DNA of 64,000 nucleotides from positions 124,001-188,000 of the forward strand of contig NZ_JARGET010000038.1 in assembly GCF_029210485.1 (NCBI RefSeq), in the 5' to 3' direction. The stretch is from Hoeflea sp. YIM 152468. GTDB taxonomy: Bacteria; Pseudomonadota; Alphaproteobacteria; Rhizobiales; Rhizobiaceae. A program made the position numbers and the translations under genes. The notes under the pieces are model-generated. The model was not told where the DNA came from. It searched no databases and saw only the letters and a program-made list of their open reading frames with translations. This document shows positions 1 through 64,000 of the stretch, one piece after another (position 1 is the first letter of the stretch; each line of letters starts with the position of its first letter).

Positions 1-404
1 AGCAGATCGATGCGATCGAGGCAGGCTTCGGGCAGCCAATCAAGCACCCGCGTGGCGTCATCGTCATAGAGCCGGATATTTTCGAGCCCCTGGCTTTCCA
101 GCCCGGCCAGCAACTTGGCCATGGAGTTGACGAACGGCTCGACGCCGATGAACCCGACTTCTGGTGCATGGCATGCGCGATGAAGCAGATGTTCGCCACC
201 GCCGAAGCCGATCTCGAGCCGGATCTCCGACACCGGACTCTGCCAGAGACTGGAGAGAGGGTCCGGTGGTGGAGATGACAGATCGAGCTTGAACGCAGGC
301 AGTAGCGCTGCCAGCGCCTCGGCCTGCGCAGCCCTGAGAGGCTTTCCCTTGCGGCGACCGTAAAATGCCTCGGTCGCCCGGCTGCGCCTTTGTGCGTTGG
401 TCAT
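1..404 (-). CDS. trmB: tRNA (guanine(46)-N7)-methyltransferase, 3'-truncated by window edge
   Basis: This is the N-terminal about 134 residues of a TrmB-type SAM-dependent enzyme that methylates G46 in the tRNA variable loop. The ATG at 404 gives [20 protein letters not shown], a typical rhizobial TrmB start with the family's R/K-rich opening. Further on, [12 protein letters not shown] is the glycine-rich SAM-binding loop and [13 protein letters not shown] follows it, as in the family. The reading frame stays open to base 1, so the catalytic C-terminus lies outside the window. It starts 32 bases after the metK stop, so both are probably cotranscribed, as in other rhizobia. Confidence 0.9.
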
Positions 405-436
405 GATTTCTATAGCACCAAGCTTGATGGTCTGGC

Positions 437-1678
437 TCAGTTCTTGAGAGCATCCTTGAGGGGCTTGACCAGATCAAGCTTTTCCCAGGAAAAAGAGCCG
501 TCGCGGCCTGGCTTGCGGCCAAAATGGCCATAGGCTGCCGTGCGCGCATAAATCGGCTTGTTGAGATCGAGATGGGTGCGGATGCCGCGCGGAGTCAGGT
601 CCATGACCTTGGGCAGCGCCTCTTCAAGGGCTGCTTCAGAGACTTTTCCGGTGTCATGGAAATTGACATTGATCGACAGCGGCTGCGCAATGCCAATGGC
701 GTAGGCGAGCTGGATCGTGCAGCGCTCCGCGAAGCCGGCGGCAATGGCGTTTTTCGCCAGATAGCGCGCCGCATAGGCCGCCGACCGATCGACCTTGGTG
801 GTGTCCTTGCCGGAAAAAGCCCCGCCACCGTGAGGTGCCGCCCCGCCATAGGTATCGACAATGATCTTGCGCCCGGTCAAGCCGGTATCGCCGTCAGGGC
901 CGCCGATGACAAACTTGCCAGTCGGGTTGATATGCCACGCGCAATCTGTGGCAATCGGAAGGTCACCCAGCGCCTGCCGGATGAAAGGCTCAACAGCCGT
1001 TCGCACCTTGGCCGAATCCCAGCCTTCATCCAGATGCTGGGTCGACAGCACGATCGCCGTAACTTCGCTGGGCTTGCCGTCGACGTAGCGAACGGTAACC
1101 TGGCTCTTGGCGTCAGGGCCGAGTTGGCCGACGTCGCCTTCGCCCTTGTGGCGAGCGGCGGCGAGAAGCTCGAGAATCTTGTGCGAATAGTAAATCGGCG
1201 CCGGCATCAGGTCCGGAGTCTCGCGGCAGGCATAGCCGAACATGATGCCTTGATCGCCCGCACCTTCGGAACCCTGCTGGTCTGAGGAATTGTCGACCCC
1301 TTGCGCAATATGGGCCGACTGAAAATGCAGCAATACGTCGATTTTGGCGGTTTTCCAGTGAAAGCCATCCTGCTCGTAGCCGATGGACCGTATCGCCTTG
1401 CGCGCGGCAGATCTGAATTTGGCGGGATTGATGACTTCCTTGCCCGACTTGTCCAACTTGACCAGTGACGGAGGCACCCGGACCTCACCGGCAATAATAA
1501 CCCTGTTGGTGGTCGCAAGCGTTTCGCAGGCCACCCGCACATCCCCTGGATTCATGCCGGATTTTTTCGCTTCGCGATAAACCAAATCAACGATTTCATC
1601 AGAAATCCGGTCGCACACCTTGTCAGGATGGCCCTCGGATACTGATTCACTGGTGAAAAGGAAATTCGAGCGCTCCAT
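437..1678 (-). CDS. metK: S-adenosylmethionine synthetase
   Basis: MetK makes SAM from methionine and ATP in the cytoplasm. The 413-residue protein has the N-terminal signature [18 protein letters not shown], the ATP-binding stretch [15 protein letters not shown], and the glycine-rich loop [19 protein letters not shown]. It is slightly longer than the roughly 384-residue enterobacterial enzyme, as is usual in alphaproteobacteria. I chose the ATG at 1678 ([18 protein letters not shown]); an in-frame ATG at 1690 would only add MEPA. It sits between phrR and trmB, the normal rhizobial order. An AT-rich imperfect palindrome lies about 70 bases upstream and may be its operator. Confidence 0.96.
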
Positions 1679-1749
1679 GGCAGGCTCCATCAGATTGAAT
1701 TGGTGAAGCCTCTTTAGTGGCTACACAGGCCCCTGACAAGGTCAGAATG

Positions 1750-1771
1750 ACATAAATATATCTTGATATGT
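1750..1771. promoter_or_regulatory. AT-rich imperfect palindrome upstream of metK (candidate operator)
   Basis: The outer bases ACATA and TATGT are inverted repeats around an AT-rich core containing TATCTTGATA. The element lies 72 bases upstream of the metK ATG in otherwise GC-rich sequence. Rhizobial methionine genes are reported to be controlled by ArsR-type SAM/SAH-responsive regulators that use AT-rich palindromes, so an operator is plausible. Its identity as such a site is an inference. Confidence 0.35.
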
Positions 1772-1804
1772 TGGCCGAGGTGCCGATTCCATGATGGCGC
1801 TTCG

Positions 1805-1850
1805 CGCACTCTGGTGCGGTCGTGCCGCTGCACGACCGCACCAGAGTGCG
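1805..1850. repeat. Perfect 20-bp inverted repeat (hairpin) between phrR and metK
   Basis: The arm at 1805-1824 (CGCACTCTGGTGCGGTCGTG) is exactly complementary to 1831-1850, with a six-base loop CCGCTG. The stem is GC-rich and would be very stable. No T-run follows on either strand, so it is not a standard intrinsic terminator. It could be a phrR transcript-end stabiliser, a dispersed palindromic repeat of the REP/RIME kind, or a protein-binding site. Confidence 0.85.
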
Positions 1851-2037
1851 GCACCGCCAGCCCAATGCGCCCCCAGCGACCTGCATCCATTCGGACGCAC
1901 AAAGGCCGATGCAGCACTTTGATAAGATGCATGTACGTTATCGTTCAAACGACCAGGTTCGAACGCGAAATGCCTTGGCCGGCGATGCCTGCAAACCGCA
2001 AGATCGCCCTCAATCAGACGCCAGCGACAGCAGACGG

Positions 2038-2457
2038 CTATTCGACGTCAGGCTCGGCCGCCAGCGACTTAACCAAATCAACCAGTTTGCGCCGGACTTT
2101 GGGGTCAGCGATCTTGATAAAGGCGCGATTGAGCTGAAGACCCTCGGACGAAGACAGGAAATCAACCACGTAATTGGAGCTGTTGGCTTCGGCCATCCCC
2201 GGCTGTCCGGTGGACGGATCCCCTGGCGCGTCTTCAAAAAAGAAGCTCACTGGCACATTGAGAATGGTCGAGATGTTCTGCAGGCGGCTGGCGCCAACGC
2301 GATTGGTGCCCTTTTCATACTTCTGGATCTGCTGAAAAGTAATGCCCAACGCGTCGCCCAGCTTCTCTTGGCTCATGCCGAGCATGGTACGCCGCAGACG
2401 GACCCGGCTGCCGACATGAATGTCGATTGGATTAGGCTTTTTCTTGGTTTCAATCAT
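2038..2457 (-). CDS. phrR: XRE-family transcriptional regulator (PhrR-like)
   Basis: This 139-residue protein has an N-terminal helix-turn-helix of the Cro/CI type at about residues 14-70, with RLRRTMLGMSQEKLGDALGI and QQIQKYEKGTNRV as the HTH core. The C-terminal half is a short tail ending in a Lys/Arg-rich helix. In Sinorhizobium medicae the low-pH-induced regulator phrR lies directly beside actA (lnt). The same lnt-phrR-metK order is seen here, so I use that name by family and synteny. A possible sigma70-type promoter precedes it at 2585-2613. Its targets cannot be read from the sequence. Confidence 0.85.
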   Translation of the reverse strand: MIETKKKPNPIDIHVGSRVRLRRTMLGMSQEKLGDALGITFQQIQKYEKGTNRVGASRLQNISTILNVPVSFFFEDAPGDPSTGQPGMAEANSSNYVVDFLSSSEGLQLNRAFIKIADPKVRRKLVDLVKSLAAEPDVE

Positions 2458-2584
2458 AGGTTCGTCCTGATATGAGCCTAGAGCTCGTTCCTTTATTCAT
2501 CCCGCTGTGATTAGATTTCGCATTACCAGCAGCATCCAGGTAACGTTTGCGTATCCGCAACGGGAAGTTGGGTTGACGAAAACA

Positions 2585-2613
2585 ACTATGCTATTTTAGG
2601 GGTTTTCCGTCAA
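2585..2613 (-). promoter_or_regulatory. Candidate sigma70-type promoter for phrR
   Basis: On the minus strand TTGACG (2613-2608) is followed after 17 bases by CATAGT (2590-2585), a fair match to the -35/-10 consensus. The -35 hexamer overlaps the lnt stop codon. This would allow phrR to be transcribed separately from lnt. It is a consensus match only. Confidence 0.4.
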
Positions 2614-4205
2614 TCAAAGCGTTGAATTTTACTTCTGCGCGCAAACCCCGCCATCATTGCCAGTATAACGATAATCAATCCAAAACTAAATCGTCGATTG
2701 CCCGCGCTCCAGACAGTGTCAGTGTCTGGAGGAAGCGCCACATCAAAAACTCCCGCCTCGCCAAGAGGCAGGCCACCGACGACCCGGCCTCCAGCATCAA
2801 TGACAGCGGAAATACCGCTGTTTGCCGCTCTGACCAGCGGCAAACGTGTTTCGACCGCACGCAACTGAGCCTGCCGCAAATGCTGGTAGGGGCCAGGGGT
2901 CATGCCGTACCAGGCATCGTTCGTCAGATTGAGCAGCAAGTCGCCACGGCTCCCGGACAGCGTCGAGAGCCCGGGAAATATCGCCTCGTAGCAAATCAGC
3001 GGCACAGCATTCAGCCCGCCGGACAGCGACAGGGTTGTGCGGTGATCAGCCGCGGAAAATCCGCCGAAGGTCTCGGCCACCGGCGCCAATCCAAACCGCC
3101 GCAACAGCCTTTCAAACGGAAGGTATTCGCCAAAAGGCACCAGGTGCGCCTTGTCGGCGGAACCGATAATCTGACCCTCATCATCGATGACGTAGATGGT
3201 GTTGTAGAAACGCTGCGGCGCGCCGCCAATGCCATCTTCGAACCGGACCGCACCGGTGACAAGCGTCTGTCCGACCTGCAGCATTCCGGCTATGCGCGAC
3301 AACGCGCCGGGATTTTCGGTCAGCAAAAACGGCAATGCCGTTTCCGGCCAGACAATATGGGTCGGTCTGGGTGCGCCGTCACGCGGCGACACTGCGCTGA
3401 ACTGGAGCAGCCTGGCAAATATGCGTTCGCGCTCGGCCATATCCCACTTCGCAGATTGATCGATTGCCGGCTGGACGATGCGAACAACGGTCCGAGCCGG
3501 GGCGGGATCCGCGCTGTCGATACGATGCAGCGCCAGCCAGCCGTAACCGATGTGAAGGGAGAACAGCAGCAACGCCGCAACCATGCCCGCGACCGCACCG
3601 CGCCGTGTTCCGAGCAGGGCCGGCGCCGAAAACACGAACACGGTCAAGGCCGACATGCCGAATATGCCGACAATCTCTGCCGACTGCATCATCAGCGGCG
3701 CCGGCATGGCCGCATAGCCAATGGCATTCCAGGGAAACCCGGTGAGGACAAATCCGCGCGCCCACTCGGTCACCCCGAATGCAGCCGCAAGGGCTGCGAC
3801 CCGCCCCACCCCGTCCGACCATAACAGCCAGGCCAGGGCTGTGGCGGCACCGTAAAAAATTGCCAATAGCGCCGGCAGGCCGAGCACGGCAAGCGGCAAG
3901 GCCCAGGCGAAACCATCCGCATCGACCAGCAAGGCATTGCCCAGCCACCACAGACCGGCAACGAAATATCCGAAACCGAACCACCAGCCGGTCGCAAAAG
4001 CCGGCCGCATCCGGCCGACAATGCCGGCCTCGGCAGACCCGCTGGCGCCATCGAGCAGCCAGACAAGAACCGGGAAGGAAACGAACAGGACCGCGAAGAA
4101 GTTGAATGGCGGCAGCGCCAGGACAGCAAGAGCGCCAGCCCCAAAGGCCAGGACCATGCGCTTGCCGCCCCAGCTCAGCATGATGGATTCAGCGATTCGT
4201 TCCAA
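2610..4205 (-). CDS. lnt: Apolipoprotein N-acyltransferase (ActA)
   Basis: Lnt adds the third acyl chain to the N-terminal cysteine of lipoproteins at the periplasmic face of the inner membrane. The 531-residue protein has a multi-helix hydrophobic N-terminal half followed by a nitrilase-fold domain. The Glu-Lys-Cys triad is visible in IVWPETALPF, ADKAHLVPFGEY and PLICYEAIFP. A final hydrophobic helix precedes the basic tail. The start is a TTG codon giving MERIAESIMLSWGG; this matches the MER-type start of rhizobial homologues, although an internal ATG eight codons on is possible. In Sinorhizobium the gene is known as actA for its acid-tolerance phenotype. Confidence 0.93.
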   Translation of the reverse strand: MERIAESIMLSWGGKRMVLAFGAGALAVLALPPFNFFAVLFVSFPVLVWLLDGASGSAEAGIVGRMRPAFATGWWFGFGYFVAGLWWLGNALLVDADGFAWALPLAVLGLPALLAIFYGAATALAWLLWSDGVGRVAALAAAFGVTEWARGFVLTGFPWNAIGYAAMPAPLMMQSAEIVGIFGMSALTVFVFSAPALLGTRRGAVAGMVAALLLFSLHIGYGWLALHRIDSADPAPARTVVRIVQPAIDQSAKWDMAERERIFARLLQFSAVSPRDGAPRPTHIVWPETALPFLLTENPGALSRIAGMLQVGQTLVTGAVRFEDGIGGAPQRFYNTIYVIDDEGQIIGSADKAHLVPFGEYLPFERLLRRFGLAPVAETFGGFSAADHRTTLSLSGGLNAVPLICYEAIFPGLSTLSGSRGDLLLNLTNDAWYGMTPGPYQHLRQAQLRAVETRLPLVRAANSGISAVIDAGGRVVGGLPLGEAGVFDVALPPDTDTVWSAGNRRFSFGLIIVILAMMAGFARRSKIQRFD

Positions 4206-4563
4206 ATCCGTCTTACCCCCGTCAAAGACCGCCGGCTGTTGTGACGCTTGCCGGCCAAACGAATCAGTTGGTGCATCTTTTCAAAAAACCACGCTCATGT
4301 CCGTCATCTGCGTCGGCTTTTTTGTTGTGCCAGCCACAGCGGAATTGCCGGGTCGGACGGAACCGATTGATTCCAATGCGTCTTCTTCTTTCGGAGGTGA
4401 TGTCAGCGCATGCAGGCACGTCCAAACATCTGCCTTTGGCCGATAATCTGGATGCATCATTTTCAAGAGCTGCCGCGACCTGTGGACACCCGCTGGATGC
4501 CCGGGAGATGCCAAAACGCATCTGCGTCGCGGTGTCACCGCCAAAATCAGCGGTGAACCGGGG
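4206..4563. other. Intergenic region between corC and lnt
   Basis: No gene is supported in this 358-base gap. A small hairpin at 4535-4556 (arms TCACCGC and GCGGTGA, eight-base loop) lies just beyond the corC stop on the minus strand. It has no T-run, so it is at best a weak transcript-end structure. The lnt promoter should lie here but no clear hexamers were seen. Confidence 0.6.
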
Positions 4564-5706
4564 TCAGGCCGCACTTACATCGTCGACATCGGGTTTCGTC
4601 TTGGAAGCCGGCTCGCCGCGACCGGGGCGGCGGCGCAGACCCTGCCGCTTGCGTATGATGCGCACGCGTTTGACCCGGCGCGGATCCGCATCCATGACGT
4701 GGAATTCGAAGCCCGGCAATGCCTGGACGACTTCGCCGCGGGCCGGTACACGGCCGAGTTCGGAGAAGATCAGGCCACCAATGGTGTCGACTTCCTCGCT
4801 CTGTTCGCGGATGTCGAAGTCCGAGCCGATTTCCTCGGCCAGATCATCCAGTTCGGCCTTGGCGTCAACCACCCAGATGTCTTCGCCAACCTTGCTGATC
4901 AGGGTTTCGTCTTCGTCATCATGTTCATCGGCAATATCGCCGACGACCATTTCAACGATATCCTCGAGCGAGACAAGACCGTCGGTACCGCCATATTCGT
5001 CAATCACCAGCGCCATCTGAATCCGATTGGCCTGCATCCGCTGCATCAGGTCGGAGGCGAGCATCGATGCCGGCACGAACAGGACCTTGCGGGTAATGCC
5101 GGATTCCTGAAGGGTTTTGCTCAGATCCACCCGGGAGAGATCGAGTGTGTTGAGCGAATTGCGCTTCTGCAGCGCCGCAGGGCTCTTGGCGGCGGATTTG
5201 CGTTTGGTGCGCGCCTGCTTGGTGATCCAGGCCAGAAGATCGCGAATGTGAATCATGCCGCGCGGATCATCGAGGTTTTCAGCGTAGACCGGCATGCGCG
5301 AGTGGCCCGATTCCTCGAAAATATCGAGCAGCCGGCCAAGCGTGGTGGTCTGGTCCACTGCCTCGACATCGGCACGCGGAACCATGACGTCCTCCACGCG
5401 GACCTCGCGCAAGCGCAGGATGTTGTGCAGCATGGCGCGCTCATCGGCTGAAAACGCTTCATGCAGTTCGCCGCCGGACTGCAGGGCGTCGTTCAGGTCC
5501 TCACGGATGGATTCGCGATCCGAGGGCGGGAACAGCGCGCGTACCAGGCGCTGCCAAAGCCCCATGCCATTGCGCTCGTCCTGATGCAGGTCTGCGCGAC
5601 TCCCGTGCACCAGCGCGGGAAGATAACTATGGGCTTCTTCGGTGGAAGTTGCGCTCGAAGCGCTTTCTGCGTCTCCGGTCGGGGCCGGGGCATTGCTCTC
5701 TGTCAT
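4564..5706 (-). CDS. HlyC/CorC family CBS-domain protein
   Basis: This 380-residue protein has two CBS domains at about residues 85-230, beginning at VEDVMVPRADVEAVDQTT, then a CorC/HlyC transporter-associated domain (about 270-355) containing VDTIGGLIFSELGRVPARGE. It has no transmembrane segment, so it is the soluble CorC-like type associated with magnesium/cobalt efflux and tolerance. The name hemolysin is historical. I chose the ATG at 5706 (MTESNAPAPTGD), 13 bases after the ybeY stop; a longer frame would run into ybeY. The ybeY-corC-lnt order is common in proteobacteria. Confidence 0.9.
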   Translation of the reverse strand: MTESNAPAPTGDAESASSATSTEEAHSYLPALVHGSRADLHQDERNGMGLWQRLVRALFPPSDRESIREDLNDALQSGGELHEAFSADERAMLHNILRLREVRVEDVMVPRADVEAVDQTTTLGRLLDIFEESGHSRMPVYAENLDDPRGMIHIRDLLAWITKQARTKRKSAAKSPAALQKRNSLNTLDLSRVDLSKTLQESGITRKVLFVPASMLASDLMQRMQANRIQMALVIDEYGGTDGLVSLEDIVEMVVGDIADEHDDEDETLISKVGEDIWVVDAKAELDDLAEEIGSDFDIREQSEEVDTIGGLIFSELGRVPARGEVVQALPGFEFHVMDADPRRVKRVRIIRKRQGLRRRPGRGEPASKTKPDVDDVSAA

Positions 5707-5719
5707 CGTCTCTTCAGTG

Positions 5720-6235
5720 TCAAACCGGCTCAGTATCGCCGTAGGGGTCAGATAAGCCAAGCGAGATCAAAATACGAGTCTCGATCGTCTCCATTTGCTC
5801 TGCATCTTTGTTTTCATTGTGATCATAGCCGAAAAGATGAAGAAATCCGTGCACAATCAGGTGCGAGACATGCTCATCGACCGGCTTGTTCAGTTCAATC
5901 GCTTCCCGTTCTATGGTTTCACGGGCCAGAATGATGTCACCCAGCATCGGCCCGGGCTGGCCGCCAGGCGCCAGGACACAGGCTGGAAACGAGAGGACAT
6001 TGGTGGGCTTGGGTTGATCGCGCCATTGGTTGTTGATCTCAGCCATCATCGCATCATCGGCCAGGACAAGCGATACCTCCGGCGGGTCTTCAGGAAACGG
6101 CTGGGCCTCGTGCTGCGCCAGATCCTGTGCTGCGGCCGCAAGAACGGAGGCGGCCAAGGCTTCCGTCCGGGTGACATCGCCCCACTGACCAGCCTCAAGC
6201 GATACCGCCAGGCTGACTGCCGGGCGGTCTCTCAT
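5720..6235 (-). CDS. ybeY: Endoribonuclease / rRNA maturation factor YbeY
   Basis: YbeY is a zinc-dependent endoribonuclease for 16S rRNA 3'-end maturation and 70S quality control. In Sinorhizobium meliloti its orthologue (SMc01113) also affects small-RNA regulation. The 171-residue protein carries the family zinc motif HGFLHLFGYDH (three histidines) near residue 135, preceded by KPTNVLSFP and LGDIILA, both conserved in YbeY. Its start overlaps the phoH stop by four bases (ATGA), so the two are translationally coupled. A divergent or longer start is not needed. Confidence 0.95.
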   Translation of the reverse strand: MRDRPAVSLAVSLEAGQWGDVTRTEALAASVLAAAAQDLAQHEAQPFPEDPPEVSLVLADDAMMAEINNQWRDQPKPTNVLSFPACVLAPGGQPGPMLGDIILARETIEREAIELNKPVDEHVSHLIVHGFLHLFGYDHNENKDAEQMETIETRILISLGLSDPYGDTEPV

Positions 6236-7305
6236 CCGTTGCTGTCGGGCTCTGCAGGCCCGGGGGAACGATCGCGACGGCCATAGGCCTCGACGATCCG
6301 CTGAACCAGCGGGTGACGCACCACATCGGCTTCACCGAAACGGCAGGTGACCACACCATCGACACCCTCAAGGATCGACAGCGCCTCGACAAGGCCGGAG
6401 GTGACGCCGCGCGGCAGGTCGACCTGACTCGGATCGCCGGTGACGATCATGCGGGAGTTCTCGCCCAGGCGCGTGAGAAACATCTTCATCTGCATTTGTG
6501 TCGTATTCTGCGCCTCATCGAGGATAACCGCAGCATTGGCCAGCGTCCGTCCACGCATGAAGGCCAGCGGCGCAATTTCAATGACGCCAGCCGTGATGGC
6601 GCGTTCGACCTTATCACCCGGCATCATGTCGTACAGGGCGTCGTAGAGTGGCCGCAGATACGGATCGACCTTTTCCTTGAGATCTCCGGGAAGAAACCCC
6701 AGCCGCTCACCGGCTTCAACCGCCGGCCGTGACAAAATAATGCGTTCGACCGAGCCGCGTTCGAGCAGATGCGCAGCGTAGGCCACCGCCAGATAGGTCT
6801 TGCCGGTGCCTGCAGGGCCGGCTCCAAACACCAGTTCCGCACGTTCCATGGCGCGCATATAGGCGTCCTGGGCGGGCGTCCGCGCAATCACGGTTTTCTT
6901 GCGGGTCGAGATCTGCGCCAGGGTCATCTTGCCCTTGCGTTCCAGTGTGGGCAACACAAGCTGGTCGTCGGCAGCCAGCGCCATGCGGATCGCGCCCTCG
7001 ACATCGGAGCTCTCGACGCTGGCGCCCTTCAGCAACCGGTCATACAGATAATCAAGCGCCCGGCGCGCCTGGTTGATCGCGATGTCGTCGCCACGCAGGC
7101 TGACCGTGTTGCCACGGGCCCGTGCATCGACTTTCAGCTTCTGCTCCAGCATCGCCAGGTTCTGGTCAAACTGGCCAAAAAGCTCACTGGCGAGACGGTT
7201 GTTTTCGAAGGTAAGCGCAAGGTGGGTCGCGTCCGACGTGCCCGGTGCGGGCGTCGCGGCGTCTGTCCGGGACAGGTGCTCAGCTGTCAAACGATCTGAC
7301 TCCAT
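6232..7305 (-). CDS. phoH: PhoH-like ATPase
   Basis: This cytoplasmic P-loop ATPase is related to superfamily I helicases and is often linked to phosphate stress or RNA metabolism. The 357-residue protein has Walker A GPAGTGKT, Walker B VILDEAQNTT, and the conserved MIVTGDPSQVDLPRG sensor region. A KH-like N-terminal segment precedes the ATPase domain at about residue 130. It lies between miaB and ybeY, the normal rhizobial order, starting 15 bases after the miaB stop. Its biochemical substrate is unknown in the family. Confidence 0.94.
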   Translation of the reverse strand: MESDRLTAEHLSRTDAATPAPGTSDATHLALTFENNRLASELFGQFDQNLAMLEQKLKVDARARGNTVSLRGDDIAINQARRALDYLYDRLLKGASVESSDVEGAIRMALAADDQLVLPTLERKGKMTLAQISTRKKTVIARTPAQDAYMRAMERAELVFGAGPAGTGKTYLAVAYAAHLLERGSVERIILSRPAVEAGERLGFLPGDLKEKVDPYLRPLYDALYDMMPGDKVERAITAGVIEIAPLAFMRGRTLANAAVILDEAQNTTQMQMKMFLTRLGENSRMIVTGDPSQVDLPRGVTSGLVEALSILEGVDGVVTCRFGEADVVRHPLVQRIVEAYGRRDRSPGPAEPDSNG

Positions 7306-7320
7306 TATTGCCCGGGTGCA

Positions 7321-8730
7321 TCATTCCACTGGTTCCGCGAAAAGGCTGGTCGTGCCGGGTTGGGTGATTCGCACGGTTACAATGTCACCGATTTCGCCCA
7401 GCTTTGCATCAACTATTACCGGTTGCAGCCACGGCGACCGGCCAACAATCTGGCCAGTGTTGCGCCCGGGCTTCTCCAGCAGCAGCTCGACGGTCTTGCC
7501 GACACACTCCTTGCCAAACGCGCGGGTCTGCTGACTGATAAGTTCCTGCAGTTGCAGCAACCGTTCTGACTTGACCGCTTCGTCGACCTGGTTGTCCATG
7601 TCGGCGCCCGGCGTGCCTGGACGAATTGAATATTTGAAGGTGTAGGCGGCAGCGTACTTGACCTCGCGGATCAACCGCATGGTGTCTTCGAAATCCTCGT
7701 CGGTTTCGCCGGGAAAACCGACAATGAAATCCCCGGACAGCGCGATATCGGGGCGCGCGGCGCGGATCCGCTCCACCAATCTGATGTATTCTGCGGCGGT
7801 ATGACGCCGGTTCATCGCCTTGAGAATCCGGTCTGATCCGGATTGCACCGGAAGATGCAGATAAGGCATCAGTTCGGGCAGATCGCGATGCGCCGCGATC
7901 AGTGCGTCGTCCATGTCGCGTGGATGGCTGGTGGTGTAGCGAATGCGGTCAATGCCATCGATCGTTGCCAGCCGGCGGACCAGCTCGCCCAGTCCCCATT
8001 CGCGTCCATCGGCACCCTTGCCGTGCCAGGCATTGACGTTCTGGCCGAGCAGGGTGATTTCACGGACACCGGCCCCGGACAGCCGCTCGGCTTCCTCGAT
8101 GATCCGGCCCACCGGACGGGAAACTTCTGCGCCACGGGTGTAGGGAACGACACAGAAGGTGCAGAATTTGTCGCATCCCTCCTGAACGGTGAGAAATGCC
8201 GCAACACCGCGGGTGCGGATCGCCTTCTCCGGTGCAGCCGGCAGGTTGTCAAACTTGTCTTCGGCGGGAAACTCGGTTTCCACCACGCTCTCGCCCTGCC
8301 GTGCCCTCGCCAAGGCATCAGGCAGGCGGTGATAGGTCTGCGGACCGATGACGACATCGACAACCGGTGCACGGCGGATGATCTCCTGGCCTTCGGCCTG
8401 GGCGACACAGCCAGCAACCGCCACCATCAGATCGCCGCCAGCGGCATTGCGCTGGCTTTTCAGCTTGGCCAGCCGTCCGAGCTGGGAATAAACCTTCTCG
8501 GCGGCCTTTTCGCGGATATGGCAGGTGTTGATCAGGATCAGATCGGCTGCCTCGACCGAATCGACGGCCTGATAGCCGTCGCGGGTCAACGCGTCGCTCA
8601 TCCGCTCGCTGTCATAGACATTCATCTGGCAGCCGTAGGTCTTGACGAAGACCTTCCTCGGCTGCGCGACGGTGTCCGGGCCGGATCCGGCTTCGGTGGT
8701 GATCTGAGGGGGGAGAAATGCTTGTGTCAT
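7321..8730 (-). CDS. miaB: tRNA-2-methylthio-N6-dimethylallyladenosine synthase
   Basis: MiaB is a radical-SAM methylthiotransferase that converts i6A37 to ms2i6A37 in tRNA. The 469-residue protein has the N-terminal UPF0004 domain with three cluster cysteines ([28 protein letters not shown]). The radical-SAM motif [13 protein letters not shown] lies at about residue 165. A TRAM domain ends near LFAEPVE. All six iron-sulfur cysteines are present. The start ATG at 8730 sits 43 bases downstream of the acyltransferase stop, consistent with one operon. Confidence 0.96.
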
Positions 8731-8773
8731 GCTGGGGCTTTTAGCGGCAAAAACATGGCTTGAAAATGGCCAT

Positions 8774-9571
8774 TCAGGTTTTGTTCAACCCGCGCAAGGC
8801 TTGATTGAAGCCTTTGCGCACCCTGGCCTCGACAAGGCGGGCGGCTTTCTTGCGGTCAGCGACCGAATCAAAGGCCACGGGATCGGAGAAAATGACATCG
8901 ACATCGAGTGCGCCGCTTAGGATCACGCGCAGCATATGCTTCCCCAGTCCGACGTCTCCGGGCCAGCCTGCAACCGGGCGATGGTAGCGGCCCATGGCCA
9001 TGCCGTGAATGCCGACATAGGCGATGGACACCGGCTGGATATGGACCTTGCCTTCCGGCGTCAGCGGCAACGCAGCCGCCGCCGCGCCGAACAGGGAGGA
9101 ATTGAACGGCATCACCCGATTGCCGTCGGATGTGGTGCCTTCCGCAAACAGCACCACGACTTCGCCGGCAATCAGCCGCGCCGAAACATCGGAGATCTGC
9201 GCCCCGGTCTTGCGCCGGACCTGGCGCTCGACAAACACCGAGCGCTGCAACCGAGCCAGCCAGCCGAACACCGGCCAGGTGCGGACTTCGGACTTGGCAA
9301 TGAACACCACATCAGCCACCGACCCGAGAACCATGATGTCTTTCCAGGAGACATGGTTGGAAACCAGCAAAAGCGGCCGTTCCTGCGACAAGCATCCCCG
9401 GACACGCACCTTGAGGCCGATGCTGCGGCACATGATCGTGTGCCACCAGCGCGGCAGCCGGCGCATCAGCGAATGTCCCATCCCGAGTGCTATCAGTTGC
9501 ACCGGCAATAGCACCAGCGTCAGCATCAGGAAAACCGTTCCGATGAAAAAGATGCGCAAAGCCGCGATCAT
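8774..9571 (-). CDS. olsA: PlsC-family lysophospholipid / lyso-ornithine lipid acyltransferase
   Basis: This 265-residue membrane acyltransferase has the PlsC motifs SNHVSWKD (HX4D catalytic pair) and [15 protein letters not shown] (substrate pocket), after an N-terminal hydrophobic helix. It would transfer an acyl chain to a lysophospholipid or to lyso-ornithine lipid. In S. meliloti, OlsA (SMc01116) is encoded at this position next to miaB, so orthology to OlsA is inferred from synteny and family. I chose the ATG at 9571 ([13 protein letters not shown]) because an upstream extension lacks family resemblance and runs into fur/mur. Confidence 0.8.
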
Positions 9572-9617
9572 GGCCGAGTCAGCAGAGTTCACGAGGGGCA
9601 AGTTCAAGCATTGGATG

Positions 9618-10043
9618 CTATTTCTTGCCGGTTTTGATCGGAATTCCGTAAAGCTCGAGCCTGTGGTCGACCAGCCGGAAGCCATGCTCGCGGGCAATGC
9701 GTTCCTGCAGCGCCTCGATCTCGGGAGAGTGGAATTCGATCACCTCGCCGGTGCGCAGATCGATGAGATGATCATGATGTTCCTCGGGCACGGCTTCATA
9801 GCGCGAGCGGCCGTCGCGGAAATCGTGCCGCTCTATGATGCCGATATCCTCGAACAGCTTGACAGTCCGATAAACCGTCGACATGGAAATGCGCGGATCC
9901 ACCAGCACGGCGCGCCGGTGCAATTCCTCGACATCGGGATGATCATCGGCGCCATCGAGAACACGCGCGATGATACGGCGCTGCTCGGTCATGCGCATGC
10001 CGCGCTCCGAGCATCGGTCTTCCAGAGATTTCAGTTCGTCCAT
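9618..10043 (-). CDS. mur: Fur/Mur family metal-responsive repressor
   Basis: This 141-residue protein has a winged-helix DNA-binding domain (about 15-85, with ISMSTVYRTVKLFEDIGII) and a metal-binding C-terminal domain containing HHDHLIDLRTGEVIEF. It lacks the CxxC pairs of classical Fur. The GEVIEFHSPEIEALQ and HRLELYGIPI segments resemble rhizobial Mur, a manganese-responsive Fur homologue. Agrobacterium also has its fur/mur gene in this neighbourhood. The choice between Mur and Fur is by resemblance; Irr is less likely, since no heme-regulatory Cys-Pro motif is present. Confidence 0.85.
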   Translation of the reverse strand: MDELKSLEDRCSERGMRMTEQRRIIARVLDGADDHPDVEELHRRAVLVDPRISMSTVYRTVKLFEDIGIIERHDFRDGRSRYEAVPEEHHDHLIDLRTGEVIEFHSPEIEALQERIAREHGFRLVDHRLELYGIPIKTGKK

Positions 10044-10112
10044 TACCTGCCCCGCCCGTGAATGTGGAGAGAGGTTATGCCAGCAATGGCTTTGCTGACG
10101 ATCCCCTGCGGC

Positions 10113-10604
10113 CTAGCCAAGATCGCGACGCATGACAAGCGCTGTCGTGCGCGCGGAACCTTCCCGGGCATAATAGCCTCGTCGTTCCCCAACCTGAGCA
10201 AAACCGAGTTTGCGGTACATCTGAACCGCTGCGGCGTTGGTTTCGTCGACTTCGAGGAATATTTCCTCCGCGCCGCGGCGCCAGGCTTCGTGCATGGCGC
10301 TGCGCATCAAGCGCCACCCCAGACCGCCACGCCGGAATTTCGGAGAGATCCCGATCGACAGGATTTCTGCTTCGCCGGCAGCTTCGCGGCACAAGACGAA
10401 CCCGGCAGCCGCATCACGGGCACGGCCCTCCGGACAGGCGAGAAAGCCGAAAACCGATTGCTGGGAAATCAGGCTTTCGAACTCTCCATCCCCCCAGGCA
10501 CGGGCGAAAGCTTCCCCGTGAATGCGGGATGCCGTGCGCGCGTCGTTCATCTCAAGCGCGAGAATGAGGCTTTCGGGCGGGCGGGAAAACAGATTGAAAG
10601 CCAT
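10113..10604 (-). CDS. rimI: Ribosomal protein S18 alanine N-acetyltransferase (GNAT)
   Basis: This 163-residue GNAT-fold protein has the acetyl-CoA-binding loop SPKFRRGGLGWRLM (R/QxxGxG/A type) and the C-terminal AAVQMYRKLGFAQVGERRGYY seen in RimI. It follows tsaB with a one-base overlap (TGATG), the standard tsaB-rimI pairing. In E. coli the product acetylates S18; the alphaproteobacterial substrate has been less clear, so the exact target is assumed from the family. Confidence 0.9.
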   Translation of the reverse strand: MAFNLFSRPPESLILALEMNDARTASRIHGEAFARAWGDGEFESLISQQSVFGFLACPEGRARDAAAGFVLCREAAGEAEILSIGISPKFRRGGLGWRLMRSAMHEAWRRGAEEIFLEVDETNAAAVQMYRKLGFAQVGERRGYYAREGSARTTALVMRRDLG

Positions 10605-11287
10605 CAGACCACTGCCTGATGCGGCACGGCAAAGCCGGTTTGAGGCTTGGCGTCGGCCTCGCGGAGGTACCGCGGTTCAGCCGGGTTTCGATCGGGATCG
10701 AGCCGGGCTGCAAGACGCGCCACGTCCTCGATCCTCGGGGCAACGGGGCGGTCAAGGATGTGGGATTGCAGTGACAGATCAACGGCCGCCAACTGGGAAG
10801 CTCCAGAGCCAATGATCGCGCATCCGGTCTCAAGCGCCAAGGCGGCAGCGGCCTGTGGCGTAAGCTCGGCGCCCGCGCGGACAACCGCGCCGTCGGCAGC
10901 AACGACGATGGCCCAGACCCGCTCGCGCCGGGCATCCAGCACCGCCATGACGGCATTGCCCGCCTGGCGCGCGGCGGGAACAGCGATGGCCTCAAGCGCG
11001 CCGACGCCGATTGCCGGCACATCAAGCGCCAGAGCAAGGCCGCGGGCAAAGGCAACTCCGACACGGATGCCGGCAAAGGAGCCGGGACCGATGGTGACGC
11101 CAATACGGTCAACCTGCTGAAGCTCAATCTGGGCCTCCACCAGCACCGACTGCACTATGGACGGCAGATGTTCGGCATGACCACGGCCGATGTCCGGGCT
11201 GGCGGCAGCCAACACCCGGTCCTCGCCAGCCCGGTAAAGGGCGGATGCGCAAAACCTTGCGGAGCAGTCGATGGCAAGCGTCAACAC
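10604..11287 (-). CDS. tsaB: tRNA threonylcarbamoyladenosine biosynthesis protein TsaB
   Basis: TsaB is the non-catalytic partner of TsaD in making t6A37 on tRNAs that read ANN codons. The roughly 227-residue ASKHA-fold protein begins VLTLAIDCSARFCASAL and has GRGHAEHLPS and TIGPGSFAGIRVGVAFARGLA, both characteristic. I favour the GTG at 11287, because the first beta strand starts there; a longer frame with a GTG at 11326 adds thirteen residues unlike the family. It overlaps rimI by one base. Confidence 0.92.
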   Translation of the reverse strand: MLTLAIDCSARFCASALYRAGEDRVLAAASPDIGRGHAEHLPSIVQSVLVEAQIELQQVDRIGVTIGPGSFAGIRVGVAFARGLALALDVPAIGVGALEAIAVPAARQAGNAVMAVLDARRERVWAIVVAADGAVVRAGAELTPQAAAALALETGCAIIGSGASQLAAVDLSLQSHILDRPVAPRIEDVARLAARLDPDRNPAEPRYLREADAKPQTGFAVPHQAVV

Positions 11288-11384
11288 CGGGCATATCCGT
11301 TGAAAGCGGCCGCGCAAACAGCGCACGGCATCCTGATTCCGATGTTAATAGGGACCGCGACAGCCGGGGTAAAGCTTGATTGCT

Positions 11385-11948
11385 TCAGACAGCCTCGACT
11401 TCGCGCACTTCCGGCACGAAATGCTGGAGCAGATTCTGGATGCCGTGCTTGAGCGTTGCCGTCGAGGACGGGCAGCCAGCACAGGCGCCCTTCATGTGCA
11501 GGAACACCTTGCCGTCGCTAAAACCGCGAAACGTGATATCGCCGCCATCCTGGGCAACAGCGGGACGAACGCGGGTTTCAAGCAGCTCCTTGATTGTGGC
11601 GACGATGGTCTCGTCACCGGCTTCAAAAAACTCCTCATCGGCGACCGGCATGCCGTCATTGGCGCCAGACATGATCGGCGCGCCGGACATGAAATGCTCC
11701 ATGATGGTGCCAAGCACAGCCGGCTTGAGGTGCTGCCATTCAGGACCATCCTTGGAGATGGTGATAAAATCATAGCCGAAGAACACGCCCGTCACGCCGG
11801 GAATGCCAAACAGCTTGCCCGCCAGCGGCGAAGCTTCGCCTGCTTCCTCGGCATTGCGGTAATCGGCGGTTCCCTGATCCATGACGACCTTGCCAGGAAG
11901 AAACTTCAGCGTCGCGGGATTGGGGGTGGATTCGGTCTGGATAAACAT
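11385..11948 (-). CDS. NifU/Nfu-type iron-sulfur cluster scaffold protein
   Basis: This 187-residue Fe-S carrier has an N-terminal Nfu domain (MFIQTESTPNPATLKF start) and a C-terminal NifU-like domain with GACAGCPSST, whose CxxC pair binds the cluster between two monomers. It delivers 4Fe-4S clusters to client apoproteins in the cytosol. The ATG at 11948 matches the common start of alphaproteobacterial homologues; an upstream ATG adds only MHQAGRHR. It lies between usp and tsaB, as in other rhizobia. Confidence 0.92.
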   Translation of the reverse strand: MFIQTESTPNPATLKFLPGKVVMDQGTADYRNAEEAGEASPLAGKLFGIPGVTGVFFGYDFITISKDGPEWQHLKPAVLGTIMEHFMSGAPIMSGANDGMPVADEEFFEAGDETIVATIKELLETRVRPAVAQDGGDITFRGFSDGKVFLHMKGACAGCPSSTATLKHGIQNLLQHFVPEVREVEAV

Positions 11949-12092
11949 TCGGTGTCTCCCTGCCTGGTGCACTGACCGGCCAGTTTAGAATACTTCAAAA
12001 CAAGATAAGCCTCGAAACCGTCGGGTTCAAGGGGCTCTGCGTTCAACTCTGGTAACGCAAAGGCGGCCTGTTTACCGCCCGGTGCGCTGGTT

Positions 12093-12584
12093 TTAACTCA
12101 AGGCGTCGATCTCATCATCGGTAAGCGCATCCGGAATCACAGTGACCGGGATCGGAAATGCAGCGCCGCGTCCGGCGATGGAAGCCACCAGCGGTCCGGG
12201 GCCATCCTTGGCGGATCCGGCGGCAAGCACGAGAATGGCGATATCCTGGTCTTCCTCGATCGCCGCATGTATTTCCTCGGTGGTCTTGCCCTCGCGGATC
12301 ACCGTTTCCGGATCGATACCGATGATCTGGCGCATCTTTTCGCTGGCCTTGGCAAGGTGTGCCTCGGCTTCCGCAAAGGCTTCGGCACGCATGATTTCCT
12401 CGACCCCCAACCAATGCTGAAAGTCGCCGGGCTCGATCACATAGACCAGAACCAGGCTGCCGCCTGTATTGAAAGCCCGCCTTCCGGCGTAACGCATGGC
12501 GCGCTCGCACTCGGGTGTGTCATCGATGACCGCCAGGAATTTGCGCCGGTGACCGGCCTCGCGTGAACGTCGTCTTGATACCAT
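12093..12584 (-). CDS. Universal stress protein (UspA family)
   Basis: This 163-residue single-domain Usp protein begins its fold at KFLAVIDDTPECERAMRYA. The C-terminal GxxG-type nucleotide segment reads LAAGSAKDGPGPLVASIAGRG, followed by FPIPVTVIP. The spacing resembles ATP-binding Usps, but the loop is not a perfect GX2GX9GS/T match. It may therefore bind nucleotide weakly. It sits alone between trpS and nfu with 270 bases of non-coding sequence upstream. Confidence 0.88.
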   Translation of the reverse strand: MVSRRRSREAGHRRKFLAVIDDTPECERAMRYAGRRAFNTGGSLVLVYVIEPGDFQHWLGVEEIMRAEAFAEAEAHLAKASEKMRQIIGIDPETVIREGKTTEEIHAAIEEDQDIAILVLAAGSAKDGPGPLVASIAGRGAAFPIPVTVIPDALTDDEIDALS

Positions 12585-12855
12585 GGGCGGGACAATGGCA
12601 TCAGAGCGGGCTTTCCTGCAAGACTGTTTTTAAGGCTTGCGCCGGATCTCCACCGCGCTGCGCGTTCAATCAAGCTCCACCCGGGACAGGTTCCGTTTGA
12701 CCTCGAACCCGTCGCCCGCAGCGACACTGCAATCCAGCTCCTGCACCCTGGCTCAAAGCACCGCCCATCCGTTCGGATCGCGAAGAACGCTGTATCTCTT
12801 CGAACCAATGCCTGTACGGTAGCGTCCGAAGCAAACGGCCTGGGCGCGGCACTCC

Positions 12856-13920
12856 TCAGAGAAAGCCGACAATCTCGCGGACATCGGTCATGGTCTTTTC
12901 GGCCAGCACATTGGCGCGGGCGCTGCCGTCCCTGAGAATTGCGTCGATGTGGCTGGGGTCGTCCATCAGCCGCTTCATTTCGGTGGTGATGGGTGCAAGG
13001 ACCTCCACGGCAAGCTCCACCAATGCCGGCTTGAACACCGAGAATTGCTGGCCGGCAAACTCGTCCAGCACATCCTTGCGGGTGCGCTCGCTCAGTGCTG
13101 CGTAGATGCCAAGCAGATTCTGGGCTTCGGGGCGCCCCTCAAGCTCGTCAAGCGTTTCGGGCAAGGGGGCGGTGTCAGTCCTGGCCTTGCGGATCTTCTT
13201 GGCGATGGTGTCGGCGTCATCCGTCATATTGATGCGCGAGAGATCGGACGGGTCGGATTTCGACATCTTCCTCGAACCGTCGCGCAAGCTCATCACCCGC
13301 GGGGCCGGACCGTCGATCAAGGGTTCGGTCAATGGGAAATAGCCGGAAACCTTCTCCTCACCGACCATCATGTCGACGCCCAACCCGGCTGCGGCGATAC
13401 GATCGGAGAAGTCATTGTTGAATTTCTGCGCGATGTCGCGGGCGAGTTCAAGATGCTGTTTCTGATCGTCGCCGACCGGTACATGGGTGCCGCGATAGAG
13501 CAGAATGTCGGCGGCCATCAGGCTCGGATAGGCGAGCAGGCCCAGCGATGCATTCTCCCGGTCCTTGCCGGCCTTGTCCTTGAACTGGGTCATGCGGTTC
13601 ATCCAGCCGATGCGCGCGACACAGTTGAAGATCCAGGCAAGCTCGGCATGGCCGGGTACGGCGGACTGATTGAAGACAATGTGCTTTGCCGGATCAATGC
13701 CGGACGCAATGAAGGCGGCCGCGATCGAGCGGGTCTGGCCCTTCAGGTCCTCGTGGACCAGTTGAGCCGTGATCGAATGCATGTCGACAACGCAGAAAAT
13801 GCAATCATGCTGATCCTGAAGGGCCACGAACTTGCGGATGGCGCCGAGATAATTGCCCAGATGCAGATTGCCTGTGGGCTGAACACCAGAGAAGACGAGC
13901 GGCTTGAAAGTGGCGGACAT
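12856..13920 (-). CDS. trpS: Tryptophanyl-tRNA synthetase
   Basis: This class I aminoacyl-tRNA synthetase charges tRNA-Trp. The 354-residue protein has the HIGH-equivalent [13 protein letters not shown] near residue 15 and the KMSKS loop [10 protein letters not shown] near residue 205. DMHSITAQ and [13 protein letters not shown], which contact tryptophan and adenylate, are also present. The ATG at 13920 ([17 protein letters not shown]) is the family start; an upstream extension in frame has no similarity to TrpS. It is 123 bases downstream of murJ. Confidence 0.97.
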
Positions 13921-14043
13921 GATGTGCTCCCGCCGGGCTTGTGGAGGGCCCGGAAATCCTCGTTGAAATCGGGCGGGGTTATGCGGCTGCGACAGCCCAA
14001 GGTCAAGAGCCCGGGCTGAGGCCTGCACCCCGCAACGGCCGCT

Positions 14044-15609
14044 TCAGCCCTTCCTGCGGCGCCGGAACATGCGGGCGAATTCGGCCCGGTCAAGCGCGCC
14101 GGTCGCGAAGGCAAAGCCAAAATAGACCGCTGCGCCAGCGACGACGGTGACCAGTACCGAGGCCAGCCGCACCGGCAGCGCGGCCTCCAGCAGCAGATGC
14201 GGGAAACTTGCTTCCGCCCACCCCAGCACCACGCCCATCAATGCGGCGCCCAGAATGATCAGCAGGATCCTGCGAATGGTAATGGCTGCGGGCCGGAACA
14301 GGTTGCGCGAGGCCAGTTGCTGACCGAGAAAAAGCGCCGAGATCCAGCCGGCCAGACTGGTGGCCACCGCCAGGCCCATGACCCCCAGCCGCGGGAACAG
14401 GATGAGGCTTCCGGCGATGTTGATGCCGACCGACAGGCCAGAGGCCCACAAAGGCGTGCGCATGTCTTCGCGGGCATAAAACACCGGCGTGAAAATCTTG
14501 GTCAGCACGAAAGCCGGCAAACCAATCGAAAATGCTGCCAGGACCGAAGCGGTGACGAGCGTCGTCTCCCGGGTGAAGGCGCCGCGTTCAAAAACCAGCG
14601 CAATGATCGGCTGGGGCAACAGCGCCAGGCCGAAGGCCGCGGGAACCGTGATCGCCAGACCAAATTCGAGGCTGCGGTTTTGCAGATGCCGGGCTTCCCT
14701 GATGTCGCCGGCCCTGAGCGCCCGCGACAGCTCCGGCAACAGCACGACGCCAATGGCGATGCCGATCACGCCGAGCGGCAGCTGATTGAGCCGGTCGGCA
14801 TAATTGATGATGGCGATTGCCCCATCCTGGGCCGACGCAATGATCTGGCCGACCAGCAGATTGATCTGGGTGATGCCGCCGGTGAGCGCAGCGGGCAGCG
14901 CCAGCCACAACAGGCGCTTGACCGCGGGCGTCAGCTTCGGCCGCGTCAGACGCATGGCGAAGTTCTCGCGCTTGAGCGCCCAGACCAGCAGACCGAGTTG
15001 CAAACCACCCGACACGCTGACAGACCAGCCCAGCACTTGGCCGATGGCTGGCGCGGACAGGCTGAAATAGCCGGCACCACTGAGCCCGGCGACAAGCACC
15101 ACATTGAGCAGGACCGGGGCGAGTGCGGCGATGAAATAGCGCCGCAGCGAATTGAGAATGCCTGCCAGCATGGCGACCAGGCTCATCGCGGCGAGATAGG
15201 GAAACATGATCCGTGCCAGCAGCACGGTCAGATCGTACTTGTCCGGGTCAGCGACAAAACTCGGCGCAATGACGGTGGCAACCAGAACCGGCATGAAAAT
15301 CATCGCCAGCGCACTCAGGACAAACAGCGACAGCAGCAGCACGGCCAGCACCTGTTCGGCGAATTTCCTCGCCGCTGCCTCGCCGCCGCCTTCGATCTCC
15401 TTGGCAAACAGCGGCACGAAAGCGGCGTTGAAGGCGCCTTCTGCAAACAACCGGCGAAACAGGTTGGGGAAGCGAAAGGCAGCATAGAAAGCATCAGCCA
15501 CGGGTCCGGCGCCCAGAAACGCCGCGATCATCGCCTCGCGAACAAAGCCCAGAACCCGGCTCGCCATGGTGGCGCCGCCGACGCTTGCAAATTTCCTGAT
15601 CAGGCTCAT
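14044..15609 (-). CDS. murJ: Lipid II flippase MurJ (MviN)
   Basis: MurJ moves lipid II across the inner membrane for peptidoglycan synthesis. The 521-residue protein has about fourteen hydrophobic helices and the N-terminal signature SRVLGFVREAMIAAFLGAG with the conserved arginine of the central cavity. ATSLAGWISALFL near residue 430 is also family-typical. The ATG at 15609 (MSLIRKFASVGGATMAS) is the usual start and lies seven bases after the glnD stop, so glnD-murJ are probably cotranscribed, as in other rhizobia. Confidence 0.95.
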   Translation of the reverse strand: MSLIRKFASVGGATMASRVLGFVREAMIAAFLGAGPVADAFYAAFRFPNLFRRLFAEGAFNAAFVPLFAKEIEGGGEAAARKFAEQVLAVLLLSLFVLSALAMIFMPVLVATVIAPSFVADPDKYDLTVLLARIMFPYLAAMSLVAMLAGILNSLRRYFIAALAPVLLNVVLVAGLSGAGYFSLSAPAIGQVLGWSVSVSGGLQLGLLVWALKRENFAMRLTRPKLTPAVKRLLWLALPAALTGGITQINLLVGQIIASAQDGAIAIINYADRLNQLPLGVIGIAIGVVLLPELSRALRAGDIREARHLQNRSLEFGLAITVPAAFGLALLPQPIIALVFERGAFTRETTLVTASVLAAFSIGLPAFVLTKIFTPVFYAREDMRTPLWASGLSVGINIAGSLILFPRLGVMGLAVATSLAGWISALFLGQQLASRNLFRPAAITIRRILLIILGAALMGVVLGWAEASFPHLLLEAALPVRLASVLVTVVAGAAVYFGFAFATGALDRAEFARMFRRRRKG

Positions 15610-15616
15610 GCAGTTG

Positions 15617-18466
15617 TCAACCTTCTCGTGCCACCGGGCGGTTGCGCCGGCTGGAGCCATGCGGCGCTATCATTCCCGATGGCATCTTGTCACGCACTTC
15701 GTCTTCCTCCCGGGCAAGGACGGCTTTGAGACGCGCGACAATGTTGGTCTGGCGGTTCTCACTGGTGATTTTCAAGCCCACAAGATCACGCACATAGAAC
15801 GTGTCGACAACTTTCTCGCCGAAGGTGGTGATGTGCGCCGAGGCGATGTCCAGCGACAGGTCCGACAGCACCGAGGCAACTTCGGACAGCAGACCGGGAC
15901 GGTCGAGGCACTCGATCTCGATGACAGTGAACTTGTTGGACAGGGTGTTGGAAATGGTGACTTGCGGCTTGACCACGAAAGGCCGGGTCTTGCGCTTGCC
16001 GCGGGTCTTGCGGGCGATCACTTCGGGAAAATGAGCCCTGCCCGCCAGCACATCCTCTATCATCCGGCCGATCGACGCCCCGCGCCGCAACTCATCCGCG
16101 TCATCGGGCAGCTCGCGGTTGATCAGAATGGTGTCGAGCGCGCGGCCATCCGAGGTCGTGAAAACCTGCGCATCGGCGATGTTGGCGCCGGCAGCAGCAC
16201 AGGCACCGGTGACGACCGAGAGCAGCCGCGGATGGTCCGGCGACAGCAGCGTGATTTCGGTGATGGCATGAAAAGCGTGGGTCCGCACCATGGTGGCAAG
16301 CTGCTTTTTCGCCTTGTCGGTCTCGCGGATGAATTCGGCATGCCGCACCTGTTCCTCGATCGGCACCGCCAGCAGATAGGGCTCGTAATGCAGCTTGAGA
16401 TAGGCGGCACGATCTGTCTCGCTCCAGTCTGACAACGCATCGCCGAGGGCTGCGCGGGCGTGGGCCGCACGCTCCTTGCGCGAGACTTCAGAAAAGCCGC
16501 CCGAAAGCATCAGCTCGGTCTCATAATAAAGCGTGCGCAGCAGTTGCCCTTTCCAGCCGTTCCAAACCCCTGGACCGACTGCGCGAATGTCGCAAACCGA
16601 CAGGATCACCAGCATTTTCAACCGTTCCAGCGTGCGCACATTCTCGGCGAAATCGGTGATCGTCTTGCGGTCATTGAGATCGCGGGTTTGCGCCACCATG
16701 GACATGGTCAGATGTTCCGAGATCAGCCAGGCCACCAGCTCCGTCTGGTTGGCGGACAGGCCAAGCCGCGGGCATAGTTTGCGCGCCACCTTGGCCCCGG
16801 CAATGGAATGGTCTTCAAGCCGGCCCTTGGCGATATCATGCAGGAACACGGCGACATAGAGCGCCTCGCGCTCCTCGATGCCGGACATGAGTTTGGACGC
16901 CAGCGGATGCTCCCGTTCCTCCTCGCCCTTGTCGATGCCCGACAATGCAGCGACGGTGCGGATCAGATGCTCATCGACCGTGTAGTGATGGTACATGTTG
17001 AACTGCATCATCGCGACGATCTTGCCGAATTCCGGTATGAATCGGCCCAGAACACCAGCCTCATTCATCCGCCTGAGAATAATCGCCGGCTGTCTTCTCG
17101 AGGTGAGGATCGACATGAACAGCCGGTTCGCCTCCTCGTTTTCGCGCAACTCCGCATTGATCATCCGCAGTGACCGGGTGACGCGCTTGAGCGCATCCGG
17201 ATGAAACTCCAGACCGCGGATATCAGCCAGATGGAACAGCCGGATGATGTTGACCGGATCCCGCTTGAAGACATCCGCGTCAGCCAGATTGATCCGGCCC
17301 TTGTCCTCAACGAAATCAAGCGTGCCGGGCACCTTGCGCGGACGGTTGGCGAAGCGGTTGATGACACCGGTGAGACCGGGTGCCTGCTTGGCCTGCTGAT
17401 CCTCGAGGCCGGCACAAAAAATGCGGGTCAGGTCGCCGACATCCTTGGCGACAAGAAAGTAGTGCTTCATGAAGCGCTCAACCGCGGAGAGACCGGGGTG
17501 GTCCTGATAACCCAGTGCTGCGGCGATGTCGCGCTGGATATCAAAGGACAGCCGCTCCTCCGACTTGCCGGTGAGGAAATGCATGTGGCAGCGCACCGCC
17601 CAGAGAAAATCCTCGGCCTTGACGAACAGGTTGAATTCGCGGCGTGAGAGCACGCCGAGCCCGACCAGCTCTCTCGTGTCGCGGATATCGTAGAAATACT
17701 TGGAGATCCAGAACAACGTGTTGAGATCGCGCAAGCCTCCCTTGCCTTCCTTCACATTTGGCTCGACCAGATAGCGGGTGTCACCTGCCTTGCGGTGACG
17801 TTCGTCACGCTCGGCCAGCTTGGCGGCGATGAATTCCGGTCCGGTGCCCTCGACGACCTCCCTGTCGAACCGCTCGCCCAGATCCTCGAAAAGGGTTCTT
17901 TCGCCACACAAAAAACGCGCTTCGAGAATGGAGGTGCGGATGGTCATGTCGGACCGTGCCAGCCGGATGCATTCATCGACATTGCGGGTGGCATGACCGA
18001 CCTTGAGGCCGATGTCCCACAGCATATAGAGGGTCCATTCGACCACCTGTTCGGTCCAGGGTGTCTGTTTGTAGGGCAGGACGAACAGCAGATCGATGTC
18101 CGAGCCGGGCGCCAGCGTCCCGCGACCGTAGCCGCCGACCGCCGTCACTGTCATGCGTTCGGATGTTGACGGGTTCTCGACCCGGTAGACGTGGACGCTG
18201 GCGTAATCATACAGCGCCTTGGTGATCACATCCTGCAGATGGCAGATCCGTTGCGCGCACAATGTACCGCCGCCATCCTGTGAAAGCATGGCACGAGCCT
18301 GCTCACGGCCCTCATGGTTGACCCGCTTGATCTCTGCAAGCACGGCCTGGCGCGCTTCGATGCTGGCGCCGCCATGCCTGGCTGCGAGAGCATCGAGAGT
18401 TGTGCGCAAAGCCGCCGGATCTAAGATCTGGTCAAGGCATAGGCCGTCTTCAGCGGGTTTGAGCAT
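15617..18466 (-). CDS. glnD: Bifunctional PII uridylyltransferase/uridylyl-removing enzyme
   Basis: GlnD senses glutamine and adds or removes UMP on PII proteins, controlling nitrogen assimilation. The 949-residue protein has the nucleotidyltransferase motif [19 protein letters not shown] at about 111-129 and a GlnD-type helical domain with [13 protein letters not shown]. An HD domain follows with [12 protein letters not shown], and two C-terminal ACT domains start near [14 protein letters not shown] and [13 protein letters not shown]. The ATG at 18466 ([11 protein letters not shown]) fits homologue lengths; the 37 codons upstream in frame look non-coding. Confidence 0.96.
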
Positions 18467-18599
18467 GCTGCAAGGTCCTGATCGTGGTCTGTGTCGGGGC
18501 CCGGCGCGCCAAGCCGGGGCTGCTATACCCTGTTTTGGCTGCAAACGACACCCTGTGCGGACTCCGGCGCAGGGCACAGACCCGATGGCAACGGCGCAA

Positions 18600-20057
18600 T
18601 CAGGTGACGATCCGCTCGATGAACCAATTGGTCAGCCGGGTCCAGACCTCGTCCTTTTCGGCCGCGTCCTCGACGCCGTGTTCGAGGTTGGGATTGTCGT
18701 TGACCTCGATGACGAAGACGCCGTCGTCTGTTTCCTTGAGATCAACGCCGTAGAATCCGTCGCCCACAGAGCAGGCGGCGCGCAGGCCGGTGTCGAGCAC
18801 CAGCGGCGGCACCTGCGCCAGCGAGAAGGATTTGAACCCGCCCTCCAGCGGCTTGCCGCCGGTGTCATGCTTGACGATCTGCCAGTGTTTCTTGGCCATC
18901 AGATACTGCACGGCAAACAGCGGCTTGCCGCCAAGCACGCCGATGCGCCAGTCGAAACTGGTCGGCATGAACTTCTGTGCGATCAGGACTTCGGATTCCG
19001 ACAGCCAGGCGCCGGCCAGCGCCTTGAGTTCGGCCATCGAGGCGACTTTCCTGACGCCCCTGGAAAAGGAGGAATCCGGCACCTTGAGCACCATCGGAAA
19101 ACCGAGACTGTCGGCGGCGCGCTGGAAATCCTCGGACCCGATCAGCATCACCGTATCGGGCACGCGAATGCCGTTGGCGGCCATCAACTCGTCGAGATAG
19201 ACCTTGTTGGTGCAGCGGATCATCGACACCGGATCGTCAATCACCGGCATGCCTTCCTGCTGGGCGCGGCGGGCAAACCGGTAGGTGTGATTGGAAATCG
19301 AGGTGGTTTCACGAATGAACAGGGCATCGAAATTGGCCAGCCGCGGCAGATCCTTTCGGCCGATCGGCTCGACCGAGACGCCCAGGCGCGCGGCAATCCG
19401 CGACCAGTGCTTGAGACTGTCGATGGAGGACGGCGGCAAGGCTTCGTTGGCATCAATCAGGGTGGCGAAGGAATAGCGCGCCGGGGCGCGCGATTTGGCG
19501 TCCTTCCATTGCCGCGCGGTGTAGCGCGCCATGGCCTGGAAAAGCGCCTCGCGGTCCGCCTCGTCGAGCTTGCCGAATGACTGCAGGCCGATCTTCGAAA
19601 TCGAGACCCAATCACCCTGTTTGAGGGTGAGCTCAAGGATCGGCGCGCGAAACCAGTCAAACAGCAACCGGCCGAAGCGCTCGAGTCGGGCGTCGGTACA
19701 GGTTCCGAAATACACCCGCAGCCGGGAGGGCAACGGTTCACCGGCGCGCTCGCGCAGGCTCTTGTTGAGCGCGTCCTCGAGTTCGGGAATCGCGTTCTCG
19801 TAGAGTTTTCGAGCCGACAGATCGATGATGGTTTCAACAGACGGTATCACCCGCTGGCTGCGTGCCGCGGCAAGCAGCGAGGCGTAATAGCCGCGGCTCT
19901 GATAGGCATAGGAGCGCGACAGGTTGATGATGTTGGGCCGCGCGCCGCGGAACATCTCGGGCCGGGCCAGATAGTCGCGGGTGGCCAGCACCTTGTGCTT
20001 GGTCGCTGCATGATCGAAGCCGGCCAGCGCGGTGGACAAAATAATCCAGTCAGACAT
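18600..20057 (-). CDS. RimK-like ATP-grasp amidoligase with N-terminal RLAN domain
   Basis: This 485-residue cytoplasmic enzyme joins a carboxylate to an amine by way of an acyl phosphate. The N-terminal about 190 residues resemble the RimK-like ATP-grasp N-terminal (RLAN) domain. The C-terminal ATP-grasp has the nucleotide lysine region [17 protein letters not shown] and the metal-binding end [14 protein letters not shown]. Its start overlaps the end of the GNAT-peptidase gene by eight bases, so the two are coupled. Comparative genomics by Aravind's group linked such pairs to uncharacterised peptide synthesis or modification. The substrate is unknown; glutathione or glutamyl-protein ligation is possible but unsupported. 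Confidence 0.85.
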
Positions 20058-21162
20058 GGAGCAAATTTCCCTTGATTAAAACCGCGGCGCGCAGGCCCGA
20101 GCGACCGAACCGGGCAATCCGGTCAAACACCGCATAGGGCACTGGAATATTGGCGGCATCATCGGTGGTCTCGCCGACTTCGTCCTCGACCCAGGGGTCA
20201 TGGACAAAAATATGACGGCCGTCATCACCATGGGCAAGGACCCAATGGGGGACCTTCTTGCCCATCATCAGATAACCGCTGACCAGGATGATGGCGACAT
20301 GGCCGTCGGCCAGCCGGGCGCGCAGCCAGTCGAGCGTGAACGCCTCGGAATGCACCGGCGTGCCGGCTTCAGCAACACGGGCGCGGAAGTCGGTCTGGGC
20401 CAGTTCCATGACACGGCGCTTTTCCGGATCGCGCACGGTTTCGAGAAACAGCATGTCCTCGGTGGAGCACCAGACCTCGGGATTGAGCCCGTGCTCGCGG
20501 GCCACCACGGCGAGACCAAACGGTTCGCAGCCGCCGGGGCCGGCCAGCATGAACACCGTTGTGGCCTCGCGCCACAGCCGGATTTCCCAGACCGGATCAA
20601 GAAAATTGGGCGAGCGAAACCGGGCCAGCGCCATCAGCAGGCAGGCCGACCCGCAGGTGAAATCCGCAGTTTGTTCGTAAAACGGAGTCAGGACATCCGG
20701 CGCGTCAGGGCCGCGCAGCAGTTTTTCAAACCGCAGCGCCGCCATGCCGTCGGCATAATAGTCGGCCACACGGCCGATGCGGCGGTAGGCGGCGTTCTTG
20801 TACAGGGAAATTGCGGTCGTGTTGTCCTCGCGCACCTCGAGCCGCAGCAGGATGCGATCATGTTCCATCGCCGCATTCTCGGCTGCGGCGAGCAAGGCTC
20901 TGCCATAGCCCTTGCCCGCCTGGCCGGGCGCGATCGCCAGGGAATAGAGCCGCGCAAGAGCGGCGCCGGCGCGAAACAGGATCATGGCGTAGCCGCAGAT
21001 CTGGCCGTCCGCTTCCGCCACCAGGGTTTCGGCGGTCGGCCGGTCAATCAACGTGCGAAACGAGCGGCGGGATATCCGGTCAGCCGGGAACACGACGGTC
21101 TCGATTGCAACGAGCGCGTCAATGTCGCCAATGGTGGCTGGGCGTATCCGCGGTGCGGACAT
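20050..21162 (-). CDS. GNAT acetyltransferase fused to C39-like peptidase
   Basis: This 370-residue fusion has a GNAT domain at about residues 4-150 (acetyl-CoA loop APGQAGKGYGRALL, then SLYKNAAYRRIGR). A papain-like C39-type peptidase follows from about 165 with candidate Cys in FTCGSACLLMAL, His in HWVLAHGDD and Asp in VHDPW. It has no signal peptide or membrane helix, so it acts in the cytoplasm, unlike bacteriocin exporters with C39 domains. It is the upstream partner of the ATP-grasp gene. A plausible role is N-acetylation plus proteolysis of a small peptide made or tagged by the ligase. No substrate gene was identified nearby. Confidence 0.85.
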   Translation of the reverse strand: MSAPRIRPATIGDIDALVAIETVVFPADRISRRSFRTLIDRPTAETLVAEADGQICGYAMILFRAGAALARLYSLAIAPGQAGKGYGRALLAAAENAAMEHDRILLRLEVREDNTTAISLYKNAAYRRIGRVADYYADGMAALRFEKLLRGPDAPDVLTPFYEQTADFTCGSACLLMALARFRSPNFLDPVWEIRLWREATTVFMLAGPGGCEPFGLAVVAREHGLNPEVWCSTEDMLFLETVRDPEKRRVMELAQTDFRARVAEAGTPVHSEAFTLDWLRARLADGHVAIILVSGYLMMGKKVPHWVLAHGDDGRHIFVHDPWVEDEVGETTDDAANIPVPYAVFDRIARFGRSGLRAAVLIKGNLLHV

Positions 21163-21410
21163 GGAAGTTCCCGGAAAAACAAGTGATCACAGCCATTCAC
21201 GGCTTGCCTCTCAGGCACGCGAATGATGGCTGATTTGTGTCAGTCTGTCACCGGGGCCTGCCGATATTTGCCGGCACCGGCCGGGCGCGGCAAGCCGGGC
21301 AAAAAGTTGACGCCGACAGCTCCAGTCCCCACATGGTCACAGTCCGTCGGGCAGCACCCCCGCGTTCAAGGCCGGTCAGATCCGGAGAAAGTGCACAAGG
21401 GAAACCAGCG

Positions 21411-22121
21411 ATGATCATTGAAGCTGCCAGACTGAGCGGATCCAACCTGTTGTCGCCCGCGTCGCGATCGGTGCTGTTCAAATCCCTTGGTCTGACCGTT
21501 CTGTTGCTCGCAGGCCTGTGGTTCGGCCTGGGGGAACTGTTTTCTGCAACGGCGATGCCGTGGCTCGGCTCATTTCTGCCTGGGTTGCCGGACTGGGCCG
21601 GATGGGCCGGCACCATCGCGGCAATCATCGCCGGCGTCGGGCTGGCGCTGGTGCTGGCACTGTTCATCGCCCCGGTGACGGCCGCAATGGCCGGGCTTTT
21701 TCTCGATGACATCGCCGAGGTGATTGAGAGTCGCGACTATCCCGACGCAACGCCCGGGCAAGCCATGCCTCTGGGCCAGTCGATCCGGCAATCGCTCGGC
21801 TTCCTCCTGGTGGTCGGACTGGGCAATCTCTTCGCGCTGGTGCTGCTGATCGTGCCGGGCATCAATCTGGCGGCCTTCTTCCTGGTCAACGGCTATCTGC
21901 TGGGGCGGGAGTATTTCGAGTTCGCGGCGATGCGGTTCATGAGCCCGAGGGACGCCAAACGGCTGAGAGCGCGCAATTCGACGACGGTGTTCTTCGCCGG
22001 TCTGATTATTGCCGCCTTTCTGTCGGTGCCGCTGCTCAACCTGCTGACTCCGATGTTCGCTGCGGGCATGATGGTGCATCTCAACAAGATGATTTCGGCC
22101 AAGGCGGGGGCTGAAAGGTAG
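21411..22121 (+). CDS. EI24-domain (CysZ-like) membrane protein
   Basis: This 236-residue inner-membrane protein belongs to the EI24/CysZ family, with about four to five hydrophobic segments (near 22-50, 65-95, 135-160, 200-230). The family-typical FFLVNGYLLGREYFEFAAMRF with the R-E-Y-F-E core lies at about 163. CysZ is a sulfate permease in E. coli, but alphaproteobacterial homologues are uncharacterised, so sulfate transport is only a possibility. I chose the ATG at 21411; the upstream extension of 58 codons looks non-coding. It is divergent from the GNAT-peptidase gene. Confidence 0.82.
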   Translation: MIIEAARLSGSNLLSPASRSVLFKSLGLTVLLLAGLWFGLGELFSATAMPWLGSFLPGLPDWAGWAGTIAAIIAGVGLALVLALFIAPVTAAMAGLFLDDIAEVIESRDYPDATPGQAMPLGQSIRQSLGFLLVVGLGNLFALVLLIVPGINLAAFFLVNGYLLGREYFEFAAMRFMSPRDAKRLRARNSTTVFFAGLIIAAFLSVPLLNLLTPMFAAGMMVHLNKMISAKAGAER

Positions 22122-22422
22122 CCGGCAAGACACCCCCTGCGGCGAGAGCAGCTCCCGCCGGTCGGAACCCCGATGACAGCCCTTTGCCCATGATGGCGAC
22201 GGATACCCGGGCCTCAGACCCGGATGACAGGCACCGCAGATCAGAAGAACTGATTGAGATTTCCCGCGGTGCCGGCATGTCGGAACAATATGCCGATCTT
22301 CACTGGCTGCCAGACGGCCAGAGACTGGGCGTCACCAATGAGCGCAAGGTTACCTCGATTCTCATATGCACCGGTGAGGCGAGCCTCCTCCGCGTCGTCT
22401 GCGGGCAAGGGGACGCCGGGGC
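22122..22422. other. Intergenic region between EI24 gene and deacetylase gene
   Basis: No gene is supported in this 301-base gap between two convergent genes. A short stem (CCGGG, seven-base loop, CCCGG) at about 22208-22224 could act in transcript ending but has no T-run. Small frames here lack recognisable motifs. Confidence 0.6.
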
Positions 22423-23337
22423 TCACAAGGCAGACCGCGTCTCAGCGGCCGTGGAGACCGCAGGCCGGGCGCTCTGGCCCGTGAACCAGTCGCAGATTTC
22501 ATCTCCCTGCCAGAAGACCACACCATCCAATGTTTGCAGATGATCCAGCATGTCTTCGAAGTACCGGATTCGATGCGCCGCACCGGATACATAGGGATGA
22601 ACACCGAATGCCATAACACGTGCAGATGCGGAGCTTTCCTCGATGAGGCGGGCGGCAGCGTCGATGGTGCGCTGAAGCATGACATTGGACTCGTGCTGAG
22701 CACTCACCATGATGGTAATGTCATTGAGTTCCACCGAGTAGGGCAAAGAGACAATCGGCTGGGATTTGGTCTGAACCCACAAGGGCTGGTCATCGATGAT
22801 CCAGTCTCCGAACCAGTCAAAGCCGGCCTCTGCGACATGGTCGAGCGTCTCGAAGGTCTGGGTGCGACCGGGTCCGAGCCAGCCGCGCGGCCGTTTTCCG
22901 GTAAAGTCTTCCAGAATGTCCGCCGACTGCCGGATCATCGCCAGCTGGTCCTCGATTGTGTGAATGGAGGCCTGTTCATAGCAATGGGCCATGAACTCCC
23001 AGCCGGCGTCGAGTGCGGCCTTGGGCACGTCCGGCACTGTCTCGCAAACCTTGGCATTCAGTGACAGAGTCGGCCGAATGTTCCTGTCTTCGAAGGCCTT
23101 CAGCAAGCGCCAGAAACCGACGCGCATTCCGTATTCGTGCCAGGTCCAGTTGGGGACGTCGGGGATGTTCTTCTGGCCACCCGGTGCAGGCGAGACCTGA
23201 CGCGGCATCAACCGGTGAATATCCCACTCCTCGATGTTGACGACCGGCCAGACTATCAGCCGCACGTCATCTGGACGTTTCAGCGGTTCACGACCGAACG
23301 GCGACGAAAAAGGAACGCGGTCTCTGGGGATCATCAT
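22423..23337 (-). CDS. Polysaccharide deacetylase-fold hydrolase (PuuE/allantoinase-like)
   Basis: This 304-residue NodB-fold protein resembles the PuuE subgroup of carbohydrate esterase 4. That subgroup includes cyclic-imide and allantoin-type amidohydrolases, not only chitooligosaccharide deacetylases. Candidate metal-binding and catalytic stretches are WEFMAHCYEQ near residue 115 and GFDWFGDWIIDDQP. No signal peptide is present, which argues against a cell-wall role and for a cytosolic small-molecule substrate. Its start overlaps the amidase stop by four bases (ATGA), so it belongs to the catabolic operon. The exact substrate is unknown. Confidence 0.8.
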   Translation of the reverse strand: MMIPRDRVPFSSPFGREPLKRPDDVRLIVWPVVNIEEWDIHRLMPRQVSPAPGGQKNIPDVPNWTWHEYGMRVGFWRLLKAFEDRNIRPTLSLNAKVCETVPDVPKAALDAGWEFMAHCYEQASIHTIEDQLAMIRQSADILEDFTGKRPRGWLGPGRTQTFETLDHVAEAGFDWFGDWIIDDQPLWVQTKSQPIVSLPYSVELNDITIMVSAQHESNVMLQRTIDAAARLIEESSASARVMAFGVHPYVSGAAHRIRYFEDMLDHLQTLDGVVFWQGDEICDWFTGQSARPAVSTAAETRSAL

Positions 23338-24740
23338 GGCTGGTATCCTTTCTCAAGCTCAGGGGCGGCAAGTTCGGGCAGCGGGGGACGCATGCTGTGC
23401 CAGGCATTCGCCTGCTCATAGGCATGGGCGACACCAAGTATCATTGCCTCGGCGTAATGGTGGCCCACCACCTGCATGCCGATCGGCAATCCGGAGCGGG
23501 CAAATCCGATGGGCAGGGCGATTGCGGGAGATCCGGTTACATTGAACGGCGTGCGCGCCTGACGGTTGTAGGTCCGGTCGATCGCCTCTTCATCGTCGAT
23601 CGCACAGGGCAGCTCCAGACTGGACACACAGACGGCGGCGTCGAGACCGTGAATCGCGCCGGAAAAACGGCGCCTCAGTTCGTTCCGGTCGCGAAGAGCC
23701 TCGTCATAGGACAAAGCGTCAATCTGTCTGCCACGCAGCAATTTCGTGCGTCCGCGCTCGCCGTAATCCTGCGGCCGGTCTGCCAGCCATGCTGCGTGAA
23801 TCGCGTAACTCTCGGCCTCCAGCAACAGCCTCCCGCAACCGGTAAATTGCGCGAGTGTCGGCAATCCTTTCAGGGGCACCAGAGCCGCACCCAGTTGTTT
23901 CAACACATCGAGTGCTGCCTGAAAGGCTTGCAGGATCTCCGGGTCGGCCTCGGCGTTGAACTCGTCGATCACGCCGATCTTCAATCCCTTCAGGTGTTGC
24001 CGGAATTCCATCGGCCGGTTTGTCGGCATGCCGTCCCCGTGCAGTCGGACTGCATCAAAGAGCAAAGAACAATCGCGCACCGTCCGCGCCATCGGCCCGA
24101 CGTGATCGAGCGACGATGACAGTGGGAAGACCCGGTCGACGCTCACCGCCCCGTATGTTGGCTTGAGCCCGACAATACCGCAGGCTGTCGCCGGATGGCG
24201 CACGGAACCAGCGGTATCGGTACCAATGGCCGCCGGCACCATTCCGCAGGCCACCGCGACCCCGGAGCCGGATGAGGATCCGCCGGGATGGTTGGCGCGC
24301 AGCCACGGATTGCGTGCCGGCGGCCACGGCAGATCGAAGGACGGCCCACCGGTGGCATATTCATGCAGCGCGGTCTTGCCGATGATGACCGCCCCCGCGG
24401 CGCGCAATTGCGAAATGACGCGCGCATCCCGCTCTGCCCGTGGTGTCACAAAAATCCGGGAGTGGGCGGTCGTCGCCTCACTCTCGACGTCGATAATGTC
24501 CTTGATGGCAACCGGGATTCCGTGCAGCGGGCTGCGCGGGCCGTGCCGGTCAAGCTCTTCTTCGCGCAGGGCTGCCTCACGCCGGGCAGGCTCGGCGGCG
24601 ACGTGAATGAACGCATTGAGCGCTGGATCGAGCGCTTCGATACGCTGCAGACACGCTGCCAGCAATTCTTGCGGGCCGAGTTTGCGGGCTGCAATCTGCT
24701 CGCTCGCCTCAGCGATCGACAGGTCATTTATGGGTTTCAT
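23334..24740 (-). CDS. Amidase-signature family amidase
   Basis: This 468-residue amidase-signature enzyme would hydrolyse an amide to acid and ammonia. The Ser-cisSer-Lys triad is visible: Lys in GIPVAIKDIIDVES, cis-Ser in GGSSSGSGVAVA, and nucleophile Ser in GTDTAGSVRHPA, followed by GIVGLKPTYG. The context (no gatB or gatC) points to a catabolic amidase, not GatA. The ATG at 24740 (MKPINDLSIAEA) overlaps the TRAP permease stop by four bases; the longer upstream frame is a shadow of that gene. Confidence 0.9.
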   Translation of the reverse strand: MKPINDLSIAEASEQIAARKLGPQELLAACLQRIEALDPALNAFIHVAAEPARREAALREEELDRHGPRSPLHGIPVAIKDIIDVESEATTAHSRIFVTPRAERDARVISQLRAAGAVIIGKTALHEYATGGPSFDLPWPPARNPWLRANHPGGSSSGSGVAVACGMVPAAIGTDTAGSVRHPATACGIVGLKPTYGAVSVDRVFPLSSSLDHVGPMARTVRDCSLLFDAVRLHGDGMPTNRPMEFRQHLKGLKIGVIDEFNAEADPEILQAFQAALDVLKQLGAALVPLKGLPTLAQFTGCGRLLLEAESYAIHAAWLADRPQDYGERGRTKLLRGRQIDALSYDEALRDRNELRRRFSGAIHGLDAAVCVSSLELPCAIDDEEAIDRTYNRQARTPFNVTGSPAIALPIGFARSGLPIGMQVVGHHYAEAMILGVAHAYEQANAWHSMRPPLPELAAPELEKGYQP

Positions 24741-26701
24741 GAGCCACCGCCCCCCGATCCCCCGTTGGCGGAGCTTGCTTGTTGCGCCGTTGCATCGCGA
24801 CTCCGGTGACCAATTCGCTGATAGACAACCATCGCGCCGATCATCGAGAGCCCGAGCAGATCGGTCTGCCATCCCGAGAAGATCAGCGCGAGCGCGCCCG
24901 CGCCGACCACCAAGCGAAGCAGGGCAGGCACCGGGTTCCCAAGTGCATGGCCGATCAGGGCAACGGCGAGCGCCCATATCCCGATGCAAGCCGTTACCAG
25001 CGAAAGCACGATCTGCAACGGTTCACCCTGCAAGATGAGTTGCGGCGAAAAGACGAACATGTAGGGAATGATGAAGCCTGCAAGCGCAATCTGGAAGGCA
25101 CGCACACCGACGGCAAAGGGGTTTGCCCCCGCGATAGAGCCGGCCGGGATTGCCACGAGCGCAACCGGCGGCGTGATCCCGCTCATGCAGGCGAAATAGA
25201 AGATGAACAGATGCGCCTGAAGCAGTCCCACGCCGAGATCGTTGAGCGCTGGCGCCAGCACCGCGGCGGAGATGATGTAGGCTGCGGTGGTGGGCAATCC
25301 CATGGAGAGAACGATGGTCACAATCATCGTCAGCACAAGGGCAAGCATCATCGACCCGCCGGAGATGGTGGCGACCCATGCAGAGAGCCGCAGCCCGGTA
25401 CCAGTCAGCGAAAACAGCCCCATGATCAGGCCTGCGCTGGCACAGCTGACGATCACTTCGAGCGACCCCTTTGTGCCGGTGACCGCAGTCTCGACCAGCC
25501 GTTTTGGCGACAGGCGGGATTCCTGCCTGATCCAGGAGACGATCAGCAGCGTGCCCATGGCATAGAGTGCGGCGCGGATCGGCGAGACATTCACCACCGC
25601 AAGCATATAGACCAGAACCACAACTGGCAGCAGCAGGTGACCCCAGTGGCGCAGCACCACCAAGGCGCGCGGCAGATCTTCACGCTTGAGCCCCTTCAGT
25701 CCCCGCTTTGCAGCCTCGAGATCAACGATCAGATAGACACTGAGGAAATAGAGAAAGGCAGGCAGTGTGGCAGCGATGATGATGTCGCCATAGGGAACGC
25801 GGACAAATTCCGCCATCAGGAAGGCGCCTGCCCCCATGATCGGGGGCATGATCTGCCCGCCGGTGGACGCAACGGCCTCGATCGCCCCGGCAAACACCGG
25901 CCTGAAACCGGCGCGCTTCATCAACGGAATGGTCAATGCCCCCGTGGTGACCACATTGCCGATGCCCGTACCCGAGACAGTGCCCATCAGAGCGCTGGCA
26001 AAGATGCTGACCTTGGCCGGTCCGCCGCGCGCGCGGCCTGCAACGCTGTAGGCGAGTTTGATGTAGAAGTCGCCGGCCTTGGAGAATTGGAGCATCGCTC
26101 CAAAAAGAATGAAAAGGTAGATGTAGGTTGACGACACGCCGATGGGAATTCCGTAGACACCGTCCATGCTGAAGAGGAAGCTTACGATGCGCTGCCAGGT
26201 GAACGAGCGGTTGACGAAGATACCCGGTGCGTAGCCGCCAAACAGGCTGTAAGCCAGCATGACCAGAACGATGATGACCAGCGCCCAGCCCACCGTGCGC
26301 CGTGTCAGTTCCAGAACGATGAGCAGCAGCACACCTCCGAACAGGAGATCCCACTGAGTGGGGTTCACCCCATAGCGGTAGATCATGTTCGGACCCTCGA
26401 CGACCGCATAGAGCGTCGATCCCACTCCGGCGAGCACAAGCAGAATGTCGGTCCAGTGCACCCGGCCGACAGCGCCTGACCAGCCTGCATGGAGCAGCGG
26501 AACAAGAACGATCGGAATCAGGAGATGGTAGGCGCGCAGATTGAGGACGCCCGGAGACTGGATCCCGAGCCAATACAGATGACAGAGCGCGGCGATGACG
26601 CAGAAGCCGGCAACAGCCCATCCGGTTCGTCGGCCGAGCACACGCTGGCGGGTTTCAGGCTCATCGGCCGGAAGGCCTTCCTTGGTTGCAAACTCGGTCA
26701 C
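24737..26701 (-). CDS. TRAP transporter fused permease (4TM-12TM, TAXI type)
   Basis: This 654-residue inner-membrane protein fuses the small DctQ-like (about four helices, residues 25-170) and large DctM-like (about twelve helices) TRAP subunits, the arrangement used with TAXI-type receptors. Landmarks are GNVVTTGALTIPLMKRAGF and ASTGGQIMPPIMGAGAFLMAEF, conserved in fused TRAP permeases. It drives sodium- or proton-coupled uptake of an organic acid delivered by the periplasmic receptor encoded upstream. It overlaps the amidase gene by four bases, so transport and hydrolysis are cotranscribed. Confidence 0.92.
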   Translation of the reverse strand: MTEFATKEGLPADEPETRQRVLGRRTGWAVAGFCVIAALCHLYWLGIQSPGVLNLRAYHLLIPIVLVPLLHAGWSGAVGRVHWTDILLVLAGVGSTLYAVVEGPNMIYRYGVNPTQWDLLFGGVLLLIVLELTRRTVGWALVIIVLVMLAYSLFGGYAPGIFVNRSFTWQRIVSFLFSMDGVYGIPIGVSSTYIYLFILFGAMLQFSKAGDFYIKLAYSVAGRARGGPAKVSIFASALMGTVSGTGIGNVVTTGALTIPLMKRAGFRPVFAGAIEAVASTGGQIMPPIMGAGAFLMAEFVRVPYGDIIIAATLPAFLYFLSVYLIVDLEAAKRGLKGLKREDLPRALVVLRHWGHLLLPVVVLVYMLAVVNVSPIRAALYAMGTLLIVSWIRQESRLSPKRLVETAVTGTKGSLEVIVSCASAGLIMGLFSLTGTGLRLSAWVATISGGSMMLALVLTMIVTIVLSMGLPTTAAYIISAAVLAPALNDLGVGLLQAHLFIFYFACMSGITPPVALVAIPAGSIAGANPFAVGVRAFQIALAGFIIPYMFVFSPQLILQGEPLQIVLSLVTACIGIWALAVALIGHALGNPVPALLRLVVGAGALALIFSGWQTDLLGLSMIGAMVVYQRIGHRSRDATAQQASSANGGSGGGGS

Positions 26702-26798
26702 GTGGCTCCACCCTATTCGTATGCAGGCCGGCGCGTTGTAGTCATTGCGCCGGCCGCTGACCTATGTGATGCAATCCCGACAGGGAGTCGGTGCGCTC

Positions 26799-27785
26799 TT
26801 ATTGCTTCGGCGAAGCTGCCTGGCGCATTTCAACGCCTTTTTCTTCGTAGTAGCGCTTGGCTGCCGGATGCAGTGGTGTCGGCATGCCGCGAACATTTTC
26901 GAGACGAGTCTGGGAAAAGTTCGGATGTGACTGGGCCAGCTTGTCGGTGTTGGCATAGACAGCATCAAGAAGCGTGACGACGAAATCGTCCGGCAGATCC
27001 GGAGACCCCATCATGAAGTTCATCTGACCAACGGTGTTGAGATCCTCGGTCATGGCCTTGTAGGTGCCCGCCTTGAGGTCAACCGGCGCGTAATAAGGGT
27101 ACTCTTCGAGAAAACCATCAATCTGGTCGTTGCTGAGCTGCAGAAACTTGAGCTGCTGATTGACTTCGAGCTCCTGCATGAATCCGGCGGGGTGACCGGC
27201 AATGTACAGGATCGCGTCAGCAAGACCATCCCGCAGCAGACCACCTGTGTCTTCCCAGCTGGCATTGACATAGCGATCCGGCTCGACGCCGAGATATCCC
27301 ATCAGTTCACGTGCAATCGTGTCGCTGCCACCGCCGGGGACACCGACAGCAAGCTCCTTGCCTGCAAGATCGCTGAAGTTCTCGATGCCACTGTCAGCCA
27401 AAGTCACGACCGTCATGTAGGTGGGGAAGGAGGGGTGCAGGGCGACAAAATCCTGATATTTGGTGCCGTTCGCCCAACCAAGCCCGTGGTATCCGATATA
27501 GGCCTGGCTGCTGGCGGTAATGCCGAAATCGGTCTGCCCACCGCTTACCAGCATGATGTTCTGGGAGGAGCCACCGGGCTCCTGCGATATTGACAATCCG
27601 TCGAACGCGTCCTGAACAATCGGAATCCACGCGGCCACATAGGTGACATAGAGGCTACCGCCGACTTGACTTGAGGCTGACATAACGGGCTTGGGCGGCG
27701 TCGGCTTGGACTGAGCAAAGGCTCCACTCACCATGAAGCCAGCAGCAACAGCGGCAGCTCCCAAAATTTTCGCAGACATTTTCAT
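26799..27785 (-). CDS. TAXI family TRAP transporter solute-binding protein
   Basis: This 328-residue periplasmic receptor starts with a classical signal peptide: MKMSAKILGAAAVA, a hydrophobic core, and cleavage after AFA. The mature protein has the TAXI signature GGSLYVTYVAAWIPIV and ELAVGVPGGGSDTIAREL. It lies 97 bases upstream of the fused TRAP permease and is clearly its partner. I chose the ATG at 27785 because the eleven residues before it precede the signal peptide. TAXI receptors bind glutamate, 2-oxoglutarate or other acids; the ligand here is unknown. Confidence 0.92.
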   Translation of the reverse strand: MKMSAKILGAAAVAAGFMVSGAFAQSKPTPPKPVMSASSQVGGSLYVTYVAAWIPIVQDAFDGLSISQEPGGSSQNIMLVSGGQTDFGITASSQAYIGYHGLGWANGTKYQDFVALHPSFPTYMTVVTLADSGIENFSDLAGKELAVGVPGGGSDTIARELMGYLGVEPDRYVNASWEDTGGLLRDGLADAILYIAGHPAGFMQELEVNQQLKFLQLSNDQIDGFLEEYPYYAPVDLKAGTYKAMTEDLNTVGQMNFMMGSPDLPDDFVVTLLDAVYANTDKLAQSHPNFSQTRLENVRGMPTPLHPAAKRYYEEKGVEMRQAASPKQ

Positions 27786-27928
27786 GCTTATCTCCTCTGT
27801 TGCATGGGTGCGGACCAAACGACAATGGCCGTGTGCACCATCCAGTCGCTAACAAATTGCGAATGTCATCGACATGTCGCAAATGTGAATATTGACTTTC
27901 CATTTTGGAAAGAAGGGCGCCGCAATGC

Positions 27929-28480
27929 CTAACGCCACGGGATTGCAGCGGAATCCGGAACGCCGATTTCGAAGGTATTCAAAGTGTAGGCAACAAGCGT
28001 GTAATACCCGATCAAACCGGTCAGATCGATCAACCCCTTTGAGCCGAGATGCTGCTCGGCGCGAGCATAGATGTCATCTTCCACTCGACCATCATGCGCC
28101 ATTGACCTCGCGAAATCATGGACGGCACTGTCGGCCTCTTCGGCAAAGGTCGGCGCGTGGCCCGAACCGATTGCGCTCAGCACATCGTCCGAAAGGCCTT
28201 GTTTTTTCGCCAGCGGTGCGTGCGCATACCATTCGTAGTCCGCCTTCCAGCGCGCGGCGACCACGAGGATTGCCAACTCGCGCAAGCGCTCCGGCACGCT
28301 GCAGTCGTAGCGCACATACACGCCGAGCTGGTCGACAGGCGCCGCAAGGCCGGGATTGTTGATGAGCACCGTATGGGGTCCGCGGACCCCGCCCCGCGCG
28401 CCACCGGCGATCCTGTCGTACACGGCGCGCTGCTCCGCATCGAGACCTTCGGGTCCAGTGATCTTCTCTATTCTGCTCAT
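27929..28480 (-). CDS. Carboxymuconolactone decarboxylase family protein
   Basis: This 183-residue protein has an AhpD/CMD fold, with the core RLRELAILVVAARWKADYEWYAHAP carrying the conserved Glu, Trp and His. The CxxC pair of AhpD peroxidoreductases is absent, so a decarboxylase- or lactone-type role is more likely than thiol peroxidase activity. It ends before the TAXI receptor gene and overlaps the upstream hydrolase stop by four bases. In this setting it may process a ring-opened or lactone intermediate. The exact reaction is not known. Confidence 0.83.
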   Translation of the reverse strand: MSRIEKITGPEGLDAEQRAVYDRIAGGARGGVRGPHTVLINNPGLAAPVDQLGVYVRYDCSVPERLRELAILVVAARWKADYEWYAHAPLAKKQGLSDDVLSAIGSGHAPTFAEEADSAVHDFARSMAHDGRVEDDIYARAEQHLGSKGLIDLTGLIGYYTLVAYTLNTFEIGVPDSAAIPWR

Positions 28481-29250
28481 GTCTTATCTCCAAGAAAGCC
28501 AAGTATCGCTGCCGCCACCAGGTCAGGCTGTTCGACCGCGGAAATGTGGCCCGCGTTCTCTATCTCAACGAATTGCGAACCCGGCGTGGCATGATGCAAT
28601 TGCCGCATTGTTCCGGGCGGCGCGCCGACGTCCTCAGATCCGACCAGGAACAGCGTCGGCACTGTCATCGTCGGGAGATGTCTGGCGTAATCCAAGTCCT
28701 GAAGGGCGCGGGCGCAGCCCACATACCCGTCGGCGCTTGTCGCCGAAACCATGGCGCGCATCCGGTTCACGGATTCATCATTGCGTTTGAATTGCTCTGT
28801 AAACCAGCGGTCTACCGTTGGCCCGGCGAGGACGCCGACTCCATCAGCGGTAACACGCTCGATTCGATCGCTCCAGGACTTGCGGTAGGCGTCCGGTGCA
28901 TCGCCACGTGCATCGCAGATGACCAGCTTCTCGATCCGCTCCGCATGATGAAGGCCTAGCCCCATCCCTACCATTCCACCCATTGACAAGCCGACGAAGT
29001 TTGTCTTCTCGATGCTGAGGTCATCAAGAAGGTCAACGACATCCTGCGCGAGTTCGCTGAGCGTGTAGGAGTCGGATGGCGCCGGGGATTGCCCGTGGCC
29101 TCGGGCATCGTAGCGCAGCACCCGATAGCGGCTCTCAAGCTGCGGCACGACTGCGTCCCACATGCTCAGATCGGTTGCCAGTCCGTGGGCCAATGTGATC
29201 ACCGGCGCATTCGCTGCACCGGATATCTTGTAGTTCAATTGCGATTTCAT
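28477..29250 (-). CDS. Alpha/beta hydrolase (3-oxoadipate enol-lactonase / RutD-like)
   Basis: This 257-residue single-domain hydrolase has the oxyanion-hole HGLATDLSMWD, the nucleophile elbow GLSMGGMVG (Ser), the acid Asp in LVGSEDVGAPP, and the catalytic His in GHISAVEQP. It resembles PcaD and RutD. The start ATG at 29250 (MKSQLNYKISG) is 19 bases after the flavin-reductase stop; a longer frame overlaps that gene. Beside a flavin monooxygenase, a role in hydrolysing an oxidised ester, lactone or carbamate intermediate is likely but not proven. Confidence 0.85.
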   Translation of the reverse strand: MKSQLNYKISGAANAPVITLAHGLATDLSMWDAVVPQLESRYRVLRYDARGHGQSPAPSDSYTLSELAQDVVDLLDDLSIEKTNFVGLSMGGMVGMGLGLHHAERIEKLVICDARGDAPDAYRKSWSDRIERVTADGVGVLAGPTVDRWFTEQFKRNDESVNRMRAMVSATSADGYVGCARALQDLDYARHLPTMTVPTLFLVGSEDVGAPPGTMRQLHHATPGSQFVEIENAGHISAVEQPDLVAAAILGFLGDKT

Positions 29251-29269
29251 GATTGCTCCCATGCACCAG

Positions 29270-29767
29270 TCAGGCAGCTCTGCGGCAGAACTGTCCATCG
29301 TGAAAAATCAAAGGATTTCCGGTTTCGAGGCTACAGTCGACAACCCTGCCGACGATGATGTCGTGATCCCCACCTGGATGAACCGCTTCAAGTTGGCAGG
29401 AAATATGCGCCAGGCTTCCCGGCAAGAGCGGAACGCCCCTATTGTCCTCGTCAAGATCGAGTTCGTCAAATCGGCTTGCTTCTTCACCGACAAACCGCAT
29501 GCAAAGATCCTGCTGGCTTTCGCCCAGCACATTCACTGCAAATACGCCACTTCGCTTGATCGCATCACCTGTTGCACTGCCCTTCTTCGGGCAGACAAGC
29601 AGCAGGCAGGGGTCGAGGGAGACCGATGCGAGTGAATTGACAGCCATTCCGAACCGAGTGCCGTCGACGGCGGTCGTAACCACAGCGACGCCGGTCGCGA
29701 AGTTTCCCATCACTTTGCGGAAGGTGACTGGATCGATTGGAGCTTGTGCAGCCTTCTCATGTAACAT
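29270..29767 (-). CDS. Flavin reductase (HpaC/RutF-like)
   Basis: This 165-residue FMN-binding split-barrel protein supplies reduced flavin to a partner monooxygenase. Family landmarks are VMGNFATGVAVVTT, GMAVNSLASVSLDPCLLLVC and GGDHDIIVGRVVDC. I chose the ATG at 29767 (MLHEKAAQAPIDP) because GAGGAG lies six bases upstream; a longer frame begins at 29815 and an in-frame ATG two codons before touches the SD. It heads the minus-strand run and is divergent from the LysR gene. The luciferase-like gene 1 kb away is its probable partner. Confidence 0.9.
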   Translation of the reverse strand: MLHEKAAQAPIDPVTFRKVMGNFATGVAVVTTAVDGTRFGMAVNSLASVSLDPCLLLVCPKKGSATGDAIKRSGVFAVNVLGESQQDLCMRFVGEEASRFDELDLDEDNRGVPLLPGSLAHISCQLEAVHPGGDHDIIVGRVVDCSLETGNPLIFHDGQFCRRAA

Positions 29768-29872
29768 CCGCATCTCCTCTGTTGTTGGCCTGTATCTATT
29801 TTCCGGCTTGCCCATTGACTAGGTCTGAAATATGAAAATCTTTCTTTCTCTTTTGTCCGAAGTCGAGGTCCC

Positions 29873-30754
29873 ATGAACAAGTTCAATGCGATTCAGATTT
29901 TCGTCCGCGTCACCGAACATGGCGGCTTTACCGCCGCGGCCAAACGGCTCGGCATTTCCGTTTCGGCGGTCACCAAGGCTGTGTCCCGGCTTGAGAATGA
30001 GCTTGGCGCCCAGTTGTTCGCCCGCACCACACGGCAAATCCGCATTACCGATTACGGTCAGGAATTCTACGAGCGCTGTGTGCAAATTCTTGCAGAGTTG
30101 GAAGATGCGGAAACCGCCCTGCGCCACGGAGCCACGGCATCAAGAGGGCGCGTGCGGGTCGTGCTGCCCTTCTCGTTCGGGCGCGTGACCGTGATCCCCG
30201 AATTGCCACGTTTTATTGAACGCTATCCGCTGATCGAGCTGGAGATTGATTTCAGCGATGCCGCCGTCGACATGATTTCGGAGGGATATGATATCGCCGT
30301 GAGAACGGGAGAGATTTCGGACACCCGCCTCAACACCCGTGTGCTCACGCGCGGCCCGCAGGTGACAGTCGGCACACCTGAATATTTCGAGCAGTTCGGA
30401 AAGCCGGAAACACCCGAGGACCTGGTGAACCATCGCTGCATCATCGGCCGCTTCGGCTCGGAATGGTCGTTCCGGCGTCCAAATGGCGGTCGCTACGCCG
30501 TGCGGGTGCCGCGCAATTATGTCTTCAACAGCGGAGACGCCCTGCGCGAGGCGGCCGTCGCCGGTCTCGGAATCACGCAGGGAACTTGGTGGCTGCTGCG
30601 AAAAGACCTCGAATCTGGCGCGATTGTGTCGGTCCTCGACGACTATGCCGATCAGGGAATGCCGGTCTCGATCCTCTACACGGCAAACCTGTATGTGCCC
30701 AGGAAGGTTCGCGCCTTCCTGGACTTTCTCATCGAGATCACCAAAACGGATTAA
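29873..30754 (+). CDS. LysR family transcriptional regulator
   Basis: This 293-residue LysR-type regulator has the N-terminal winged helix (about 1-60, with GGFTAAAKRLGISVSAVTKAVSRLE) and a periplasmic-binding-like effector domain from about residue 90. It is divergent from the flavin-reductase operon with 105 bases between, the usual layout for a LysR protein controlling its neighbour. It converges on the luciferase-like gene with a four-base overlap at the 3' end. TTGACT at 29815-29820 might be part of its own -35, but the -10 is weak. The inducer is probably a substrate of the cluster. Confidence 0.92.
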   Translation: MNKFNAIQIFVRVTEHGGFTAAAKRLGISVSAVTKAVSRLENELGAQLFARTTRQIRITDYGQEFYERCVQILAELEDAETALRHGATASRGRVRVVLPFSFGRVTVIPELPRFIERYPLIELEIDFSDAAVDMISEGYDIAVRTGEISDTRLNTRVLTRGPQVTVGTPEYFEQFGKPETPEDLVNHRCIIGRFGSEWSFRRPNGGRYAVRVPRNYVFNSGDALREAAVAGLGITQGTWWLLRKDLESGAIVSVLDDYADQGMPVSILYTANLYVPRKVRAFLDFLIEITKTD

Positions 30755-31872
30755 CCGGATGCGCGCTTTGCGCCACCTTCGGCAAGCGCCGCGTTCACCC
30801 GCGGCATCACTTCCTCGGCCATCAGCTCCATCGAGCGTTTCGCCAAGGCCGGATCAACCCAGTCCATGCCGGCATAGACGATCTCGCCAAATTCGCCCAC
30901 TTCCTCATGGAGCGCCAGGATCTGGTCCACGACCGAGTTCACAGACCCGGTGATCATGAGATTGTCCATGATGTAATCGTAGGTGATCGAATCGTCTGCC
31001 TGATCCTTCTCCGACTTGAAGACAAAAAGACGCCCGCTTCGGATCAGCTTGCGATGCATCTGCTGATAGTAGAAACGATAGGGGCTGTTGGGGTTCTCAC
31101 GTCCATAATCGAGTGCCGTCTTGTCGTCATCTGAGACAAAGATGGTACGTGCGATGCGCCAGTCTGCCGGGTCCGCAGTCGCCCCGACCTCCTGTTTCCC
31201 CTGCACGTAGTTGGGCCAATGTGTTTTCACCCATTTGGGCAGCAGGAAGTTCGCCGACAGCGGATGGAAATCACGCTTGCCCATTTCTATAACGCCTTTT
31301 GAGAACGGCGCCAGCACTGTACCGACGATCTCAGGCCGCGGCTGCTGCATGGGCTTTGGAAGCTGGCCGACGCCGAGCTCCGGCGACATTGTGCGCGCGG
31401 TCGATACCTTGAAGCGGTTGTCCGGGAAATCAATGTTGTAGGGCGGTTCGCCTTCCCAGATCGCCAGGATGACATCAATTGCCTCCTGAAACATCTTGTT
31501 GCGATCTTCATCAAGGATCCCGAGAGCTTCCGCATCGGACGTCAACGCTCCTGGGCTGATACCGAAGATGAGTCTGCCATTGGAAAGATGGTCGAGCATG
31601 GCGGCATGAGATGCGATCAAGACCGGGTGGGATTGCGACAGGTTCGATGTTCCCGTCGCAAGTTTGATGTTCTTTGTCTCCGCAACAAGGGAACTCAGAA
31701 ACAGCATGCTGCTGGTGATGTTCTCGTGCACATCCGTCAGATGCTCACCGATAAATGCATCATGAAACCCCAGTTTGTCCGCGAGAATAACCGTCTCGCG
31801 ATCTTCTCGCAGTGTGTCTGCCCATACCCGATCTGCCGGGTGCATGGGCATTGTGAAATAACCTAGCTTCAT
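30751..31872 (-). CDS. Luciferase-like flavin-dependent monooxygenase
   Basis: This 373-residue TIM-barrel enzyme belongs to the bacterial-luciferase superfamily. It would use FMNH2 and oxygen to insert oxygen into a substrate. Landmarks are MKLGYFTMPMHPADR, IGEHLTDVHENITSS, LATGTSNLSQSHPV and GRLIFGISPGAL. The nearby flavin reductase would supply FMNH2. It is transcribed towards the LysR gene, whose stop overlaps its own by four bases. A Rut-like ring-opening role is attractive given the hydrolases and amidase, but the substrate is unknown; limonene- or alkanesulfonate-type enzymes also share the fold. Confidence 0.88.
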   Translation of the reverse strand: MKLGYFTMPMHPADRVWADTLREDRETVILADKLGFHDAFIGEHLTDVHENITSSMLFLSSLVAETKNIKLATGTSNLSQSHPVLIASHAAMLDHLSNGRLIFGISPGALTSDAEALGILDEDRNKMFQEAIDVILAIWEGEPPYNIDFPDNRFKVSTARTMSPELGVGQLPKPMQQPRPEIVGTVLAPFSKGVIEMGKRDFHPLSANFLLPKWVKTHWPNYVQGKQEVGATADPADWRIARTIFVSDDDKTALDYGRENPNSPYRFYYQQMHRKLIRSGRLFVFKSEKDQADDSITYDYIMDNLMITGSVNSVVDQILALHEEVGEFGEIVYAGMDWVDPALAKRSMELMAEEVMPRVNAALAEGGAKRASG

Positions 31873-32362
31873 AATCGATCTCCGCTTTGTCGTCGGGGGA
31901 GAGATACGTCACCGCTGATGTGGTTGAAATGTCCTGGAATCGAAATTCTATGTTTCCGGATATTCCGAAATCAACACCACGGGGCTCGGTCGTGCGGGCA
32001 CCTGCCCGGTTCATCGTGCAGGTGCGACGACCGCACAGCCATTCGCTGCCATCGTCTCGCAGCGCGGCGCCATCCAGCGGAGCTGCCTCAGTCTTGAGCA
32101 AGACAATCAAGCCGGAGCCCTGGACACAAAGGTTCTGAACCACGGGAAGGTTCGGGCCGGCAAACTGCTGTTCGGAATGCCCTGGGCCGATACCGCTCCT
32201 GTCGAGATGCCCGGCCGAGCGCCGGCATTGAGTGAGGAGACATTTCGCCGGCTCTTGACGCAACGCCGACCGCACCGCGTCCCCGCGCCTTTCGGCAGGC
32301 GTCGCGGCGCAAGATTTGGTCATCAGTGGACGCTTCAGCGACGAATAATTTCCTCCTGGGCT

Positions 32363-32416
32363 AGCGCGAATGCTCCTGAGAGGTTAGAAAGGCAGCGACA
32401 TATTGGCATCCAAGCC
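32363..32416 (+). promoter_or_regulatory. Candidate ANTAR-responsive leader hairpins
   Basis: Two short stems with six-base loops precede the terminator. The first is AGC-GCGAAT-GCT at 32363-32374. The second is GGC-ATCCAA-GCC at 32405-32416. The 3' arm of the second is also the 5' arm of the terminator, so the two structures exclude each other, as in AmiR-type antitermination. The loops match the published ANTAR preference (A at position 1, G at 4) only in part, and the stems are just three pairs long, so this is a candidate. Confidence 0.4.
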
Positions 32417-32457
32417 TCGGACTGATCGCAAATTGCGCATCGGTGCGAGGCTTTTTT
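32412..32457 (+). terminator. Intrinsic terminator in the amide-operon leader (attenuator)
   Basis: AAGCCTCG at 32412-32419 pairs exactly with CGAGGCTT at 32446-32453. The interior continues as a nearly complete stem closing on an AAATT loop. It is followed directly by a run of six T residues. It lies 13 bases before the first ATG of the AmiC-like gene, so it would stop transcription before the operon unless antiterminated. The AmiR-like protein encoded downstream is the obvious antiterminator. Confidence 0.85.
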
Positions 32458-32470
32458 GGTTTTGTGACCT

Positions 32471-33550
32471 ATGATGAAACGAAACATAGAGATCGGCCTT
32501 TTGCACTCACTGAGCGGCGACTACGTCGCTTTGTCCACGGTTGCCCGTGCAGGCATTCTGCGCGGGGTGGCCGAGGTCAACACCGACCCCGCGCTGGACG
32601 TCAGATTTTCGGTGGTGGAGCGCGACCCCGAAGGACGGCTGGATCGCTATGCGCCGTTGTGCCGGGACATGCTGCAACACGCCGGTGTCCGGCATATTTT
32701 CGGGTGCATCACCTCGTCGAGCCGCAAGGAAGCCATCCCCGAACTGGAGCGGTTTCACGGTGCCCTCTGGTATTCTGCCCCCTATGAAGGGTTCGAGGCC
32801 AACGAACATGTGGCCTATATGCATTCCTGCCCCAACCAGCATCTTCTGCCACTGCTGGACTTTGCAGTTCCCAGATTTGGCAACCGGGTCTGTCTGGTGG
32901 GATCGAACTATATCTGGGGATGGGAAATTGCCCAGATAGCGCGCGAGAAGATCAGCACAATGGCTGGCCAGATCCTCTCGGACCGCTATCTTCCCATTGG
33001 CGATACCGGGCTCGACCAGATTGTTGCCGAAATCCGGGCCCTGAAGCCCGACTTCATCATCAATTCGCTGATCGGCGAAAGCGCGTACAGCTTCCTTGCG
33101 CACCTGGCGGAGATGCGCGCCGAAGCGGGGAACGCAGAGATGCTGCCGGTCTTGTCCTGCAACTTCACGGAAGGTGAGATTCCTGCTGCTGGCGCTGCGG
33201 CTGAGGGAATGTATGCCGCCGGCCCGTTTTTCGAAGGCAGTGCCGGCGGGCATGGATCCATTGCCGAAATGTCAAGATTGGCAGTGCATGAACTGGCCGG
33301 CTACCTCAATGCCAATCCGGGCGCCGAGATGCTGCCCCTGACCGACCTGATCGCATTGGCAGCAAAACAAGGGCGCGCGCTGCGGCTCGACCGCGAAAAT
33401 CAGCATGCCAGCCAACCGGTGGTGATCGCGCAGCTCAATGGCGGGATATTTGAAGAAATCCTGCGCCTTCCGGAGCTTGCCGCCGATCCGTACTGGACCC
33501 GGCGCGACAGGTCATCGCTGCCCCGCTCCCATCTCAGGGTGGTATCATGA
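32471..33550 (+). CDS. amiC: AmiC-like amide-sensing regulator (periplasmic-binding-protein fold)
   Basis: This 359-residue cytoplasmic protein has the type I periplasmic-binding fold of AmiC/UrtA, beginning IEIGLLHSLSGDYVALSTVARAG. It lacks a signal peptide, which fits an intracellular ligand sensor. In Pseudomonas, AmiC binds amides and releases AmiR, allowing antitermination. Here its stop overlaps the start of the AmiR-like gene by four bases, the same pairing. A second ATG immediately after the first would remove one residue. The ligand is probably a small amide, given the formamidase in the operon. Confidence 0.88.
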   Translation: MMKRNIEIGLLHSLSGDYVALSTVARAGILRGVAEVNTDPALDVRFSVVERDPEGRLDRYAPLCRDMLQHAGVRHIFGCITSSSRKEAIPELERFHGALWYSAPYEGFEANEHVAYMHSCPNQHLLPLLDFAVPRFGNRVCLVGSNYIWGWEIAQIAREKISTMAGQILSDRYLPIGDTGLDQIVAEIRALKPDFIINSLIGESAYSFLAHLAEMRAEAGNAEMLPVLSCNFTEGEIPAAGAAAEGMYAAGPFFEGSAGGHGSIAEMSRLAVHELAGYLNANPGAEMLPLTDLIALAAKQGRALRLDRENQHASQPVVIAQLNGGIFEEILRLPELAADPYWTRRDRSSLPRSHLRVVS

Positions 33551-34158
33551 CGCGGATCCGCACCGACAATCTGGGCGAAGCCAAGGCGTTTGTGCTGCAC
33601 CGCCCGCATCCGTCCATGCAACCGCTCTTGCGGCAACTGCATGTGATCGGACTGGATGTGCACGAGGCCTGGCCGGAGCTCCCCGCTGAGGCGGTGATGG
33701 CGGATTTCGTGTTCTACGACGCAGACATGGCCCATGACGAGCAATTCCCCTGGAAGGCGGGCGCCTCGCCGATGCCGTTGATCGCCCTGATCGGCTCTGA
33801 AGCCCCGGGCCGGTTGCGATGGGCAATGACGATGGGGGCTCATGCCCAGTTGCTCAAGCCGCTCAGCGACAAGGGTGTGTATGCAGGTCTTCTGGTCGCG
33901 CGCAGCAATTTTGACCGCGCAAACGAGGCCGCAGCCCATATCACCGATCTTGAAGCGCGGCTTTCGGCCCGCCAGACAGTCGTGCAGGCAGTGATGATCT
34001 TTGTGCTTCGCGGCAAAAGCCAGGCCGAGGCTTACGAATTGCTGCGCCAGACGGCAATGGCCTGGCGCATGACCATTGAAGAGGCTGCCCACCGCCTGGT
34101 CACCAACCATTCAAGCGAAAAGGTGTCGGATGACAGCAAACGCGTCGATCTCCCTTGA
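33547..34158 (+). CDS. amiR: AmiR-like ANTAR-domain transcription antiterminator
   Basis: This 203-residue protein has an N-terminal pseudo-receiver domain without the phosphorylation site and a C-terminal ANTAR domain at about 130-190, with LEARLSARQTVVQAVMIF and GKSQAEAYELLRQTAMAW. The core A-x-A-Y-LR-A-type RNA-binding motif is clear. A coiled-coil helix precedes the ANTAR domain. It would bind hairpins in the leader RNA to prevent termination at 32412-32457. Its last 29 bases overlap the first permease gene. Confidence 0.9.
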   Translation: MTRIRTDNLGEAKAFVLHRPHPSMQPLLRQLHVIGLDVHEAWPELPAEAVMADFVFYDADMAHDEQFPWKAGASPMPLIALIGSEAPGRLRWAMTMGAHAQLLKPLSDKGVYAGLLVARSNFDRANEAAAHITDLEARLSARQTVVQAVMIFVLRGKSQAEAYELLRQTAMAWRMTIEEAAHRLVTNHSSEKVSDDSKRVDLP

Positions 34159-35026
34159 GCCGGCCACGGTCAGTGCGGATTCGGTTTGGCGGAAGCTGGC
34201 CCAGCGAAAGCTGGCCGTGCTTGGGCTCGTGATCATGCTCATCTGTATTCTTGGCGCGTCGCTTGCCCCCTGGATTACCCCCTTCGATCCGAGCGCGCAG
34301 CATTTTGACGGGCTGACGATCGAAGGGGCGCCGCTGCCGCCGGGCCCGGTCTATTGGCTTGGCACCGACCTTCTGGGGCGCGACCTGTTCTCGCGCCTGC
34401 TTTTCGGCGCCCAGACCTCGCTGATCATCGGGGTTGTGGCCAATGGGGTCTCGTTGCTCATCGGCACGCTTGTCGGGGTCACGGCGGGATATTTTCGCGG
34501 CGTCGTGGGCGCGGTGCTGATGCGCTTTACCGATCTCATGATGGCCTTTCCGGCACTGCTTCTGGCGATCTGTCTTGCGGCAATCTTTTCTCCCTCGCTG
34601 TGGATCGTGGCGATGGTGATTGCGCTGGTGAACTGGGTGCAGACGGCCCGGGTGATCTTCACGCAAACCTCGTCGCTGGTCGAGCGGGATTACATCGCCG
34701 CAGTCAAAACGCTGGGCGCGGGGCATAGACGCATTCTCTTTCGCCATATCCTGCCGCATCTGGTGCCGACCCTGATCGTCTGGGGCACGCTGGGCATTTC
34801 AACCACGGTTCTGCTGGAAGCAACGCTGTCGTTTCTCGGGGTCGGCGTGCAGCCGCCGACACCGTCCTGGGGCAACATCATTTTCGAGAACCAGACCTAC
34901 TTCCAGTCGGCGCCCTGGCTGGTTTTCATTCCGGGCGCAGCCATTCTGGCGCTGGCGCTGGGTTTCAACCTGGTCGGGGATGCCTTGCGCGACATTCTCG
35001 ATCCGACACAGCAGGGGCGTGACTGA
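34130..35026 (+). CDS. Peptide/amide-type ABC transporter permease (DppC-like)
   Basis: This 298-residue inner-membrane permease belongs to the DppC/OppC group, with an N-terminal helix and the ATPase-coupling EAA-type loop RDYIAAVKTLGAGHRRILFRHILPH. DppC-typical WLGTDLLGRDLFSRLLFGAQTSL is near residue 75. I chose the ATG at 34130 (MTANASISLEPATVSAD), which overlaps the amiR end; the longer frame adds residues read from amiR in another frame. The DppC gene precedes DppB here, the reverse of the common order. Confidence 0.9.
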   Translation: MTANASISLEPATVSADSVWRKLAQRKLAVLGLVIMLICILGASLAPWITPFDPSAQHFDGLTIEGAPLPPGPVYWLGTDLLGRDLFSRLLFGAQTSLIIGVVANGVSLLIGTLVGVTAGYFRGVVGAVLMRFTDLMMAFPALLLAICLAAIFSPSLWIVAMVIALVNWVQTARVIFTQTSSLVERDYIAAVKTLGAGHRRILFRHILPHLVPTLIVWGTLGISTTVLLEATLSFLGVGVQPPTPSWGNIIFENQTYFQSAPWLVFIPGAAILALALGFNLVGDALRDILDPTQQGRD

Positions 35027-35946
35027 TGCCAGCTTATATTCTGCGCCGCCTGATCCAGTCTGCCTTGATCCTGCTCGGCGTCTCCTTCATCACATTCGTG
35101 CTGCTGTATATCCTGCCCGCAGACCCGGTGCGCCAGATCGCCGGCCGCTCAGCCACGGCTGAAACGGTCGCCAGCATCCGCAGCCAGCTTGGGCTGGATA
35201 AGCCCTTCATCGTGCAATATGGCACCTATCTGTGGAACCTGCTGGGCGGCGACCTGGGGCGCTCCTATCTGCAAAAAACAGAAGTCGGCACGCTGCTGGT
35301 TTCGCGCCTGCCGGCCACGCTGCTGCTGATGGTCGCGGCCATTTTCTGCGAGCTGCTGATCGGGCTGACGCTCGGAATGATCGCAGCTTTGTATCGTGGA
35401 CGGCCGCTGGACAACGCGCTGATGCTGGGCAGCTTTGTCTCCGTCTCTGCGCCGCAATTCGTTGTCGCGCTGCTGCTGCTTTATGTGTTTGCGGTCAAAC
35501 TGGGCTGGTTCCCGATCGGTGGCTACGGCACTTTTGCACATCTGGTGCTGCCGGCGCTGACCTTGGGCATCCTCGGATCAGGCTGGTATTCCCGCATCAT
35601 GCGCTCGTCGATGCTGGACGTGCTGCGGGCCGATTTCATCCGCACTGCGCGCGCAAAAGGCCTCAATCGCACCCGCGTTATCCTGGCACACGCGTTGCCC
35701 AACGCCATTCTGCCGGTCATTGCCATGGTCGGCATCGATATCGGCATGTTCATGTCAGGCATTGTGGTGGTCGAAAGCGTCTTCGGCTGGCCAGGTATCG
35801 GCCAGTTGGCCTGGCAGGCGATCCAGCGCGTCGACATCCCGATCATCATGGGGGTCACGCTGGTCTCGGCGTGCGCCATCGTGATCGGCAACCTCTTGGC
35901 TGACCTTATCGCCCCCCTTATCGACCCGCGTATCCGACTACGCTGA
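35026..35946 (+). CDS. Peptide/amide-type ABC transporter permease (DppB-like)
   Basis: This 306-residue DppB/OppB-type permease starts MPAYILRRLIQSALILLGVSFITF and has the coupling loop DVLRADFIRTARAKGLNRTRVILAHALPNA. About six hydrophobic segments are visible. Its ATG shares one base with the stop of the DppC-like gene (TGATG), so translation is coupled. It forms the membrane channel with the preceding permease. Confidence 0.92.
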   Translation: MPAYILRRLIQSALILLGVSFITFVLLYILPADPVRQIAGRSATAETVASIRSQLGLDKPFIVQYGTYLWNLLGGDLGRSYLQKTEVGTLLVSRLPATLLLMVAAIFCELLIGLTLGMIAALYRGRPLDNALMLGSFVSVSAPQFVVALLLLYVFAVKLGWFPIGGYGTFAHLVLPALTLGILGSGWYSRIMRSSMLDVLRADFIRTARAKGLNRTRVILAHALPNAILPVIAMVGIDIGMFMSGIVVVESVFGWPGIGQLAWQAIQRVDIPIIMGVTLVSACAIVIGNLLADLIAPLIDPRIRLR

Positions 35947-35975
35947 CTTCAACTTATCCAATGGGAGAGAAAACG

Positions 35976-37586
35976 ATGAAAAAACTGCTCATGTCTACCG
36001 CGATTGCCGCCCTGATGGCGGTTCCAGCCTTTGCACAGGGGGAGGAGCCCAAACATGGCGGCAACATGATTGTCACCTACAAGGACGACGTCGCCACGCT
36101 TGACCCTGCTATCGGCTATGACTGGCAAAACTGGTCCATGATCAAGTCGGTGTTTGACGGGCTGATGGATTATGAGCCGGGCACCACTGTCCTGCGTCCG
36201 GGCCTGGCCGAAAGCTACACCCTGTCAGATGACGGGCTGACCTATACATTCAAGCTGCGTCCCGGCGTCAAGTTTCACAACGGCCGCGCGATGACTTCTG
36301 AGGACGTGGTCTATTCGATCAACCGGGTGGTCAACCCGGCGACCCAGTCACCTGGACAAGGCTTTTTCGGCATGATCGAAGGCTTTGATGCAGCGGCTGC
36401 GGGCGATGCGGATGGGCTTTCGGGCGTGACTGCGCCTGACGCCAACACTGTCGTCATCAACTTGTCGCGCCCCGATGCCACGTTCCTGCATATCATGGCG
36501 CTGAACTTCTCGTTCGTCGTCCCCAAGGAAGTGGTGGAAGCCGAAGGGGCCGATTTCGGCAAGAAGCCGGTGGGTACAGGTGCCTTCCAGCTCACCGAAT
36601 GGTCTTTGGGCCAGCGCCTGACGTTTGAGAAGAACCCTGATTACTGGATCTCCGGCGTGCCCTATCTCGACAGTTTCACCGTCGAGGTTGGCCAAGAGCC
36701 GATCGTGGCCCTGTTGCGCGTCCAGAACGGGGAAGTGGACCTTCCCGGTGACGGCATCCCGCCTGCAAAGTTCGTCGAGGTGATGAGTGATCCGGCGCAG
36801 GCAGCGCTTGTGGTCGAAGGTGGCCAGCTTCACACGGGCTATGTGACCATGAACGTCACCGCCGCCCCTTTCGACAAGGTCGAAGTGCGCCGTGCCGTCA
36901 ACATGGCGATCAACAAGGACCGGATCGTCCAGGTCATCAACGGTCGTGCGGTTCCGGCAACCCAGCCGCTGCCGCCCACCATGCCCGGTTACACCAAGGA
37001 CTACGCCGGTTATGCCTATGATCCCGAAGCTGCCAAAAAGCTTCTGGCCGACGCCGGCTATGCCGATGGATTTGAAACCGAGCTGTTCGTGATGAACACC
37101 GACCCCAACCCGCGGATCGCCCAGGCCATCCAGCAGGACCTCCAGGCGATCGGCATTGATGCCGCGATCAAATCCTTGGCGCAAGCCAACGTGATTGAGG
37201 CCGGCGGAGCCGGTACGGCGCCGATGATCTGGTCTGGCGGCATGGCCTGGATTGCCGATTTCCCCGATCCTGCCAACTTCTACGGGCCGATCCTGGGATG
37301 CGGCGGCGCAGTGGAAGGCGGCTGGAACTGGGCAAAATACTGCAACGAGGCGCTGGACACCAAAGCTGCAGACGCAGATTCCATCGTCGATCCGGCCAAG
37401 GGCGATGAGCGCCTGAAGATGTGGTCCGATATCTACATGGCGGTGATGGAAGACGCCCCATGGGCGCCGGTGTTCAACGAGCAGCGCTTCACCATGAAAT
37501 CGGCCCGCCTGGGCGGTGACGATGCGCTTTTTGTTGATCCCGTGTCGATCCCGGTCAACTACGACTACGTCTTCATCAAGGAGTAA
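35976..37586 (+). CDS. ABC transporter substrate-binding protein (family 5)
   Basis: This 536-residue periplasmic receptor has a signal peptide (MKKLLMSTAIAALMAVPAFA, cleaved before QGE) and the SBP-5 fold of DppA/OppA. Landmarks are AESYTLSDDGLTYTFKLRPGVKFHNG and VRRAVNMAINKDRIV. I chose the ATG at 35976 with GGGAGA nine bases upstream; an ATG five codons earlier is not preceded by an SD. It captures the substrate for the two permeases. Dipeptide-type receptors can carry non-peptide amides or oligopeptides; the specificity is not readable. Confidence 0.92.
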   Translation: MKKLLMSTAIAALMAVPAFAQGEEPKHGGNMIVTYKDDVATLDPAIGYDWQNWSMIKSVFDGLMDYEPGTTVLRPGLAESYTLSDDGLTYTFKLRPGVKFHNGRAMTSEDVVYSINRVVNPATQSPGQGFFGMIEGFDAAAAGDADGLSGVTAPDANTVVINLSRPDATFLHIMALNFSFVVPKEVVEAEGADFGKKPVGTGAFQLTEWSLGQRLTFEKNPDYWISGVPYLDSFTVEVGQEPIVALLRVQNGEVDLPGDGIPPAKFVEVMSDPAQAALVVEGGQLHTGYVTMNVTAAPFDKVEVRRAVNMAINKDRIVQVINGRAVPATQPLPPTMPGYTKDYAGYAYDPEAAKKLLADAGYADGFETELFVMNTDPNPRIAQAIQQDLQAIGIDAAIKSLAQANVIEAGGAGTAPMIWSGGMAWIADFPDPANFYGPILGCGGAVEGGWNWAKYCNEALDTKAADADSIVDPAKGDERLKMWSDIYMAVMEDAPWAPVFNEQRFTMKSARLGGDDALFVDPVSIPVNYDYVFIKE

Positions 37587-37594
37587 GGCGCGGC

Positions 37595-38554
37595 ATGTGC
37601 AAGCACTGTAACCATACCATCCACGCCCATCAGCATCATTTCGGCTGGGACAACAGCATTGCCCCTACCTTAACCGCTGCGCCGGGCGAGACGATCCTGT
37701 TCCAGTGCCTCGACAGTTCCGGGGGCCAGCTTGGCCCCCGCTCGACCGTCGAGGATGTGGCCAATCTGGATTTTGGCAAGATCAACCCGGTTTCCGGCCC
37801 CGTCTTCGTCGATGGAGCCAAGCCCGGCGATGTGCTGAAGGTGACCATTGAAGGCTTTACCCCGCAACTGCGTGACGGGGCGGGTTTCGGCTGGACCGCA
37901 ATCATTCCCGGCTTTGGGCTCCTGGCCGATCAGTTTGCCGAACCGGCACTGACGGTGTGGAAACTTGACGCCGATGCCAAGGAGCCGGCGCTGTTCGGCA
38001 AGAACGGCCGCGTGCCGTTGAAGCCGTTTGCGGGAACCATCGGCAATGCGCTGGCGGAACCGGGATTGCACTCAATCGTGCCTCCGCGCAGGGTGGGCGG
38101 CAATCTTGATATCCGCGATCTGGCGGCGGGCACCACGCTTTATCTGCCCGTCGAGGTGGAGGGCGCGCTGTTCAGCGTTGGCGATACGCATGCCGCGCAA
38201 GGCGATGGCGAAGTTTGCGGGACAGCGATCGAAAGTCCCTTCGATGCGATTCTGACCCTGGATCTGATCAAGGATCAGCCGCTGAAAACCCCGCGCTTTA
38301 CCACTCCAGGCCCCGTCACCCGGCATCTCGACGCCAAGGGCTATGAGGTCACGACCGGAATCGGCCCTGATCTCTGGGCAGCAGCAAAAGACGCCGTGGC
38401 AAACATGATCGATCTCTTGTGCGCGACACAGCAACTCTCGGCCGCCGACGCCTATATGTTGGTCTCCACCTGCGGCGATCTGCGGATTTCCGAGATCGTG
38501 GACATGCCCAATGTGGTCGTCAGCTTCTACTTCCCCAGAGTTGTGTTCGAATGA
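37595..38554 (+). CDS. Formamidase/acetamidase family amidohydrolase
   Basis: This 319-residue FmdA/AmdA-type enzyme hydrolyses short amides to the acid and ammonia. Family landmarks are STVEDVANLDFGKINPVSGPVFVDGAKPGD, RVGGNLDIRDLAAGTTLYLPV and FSVGDTHAAQGDGEVCGTAIE, given here in part only as GDTHAAQGDGEVCG. The N-terminal HAHQHHFGWDNS is typical for the family. It starts nine bases after the binding-protein gene, and its stop overlaps the ATPase gene by four bases. It is the probable catabolic step of the amide operon; urea or acrylamide-like substrates are possible. Confidence 0.9.
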   Translation: MCKHCNHTIHAHQHHFGWDNSIAPTLTAAPGETILFQCLDSSGGQLGPRSTVEDVANLDFGKINPVSGPVFVDGAKPGDVLKVTIEGFTPQLRDGAGFGWTAIIPGFGLLADQFAEPALTVWKLDADAKEPALFGKNGRVPLKPFAGTIGNALAEPGLHSIVPPRRVGGNLDIRDLAAGTTLYLPVEVEGALFSVGDTHAAQGDGEVCGTAIESPFDAILTLDLIKDQPLKTPRFTTPGPVTRHLDAKGYEVTTGIGPDLWAAAKDAVANMIDLLCATQQLSAADAYMLVSTCGDLRISEIVDMPNVVVSFYFPRVVFE

Positions 38555-40329
38555 CTGTAGCTGAACCGCTTTTGCCGGCACTGGATTCGGATCGGCAGGA
38601 CATTGTCCTGTCGGTCCGCAATCTTCATGTCTCGGCCCGGTCAGAAGAGGGACTGGTGCCGTTGGTTCAAGGCCTCTCCTTTGACCTCAGGCGTGGCGAG
38701 GTGCTGGCCATTGCCGGGGAAAGCGGTTCGGGCAAATCAATCACCTCGCTTGCCTGCATGGGGCTTCTGCCCCAGCCGGCCGTGCGGATCACCGAGGGCT
38801 CGATCAGGCTGGGCGAGACTGAACTGACCGATCTGCCGGAATCGCAGATGCGGGCACTGCGCGGCGCCCGCATTGCCATGATCTTTCAGGAACCGATGAC
38901 TGCGCTGAACCCGGTGATGAGTATCGGCCGCCAATTGATCGAGGCGATCCGCGCGCATGATCCGGTCTCCGTGAGCGATGCGCGGGCACGCGCGCTGGAA
39001 GCCGTCCGCGCCGTCCGTCTGTCTCAGCCCGAAAAGCGGCTTGAGCAATTTCCGCATGAACTTTCCGGCGGCATGCGCCAGCGGGTGATGATCGCCATGG
39101 CCATCGCCCTGCGTCCCGACGTGCTGATTGCCGATGAGCCGACAACCGCGCTGGATGTGACAGTGCAGCGAGAGGTGCTGGACCTGCTGCGCGACCTTCA
39201 GCGCGATCTGTCGACGTCGGTCATTCTGATCACCCACGATATGGGTGTTGTGGCTGAAATGGCCGACCGTGTGATCATCATGCGCCACGGCAGCACGGTT
39301 GAAAGCGCTTCAACGGTCGACTTGTTTGAAACACCGCGCGAAGACTACACACGTGACCTTCTGGCCGCGGTGCCGCGCATCGGCGGCGCCGCGGCCCGCG
39401 CCGCGCTCAAGAAACAAGAGAGCCTGGTCCGCATTGAAGATGTTTCGGTGCGCTTTCCTATCCGACAGGGTGTGCTTGGCCGGATCAAGGCTCAAGTCCA
39501 TGCGGTGGAGCATGTTTCGCTTGAGATCATCCGCGGCGAAACCCTTTCGCTTGTCGGGGAAAGCGGCTGTGGCAAATCCACCATTGCCAAAGCGCTGGTT
39601 GGACTGGTGCCCTACAGCGGCAATATAGAGATAAACGGCAAGAATCTGGTTCGTCTGAACGCTGCGGGCCGCAAGGCTCTGCGCCGTGATCTGCAGATCA
39701 TCTTTCAGGACCCGATGGCCGCGCTTGATGCGCGGATGACGGTTGGCGAGCTTATCCGCGAGCCGCTGGCCATCCACGACATCGGCACCGCCGAGGAGCA
39801 GCGCGCGCGCGTCTACCAGTTGCTCGAACGGGTGGACCTGTCGCCTGCCTACTACAACCGCTATCCGCACCAGTTTTCCGGTGGCCAGCGTCAACGGATT
39901 TGCATCGCCCGGGCGCTGGCGCTCGAGCCCCAGTTGATCGTCTGTGATGAAAGCGTGGCTGCGCTCGATGTCTCGATCCAGGCACGAATTCTGGACCTGC
40001 TGCGTGACCTGCAAAAGGAAATGGGTGTGACCTACCTCTTCATCAGCCACGACATGGCTGTGGTCGAGAACATTTCCGATCGCGTGGCGGTGATGTATCT
40101 GGGACAAATCGTCGAAATGGGAACGCGTGAGCAGGTGTTCGGTGATCCGCGCCACAGCTACACAAAACGGCTTCTCGCCGCCGTCCCGGTACCTGATCCG
40201 CGCAGCCCGCGCGCCGGCCTGCCGCGGCTGACCGGTGACGTTCCAAGCCCTGTCTGGCCGCTGGGCGCAGGCCCCGCGCGTCAGGCTCTGGTCGATGTCG
40301 GTGGCGGCCATATGGTCGCTCCGGATTAA
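38551..40329 (+). CDS. Fused two-domain ABC transporter ATPase (DppD-DppF-like)
   Basis: This 592-residue protein joins two peptide-transporter ATPases. The first (about 15-290) has Walker [13 protein letters not shown], signature LSGGMRQRV and Walker [13 protein letters not shown]. The second (about 305-575) has [16 protein letters not shown], signature FSGGQRQRI and [12 protein letters not shown]. Both are complete. In the second domain the Walker B segment reads CDESVAALD, where most ATPases have DEPT/VSALD, but the catalytic Glu is kept. It overlaps the formamidase gene by four bases. It energises the adjacent permeases. Confidence 0.93.
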
Positions 40330-40376
40330 TGCATGTCCGTTCTCGTTCCGATGACCCCATTTGAACGCAACCTGCC

Positions 40377-41768
40377 CTAGGCGTGCAGGGCTTGCCCAAG
40401 GGCGGCCATTGCCGCCTCTTGCAGCGCCTCGCCCAGCGTTGGATGGGCGTGAACCGTCGCGGCGACATCTTCCAGGCGGGCTTGCATTTCCAGTGCCAGA
40501 CTGAACGCCGCTGACAGTTCGGAAACGCCCTTTCCAACCGCCTGAATCCCCAGTACCAGGTGATTGTCGGCCCGTGCCAGCACCCGGACAAACCCCTGAT
40601 TGGCCTGCATTGTCATGGCGCGGCCATTGGCGCTAAGAAGGAACACGCCAGTCTTGATCTCGCGCCCGGACTCGCGAGCCTGATCGGGCGACAGCCCGAC
40701 GGTGACGATCTCGGGATCGGTGAAGCACACCGCCGGAATGGCCTGTTTGTCCCATTGCATCTTTTGCCCGGCAACGATTCGCGCCACCACATCTCCCTGC
40801 GCCATGGCCCGGTGGGCGAGCATCGGCTCTCCCGTCACATCGCCAATCGCATAGACGCCACGCATTGCGGTCTGGCAATGCTGATCAATCCTGAGATAGG
40901 GCCCATCCATTTCCAGAGCCAGTTCCTCCCGGCCCCAGCCGTCGGTGACAGGCCTGCGTCCGACAGTCACCAGAACCTTGCCGGCCTTGATGCGACTTTC
41001 CCCTTCGGGGCCGTCGATCTGCAACATCCCCTTGCCGGTTAGCCCGATTGCCTTGGTATCGCAGACAACCTTGACACCGAGATCCTTCAACCGCCGCGTC
41101 ACCGGGCGGGTCAGATCGGCGTCATATTGCGGCAATATCCGCTTCGCCGCCTCGATCACCGTGACTTTGGCTCCAAGCTTGGCAAACGCGGTGCCCAGTT
41201 CCAACCCGATATAGCCGCCACCAATCACCGCGAGGCTCGCGGGCACTTCGGTCAGGGCCAGCGCTTCGGTTGAGGTGATCACCGGTCCGCCAAAGGGCAA
41301 TGTGGCCAGCTCTGCGGGAGAGGAGCCGGTGGCAATCACAACATTGGCAGTGTGGATCACCTGTACGCCGGTATCGGTTTCCACCTCGATCGTGCGGCCG
41401 TCGCGAAATCGTGCGGGGCCGGTGACCCGCTTGACGCCGGCCTTTTTCAACAGGCCGCTGACGCCACCGGTCAGACGGGTGATGATTGCGGCTTTCCATT
41501 CCATGGTTTGCGCCAGGTTGATCTGCGGTTTGCCTGCGCTGATGCCGAGAGAGTCGCCGGTCGCGCGCTCCGCCGCTGCGGCGAATTCATCGGCTGCATG
41601 AATCAGTGCCTTGGAGGGAATACAGCCGATGTTCAGGCAGGTGCCGCCCGGGCGCGGCACGGCATCAACAATTATCGTATCGACACCCAATTGTGCGGCG
41701 CGGATCGCGCAGACATAACCGCCAGGACCGGCGCCGATGACCAAAAGCTTGCAGGAAATATCCTTCAT
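40377..41768 (-). CDS. lpdV: Dihydrolipoyl dehydrogenase (E3) of branched-chain 2-oxoacid dehydrogenase
   Basis: This 463-residue flavoprotein reoxidises dihydrolipoyl groups and makes NADH. The redox disulfide is in GGTCLNIGCIPSKALI, FAD binding in VIGAGPGGYVCAIRAAQLG (given in part), NAD binding in VIGGGYIGLELG and the C-terminal catalytic HAHPTLGEAL. It is the last gene of the bkd operon, four bases after the E2 stop. It is probably dedicated to the branched-chain complex, since the main Lpd is encoded elsewhere in rhizobia. It converges on the amide operon. Confidence 0.93.
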   Translation of the reverse strand: MKDISCKLLVIGAGPGGYVCAIRAAQLGVDTIIVDAVPRPGGTCLNIGCIPSKALIHAADEFAAAAERATGDSLGISAGKPQINLAQTMEWKAAIITRLTGGVSGLLKKAGVKRVTGPARFRDGRTIEVETDTGVQVIHTANVVIATGSSPAELATLPFGGPVITSTEALALTEVPASLAVIGGGYIGLELGTAFAKLGAKVTVIEAAKRILPQYDADLTRPVTRRLKDLGVKVVCDTKAIGLTGKGMLQIDGPEGESRIKAGKVLVTVGRRPVTDGWGREELALEMDGPYLRIDQHCQTAMRGVYAIGDVTGEPMLAHRAMAQGDVVARIVAGQKMQWDKQAIPAVCFTDPEIVTVGLSPDQARESGREIKTGVFLLSANGRAMTMQANQGFVRVLARADNHLVLGIQAVGKGVSELSAAFSLALEMQARLEDVAATVHAHPTLGEALQEAAMAALGQALHA

Positions 41769-41772
41769 CGGC

Positions 41773-43077
41773 TTATCCCTCCATGAAGATCAGCGCCGGG
41801 GTCTCCAGCAAGGTCTTGATCTTTTGTACAAACACCGCCGCATCCCAGCCGTCGATCACCCGATGATCGAAGCTCGACGACAAGTTCATCATCTTGCGCG
41901 GCGCAAAGGCATTGCCATCCCAGACCGGCCGAATCGCCATCTTGTTGACGCCAACAATTGCCACTTCGGGAACATTGATGATGGGGGTGCTCATGATCCC
42001 GCCGAGCGCTCCCAGCGACGTGATGGTGATCGTCGAACCCGACAATTCGTTGCGTGTGGCGCTCCCTGCCTTCGCCGCCTCGCTGACACGATTGAGCTCC
42101 GCCGCGCAGCCCCAGAGATCGCGGGCCTCGGCATGACGCACAACCGGCACCATCAGTCCGGCATCCGTCTGCGCCGCGATGCCGATGTGGACGCCACCGC
42201 TCTGTTCGATCATGCCCGCCTCGTCATCGTAATGCGCATTCAAATGCGGCTGCCGGGCGACAGCCTGCACCATCGCCCGCATGAGGAACGGCAGGAGTGT
42301 CAGTCTCGCCTGATCTTGGCGCCGTGCCGCATTGAGGCTTTTGCGCAAATCTTCCAGCGCTGTCACATCGATTTCTTCGACATAGGTGATGGGGGCAACC
42401 CTTGCGGAGGCCTGCGCCATCCGGTCCGCGATTCTGCGGCGCAAGCCGATCACCTTGATCCGTTCGACCGAGGTGTTGCGCCGATAGCCCGCACCCGGCC
42501 CGGCGGCATCAGGCGCGACGGCCAACCGGTCGAGGTCTTCATGGGTGATTCGCCCGGCCGGCCCGCTGCCTGCGACACGGCGCAGGTCAACGCCTGCCTC
42601 GCGCGCCCGCGCCCGGACCGAGGGTGACGCCATCGGCTTTTCTCCTTCCGGTCGTGGCAAATGGGCGCCAGCAGTGGCGGGCGATGGGGCCGTGGAAACC
42701 GGTCGTCCAGGCGGAAGCGGCTCAGGCGGATGCGGCTCAGGCGGATGCGGCTCACCCATTTCAGGCTCCTTGGCAGAGCGGGCAGGCGCGGTCTCGGAGG
42801 CGGAGACTTCGGGCGTGGTTTCGGTGTTGCCCTCGCCCGCCACTTCCAGCCGGATCAGCGGCGCGCCGACAGCCATCTTGTCACCCGGGGCGGCCCCCAA
42901 CCAGAGCACCTTGCCGTCAGAAGGCGACGGGATCTCGACCGTCGCCTTGTCGGTCATCACCAAGGCCAGCACCTGATCCTCGCGCACCAGATCGCCAATC
43001 GCGACAGTCCATTCCGCCAGTTCCACCTCTGCGATACCCTCGCCGACATCCGGCACTTTTATCGTATGCTGGCCCAT
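41773..43077 (-). CDS. bkdB: Branched-chain 2-oxoacid dehydrogenase E2 (dihydrolipoyl acyltransferase)
   Basis: This 434-residue core subunit has an N-terminal lipoyl domain with the lipoylated Lys in TDKATVEIPSP. A proline-rich linker carrying EPHPP repeats (about 108-122) follows, then a peripheral subunit-binding domain near ASPSVRARAREAGVDL. The C-terminal acyltransferase domain has SFDHRVIDGWDAAVF. One lipoyl domain only is present, the usual number for BkdB. It lies between E1 beta and E3 with short gaps of three and four bases. Confidence 0.93.
   Translation of the reverse strand: MGQHTIKVPDVGEGIAEVELAEWTVAIGDLVREDQVLALVMTDKATVEIPSPSDGKVLWLGAAPGDKMAVGAPLIRLEVAGEGNTETTPEVSASETAPARSAKEPEMGEPHPPEPHPPEPLPPGRPVSTAPSPATAGAHLPRPEGEKPMASPSVRARAREAGVDLRRVAGSGPAGRITHEDLDRLAVAPDAAGPGAGYRRNTSVERIKVIGLRRRIADRMAQASARVAPITYVEEIDVTALEDLRKSLNAARRQDQARLTLLPFLMRAMVQAVARQPHLNAHYDDEAGMIEQSGGVHIGIAAQTDAGLMVPVVRHAEARDLWGCAAELNRVSEAAKAGSATRNELSGSTITITSLGALGGIMSTPIINVPEVAIVGVNKMAIRPVWDGNAFAPRKMMNLSSSFDHRVIDGWDAAVFVQKIKTLLETPALIFMEG
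42709..42753 (-). repeat. Three tandem 15-bp repeats encoding EPHPP in the E2 linker
   Basis: The unit AGGCGGATGCGGCTC (plus strand) occurs three times head to tail, the first copy with one mismatch. Read in the bkdB frame they encode EPHPP, EPHPP and EPLPP in the flexible linker between the lipoyl and subunit-binding domains. Such in-frame repeats can change in number without disrupting the reading frame. Confidence 0.9.
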
Positions 43078-43080
43078 GGC

Positions 43081-44094
43081 TCAGGCCTCCATCGTCTGGG
43101 TGAGGGCTGCGCCGACACGAGCGGGGCCGGGGAAATAATCCCACTCCTGGGCATGCGGATAGGGGGTATCCCAGCCCGCCACGCGGCGGATCGGTGCCTC
43201 AAGGTGATAAAAGCAGTGCTCGGCGACCAGCGCCGCCAGTTCCGCGCCGAAGCCCGAGGTCAGGGTCGCCTCATGCACAATGACACAGCGTCCGGTTTTG
43301 CATACCGAGGCTGTGATCGCGTCCAGATCGTAGGGCAGCAGCGTGCGCAGATCGATCACCTCGGCGTCGATGCCGGTATCTTCGGCAGCGGCCAGCGCCA
43401 CATGCACCATGGTGCCATAGGCCAGAACTGTGACGTCGCGGCCTTCGCGTTTGACCTTGGCCTGTCCCAGCGGCACGGTGAAATGCCCCTCGGGCACCTC
43501 GCCGTCGGAATGCTTGCCCCATCCGGTCACCGGGCGTTCGTAATGTCCGTCGAACGGCCCGTTATAGAGGCGCTTGGGCTCGAGAAAGATCACCGGATCG
43601 GGATCCTCGATTGCCGCAATCAGCAACCCCTTGGCGTCATAGGGATTGCACGGCACCACCACCTTGAGCCCGGCCACATGGGTAAACAGTGCTTCGGGGC
43701 TCTGGCTGTGGGTCTGCCCGCCAAAGATACCGCCGCCGGTCGGCATGCGGATCACCATGGGGCAGGTGAAATCTGCATTGGAGCGGTAGCGGATGCGCGC
43801 TGCCTCCTGGGTGATCTGATCATAGGCGGGGTACATGTAATCGGCGAACTGGATTTCGACGCAGGGGCGCATCCCGTTGGCTGCCATGCCTATGGCAGTG
43901 CCGACGATGCCACTCTCGCTGATCGGCGCATCGAAGCAGCGGTTGCGGCCATATTTCTCCTGCAACCCCTGCGTGGCGCGGAACACGCCGCCGAAATAGC
44001 CCACGTCCTCGCCGTAAACCACGACCGAGTCGTCGCGGCCCATGGCAACATCCATGCCGTCGCGGATCGCCTGGATCATCGTCATGCGTGTCAT
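43081..44094 (-). CDS. bkdA2: Branched-chain 2-oxoacid dehydrogenase E1 beta subunit
   Basis: This 337-residue subunit forms the E1 heterotetramer with the alpha subunit and contributes to thiamin diphosphate binding. Landmarks are VVVYGEDVGYFGGVFRAT near the N-terminus, EIQFADYMYPAYDQI, and RMPTGGGIFGGQTHSQSPE. I chose the ATG at 44094 (MTRMTMIQAIRDGMDV), two bases after the E1 alpha stop; the long upstream extension is a shadow of E1 alpha. It is followed by E2 after three bases. Confidence 0.94.
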   Translation of the reverse strand: MTRMTMIQAIRDGMDVAMGRDDSVVVYGEDVGYFGGVFRATQGLQEKYGRNRCFDAPISESGIVGTAIGMAANGMRPCVEIQFADYMYPAYDQITQEAARIRYRSNADFTCPMVIRMPTGGGIFGGQTHSQSPEALFTHVAGLKVVVPCNPYDAKGLLIAAIEDPDPVIFLEPKRLYNGPFDGHYERPVTGWGKHSDGEVPEGHFTVPLGQAKVKREGRDVTVLAYGTMVHVALAAAEDTGIDAEVIDLRTLLPYDLDAITASVCKTGRCVIVHEATLTSGFGAELAALVAEHCFYHLEAPIRRVAGWDTPYPHAQEWDYFPGPARVGAALTQTMEA

Positions 44095-44096
44095 GG

Positions 44097-45956
<1,860 letters not shown>

Positions 45957-47306
45957 GTGAAGAACGCAACAGATGAATCCATTCAGGCTCTTCTGGAGCG
46001 TATTGAACGGCAAGATTACACTATAGGTATTGTCGGTCTGGGCTATGTGGGGATTCCCCTAGCCTTGGTTGCTTGCTCCAGAGGCTTTCACGTCATCGGC
46101 TTCGACATTGATCACGGTCGGGTCGACGATCTGAATGTCGGCCGGAGCACAATCAAGCACATTCCGTCGGAGAAAATCGCGCAGGCCCGCGAATCAGGAA
46201 CGTTCGAAGCCACGACCGACTTCTCGCGAATGGGCGAAGCAGATGCGATCCTGATCGCGGTGCCGACACCCCTCAACAAGTACCGCGAACCGGACCTGTC
46301 CTTTGTGGTCAAAACCACCGAGGCGGTTGCAGCCCAGCTTCGTCCCGGCCAGCTGATTGTTCTCGAATCAACCACCTATCCGGGAACCACCAATGAAGTG
46401 ATGCGCCCGATCTTCGAGCGGTCCGGCCTTGTCAGCGGTAAGGATTTCTTTCTTGCCTACTCGCCCGAGCGCGAGGACCCGGGCAACCGGGATTACGAGA
46501 CAGCGACCATACCAAAGGTCGTCGGTGGCGACGGCGATGCCGCGCTGCAGCTTGCTGTCGCGCTTTATTCCCAACTGGTGGCCAAAACTGTTCCGGTTTC
46601 CTCTACCGCCACCGCCGAAGCGGTCAAGCTGACGGAGAATATCTTCCGGTCCGTCAACATCGCGCTGGTCAACGAGCTGAAGGTTGTCTACGAGGCGATG
46701 GGCGTCGATGTCTGGGAAGTCATAGATGCGGCGAAAACCAAACCTTTTGGCTTTATGCCCTTTTATCCCGGACCTGGTTTGGGCGGGCATTGCATCCCGA
46801 TCGATCCCTTCTACCTGACGTGGAAAGCGCGCGAATTTGACATTTCCACCCGCTTCATCGAATTGGCAGGCGAGATTAACACGCGAATGCCCTATATAGT
46901 GGTTGAAAAGCTCGCCCAGGCGCTGGATCAGAGTTCGGCCAAGGGCCTCCATGCAGCCAGGATTCTGCTCATTGGCATAGCCTACAAGAAGAACGTCGAC
47001 GACATGCGGGAAAGTCCTTCGCTCAAGCTGATCGATTTGATCGAGGCACGGGGTGCCTCGGTTGACTATCACGATCCCTACATTCCGGTTATTCCGGTGA
47101 CGCGGGAACATGCGTCCCTCGCCGGTCGCAAATCGGTCGAGTTTACGCCGGAAACCGTTCGTGGATATGACGCCATCCTGATCGCTACAGACCATGACAA
47201 TGTCGATTACAGCCTGCTGGTGGAGCATGGCAAAGTCGTCATCGATACGCGAAACGCGATCAGGAAAGCAGGAATCGCAACCGCCGCAAATGTGTTCAAG
47301 GCCTGA
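45957..47306 (+). CDS. wbpA: UDP-N-acetylglucosamine 6-dehydrogenase (WbpA-like)
   Basis: This roughly 449-residue NAD-dependent dehydrogenase oxidises the C6 hydroxyl of a UDP-N-acetylhexosamine to the uronic acid. It has the N-terminal Rossmann motif GIVGLGYVGIPLAL, the catalytic Cys in GLGGHCIPIDPFYL, and VDDMRESPSLKL near the C-terminus. I favour the GTG at 45957 with GGGGA seven bases upstream over an ATG 31 codons earlier, because the extension has no family match. Followed by WbpB/D- and WbpE-like genes, the substrate is probably UDP-GlcNAc; WbpO-type UDP-GalNAc use is the alternative. Confidence 0.87.
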   Translation: MKNATDESIQALLERIERQDYTIGIVGLGYVGIPLALVACSRGFHVIGFDIDHGRVDDLNVGRSTIKHIPSEKIAQARESGTFEATTDFSRMGEADAILIAVPTPLNKYREPDLSFVVKTTEAVAAQLRPGQLIVLESTTYPGTTNEVMRPIFERSGLVSGKDFFLAYSPEREDPGNRDYETATIPKVVGGDGDAALQLAVALYSQLVAKTVPVSSTATAEAVKLTENIFRSVNIALVNELKVVYEAMGVDVWEVIDAAKTKPFGFMPFYPGPGLGGHCIPIDPFYLTWKAREFDISTRFIELAGEINTRMPYIVVEKLAQALDQSSAKGLHAARILLIGIAYKKNVDDMRESPSLKLIDLIEARGASVDYHDPYIPVIPVTREHASLAGRKSVEFTPETVRGYDAILIATDHDNVDYSLLVEHGKVVIDTRNAIRKAGIATAANVFKA

Positions 47307-47346
47307 ATCAACGCGCAATCTTACTGTTTGAAATGGAATATATCGT

Positions 47347-48954
47347 ATGACTTCTCAGGTGCGCGTCGCTGTTGTCGGCTGCGGTTATTGGGGAAAGAAC
47401 CTGGTTCGCGATTTCAGCGAGTTGGGAGCCCTTGAAGCAGTGGTTGATGCCAACGCGGACACGGTAGCGGCGCTTCAAGCCAAGCATGGGGGACGGGCGC
47501 TTACCTTTGAGCAAGCGGCAAATGATGCAGCGGTCGATGCCATGGTCATCGCAGTGCCGGCCCATCTGCATTATAGTCTTGCAAAACAGGCTCTCGACTC
47601 CGGCAAGCATGTTTATGTCGAAAAGCCGCTGGCGCTGGAATTGTCCCAGGCGGAAGAGCTGGTGGCGCTTGCGGAGAAAAAAGACCTCCGCCTCATGGTT
47701 GGTCATCTGCTGCAATATCACCCGGCATTCATTGCCCTGAAAGACTTCGTTGGCGCCGGCAAGCTCGGGCGCCTGAGCTATGTCTACTCCAATCGCCTGT
47801 CTTACGGGATCTTGCGCCGCGAAGAGGACGTGCTGTGGTCATTCGCACCGCACGACATCTCAATGGTGCTGGCCCTGGCAGGCGAAAGCCCTGACCATGT
47901 GGGCGCGTTCGCAGCCCCGACACTTCATCCTGTCATCGGCGATTTCACCCAGGTGCAGATGAGTTTTCCCAGCGGCCTGAAGAGCCACATCTTCGTGTCC
48001 TGGCTGCACCCTTTCAAGGAGCAGCGGCTGGTCGTGGTCGGAGAGCGCGGCGCGGTCGTGTTCGAAGACAGCGCAAAAGATCCGGCAGACAAGCTCAAAT
48101 ATTACGCTCACAGCGTGGAATGGGCCAACGGCGTGCCCAAGGCCTTGAAGGCGGCGGAGGCCAATGGCGCGGGCATTGCGTTGCCTTATGGTGACGGCAA
48201 TCCACTCAAGAATGAATGCACGCATTTCCTTGAGTCGGTGGCAAACCGCACCAAGCCGCGCACCGATGGCGCCGAGGGCCTGCGGGTGCTTTCCGTGCTC
48301 ACGCGCGCCAGCAGCGCGCTGAAGGCGCAATCGGCTGCGTCGTCCGCGGTTGACACAGCGTCAAAACCACGTGTCGCCAAGGCCTATCCCGGCGTGAAAA
48401 TCCATGAATCCGCCTATGTCGACGACGGCGCGGATATCGGACAAGGCACGTCGATCTGGCACTTCAGCCATATCCTGGGGCAAGTGAGCATCGGCGAGAA
48501 AGTCAGCGTCGGGCAGAACGTGGTCATCGGTCCCAAGGTCACGGTCGGCAACAATGTCAAAATTCAAAACAATGTATCGCTCTATGAAGGTGTGACGCTG
48601 GAAGACGGCGTTTTTTGCGGTCCTTCCTGCGTCTTCACCAATGTGAACAATCCCCGCTCGGAGATTTCACGCAAGCACGAATTCCGCACCACACTGGTCA
48701 AGCGCGGATCAACCATCGGCGCGAATGCGACCATTGTTTGCGGCCATACGCTGGGCGAATACTGCTTTATCGGTGCCGGCGCCGTGGTCGCCAGGGATGT
48801 CCCCGCTTTTGCCTTGATGGCCGGGGTTCCCGCCAAGCGTATCGGCTGGATGAGCCATGCCGGCATCAAACTGGGGCCGGATCTTGTTTGCACGGACAGC
48901 GGCAGACGCTACCGCGAAGTGTCCAAGGATGTTCTTGAGGAAATAACGGAATGA
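47347..48954 (+). CDS. Fused UDP-sugar 3-oxidoreductase and N-acetyltransferase (WbpB-WbpD fusion)
   Basis: This 535-residue protein has two domains that are usually separate. Residues 1-330 form a Gfo/Idh/MocA NAD-dependent oxidoreductase ([17 protein letters not shown], then [11 protein letters not shown]), like WbpB, which oxidises C3 of UDP-GlcNAcA. After an Ala/Ser-rich linker, residues 345-535 form a left-handed beta-helix acetyltransferase with hexapeptide repeats ([20 protein letters not shown]) like WbpD, which acetylates the 3-amine. Its stop overlaps the aminotransferase gene by four bases. Fusion puts the enzymes before and after the aminotransferase on one chain. Confidence 0.9.
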
Positions 48955-50090
48955 ACCAGAAGATAGATTTTATCGACCTCAAAGCGCAGCGCCGTCATCT
49001 GGGCGAAAAGCTCGATGCCGCCATTATGGCCGCTGTCAATGAGGGCAACTACATCATGGGGCCGCAGGTCAAGGCCTTCGAGCAGCAATTGTCGGCCTTT
49101 TCCGACGTCAAGAACGCCATCAGTTGCGCCAACGGCACCGATGCAATCGGGCTGTGCCTGATGGCCAAGAAGGTCCGTCCCGGCGACGCGGTCATCGTTC
49201 CCTCTTTCACCTTTGCGTCCACCGCCGAAGTGGTTGCCTGGCTCGGAGCCACCCCGGTCTTTGTCGATATCGACCAGGCCAGCTTCAACATGGATCCCAA
49301 AGGACTGGAACTGGCGCTTGCCGCAGCCAAGAAGCATGGCCTGCGAACGGTCGGCGTCATTTCCGTGGACCTGTTTGGCCAGCCCGCCGACTATGATCCG
49401 ATCGAGAGCTTCTGCGATGCCAATGGCCTGTGGCTGATCGCCGACAGTGCCCAGGGCTATGGCAGCATCTACAAGGGCCGGAAGTCCGGAGCGATCGGCA
49501 CGATGGCGACCACAAGCTTTTTCCCGGCAAAACCGCTGGGGTGTTATGGCGACGGCGGCGCGTTGTTTACAGCCGACGACGAAGTCGCCGACGTGATTCG
49601 ATCCCTGCGGGTGCACGGCAAGGGAAGCGACAAATATGACAACGTCCGGATCGGCGTCAATTCGCGTCTCGACACCTTGCAGGCTGCAATCCTGATCGAA
49701 AAGCTGGCAATCTATGAAGAAGAAATCGCCGCGCGCCAGATCGTTGCGGATCGGTATGAAGCCGCCCTGTCGGACGTGACCTCAACACCGCAAGTGATGG
49801 CTGACTGCCGATCCGTCTGGGCGCAATATACACTTCGCGTTGACGCCGACAAACGTCAGGCCATCATAGACGGACTGAAGGCCAAGGGCGTACCGACGGC
49901 CGTGTACTATCCGCGACCACTGCATCAGCAGACGGCCTATTCGAAATACCCCGCTGCCGGCAATGGCCTGCCGGTTTCCGAGCGCGTCTGCAACGAAGTT
50001 CTCAGCCTGCCGATGCATCCGTATCTCGAGGAAGCCACCCAGGATTTCATTTGCGAGGCAGTCCGCGACACCATCGCTTCTGTTGGCTAG
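48951..50090 (+). CDS. wbpE: DegT/DnrJ/EryC1-family UDP-sugar aminotransferase (WbpE-like)
   Basis: This 379-residue PLP-dependent enzyme transaminates the 3-keto sugar made by the WbpB domain, with glutamate as donor. Landmarks are [13 protein letters not shown] (phosphate binding), [20 protein letters not shown], and [15 protein letters not shown] carrying the lysine that binds PLP. It overlaps the upstream fusion gene (ATGA) and is followed after five bases by a glycosyltransferase. In P. aeruginosa the WbpE reaction sits between WbpB and WbpD, matching the neighbours here. Confidence 0.9.
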
Positions 50091-50095
50091 GCGGA

Positions 50096-51187
50096 ATGGC
50101 TGATCCGAGGATTGTCTATTTTTGTCTGGAAACGCCCCGGGAAGGCCAGGCTTCGTTCACCCATGTCCACGAAATCATCGCCGGTCTTCGCAAGTCCGGC
50201 TTTGATGTGCAGCTGATCGCGACGGATCGCGGCGGCGCAAGTTCGGGCGCCTCGGTTCTCAGACGTGGATGGGGATATCTGAAAGCACATCTCGATCTGT
50301 TTGGCGTGCTGCGCAAGACGGATGCAATCTATATGCGGGCGCATTTCGCTGCACTGCCAGCCAGCCTGGTTGCCCGCCTGTTGGCAAAGCCGGTAATCCA
50401 GGAAATCAACGGGCGGCCAACCGATATTCTGGTCACCTACCCGTGGCTGCGCCTGCTCACTCGTGCGCTGAACTTCAGCTACCGGCTTCAACTGCGGCTT
50501 GCCAGCCAGGTGATCGCGGTTACGGCCGGGTTGCGCGACTGGGCGCAGCAAGAAGCCGGTCACTCGCGCGTCTCCGTGGTGCCCAATGGCGCCAACACCG
50601 AGCATTTTTCGCTGTCGGGTCCAGGCGGGTCGGTCCAAGGGTCTTATGTAATCTTTGTCGGCGGCCTGGTCGCCTGGCATGGGCTCGTCACGATGCTTGC
50701 GGCCGTCAAGGCGCCGGCCTGGCCGAAGAATGTGAAACTGGTGGTCGTCGGTGACGGACCGGAACGCGGCCTTGTTGCAGCGGAAACCGCCTCAGGCCTG
50801 GTTGAATGGATCGGCAAGCAGCCTTATGCCGACATTCCCGGCCTGCTACGCGGGGCCGTTGCCGCCTTGTGCGTTATCGGAGATCCCGAAGGGCGTTCGG
50901 CAACCGGCGTCGCGCCGCTCAAGCTGTTTGAGGCAATGGCTTGCGGTATTCCGGTCATCGTGTCCGACTTGCCATTTCAAGCGGAGCTCGTCCGGACCGA
51001 AAACGCCGGGCTGGTTGTTCCCATCGACGATCCCGCAGCGCTGGCCGAAGCTGTCGCCAAGCTCAAAGACGCGCCCGAAACGGCGGTAGCTATGGGACGC
51101 GCCGGGGCAGACTATGTCCAGCGTCACGCGTCCTGGCTGGTCCGGGCTCGCGAAACCGGACGCATCCTGACAAAAGCCCTTGGATAA
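50096..51187 (+). CDS. Glycosyltransferase family 4 protein
   Basis: This roughly 363-residue GT-B glycosyltransferase has the donor-binding C-terminal half with VVGDGPERGLVAAE, LLRGAVAALCVIGDPEGRSATGVAPLKLFEAMACGIPVI (in part) and the family EX7E motif in KLFEAMACGIPVIVSD. The ATG at 50096 (MADPRIVYFCLETP) follows the aminotransferase stop by five bases; the longer frame overlaps it. The acceptor and sugar are not readable; transfer of an N-acetylated uronic acid is a possibility. Confidence 0.85.
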   Translation: MADPRIVYFCLETPREGQASFTHVHEIIAGLRKSGFDVQLIATDRGGASSGASVLRRGWGYLKAHLDLFGVLRKTDAIYMRAHFAALPASLVARLLAKPVIQEINGRPTDILVTYPWLRLLTRALNFSYRLQLRLASQVIAVTAGLRDWAQQEAGHSRVSVVPNGANTEHFSLSGPGGSVQGSYVIFVGGLVAWHGLVTMLAAVKAPAWPKNVKLVVVGDGPERGLVAAETASGLVEWIGKQPYADIPGLLRGAVAALCVIGDPEGRSATGVAPLKLFEAMACGIPVIVSDLPFQAELVRTENAGLVVPIDDPAALAEAVAKLKDAPETAVAMGRAGADYVQRHASWLVRARETGRILTKALG

Positions 51188-51371
51188 TCCGGGAACCGGC
51201 TCCAGCCCCACCCGCCATTCGAACCGGTTTCGCGCAAGACGAGCCGCTGCGCGCAACATTGCATGTTGTGAAAAGCCGCAAAATACGATTTGTGGGCGGT
51301 GTCGCAGGCGAGACGTCACGGCATGGCGCCGCAGCTCTGGCGTGATCCGGCGATCTGAAGGAGATTGAACC

Positions 51372-53255
51372 ATGTGCGGTCTTTATGCCTCTATCGGCAT
51401 TGCACCGGATCCGGCGCGGATCGACCTTGTGGCTCATCGCGGTCCCGATGGACGAGGGTGGGCGGTCCACCCGAGCCCCTGCGGGCCGGTTTCTCTCGGG
51501 CACCGCCGTCTCGCCATCATCGACACGTCGGACGCTGGTCTGCAACCCATGTCCGACACCAGCGGGCGTTATCAGCTCATATTCAACGGCGAGATCTACA
51601 ACTACCTGGAATTGCGCGAACGGTTGATCGCGCAGGGCGAGGTATTTCTGACCCGGACAGATTCCGAGGTGCTGTTGCGCGCCTATGTCGCCTGGGGCGC
51701 AAAGTGTCTTGACGAACTCAGAGGCATGTTTGCTTTCGTGATCTGGGACGCCAGAGACAAGAAGATGTTTGCAGCGCGCGACCGCTTCGGAATCAAGCCG
51801 CTCTATCTCGCCCAGACACCTTCGGGACTCGCTTTCGCCTCGGAAATCAAACAACTTGCCGGCCTCGACAGCCTGGCGGGACGGATGAATGTTGCACGCG
51901 TGCATGATTTTCTCGCTTCCGGCATTACCGACCACACCTCGGAGACGCTGTTTGACGGTATCGAACAACTGCGCGGCGGCGAGTGCATCAGCGTCGATGC
52001 ATCCGGCGGGCGCCTGCTAACAGCGCGCCGGCGCTGGTACCCTGTTCCGGCAAACCGCATTCAGCTCAGCCTGAAGGAAGCGGCGGAGAAGTTTCACGAC
52101 TTGCTTTCTGACGCGGTGCGACTGCATCTGCGTTCGGATGTGCCCGTCGGCAGCTGTCTCTCAGGGGGCCTGGATTCGTCCTCCATCGTCTGTCTGATGG
52201 CCGGCATGATGCCGGACGGTCACCACGTCAATACGGTGTCGGCGTGTTACGCGGAAAAGAGCGTCGATGAAAAGCCGTTCATGGATGTCGCTGTCCGCGC
52301 CTCCGGATCAATTCCGCATTTCGTTTTTCCGAAACCGCAAGATGTGTTCCAGACCGCCTCCGACATAACCTGGCATCAGGACGAGCCATTCGGTTCGACA
52401 TCAGTGTTTGCCCAATGGTGTGTTTTTGCCGAAGCGAAGAAGCTCGGCATCAAGGTGATGCTGGATGGGCAAGGCGCTGACGAGCAACTGGCCGGTTACC
52501 ACACCGGATTTGCCCATTATCTCGCTGGTCTGATCAAATCCGGTCGCTTGCTCAAGGCCGGACAAACCATCGCGCAACGCCGGGACCTTCATGGCACGTC
52601 GGCGGCCGCCCAGTTGATGCGTCTGGCGCCGCAGCTCTTGCCTGCCATGCTTGCCGGCCCGCTGCGCAAGCGCTACCAGCGTATGACCAAAGGGAACTGG
52701 CTGGAAACCGAGCTTATCGCCATGCACGGCAATCCGTCAGGCGCACTGGCGTCCAGCGCGCAGCACGCGGGCCTGGGAGAACCGCATGATATCGCCAGCC
52801 TTTGCGAAGTGATGACCTTTGGCTCCAATTTGCAGATGCTACTGCATTGGGAGGACCGCAATTCGATGGCCCATTCGATAGAGGCGCGCGTTCCATTTCT
52901 GGATCATCCGCTTGTCGAGTTCTCGCTGGCCCTTGGCAATGAGCACAAATTCGACGGCGCCGAGACCAAGAAGGTTCTGCGCGCCGGTATGGCGAATGTG
53001 CTTCCCGGCGAGATTGTCAACCGTCACGACAAGCTCGGCTTCGCCACCCCCGAACAGGCCTGGTTTCGCGGTCCCCTCAAGGGCGACATCATTGACGGCG
53101 TCGAGGCCACGCTGCGGCGCTTCCCGGACCTTCTCGACGCCAAGGCAACAAGAAGGCTGCGGGATCACATGCTGGAGGGCTCCATGCCTGTCGATTTTAC
53201 CCTGTGGAGAATTGTCAACCTCGGCATCTGGGGCGAACGGTTCGGAGTAAGCTAG
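51372..53255 (+). CDS. Asparagine synthetase-like glutamine amidotransferase (first copy)
   Basis: This 627-residue enzyme has an N-terminal class II glutamine amidotransferase domain with the nucleophile Cys right after Met (MCGLYASIG) and RGPDGRGW. The ATP-pyrophosphatase domain has LSGGLDSSSIVCLM. GGAG lies ten bases upstream of the ATG. Family members make asparagine, but homologues inside O-antigen loci, such as Pseudomonas WbpS, amidate uronic acids. Its position between two glycosyltransferases supports that role here. A second, different copy is encoded at 60025. Confidence 0.87.
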   Translation: MCGLYASIGIAPDPARIDLVAHRGPDGRGWAVHPSPCGPVSLGHRRLAIIDTSDAGLQPMSDTSGRYQLIFNGEIYNYLELRERLIAQGEVFLTRTDSEVLLRAYVAWGAKCLDELRGMFAFVIWDARDKKMFAARDRFGIKPLYLAQTPSGLAFASEIKQLAGLDSLAGRMNVARVHDFLASGITDHTSETLFDGIEQLRGGECISVDASGGRLLTARRRWYPVPANRIQLSLKEAAEKFHDLLSDAVRLHLRSDVPVGSCLSGGLDSSSIVCLMAGMMPDGHHVNTVSACYAEKSVDEKPFMDVAVRASGSIPHFVFPKPQDVFQTASDITWHQDEPFGSTSVFAQWCVFAEAKKLGIKVMLDGQGADEQLAGYHTGFAHYLAGLIKSGRLLKAGQTIAQRRDLHGTSAAAQLMRLAPQLLPAMLAGPLRKRYQRMTKGNWLETELIAMHGNPSGALASSAQHAGLGEPHDIASLCEVMTFGSNLQMLLHWEDRNSMAHSIEARVPFLDHPLVEFSLALGNEHKFDGAETKKVLRAGMANVLPGEIVNRHDKLGFATPEQAWFRGPLKGDIIDGVEATLRRFPDLLDAKATRRLRDHMLEGSMPVDFTLWRIVNLGIWGERFGVS

Positions 53256-53349
53256 ATGAGCAATTCGCTTGAGACACCGGGTTTGGCCCTTTGCTGATCC
53301 CGCGCCATGACAATCCGGCTGCCTTCTCCCTTCAGAGCGGGGTTCGGAC

Positions 53350-54492
53350 GTGAGAATACTTTTTGTCTGCAATGATCTGGACTATTTTCTCGCGCACCGG
53401 TCCAATTTGCTCAAACCACTGCTTGAGCGCGGTCATGACGTGAGCCTTTGTGCCGGCGGAAACAGCGGATCCGCCAGCCAGCTTCCTGATGGCATCCACT
53501 TTATTCCGGTCACGCTCAACCAGCATCATCTGGACCCGTTGTCCGATCTGAAGCTGACGGCGCAATATGCGCACATTGTCGCCGAGACCAGACCCGACGC
53601 AGTGCATTGCTTCACCATCAAACCCAATCTCTATATGGCATTGGCGCTAGCTTCACGCCGCCTGATGCGGAAGAAAACGCCGCGCCTGGTGCAAACCTTC
53701 CCCGGACTGGGCAAGGTTTTCGAGCCTTCCACGGGCGCGGCGACCAGCTTTCGGCGTTGGATTGTTGCAATCCTGTTGCGTGCAAGCTGCAGCCTTCTTG
53801 ACCGTTCAGTCACCTTCGAGAACGCCTTTGACCGCGACGTGATGGTTCAAGCGGGAATCGTTGACGCCGCCCACGCCCATGTGATCGCCGGCGCAGGCCT
53901 CGATCTGGACACCTATGTGCCGCCACCGGTTCAACGCAAGGGAGAACTTTCCTTTCTCTTTGCTTCGCGGCTTCTCAACGCCAAGGGCGTCGACACCTTT
54001 CTTGAGGTCGCAAAGACTGTCCGCAGCGACACCGGCGCGGCATCGTTCCTGATTGCCGGCAAGCCCGACCCTCACAACCCGGACCAGTTCGACATGGCAC
54101 AGCTCTACGCGGCGCAGGATCGCGGAGAGATCAGCTATCTTGGACCGCTGACGTCCTCCCAGATGGTCGCCGCGCTTCAGGACGCCGATGTCGTATGCTT
54201 GCCCACCCGTTTGAGAGAAGGGTTTCCACGCATTCTCGCCGAGGCGGCTGCCTGCGGTTGTGCCCTGATCGCTTCGGACCAGCCGGCAATTCGCCAGATT
54301 CTCAGGCAGCCGGAGAATGGGTGGCTGATCGATCCGGCAGACGCGCGGGACCTGACGGCGGCCGTGCGGCAATGTCTTGCTGATCCGGACCGGATCCGGG
54401 CGATGGGGATGGCAAATGCGATCGCGATCCGCCGATTGCCGGTCGATGACACCTCGGTATCGTCCGCTTTCCGCGCACTCTACGGCCTATAG
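53350..54492 (+). CDS. Glycosyltransferase family 4 protein
   Basis: This 380-residue GT-B protein begins with a GTG codon (MRILFVCNDLDYFLAHRSNLLKPLLERGH in the usual GT4 style, shown in part). It has the donor-binding TRLREGFPRILAEAAACGCALIASD (in part), with the EX7E-type motif. It resembles N-acetylgalactosaminyl or fucosyl transferases such as PglA and WbuB by the opening VCND-FLAHR. The sugar cannot be assigned. It lies 94 bases after the first amidotransferase gene. Confidence 0.84.
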   Translation: MRILFVCNDLDYFLAHRSNLLKPLLERGHDVSLCAGGNSGSASQLPDGIHFIPVTLNQHHLDPLSDLKLTAQYAHIVAETRPDAVHCFTIKPNLYMALALASRRLMRKKTPRLVQTFPGLGKVFEPSTGAATSFRRWIVAILLRASCSLLDRSVTFENAFDRDVMVQAGIVDAAHAHVIAGAGLDLDTYVPPPVQRKGELSFLFASRLLNAKGVDTFLEVAKTVRSDTGAASFLIAGKPDPHNPDQFDMAQLYAAQDRGEISYLGPLTSSQMVAALQDADVVCLPTRLREGFPRILAEAAACGCALIASDQPAIRQILRQPENGWLIDPADARDLTAAVRQCLADPDRIRAMGMANAIAIRRLPVDDTSVSSAFRALYGL

Positions 54493-54573
54493 TGATCGCA
54501 GGCGCGGGCTCCGCCCGCCGATGGGTTCTGGATCTTGCAGCAAGCCCGCGCTGCACCGGTAAACGGAGTTGAA

Positions 54574-55725
54574 ATGAAGATATGCCACCTCTCCCTGTCT
54601 CCGGTGCTCACCGACATTCGCGTCATGCGTCAGGTGGATTGCCTGCGCGAAGCCGGTCATGTCGTCGATGTTGTCGGCTACGGCGCTGGTGTCGACGAAA
54701 GGCCGATGACGGCGGCGGAGCGCGTTCGCCGTGCCGCTATGCAGATGCCCGCGTGGATTTTGCCGATTGCGGCCTCGACAAGGCTTGCCGCGGCAATTCC
54801 AGACCTCCAGCAGATGTGGACAGCAGTGCGTGGCCGGAAATTCGATGTGGTCCAGGCTCACGACGCCGAAGCATTGCTGGTGGCCGCCAGGCTGGCGCGG
54901 CAATGCGGCGCGAAGCTGATTTATGACAGTCATGAGTTCGGACAGGGAGCGCGTCTGGAGAGCCTGACATGGCGCCTTGCCTTTCCAGCCTTCATCAGAG
55001 CGATCGAGCGCCACTGCCTGCCACAGGCGGATCAGGTGATTACCGTATCGGACTATCTCGCGGCTGCGCTGCAACGCAGCTACGGGCTGCCCGAAACGCC
55101 AACCGTAATTCGCAATGTCCCATCATACCAGACAATCCAGCGCCAGCCGCCAACCTCCGGCAGGCTGCTGCTGCATTATCACGGCATTCTCAATTCAGGC
55201 CGCGGCCTGGAGATGGTGCTTGAGGCGCTTGCGCTCTTGCCGGAACATTTTCACCTGAGATTGACTGGCCCCGTGCGCCAGCCGGGCTATGATGCAGAGC
55301 TGCAACGGCTTGCCGCCAGACTGGGCATAACACCACGCGTCACGTTCCACAAAGCCGTCCCGGTCAATCAACTGATCGCCCACGCGAGCCAGGCCGATAT
55401 CGGGATCTTCGTAACCGAGGGAAAAACCACCCAGGAACTCTCCGCACTGCCAAACAAGATGTTTGAATATGCGATGGCAGGCCTGGCTGTCATTGGCGGT
55501 CCAGCGCCGGATATTCTCAAGTTCATCGCCGACCATGACCTTGGCATCGCGATGCCTGCCCCGACGCCGGAAAATCTGGCGGACGAACTGCGTGGGATGA
55601 CCCCGGCGGCGCTTCACGCCTGGCAGACGAATTCGCTTCTGTCCGCCAGAACCAACAATTGGGAAGCAGAAAAACGCAAACTGCTTTCGATCTACGATCA
55701 TGTGGTTTCTCAGGATTGCCCTTGA
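54574..55725 (+). CDS. Glycosyltransferase family 4 protein
   Basis: This 383-residue GT-B enzyme starts at the ATG at 54574 (MKICHLSLSPVLTDIRVMRQ), with GGAG six bases upstream. A UDP-sugar type donor domain follows FVTEGKTTQELSALPNKMFEYAMAG. The YDSHEFGQGARLES segment is typical of the GT1/GT4 acceptor half. It precedes a 516-base non-coding stretch, so it may end the first polysaccharide operon segment. Confidence 0.83.
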   Translation: MKICHLSLSPVLTDIRVMRQVDCLREAGHVVDVVGYGAGVDERPMTAAERVRRAAMQMPAWILPIAASTRLAAAIPDLQQMWTAVRGRKFDVVQAHDAEALLVAARLARQCGAKLIYDSHEFGQGARLESLTWRLAFPAFIRAIERHCLPQADQVITVSDYLAAALQRSYGLPETPTVIRNVPSYQTIQRQPPTSGRLLLHYHGILNSGRGLEMVLEALALLPEHFHLRLTGPVRQPGYDAELQRLAARLGITPRVTFHKAVPVNQLIAHASQADIGIFVTEGKTTQELSALPNKMFEYAMAGLAVIGGPAPDILKFIADHDLGIAMPAPTPENLADELRGMTPAALHAWQTNSLLSARTNNWEAEKRKLLSIYDHVVSQDCP

Positions 55726-56241
55726 GGGTCGATCACGATGTAAAATCCAGGCCAAGCTAACGCTGTAAAAGTTCCTCCTTGTGAGCGTTGGTCTTGATCA
55801 GAGCTTAAAAAATGTCGTTCGTGGCAACTCGACGGATCGTAGGCCGTATTTTTGCTCGACATTGATCCTATGATGAAACGGTGGGCAACCGCCGCTTCCG
55901 CCTTGAATGCCCGGTTATTCAGTTTTCCCGGCCCAGCTTTGACGTCATGGAATAAAAACCTGACCGCAGTGAGAAGGCTCCGAGACCACGAAGTTCACAG
56001 TGTCCGTCAAAGTCGGTGACGGTGACCACAGCCCGGATTGGACTTGCAGTGACCATAGGCAAAAGGTAATAGCGAGCGTACCAATTCTCATGGAGCATAG
56101 GCCTTCCCGATGAGCCCCATTTTCACAGGTGGCGGCTTTTGGATTGTGACGCAAAAGCCTCGGAATGCATCAAGCCGAAACTTTTCAGACCGCTAAGGCA
56201 CTCTTGTCGAGTTCACCAAATAACCATCGAGTAATTCTGCA
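55726..56241. other. Intergenic region preceding the AT-rich polysaccharide island
   Basis: No gene is supported in this 516-base gap. A minus-strand frame of 69 codons at 55945-56154 lacks family resemblance. It marks the change from GC-rich genes to more AT-rich ones and could hold a decayed mobile-element end or a promoter, but no inverted repeats or transposase remnants were found. Confidence 0.6.
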
Positions 56242-57192
56242 ATGCATGATAGCAAAAGATATCAACCCAGCATGAAATACCGTATGCAACCTATTGGTAA
56301 AATCAACGATATTCCAATCTTTTCGACACCTGATCGATATATCGACAATTATGACAAGATTGCCAAGGACCATCTCGAGTCCCTCGCCGAATCCGGGCAC
56401 AATCCCTTCATACAGGATACGGTCTGGTCGGACCTGGAGAAATCCACAACCGAGCTGATGGCCAAGTATCTGAAGCCAGGAGAAACCATATTTGACGCCG
56501 GAGTCGGGCTCGGGCGGCTGCTTGCCGGCTTTCCGAACCATCCACGTTACGGTGCGGACATCTCGATGGCCTATCTCGAGGTCGCACGCAAAGAAGGCAT
56601 TGACGTTATAATCTCGAAACTCGAAGAATTGCCCTACGAGAACGATTCATTTGACATGGTTGTCTGTACAGACGTACTGGAGCATGTCTTTGACCTGCAT
56701 GGATCGCTGGTACAACTTGTACGAGTTGTTCGTCCTGGCGGTACAATTATCATCCGGGTGCCATTCGAAGAGGATTTGCAACCCTACCATGAGTACAAGG
56801 AGTATGATTTCGTGCACCTGCGCCGGTTCGATCTTTATGGAACCAGGCTTCTTCTGGAGAAGATATACCAGATGGAGTATTTGGAGCACAGCCTGCACAA
56901 TCCGATCTACAGAGGCCAGTCAACCAGCTACCTGAATTTCATGGAAGACGCAAAATCTCTTGGCAAACTTCTTGACAAACTGCCAGCCGACGTAGAAGGA
57001 CTTCCAGCATTGATTGATGCAACCAAGCTCAATCGCAATGAATTCGAAACACTTATGAATAGGATCGCGACCGATCATCCGATCATCTTCAGCAAGATTG
57101 TGGATCTGGTCGCCAAGCCGTTGGAAATGAATATTGTGTTTCGGAAACCAGTAGCTGGGAGCAATTTGAATGAAGCTAGAGGACCACTTTGA
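56242..57192 (+). CDS. Class I SAM-dependent methyltransferase
   Basis: This 316-residue methyltransferase has the SAM motif IFDAGVGLGRLLAGF near residue 85, an acidic LPYENDSFDMVVCTDVLEHV, and RVVRPGGTIIIRVPFEE. It probably adds a methyl group to the sugar or chain end; other roles cannot be excluded. The start ATG at 56242 has no clear SD, and an ATG ten codons on is possible. Its last 23 bases overlap the next gene. It is the first gene of the AT-rich stretch. Confidence 0.86.
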   Translation: MHDSKRYQPSMKYRMQPIGKINDIPIFSTPDRYIDNYDKIAKDHLESLAESGHNPFIQDTVWSDLEKSTTELMAKYLKPGETIFDAGVGLGRLLAGFPNHPRYGADISMAYLEVARKEGIDVIISKLEELPYENDSFDMVVCTDVLEHVFDLHGSLVQLVRVVRPGGTIIIRVPFEEDLQPYHEYKEYDFVHLRRFDLYGTRLLLEKIYQMEYLEHSLHNPIYRGQSTSYLNFMEDAKSLGKLLDKLPADVEGLPALIDATKLNRNEFETLMNRIATDHPIIFSKIVDLVAKPLEMNIVFRKPVAGSNLNEARGPL

Positions 57193-59968
57193 CTGTGTAA
57201 TCATGGTCACTGCCTCGAATTGGTTTACGGAAGCAAGATCAAACCGGTATCATTATGCAACTCGCTTTGCACAGCGGATTCCGGTCTATTTCCTACAGTT
57301 TGATTCATACACCGAGGACGTTGTTACAGAGGACACGGGTATCGATAACCTGACGGTTGTTCATATGCCTGCTTCAATGGCACCAAACGGAAATGTTGAT
57401 GCTGCCTTCCAGGAGTTACCAGCAGCGTTGGAATCCTTCATGGCAAGGTTTCAATTCAGAGCACCATTAATTTGGTCCTACAACCCTTTTTCGCGCCTAT
57501 TTCTTGAAGCTTTTATCCGAACACTTAAATCACGACACCAACCAGTTTTTACAATTTATCACGCGACGGAAAACTACCTTTACAACAAGGGCAAATTTGT
57601 AGTCGGAGGCAATTCATCAGAATTGCAGCTTGAACTCCAGGTCGGAGCTGAGAGCTTGGCGAAGCAATCGGATATGATCATCGCAGTTTCCGACGGAGTA
57701 CGGGACAGTATTCAGGCTGCCGGAATACCAGAGAACAAAATTCATGACATTTACAACGGATGCGACGCGGAGTTCTGGATCGGAACCGAAGCGTATCTGT
57801 TTCATCAGGACCGCAGCGAAACAAGGCCTGCCATCCTCTACCAGGGCGGCATCAACAAACGGCTCGACTTCCCGTTGATCCACGCCCTGATCCACAGGAT
57901 GTCTGATTGGGATTTTTACTTTTGCGGAAACGAGGATACCTCAATCGCCGAATGGGCGTTGATCAAAACCCATCCGAATGTATTTTATCTGGGCAATCTC
58001 ACATCTGAAGACATTGCGAAAACCGCAAAAAAGTGTCGTGTGGGACTCGTTCCGTTTATCGATGAGTACGTTCTGCGTACTTCATATCCGCTGAAGATGT
58101 TTGAATATGTTGCATGCGGGCTGCCGGTGGTTTCAACCCCGATCGACGCACTGGCTCAATTTGATCAAGAAATATTCTCATTCGCGGATGGCGATATTGC
58201 ATTTGAAAGTGCCATCCGTGAGCTTGCTCCCACACGCAATGACCCCGTTGTGGTGGATAAACGCATCGCTCTCGCCAGAGCAAATGGATACGATCAGAGA
58301 TTTGCAGAAGTAGAAAGGATCATATTGAATGAGAACTGCACCGCAGGACTGCGGAAGAACATTCTGGTCCTGTATGACGATAGATGGAGCCACATCAAAA
58401 CGCTTCATGAGCATGTTTCCAGCTTCCGCAAGCATTCCAGAAACAGGATATTTTACGCCCCTGCGACCGTTGTAGACGGCCAAATTCAGAAAGGACGTTA
58501 TTTTCCTGACGAGGATAACTTTGACATTTTGAATAGCCGCAATGCAGTGTGGGATTTTGAAAAATTCGATGCAATCGTAATTCACTACTCAGTGCGGTTG
58601 TCCCTGGAAGGCTATGTACCCCCCGTCATAGCCGCAAAAGTTCGGGCCTTCAGGGGAGAAAAGATACTTTTCATTCAGGATGAGTACGAGAATACCGAAA
58701 CCGCACATCGAAACATGGAATACCTTGGCATAACAACGGTATTCAGCTGCGTTCCGCCGGAAAGCCAGGATTTCAGCTACCCGTATGATCGTTTCCCCGA
58801 CTTGGAGCGGGTGCAGACTCTGACCGGATATGTCCCGGAAGATAAGAGTATTGAGAGCGCCGCCTTGCCCATCGAGGCCCGCACCAACTTGATCGGCTAT
58901 CGCGGACGAAAATTGCCGCATCACTATGGCATGCTGGGTTTTGAAAAATTCCAGATCGGCGTCCGAATGCGGGAAGAGGCGGACAAGCGCAATCTCTCCG
59001 TCGATATTGAGTGGGATGACACCAAGAGAATCTACGGTTCGTGGTATCAATTCCTGGGATCCTGCCGCGCCACGCTTGGCACTGAATCGGGCTGTAATAT
59101 TTTTGACTTCGACGGTGGCATCAAGAAGCTTGCGGAGACTCACGCTGACCGGCCTTTCGAGGAGGTTTATGAGGAGCATTTTGCAAAGCACGAAAATCTG
59201 GTTCGGATGAACCAGATTTCGCCCAAGTTTTTCGAGGCGATACGGCTCCGCACAGCCTTGATCTGTTTTCCGGGCACTTATTCGGGAATCTTGCGTGCCG
59301 GAGACCATTTTATCGAGCTGGCGAAGGATTATTCGAATGTGGATGAGGTGTTTGAAAAGCTTCAGGACGTCGAGTTCATCAAGGAGTTGACAGACCGGGC
59401 TTATGAGGACGTGATCGCCAGTGGAAAGTACAGCTATGCTGCGTTCATCAATGAGTTTGACACTTGGCTGGATGATAAAATTCCGACCTCGAAGTACGAA
59501 ATCATCAGCGCCCCCATTGCCGTCCGCCGGGGCAGACGCGTTACGCCAATCCATTTCACCAATAGCCGGGACCTCGTGCTCAACACGACCGTACTGAATG
59601 GATCGTTGCAGCGAATGGACTTCGTCGGGCTGTTGGATTCTCCCGGTGGTATCGGGGGATACACGTCCCCTCCATTGCCGACCACCCATGTGACGGTTGA
59701 GAAAGCGAAACAATTGTGGTCGGCGATTCCGAATTTTTCGCCGACGAGACCAAGCTTTCTCAGCGATGAGAGCAATCACCATCGACCACTCATTGTCCGA
59801 ATGATGCCGTTGCGGCTGAAAAGCTGGTTGAAATCCGTCGGCGTCCGGGCGGAATTGGTGCGAGGAGCCGAGCGGCAACCCCTGAAGTATCGACTGGCGC
59901 GCCGCGCCTGGCGAATTTTACCTTCCCGCCTCAAACGTTTTGTTGGAAGCCGGGTCTTTTCCGAATAG
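57170..59968 (+). CDS. Large two-domain glycosyltransferase
   Basis: This 932-residue protein has two glycosyltransferase-like halves. Residues about 1-395 are a GT4-like GT-B fold with YQGGINKRLDFPLIHALI, VFYLGNLTSEDIA and SYPLKMFEYVACGLPVVSTP. Residues about 400-780 form a second, more divergent glycosyltransferase-like domain containing TESGCNIFDFDGGI and FFEAIRLRTALICFPGTY. The C-terminal 150 residues have no recognised match and end in a basic, amphipathic segment. GGGAG precedes the ATG. It may transfer two successive sugars. The DNA is clearly more AT-rich than flanking genes. Confidence 0.75.
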   Translation: MKLEDHFDCVIMVTASNWFTEARSNRYHYATRFAQRIPVYFLQFDSYTEDVVTEDTGIDNLTVVHMPASMAPNGNVDAAFQELPAALESFMARFQFRAPLIWSYNPFSRLFLEAFIRTLKSRHQPVFTIYHATENYLYNKGKFVVGGNSSELQLELQVGAESLAKQSDMIIAVSDGVRDSIQAAGIPENKIHDIYNGCDAEFWIGTEAYLFHQDRSETRPAILYQGGINKRLDFPLIHALIHRMSDWDFYFCGNEDTSIAEWALIKTHPNVFYLGNLTSEDIAKTAKKCRVGLVPFIDEYVLRTSYPLKMFEYVACGLPVVSTPIDALAQFDQEIFSFADGDIAFESAIRELAPTRNDPVVVDKRIALARANGYDQRFAEVERIILNENCTAGLRKNILVLYDDRWSHIKTLHEHVSSFRKHSRNRIFYAPATVVDGQIQKGRYFPDEDNFDILNSRNAVWDFEKFDAIVIHYSVRLSLEGYVPPVIAAKVRAFRGEKILFIQDEYENTETAHRNMEYLGITTVFSCVPPESQDFSYPYDRFPDLERVQTLTGYVPEDKSIESAALPIEARTNLIGYRGRKLPHHYGMLGFEKFQIGVRMREEADKRNLSVDIEWDDTKRIYGSWYQFLGSCRATLGTESGCNIFDFDGGIKKLAETHADRPFEEVYEEHFAKHENLVRMNQISPKFFEAIRLRTALICFPGTYSGILRAGDHFIELAKDYSNVDEVFEKLQDVEFIKELTDRAYEDVIASGKYSYAAFINEFDTWLDDKIPTSKYEIISAPIAVRRGRRVTPIHFTNSRDLVLNTTVLNGSLQRMDFVGLLDSPGGIGGYTSPPLPTTHVTVEKAKQLWSAIPNFSPTRPSFLSDESNHHRPLIVRMMPLRLKSWLKSVGVRAELVRGAERQPLKYRLARRAWRILPSRLKRFVGSRVFSE

Positions 59969-60024
59969 ATGCCTGCCCAATTCGGGAGTGAAGCAGTGGT
60001 GCTACTAACGAGAGAAAGTTGGCT

Positions 60025-61962
60025 ATGTGTGGTTTTGTAACGATCATCAACAAATATGAACCGGTTTGCAGTCAGCTGCTGGCGAAAATGCGTGACAACC
60101 TGACCCATCGGGGTCCCGATGCAGCGGGCGAAGTGACCTACGATCGTTTCGGTTTCGGACATCGACGACTCTCGATTGTTGATCCCGGAGAGCAATCCGA
60201 CCAGCCAATGGTCAGTCCCGACCGGCGCTATGTGCTCAATTACAATGGTGAAATCTACAATTACATCGAGTTGCGTGAAGAGCTCCGCGCGGACGGCTAT
60301 TCCTTTCGCACCGAATCCGACACCGAGGTTTTGCTGGCCGCGCTAACCTGTTGGGGCCTGTCGGCTCTTCCTCGCCTCAATGGCATGTTTGGGTTCACAT
60401 TCTGGGATGCCGTGGAACAAACATTGTTGATGGCCCGCGATCGCTTTGGCGAAAAACCATTCTTCTATCATCAGTCCGAACTGAAGGGCTTGATTGCCGC
60501 CTCTGAAATGAAGGCGATTCTCGCCGATCCGTCCATCTCCGATGCAATCGACGAGGAGAGCCTGGCGGCCTATCAGGCGGGCAGTTACTATGAGGATGGC
60601 GCATCGACCCTGTTTGCGCATATCAAACGGCTTCCTCCGGCTCATTATGCGATTGCGGACAGTAAAGGGGCGATCAAAACAATCTCGCGTTACTGGACGC
60701 CCGATTACGATCATATCGATCGAAAGATCAGCCGCGCTGATGCGGTAGAGGAGTTCGGCAGGCTGTTTCGGCAGTCGGTGACGCGGAGGCTGCGTTCCGA
60801 TGTTCCCGTCGGTTCAAGCCTTTCTGGCGGGCTGGATTCCTCGGCTATCGTCGGCGTCATTTCCAGAGCCCGTTCCGCCGGTATTGCCAGCACAACACAA
60901 AACACCTTCTCAGCTGTCTTTGATGACGATCCGTCGATATCGGAGGGCGAATTCATCGATGACGTGGTCAACTACACCAATGTTAAATCGTACAGGGTGA
61001 CGCCCGATCCCGAGTTGCTTCTTGAAGAGATGCGTCGCCTGCACTGGCATCAGGAGGAGCCGTTCCTGTCTGCCTCCATTTACCTTCAATATTGTGTCGC
61101 CCGGATCGCAAAGGAAAACGATACCACCGTCCTGCTGGACGGACAGGGTGCAGACGAACTTCTCGGCGGGTATCAGTTTTACTACCGAAATCGGCAGATC
61201 GATCTGCTTGACCAGCGGCGCTACGCGGCGGCAATGTGGCAAACGTGGCTGTTCAACCGCCGGCTGAAGGTTGCCAGCCGTGGCTACGCGGAGTCGCGTC
61301 GTCGTTTTGACCACACCGTAGCGCTTTCAGCTTTAAGCCTGATCAACCAGGCGCGAGTAGAGCGGCCCGTCTATGGCGGCGCTTACACCGTCGGCGTTCC
61401 CCCCTTGCGGCCGGGCAGCAGAATCCGGCGTCAGATGGCAGAAGCCTTGCAGTACAACTGCTTGCCACAATTGCTGCGCTATGCGGACCGCAATTCAATG
61501 GCCTTCTCGCGGGAGTCGCGATTGCCGTTCCTGGATACGGATCTTGTCGACTTCACCTTGACGCTTCCCGACGATATCCTGTTTCACAAAGCCTGGCAAA
61601 AATATCCGCTCAGAGCCGCGTCAGCGGGATACATTCCAAAGAGCGTGACCTGGCGCGCAGACAAGGTCGGCTATGCTGCGCCGCTGGACCGGTGGATGCG
61701 GGGTTCGATGAAAGGCTGGGCGGAAGACCGGTTGTTCAATGGCGCAGCCGCCAAACTGGATGGATTTGACGCTGAGAAAATGCGTGAGCTCTGGGATGCA
61801 CACCAAAATTCCGCGCAGAACAACTCATGGGCGTTCTGGCGCTGGATCAGCTTGAGCGAATGGCTGGACATGCGTAGCCGCGGCGATCTCCGCCGCAATT
61901 TGTTGGCGTCCGAACAACCGGCACCTGGCCCTGATATCAAGGATGGAATGCAAAGAGCATGA
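60025..61962 (+). CDS. Asparagine synthetase-like glutamine amidotransferase (second copy)
   Basis: This 645-residue enzyme has the class II amidotransferase domain (MCGFVTIINKY with Cys2, RGPDAAGEV) and the synthetase domain with LSGGLDSSAIVGVI and LLDGQGADELLGG. I chose the ATG at 60025, since the upstream TTG adds only MA and the active Cys must be residue 2. It ends in an ATGA overlap with the epimerase gene. It is only moderately similar to the copy at 51372, so the two are probably not a recent duplication. A role in amidating an N-acetylated mannuronic acid is inferred from the locus. Confidence 0.87.
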   Translation: MCGFVTIINKYEPVCSQLLAKMRDNLTHRGPDAAGEVTYDRFGFGHRRLSIVDPGEQSDQPMVSPDRRYVLNYNGEIYNYIELREELRADGYSFRTESDTEVLLAALTCWGLSALPRLNGMFGFTFWDAVEQTLLMARDRFGEKPFFYHQSELKGLIAASEMKAILADPSISDAIDEESLAAYQAGSYYEDGASTLFAHIKRLPPAHYAIADSKGAIKTISRYWTPDYDHIDRKISRADAVEEFGRLFRQSVTRRLRSDVPVGSSLSGGLDSSAIVGVISRARSAGIASTTQNTFSAVFDDDPSISEGEFIDDVVNYTNVKSYRVTPDPELLLEEMRRLHWHQEEPFLSASIYLQYCVARIAKENDTTVLLDGQGADELLGGYQFYYRNRQIDLLDQRRYAAAMWQTWLFNRRLKVASRGYAESRRRFDHTVALSALSLINQARVERPVYGGAYTVGVPPLRPGSRIRRQMAEALQYNCLPQLLRYADRNSMAFSRESRLPFLDTDLVDFTLTLPDDILFHKAWQKYPLRAASAGYIPKSVTWRADKVGYAAPLDRWMRGSMKGWAEDRLFNGAAAKLDGFDAEKMRELWDAHQNSAQNNSWAFWRWISLSEWLDMRSRGDLRRNLLASEQPAPGPDIKDGMQRA

Positions 61963-63023
61963 CCTTTTCCATTGTTACCGTGGTTGGCGCACGCCCGCAG
62001 TTCATAAAGGCGGCGGCCTTGAGTGCGGCCTTTACCAAGTCCGACCGGTCCACCGAGCGCCTTTTGCACACGGGTCAGCATTTCGACGACAAGATGTCGT
62101 CGATCTTTTTCGATCAGTTGGGGATTGAGCCGCCAAGATGGAACCTTGCCATGGGCGGTGGCAACCACGGCGCGATGACGGGGCGTATGCTCGAGGGGAT
62201 TGAAAAGATATTGCTGGAAAACACCCCCGACATGGTTCTGGTGTTCGGCGATACCAACTCCACTCTGGCGGGGGCTTTGGCGGCCGCAAAACTGCGCATT
62301 CCGGTCGCCCATATCGAAGCCGGACTCCGGTCGTTCAATTTCTACCAGCCAGAGGAAATCAACCGCGTGCTGACAGATCGGGTAAGCGAGCTGCTGTTTT
62401 GCCCGACGCAACTGTCAGCCGATTACCTGCAGCGCGAGAATATCCGCGGAAAAGTGGAGGTTGTCGGCGACATCATGCACGATTCGGTGCTTCTGGCCCG
62501 GAAAATCAATGCCAAATTGTCAACGCCGCTGGACGATCTTGAACTCCAGTCCAAGGGCTACGCGCTGATGACCCTGCACCGCGCAGAAAACGTGGACGAA
62601 CCGGTGCGGCTGGCGGCGATGATTGATTACATCCGGTCTCAGGCTGCGGGTCAGCCGGTGATTTTCCCGGTACATCCGAGAACCCGGCAGCGGCTGGCGG
62701 AGTTCAAGATCTCGCTAGACGGGTTCAGGTGCATCGAACCAGTGGGCTATCTGGACATGATCGCGCTTTTGGAGCATGCAAGCGAGCTCTACACGGATTC
62801 CGGCGGGCTGCAGAAGGAAGCGTTGTTCTGTGAAACCCGTTGCGTTACCTTGCGCGACGAGACGGAATGGCCAGAGACGATTGAGACAGGCTGGAACCGT
62901 CTCTGGACCGCGACACACCACGAGCCCTTGTCCCGCGAACCGGTGTTCGGTGACGGCACCACGGCGCACAAGATCGTGGCTTCGGTCGAGACCTATCTCG
63001 ACACCCGGTCTGGATTGCTGTGA
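61959..63023 (+). CDS. wbpI: UDP-N-acetylglucosamine-type 2-epimerase (WbpI/WecB-like)
   Basis: This 354-residue non-hydrolysing 2-epimerase has VVGARPQFIKAAAL at the N-terminus, VFGDTNSTLAGALAA, HIEAGLRSFNFYQPEEINR and TDSGGLQKEALF, all family signatures. The length equals that of P. aeruginosa WbpI. With WbpA, WbpB/D and WbpE homologues in the same locus, the likely substrate is UDP-2,3-diacetamido-glucuronic acid, giving the manno form. UDP-GlcNAc (WecB activity) is the alternative and cannot be excluded from sequence alone. Confidence 0.85.
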   Translation: MTFSIVTVVGARPQFIKAAALSAAFTKSDRSTERLLHTGQHFDDKMSSIFFDQLGIEPPRWNLAMGGGNHGAMTGRMLEGIEKILLENTPDMVLVFGDTNSTLAGALAAAKLRIPVAHIEAGLRSFNFYQPEEINRVLTDRVSELLFCPTQLSADYLQRENIRGKVEVVGDIMHDSVLLARKINAKLSTPLDDLELQSKGYALMTLHRAENVDEPVRLAAMIDYIRSQAAGQPVIFPVHPRTRQRLAEFKISLDGFRCIEPVGYLDMIALLEHASELYTDSGGLQKEALFCETRCVTLRDETEWPETIETGWNRLWTATHHEPLSREPVFGDGTTAHKIVASVETYLDTRSGLL

Positions 63024-63080
63024 GATGGATCTGATGTCACAAGAAGCCTGTCGCGTAACACCCCTATTTGATCGGTCGCC

Positions 63081-63899
63081 ATGAAACGTCCAGCAATGCG
63101 CATTTTGAAAAACCCAGGTCCATTTCACCTGATTTATACATTCCGGCAGAGATTGATCGGTTCGATAGGCGAGGAATTTCGTCAACGCTATGTCGGATCC
63201 AGGCTCGGCATACTGTGGTCCGTGCTGTACCCCGTCGGGCTGATGAGCATCTATGCGATGCTGTACGTCTTCATTTTCCGGGTAAGGCCAAGCAATCTGG
63301 ATGAAACCGGATACACGCTTCTGGTTATCGGCGGGCTGCTGCCGCTCTTGACCTACGCCGAAACGATTTCGCTTTCAGCGTTCTCGATGATCTCGAACAA
63401 GGCCCTGCTCCTGAACACCGTGTTCCCGGCTGAACTGATGCCGGTGCGCTCGGTGCTGGCAGGGCAACTGCCCATGCTGATGGCAATCATCATTATCACC
63501 TTGATTTCCACGGCTCTCGGATACGCCCAGTTTTGGGCTGTCGCCGCGGTGCTGGTGATGTGGGTGGTCCTTCTGATGTTCATCGTCGGATTGGCCTGGT
63601 ACATTTCCCTGCTGACGCTGGCCTATCGCGACATTTCCCATGGCCTTGGACTGTTCAACATGCTCATCGTGCTGTTGAGCCCTGCGGCCTACACCGCAGA
63701 CATGGTGCCGGAGCGGATGAAGCTTATCCTCTACGTCAATCCCTTCAGCTACTTCGTGCGGTCGTTCCAATCCGTGATCTGTTTCGGGGAACTTCCGACG
63801 TTGCTCGATGCCGGCGTGAGCCTGTTTCTTGCAGTTTTTGTTTTCTATACCGGGTTCCGGTTTTTCAAGCGAGCCAAGCATGTCTTCGTCGAATTCTGA
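63081..63899 (+). CDS. wzm: ABC-2 type polysaccharide export permease (Wzm-like)
   Basis: This 272-residue inner-membrane protein has about six hydrophobic helices and the ABC-2 signature YVGSRLGILWSVLYPVGLMS near residue 37. NPFSYFVRSFQSVICFGE lies near the C-terminus. It would export a lipid-linked polysaccharide with an ATPase partner. The ATG at 63081 follows the epimerase stop by 57 bases. Its last 20 bases overlap the start of a downstream ATPase-like gene. Confidence 0.9.
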   Translation: MKRPAMRILKNPGPFHLIYTFRQRLIGSIGEEFRQRYVGSRLGILWSVLYPVGLMSIYAMLYVFIFRVRPSNLDETGYTLLVIGGLLPLLTYAETISLSAFSMISNKALLLNTVFPAELMPVRSVLAGQLPMLMAIIIITLISTALGYAQFWAVAAVLVMWVVLLMFIVGLAWYISLLTLAYRDISHGLGLFNMLIVLLSPAAYTADMVPERMKLILYVNPFSYFVRSFQSVICFGELPTLLDAGVSLFLAVFVFYTGFRFFKRAKHVFVEF

Positions 63900-64000
63900 G
63901 ACCGACTACGCGATCGAGATCGCCGATGTCGTCAAGACCTATGACCTTACCGGATCGATGGCGTTCTCATTGCCGGAACTGTTCGGTTTCAACCGCAAAA
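63880..64000 (+). CDS. ABC transporter ATPase (Wzt-like), truncated by window edge
   Basis: The ATG at 63880 begins MSSSNSETDYAIEIADVVKT and the frame is open to the window end, giving 40 residues. IEIADVVKTYDL is the usual first beta strand of an ABC ATPase before Walker A. The overlap with the Wzm-like permease is typical for Wzm/Wzt pairs. Walker motifs lie outside the window, so the call rests on the short N-terminus and context. Confidence 0.7.
   Translation, partial: MSSSNSETDYAIEIADVVKTYDLTGSMAFSLPELFGFNRK

Follow-up and report, generated by a model that had tools for sequence, protein, structure and literature searches.

A probable AmiR-controlled attenuator with a single, non-G4 hexaloop before an amiC-amiR amidase operon of Hoeflea sp. 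YIM 152468

This locus raises the question of how transcription could pass a strong terminator placed directly before an operon which encodes its own candidate antiterminator protein, and whether one small RNA hairpin would be enough for this. The window (the whole stretch of 64,000 nt analysed here) carries on its plus strand a gene for an AmiC-like ligand sensor (32471-33550; Peripla_BP_5, E 8.9e-65; Pseudomonas aeruginosa AmiC, 1pea, E 2.5e-32), which overlaps the start of amiR (33547-34158; AmiR_N, E 2.2e-11, and ANTAR, E 1e-8, both above the Pfam cut-off; solved AmiR structure 1qo0_D, E 5.1e-11). These matches confirm the AmiC sensor and AmiR-type ANTAR protein which had been recognised in an earlier reading of the sequence alone. 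The genes which would be regulated follow at 34133-40329 on the same strand and encode two oligopeptide-type permeases, an SBP_bac_5 binding protein, an FmdA_AmdA amidase and a fused ABC ATPase. There is one ANTAR match in the genome, amiR itself. Published ANTAR targets consist of two hexaloops with A at loop position 1 (A1) and G at loop position 4 (G4), plus a linker.

The leader contains, in order, an ACATA box (32398-32402, plus strand), the letters TT, a small hairpin GGC(ATCCAA)GCC which we call P2 (32405-32416, plus strand), the remainder of an intrinsic terminator and its T6 tail (32452-32457). The terminator occupies 32412-32457 on the plus strand, with the left arm AAGCCTCG beginning at 32412 and the right arm CGAGGC ending at 32451, and 13 nt separate the T6 tail from the amiC ATG at 32471. 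The segment 32412-32451 folds at -25.0 kcal/mol against a shuffle mean of -10.4 kcal/mol (z -6.45), a value equalled by 0 of 200 shuffles, which bears out the sequence-only reading of a strong stem with a T6 tail 13 bases before an amiC-like ATG. A stem with a T tail at 32433-32448 is also listed by the terminator scan. P2 has a 3-bp stem and a 6-nt loop, and its GCC (32414-32416) is common to the hairpin and the terminator arm; because this GCC opens the terminator arm, P2 and the terminator are mutually exclusive, and P2 is the proposed antiterminator and AmiR target. By itself P2 is weak (-2.8 kcal/mol, with 46 of 200 shuffles as good) and in one sequence alone would be unremarkable; its weight is its conservation.

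Searches with AmiR gave 77 loci in addition to the window, each with an amiC match, after removal of L051 (a contig without an amiC match) and of L001 and L002, which are the window itself. No terminator was found in L026, which was left out of the blind count of 77 leaders. With terminators placed blind to P2, a hairpin of 3 bp and 6 nt was present on the terminator arm in 60 of the 77 leaders (window included), and 57 of the 60 had A at loop position 1, as does P2 of the window. When the 60 nt upstream were shuffled 200 times for each of 74 leaders, an arm hairpin appeared in 15% and one with A1 in 3.8%, and among 111 terminator-like arms elsewhere in 15 loci only two had such a hairpin, neither with A1. 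Many of the 17 leaders missed in the blind count were cases where the script picked another terminator; P2 could be placed by pattern or by eye in 77 of 78 leaders, a selected count. In this selected set 73 of the 77 rows were found by a pattern requiring A1 and four by eye (L009, L016, L063, L077), and the occurrence of A1 in 75 of 77 is not independent evidence, as the blind count is. Compensated P2 stems were found in L018 (AGC/GCT) and L080 (GCC/GGC) in alignment A2, which draws 46 rows, chosen with P2, from the 59 leaders that do not belong to the one-hairpin group described below; in L080 the P2 arm and the terminator arm change together. The sharing of GCC between a hexaloop hairpin and the terminator arm, as first noticed in the window, was thus upheld, and a hexaloop hairpin on this arm is conserved in 60 of 77 leaders. 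An overlap with the terminator arm, which marks the second hairpin of classical dual-hexaloop ANTAR targets, is seen for P2 in the window and in its relatives.

The relatives fall into two forms. Among the 59 leaders that do not belong to the one-hairpin group, 55 have an upstream hairpin with a score of at least 6. It comes after a box, in many cases A[AC]ATA, and is separated from P2 by 1-4 nt (2 nt in 34 leaders, 3 in 9, 4 in 10 and 1 in 2). Of the remaining four, L014, L022 and L023 were unclear, and in L015 such a hairpin was recognised by eye, its loop of 9 nt being beyond the tested range. Its loops measure 4 nt in 5 leaders, 5 in 15, 6 in 6, 7 in 22 and 8 in 7, and none of the six 6-nt loops starts with A, so that this upstream hairpin is not a classical A1/G4 hexaloop. 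Stem variants with pairing intact include CCGGC/GCCGG, GCGGC/GCCGC, CGGA/TCCG, CTGG/CCAG and GACCG/CGGTC, among others. In alignment A2 78.9% of the upstream-hairpin cells pair, and the covariation score of the upstream hairpin together with P2 beats all 500 shuffles. Sliding the partners of both hairpins by one position lowered this score only from 0.142 to 0.128 and gave more pairs changed on both sides (6 vs 5), but the paired cells fell from 86.9% to 54.5%; the near-equal score probably arises because MAFFT places the upstream hairpin one column off in several rows of A2 as used here.

In the window and 17 relatives (18 leaders) no hairpin of score 6 ends within 9 nt of P2, and when about 82 nt up to and including P2 were folded to an unguided consensus for 13 of these one-hairpin members, no pair besides P2 emerged. 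Alignments A1 and A3 hold 16 and 13 of the 18 leaders, respectively. Two hairpins each with a hexaloop, as in the classical dual-hexaloop target, are found neither in the window nor in the 17 relatives. All 18 one-hairpin AmiRs lie in a clade of 20 (support 80/87), which also holds L003 and L042, whose leaders carry the upstream hairpin; the tree would therefore allow a single loss together with a single regain, or as many as three losses. The sequence AAATA-CC-GGC in L034 and L035 resembles a two-hairpin leader minus the stretch between both GGC repeats, and the first hairpin may have been lost when a deletion joined its GGC repeat to that of P2, with the AAATA-CC-GGC spacing kept in some leaders. 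A separate observation from alignment A1 is that the inner part of the terminator stem (GATCGC ... GCG-ATCGG; 32418-32446 in the window) shows more sequence conservation among one-hairpin leaders than would seem necessary for a terminator.

Of the 59 leaders with no place in the one-hairpin group, 45 have TTGAC 33-40 nt upstream of the box, mostly at 35 nt (shuffles 0.8%), a spacing which indicates that transcription starts at the box in these relatives. Among one-hairpin leaders A[AC]ATA is found 2-4 nt before P2 in 13 of 18, and by analogy the window transcript probably starts at ACATA (32398), which would probably make P2 its first structure. A possible -10 box, TAGAAA (32385-32390, plus strand), lies 7 nt before ACATA; it was placed by eye and by analogy with relatives, is weak, and is accompanied by no TTGAC -35 element. 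The rarity of TTGAC at its usual place in the one-hairpin clade (2 of 18) leaves room for a longer RNA. GCTTCC-like letters replace TTGAC about 40 nt before the AAATA box in L048, L049, L039, L038, L033 and L034, which suggests a changed promoter type in the one-hairpin clade.

A covariance model, R1, was trained on 46 leaders outside the window's one-hairpin group. Searched against the window's own genome it placed the window leader (32398-32456) best, at 27.6 bits and E 6.3e-8, and the next match at E 0.041, E-values which are rough owing to a short calibration. R1 recovered all 18 one-hairpin leaders at E 5.7e-6 or better and found the leader in 29 of 32 sources outside its training set (missing L016, L022 and L026). 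Across 199 genomes of the family it gave matches at E 0.01 in 108, with a close AmiR in 46 of the 199, in a search whose stricter filters missed the window itself. Ten further matches were inspected, of which one (L109) was a clear second target, one (L114) lay in a paralogous AmiC/AmiR locus and eight were chance-like. L109 (G471:C1:757801-757884) is a second two-hairpin copy with TTGAC, ACATA, both hairpins and a terminator; it precedes an ABC transporter operon, amiC and amiR are absent from the fetched stretch, and amiR of this genome lies 3.4 Mb along the contig. We regard it as a candidate trans target, and an unlinked copy would fit a trans-acting protein.

AmiR-mediated antitermination best explains the leader because amiC and amiR follow it, amiR is the sole ANTAR match and the leader is the one strong R1 match in the genome. 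We therefore consider it likely, from comparison of sequences, that the leader is a transcription attenuator of the amiC-amiR-transporter-amidase operon which is overridden by AmiR at P2. Transcription would begin at ACATA (32398), and unbound RNA would fold into the terminator (32412-32457) so that transcripts stop. Binding of a ligand, presumably a small amide, by AmiC would release AmiR, whose ANTAR domain would grip the P2 hexaloop (32405-32416) on its exit from polymerase; with GCC held in P2 the terminator would be blocked and transcription would continue. In this scheme we infer the start site, the binding of AmiR to P2, the control by ligand and the sufficiency of one hairpin. Gene order, the conservation of P2 on the terminator and the presence of one strong target and one ANTAR gene in the genome give good support to the ligand-controlled antitermination originally proposed for the locus, in which AmiR binding and ligand control keep the standing of predictions.

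Several features count against this mechanism, among them its difference from the EutV system of Enterococcus faecalis. There, induction was abolished when the first hairpin (P1) was deleted and was reduced by a change of A1 or G4 in either loop; a linker of 5-12 nt was needed in vivo, and induction fell drastically when the linker measured 3 or 14 nt (PMC3369931). The window leader has neither P1 nor G4. In the structural work on EutV, G4 stacks on Tyr164 and contacts Lys149, which is V in the AmiR of the window, and the minimal binding motif was redefined as one hexaloop, with a call for studies of single-hexaloop sites (PMC8934654). The V at residue 149, the weakness of P2 when alone (-2.8 kcal/mol) and the scarcity of TTGAC likewise weigh against the mechanism. 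The systems are alike in that a P2 hexaloop (AGC AANGRR GCU type in EutV) with A1 lies on the 5' terminator arm in an exclusive fold. The upstream hairpin of the two-hairpin relatives is set 1-4 nt from P2, outside the 5-12 nt of EutV, and 53 of the 55 linkers are inside the 2-25 nt accepted for actinobacterial ANTAR targets (PMC8164766); the window has no first hairpin.

G4 is rare in this set. Loop position 4 was C in 43, T in 18, A in 11 and G in 5 of the 77 P2 loops, with C in the window, and the five G4 leaders (L016, L021, L022, L023, L079) belong to one distant AmiR clade. Residue 149 was Lys in none of 78 AmiRs and V in 68. Position 164 was Y in 56 and F in 12 of the 78, R142 is kept in 78, R168 in 75 and M172 in 75, and the AmiR of the window keeps Tyr164, Arg168, Met172 and Arg142. 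A strict co-variation of loop position 4 with residue 149 was rejected, as the AmiRs of the five G4 leaders also have V at 149. The idea that G4 loss is a hallmark of this AmiR family alone was weakened by two outgroup leaders: a scan requiring A1 found, in 2 of 10 outgroup stretches, a P2-like hairpin on a terminator before what we take, from its N-terminus, to be an amidase gene (L149, AACAAG; L153, AAAAAA), and gave no P2-like hairpin in the other eight. The G4 rule may thus be looser for AmiR-type proteins generally.

Other readings of the leader have to be weighed against AmiR antitermination at a single hairpin. The sequence-only reading had placed a second hexaloop hairpin in the leader, 30 bases upstream, and a standard dual-hexaloop ANTAR target would have AGC(GCGAAT)GCT (32363-32374) as its first hairpin. 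The letters are present, and L047, the nearest relative, is by eye the only one of 13 rows which can form the same inverted repeat. Yet the repeat folds no better than its shuffles, 169 of 200 of which are as good (z +0.84), and both A1 and G4 are missing from its loop. It lies 30 nt from P2, and EutV tolerates no 14-nt linker (PMC3369931). The consensus structure of 13 close relatives, obtained without guidance, has P2 alone, and if the promoter is spaced as in the relatives, the repeat would sit at about -35 to -24, where the promoter is in those leaders. We conclude that the upstream hexaloop is not conserved and is probably upstream of the transcription start, and a dual-hexaloop target built on it appears highly improbable. 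Comparison of the leader across relatives, of the kind suggested as a check, favoured P2 and went against this hairpin. A different first hairpin, in a longer transcript from an unrecognised promoter and missed by our alignments, would fit with the lack of TTGAC at its usual place in 16 of the 18 one-hairpin leaders and with the conserved GCTTCC-like letters about 40 nt upstream in several of them; we hold it to be improbable, given that none of the 18 leaders has a score-6 hairpin ending within 9 nt of P2 and that the consensus fold of 13 rows, which covers 62-69 nt before P2, has P2 pairs only.

The terminator is strong alone and ANTAR proteins are able to act on distant targets, and it could be a plain upstream terminator or a constitutive attenuator untouched by AmiR, which would act elsewhere. 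We give this little credence, as it leaves unexplained why GGC-A is conserved upstream of the terminator arm and why this leader is the only strong R1 match in a genome with one ANTAR gene. A ligand-binding riboswitch or a leader-peptide attenuator would share the layout of leader and terminator before an uptake operon. Neither the window nor any of 20 related loci had an Rfam match at the gathering score, and at E up to 5 over 32200-32600 there were three chance-level matches, none over the element. A start at 32398 would also leave 14 nt before the terminator stem, too little to accommodate an aptamer or a peptide, and this explanation is hardly credible.

Antitermination by AmiR is likely, and it is probable that one hairpin suffices. 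We lean, by a modest degree, to the further view that the alphaproteobacterial clade of AmiR attenuators to which the window belongs lost the first hairpin and works by a single A1, non-G4 hexaloop which comes first in the transcript. The suggestion that the locus holds a variant RNA target stands, for another reason than the one given, since the upstream hexaloop is not conserved and probably untranscribed; the real variance is one hairpin instead of two in the clade and a loop with A1 but without G4. We regard the leader as a known kind of element, an AmiR-type attenuator, in a new form with a single, non-G4 hexaloop, probably at the transcript start.

Among the closest known systems is AmiC/AmiR of P. 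aeruginosa, which likewise has an AmiC-type sensor, an AmiR-type pseudo-receiver with ANTAR domain, a leader terminator and an amidase operon. Its leader lies before amiE and reportedly has two hexaloops with A1 and G4 (PMC3369931), whereas that of the window precedes amiC and has one hairpin and no G4, and the window operon differs in its oligopeptide-type transporter and FmdA-type amidase. NasR and NasT, which act on nasF of Klebsiella and nasA of Paracoccus, also control a nitrogen operon by ANTAR antitermination at hairpins of the leader; they differ in the nitrate signal, the sensors and the use of two hairpins, namely a nasF P1 with A1 and G4 and the Paracoccus hairpins HI and HII (PMC5424462). 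No paper dealing with the leaders studied here was found by title or start of abstract in full-text searches that covered few subscription journals, and supplementary target tables may list some; the leaders do not match the A1/G4 dual-hexaloop description of published searches. If the proposed mechanism is true, one hexaloop is enough for natural ANTAR antitermination and recognition does not proceed via the G4-Lys149 contact, which touches the question of why ANTAR antitermination needs two hairpins though the dimer contacts one at a time. One-hairpin and two-hairpin leaders both occur naturally in this family, and their proteins are related (AmiR of the nearest two-hairpin forms is about 50-60% identical to that of the window), so that swaps could show what the first hairpin and G4 each contribute.

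An AmiR match at E 1e-30 was present in 3 of 18 genomes of the genus (its own included) and 46 of 199 of the family, and the same operon order is annotated in eight plasmid loci (L039-L046; L038 is without annotation). This patchy presence together with the occurrence on plasmids fits horizontal spread of the system. L114 (G389:C24:52213-52272) is a terminator with the hexaloop GGC(ATCAGG)GCC, situated between distant amiC and amiR homologues (32% and 27% identity) and a second gene for an AmiC-like binding protein, and appears to represent a paralogous ANTAR system with a similar leader. Adjoining the operon in the window, 28477-31872 encodes a luciferase-like monooxygenase, a flavin reductase, an alpha/beta hydrolase and a LysR regulator, which possibly form a pathway yielding the amide.
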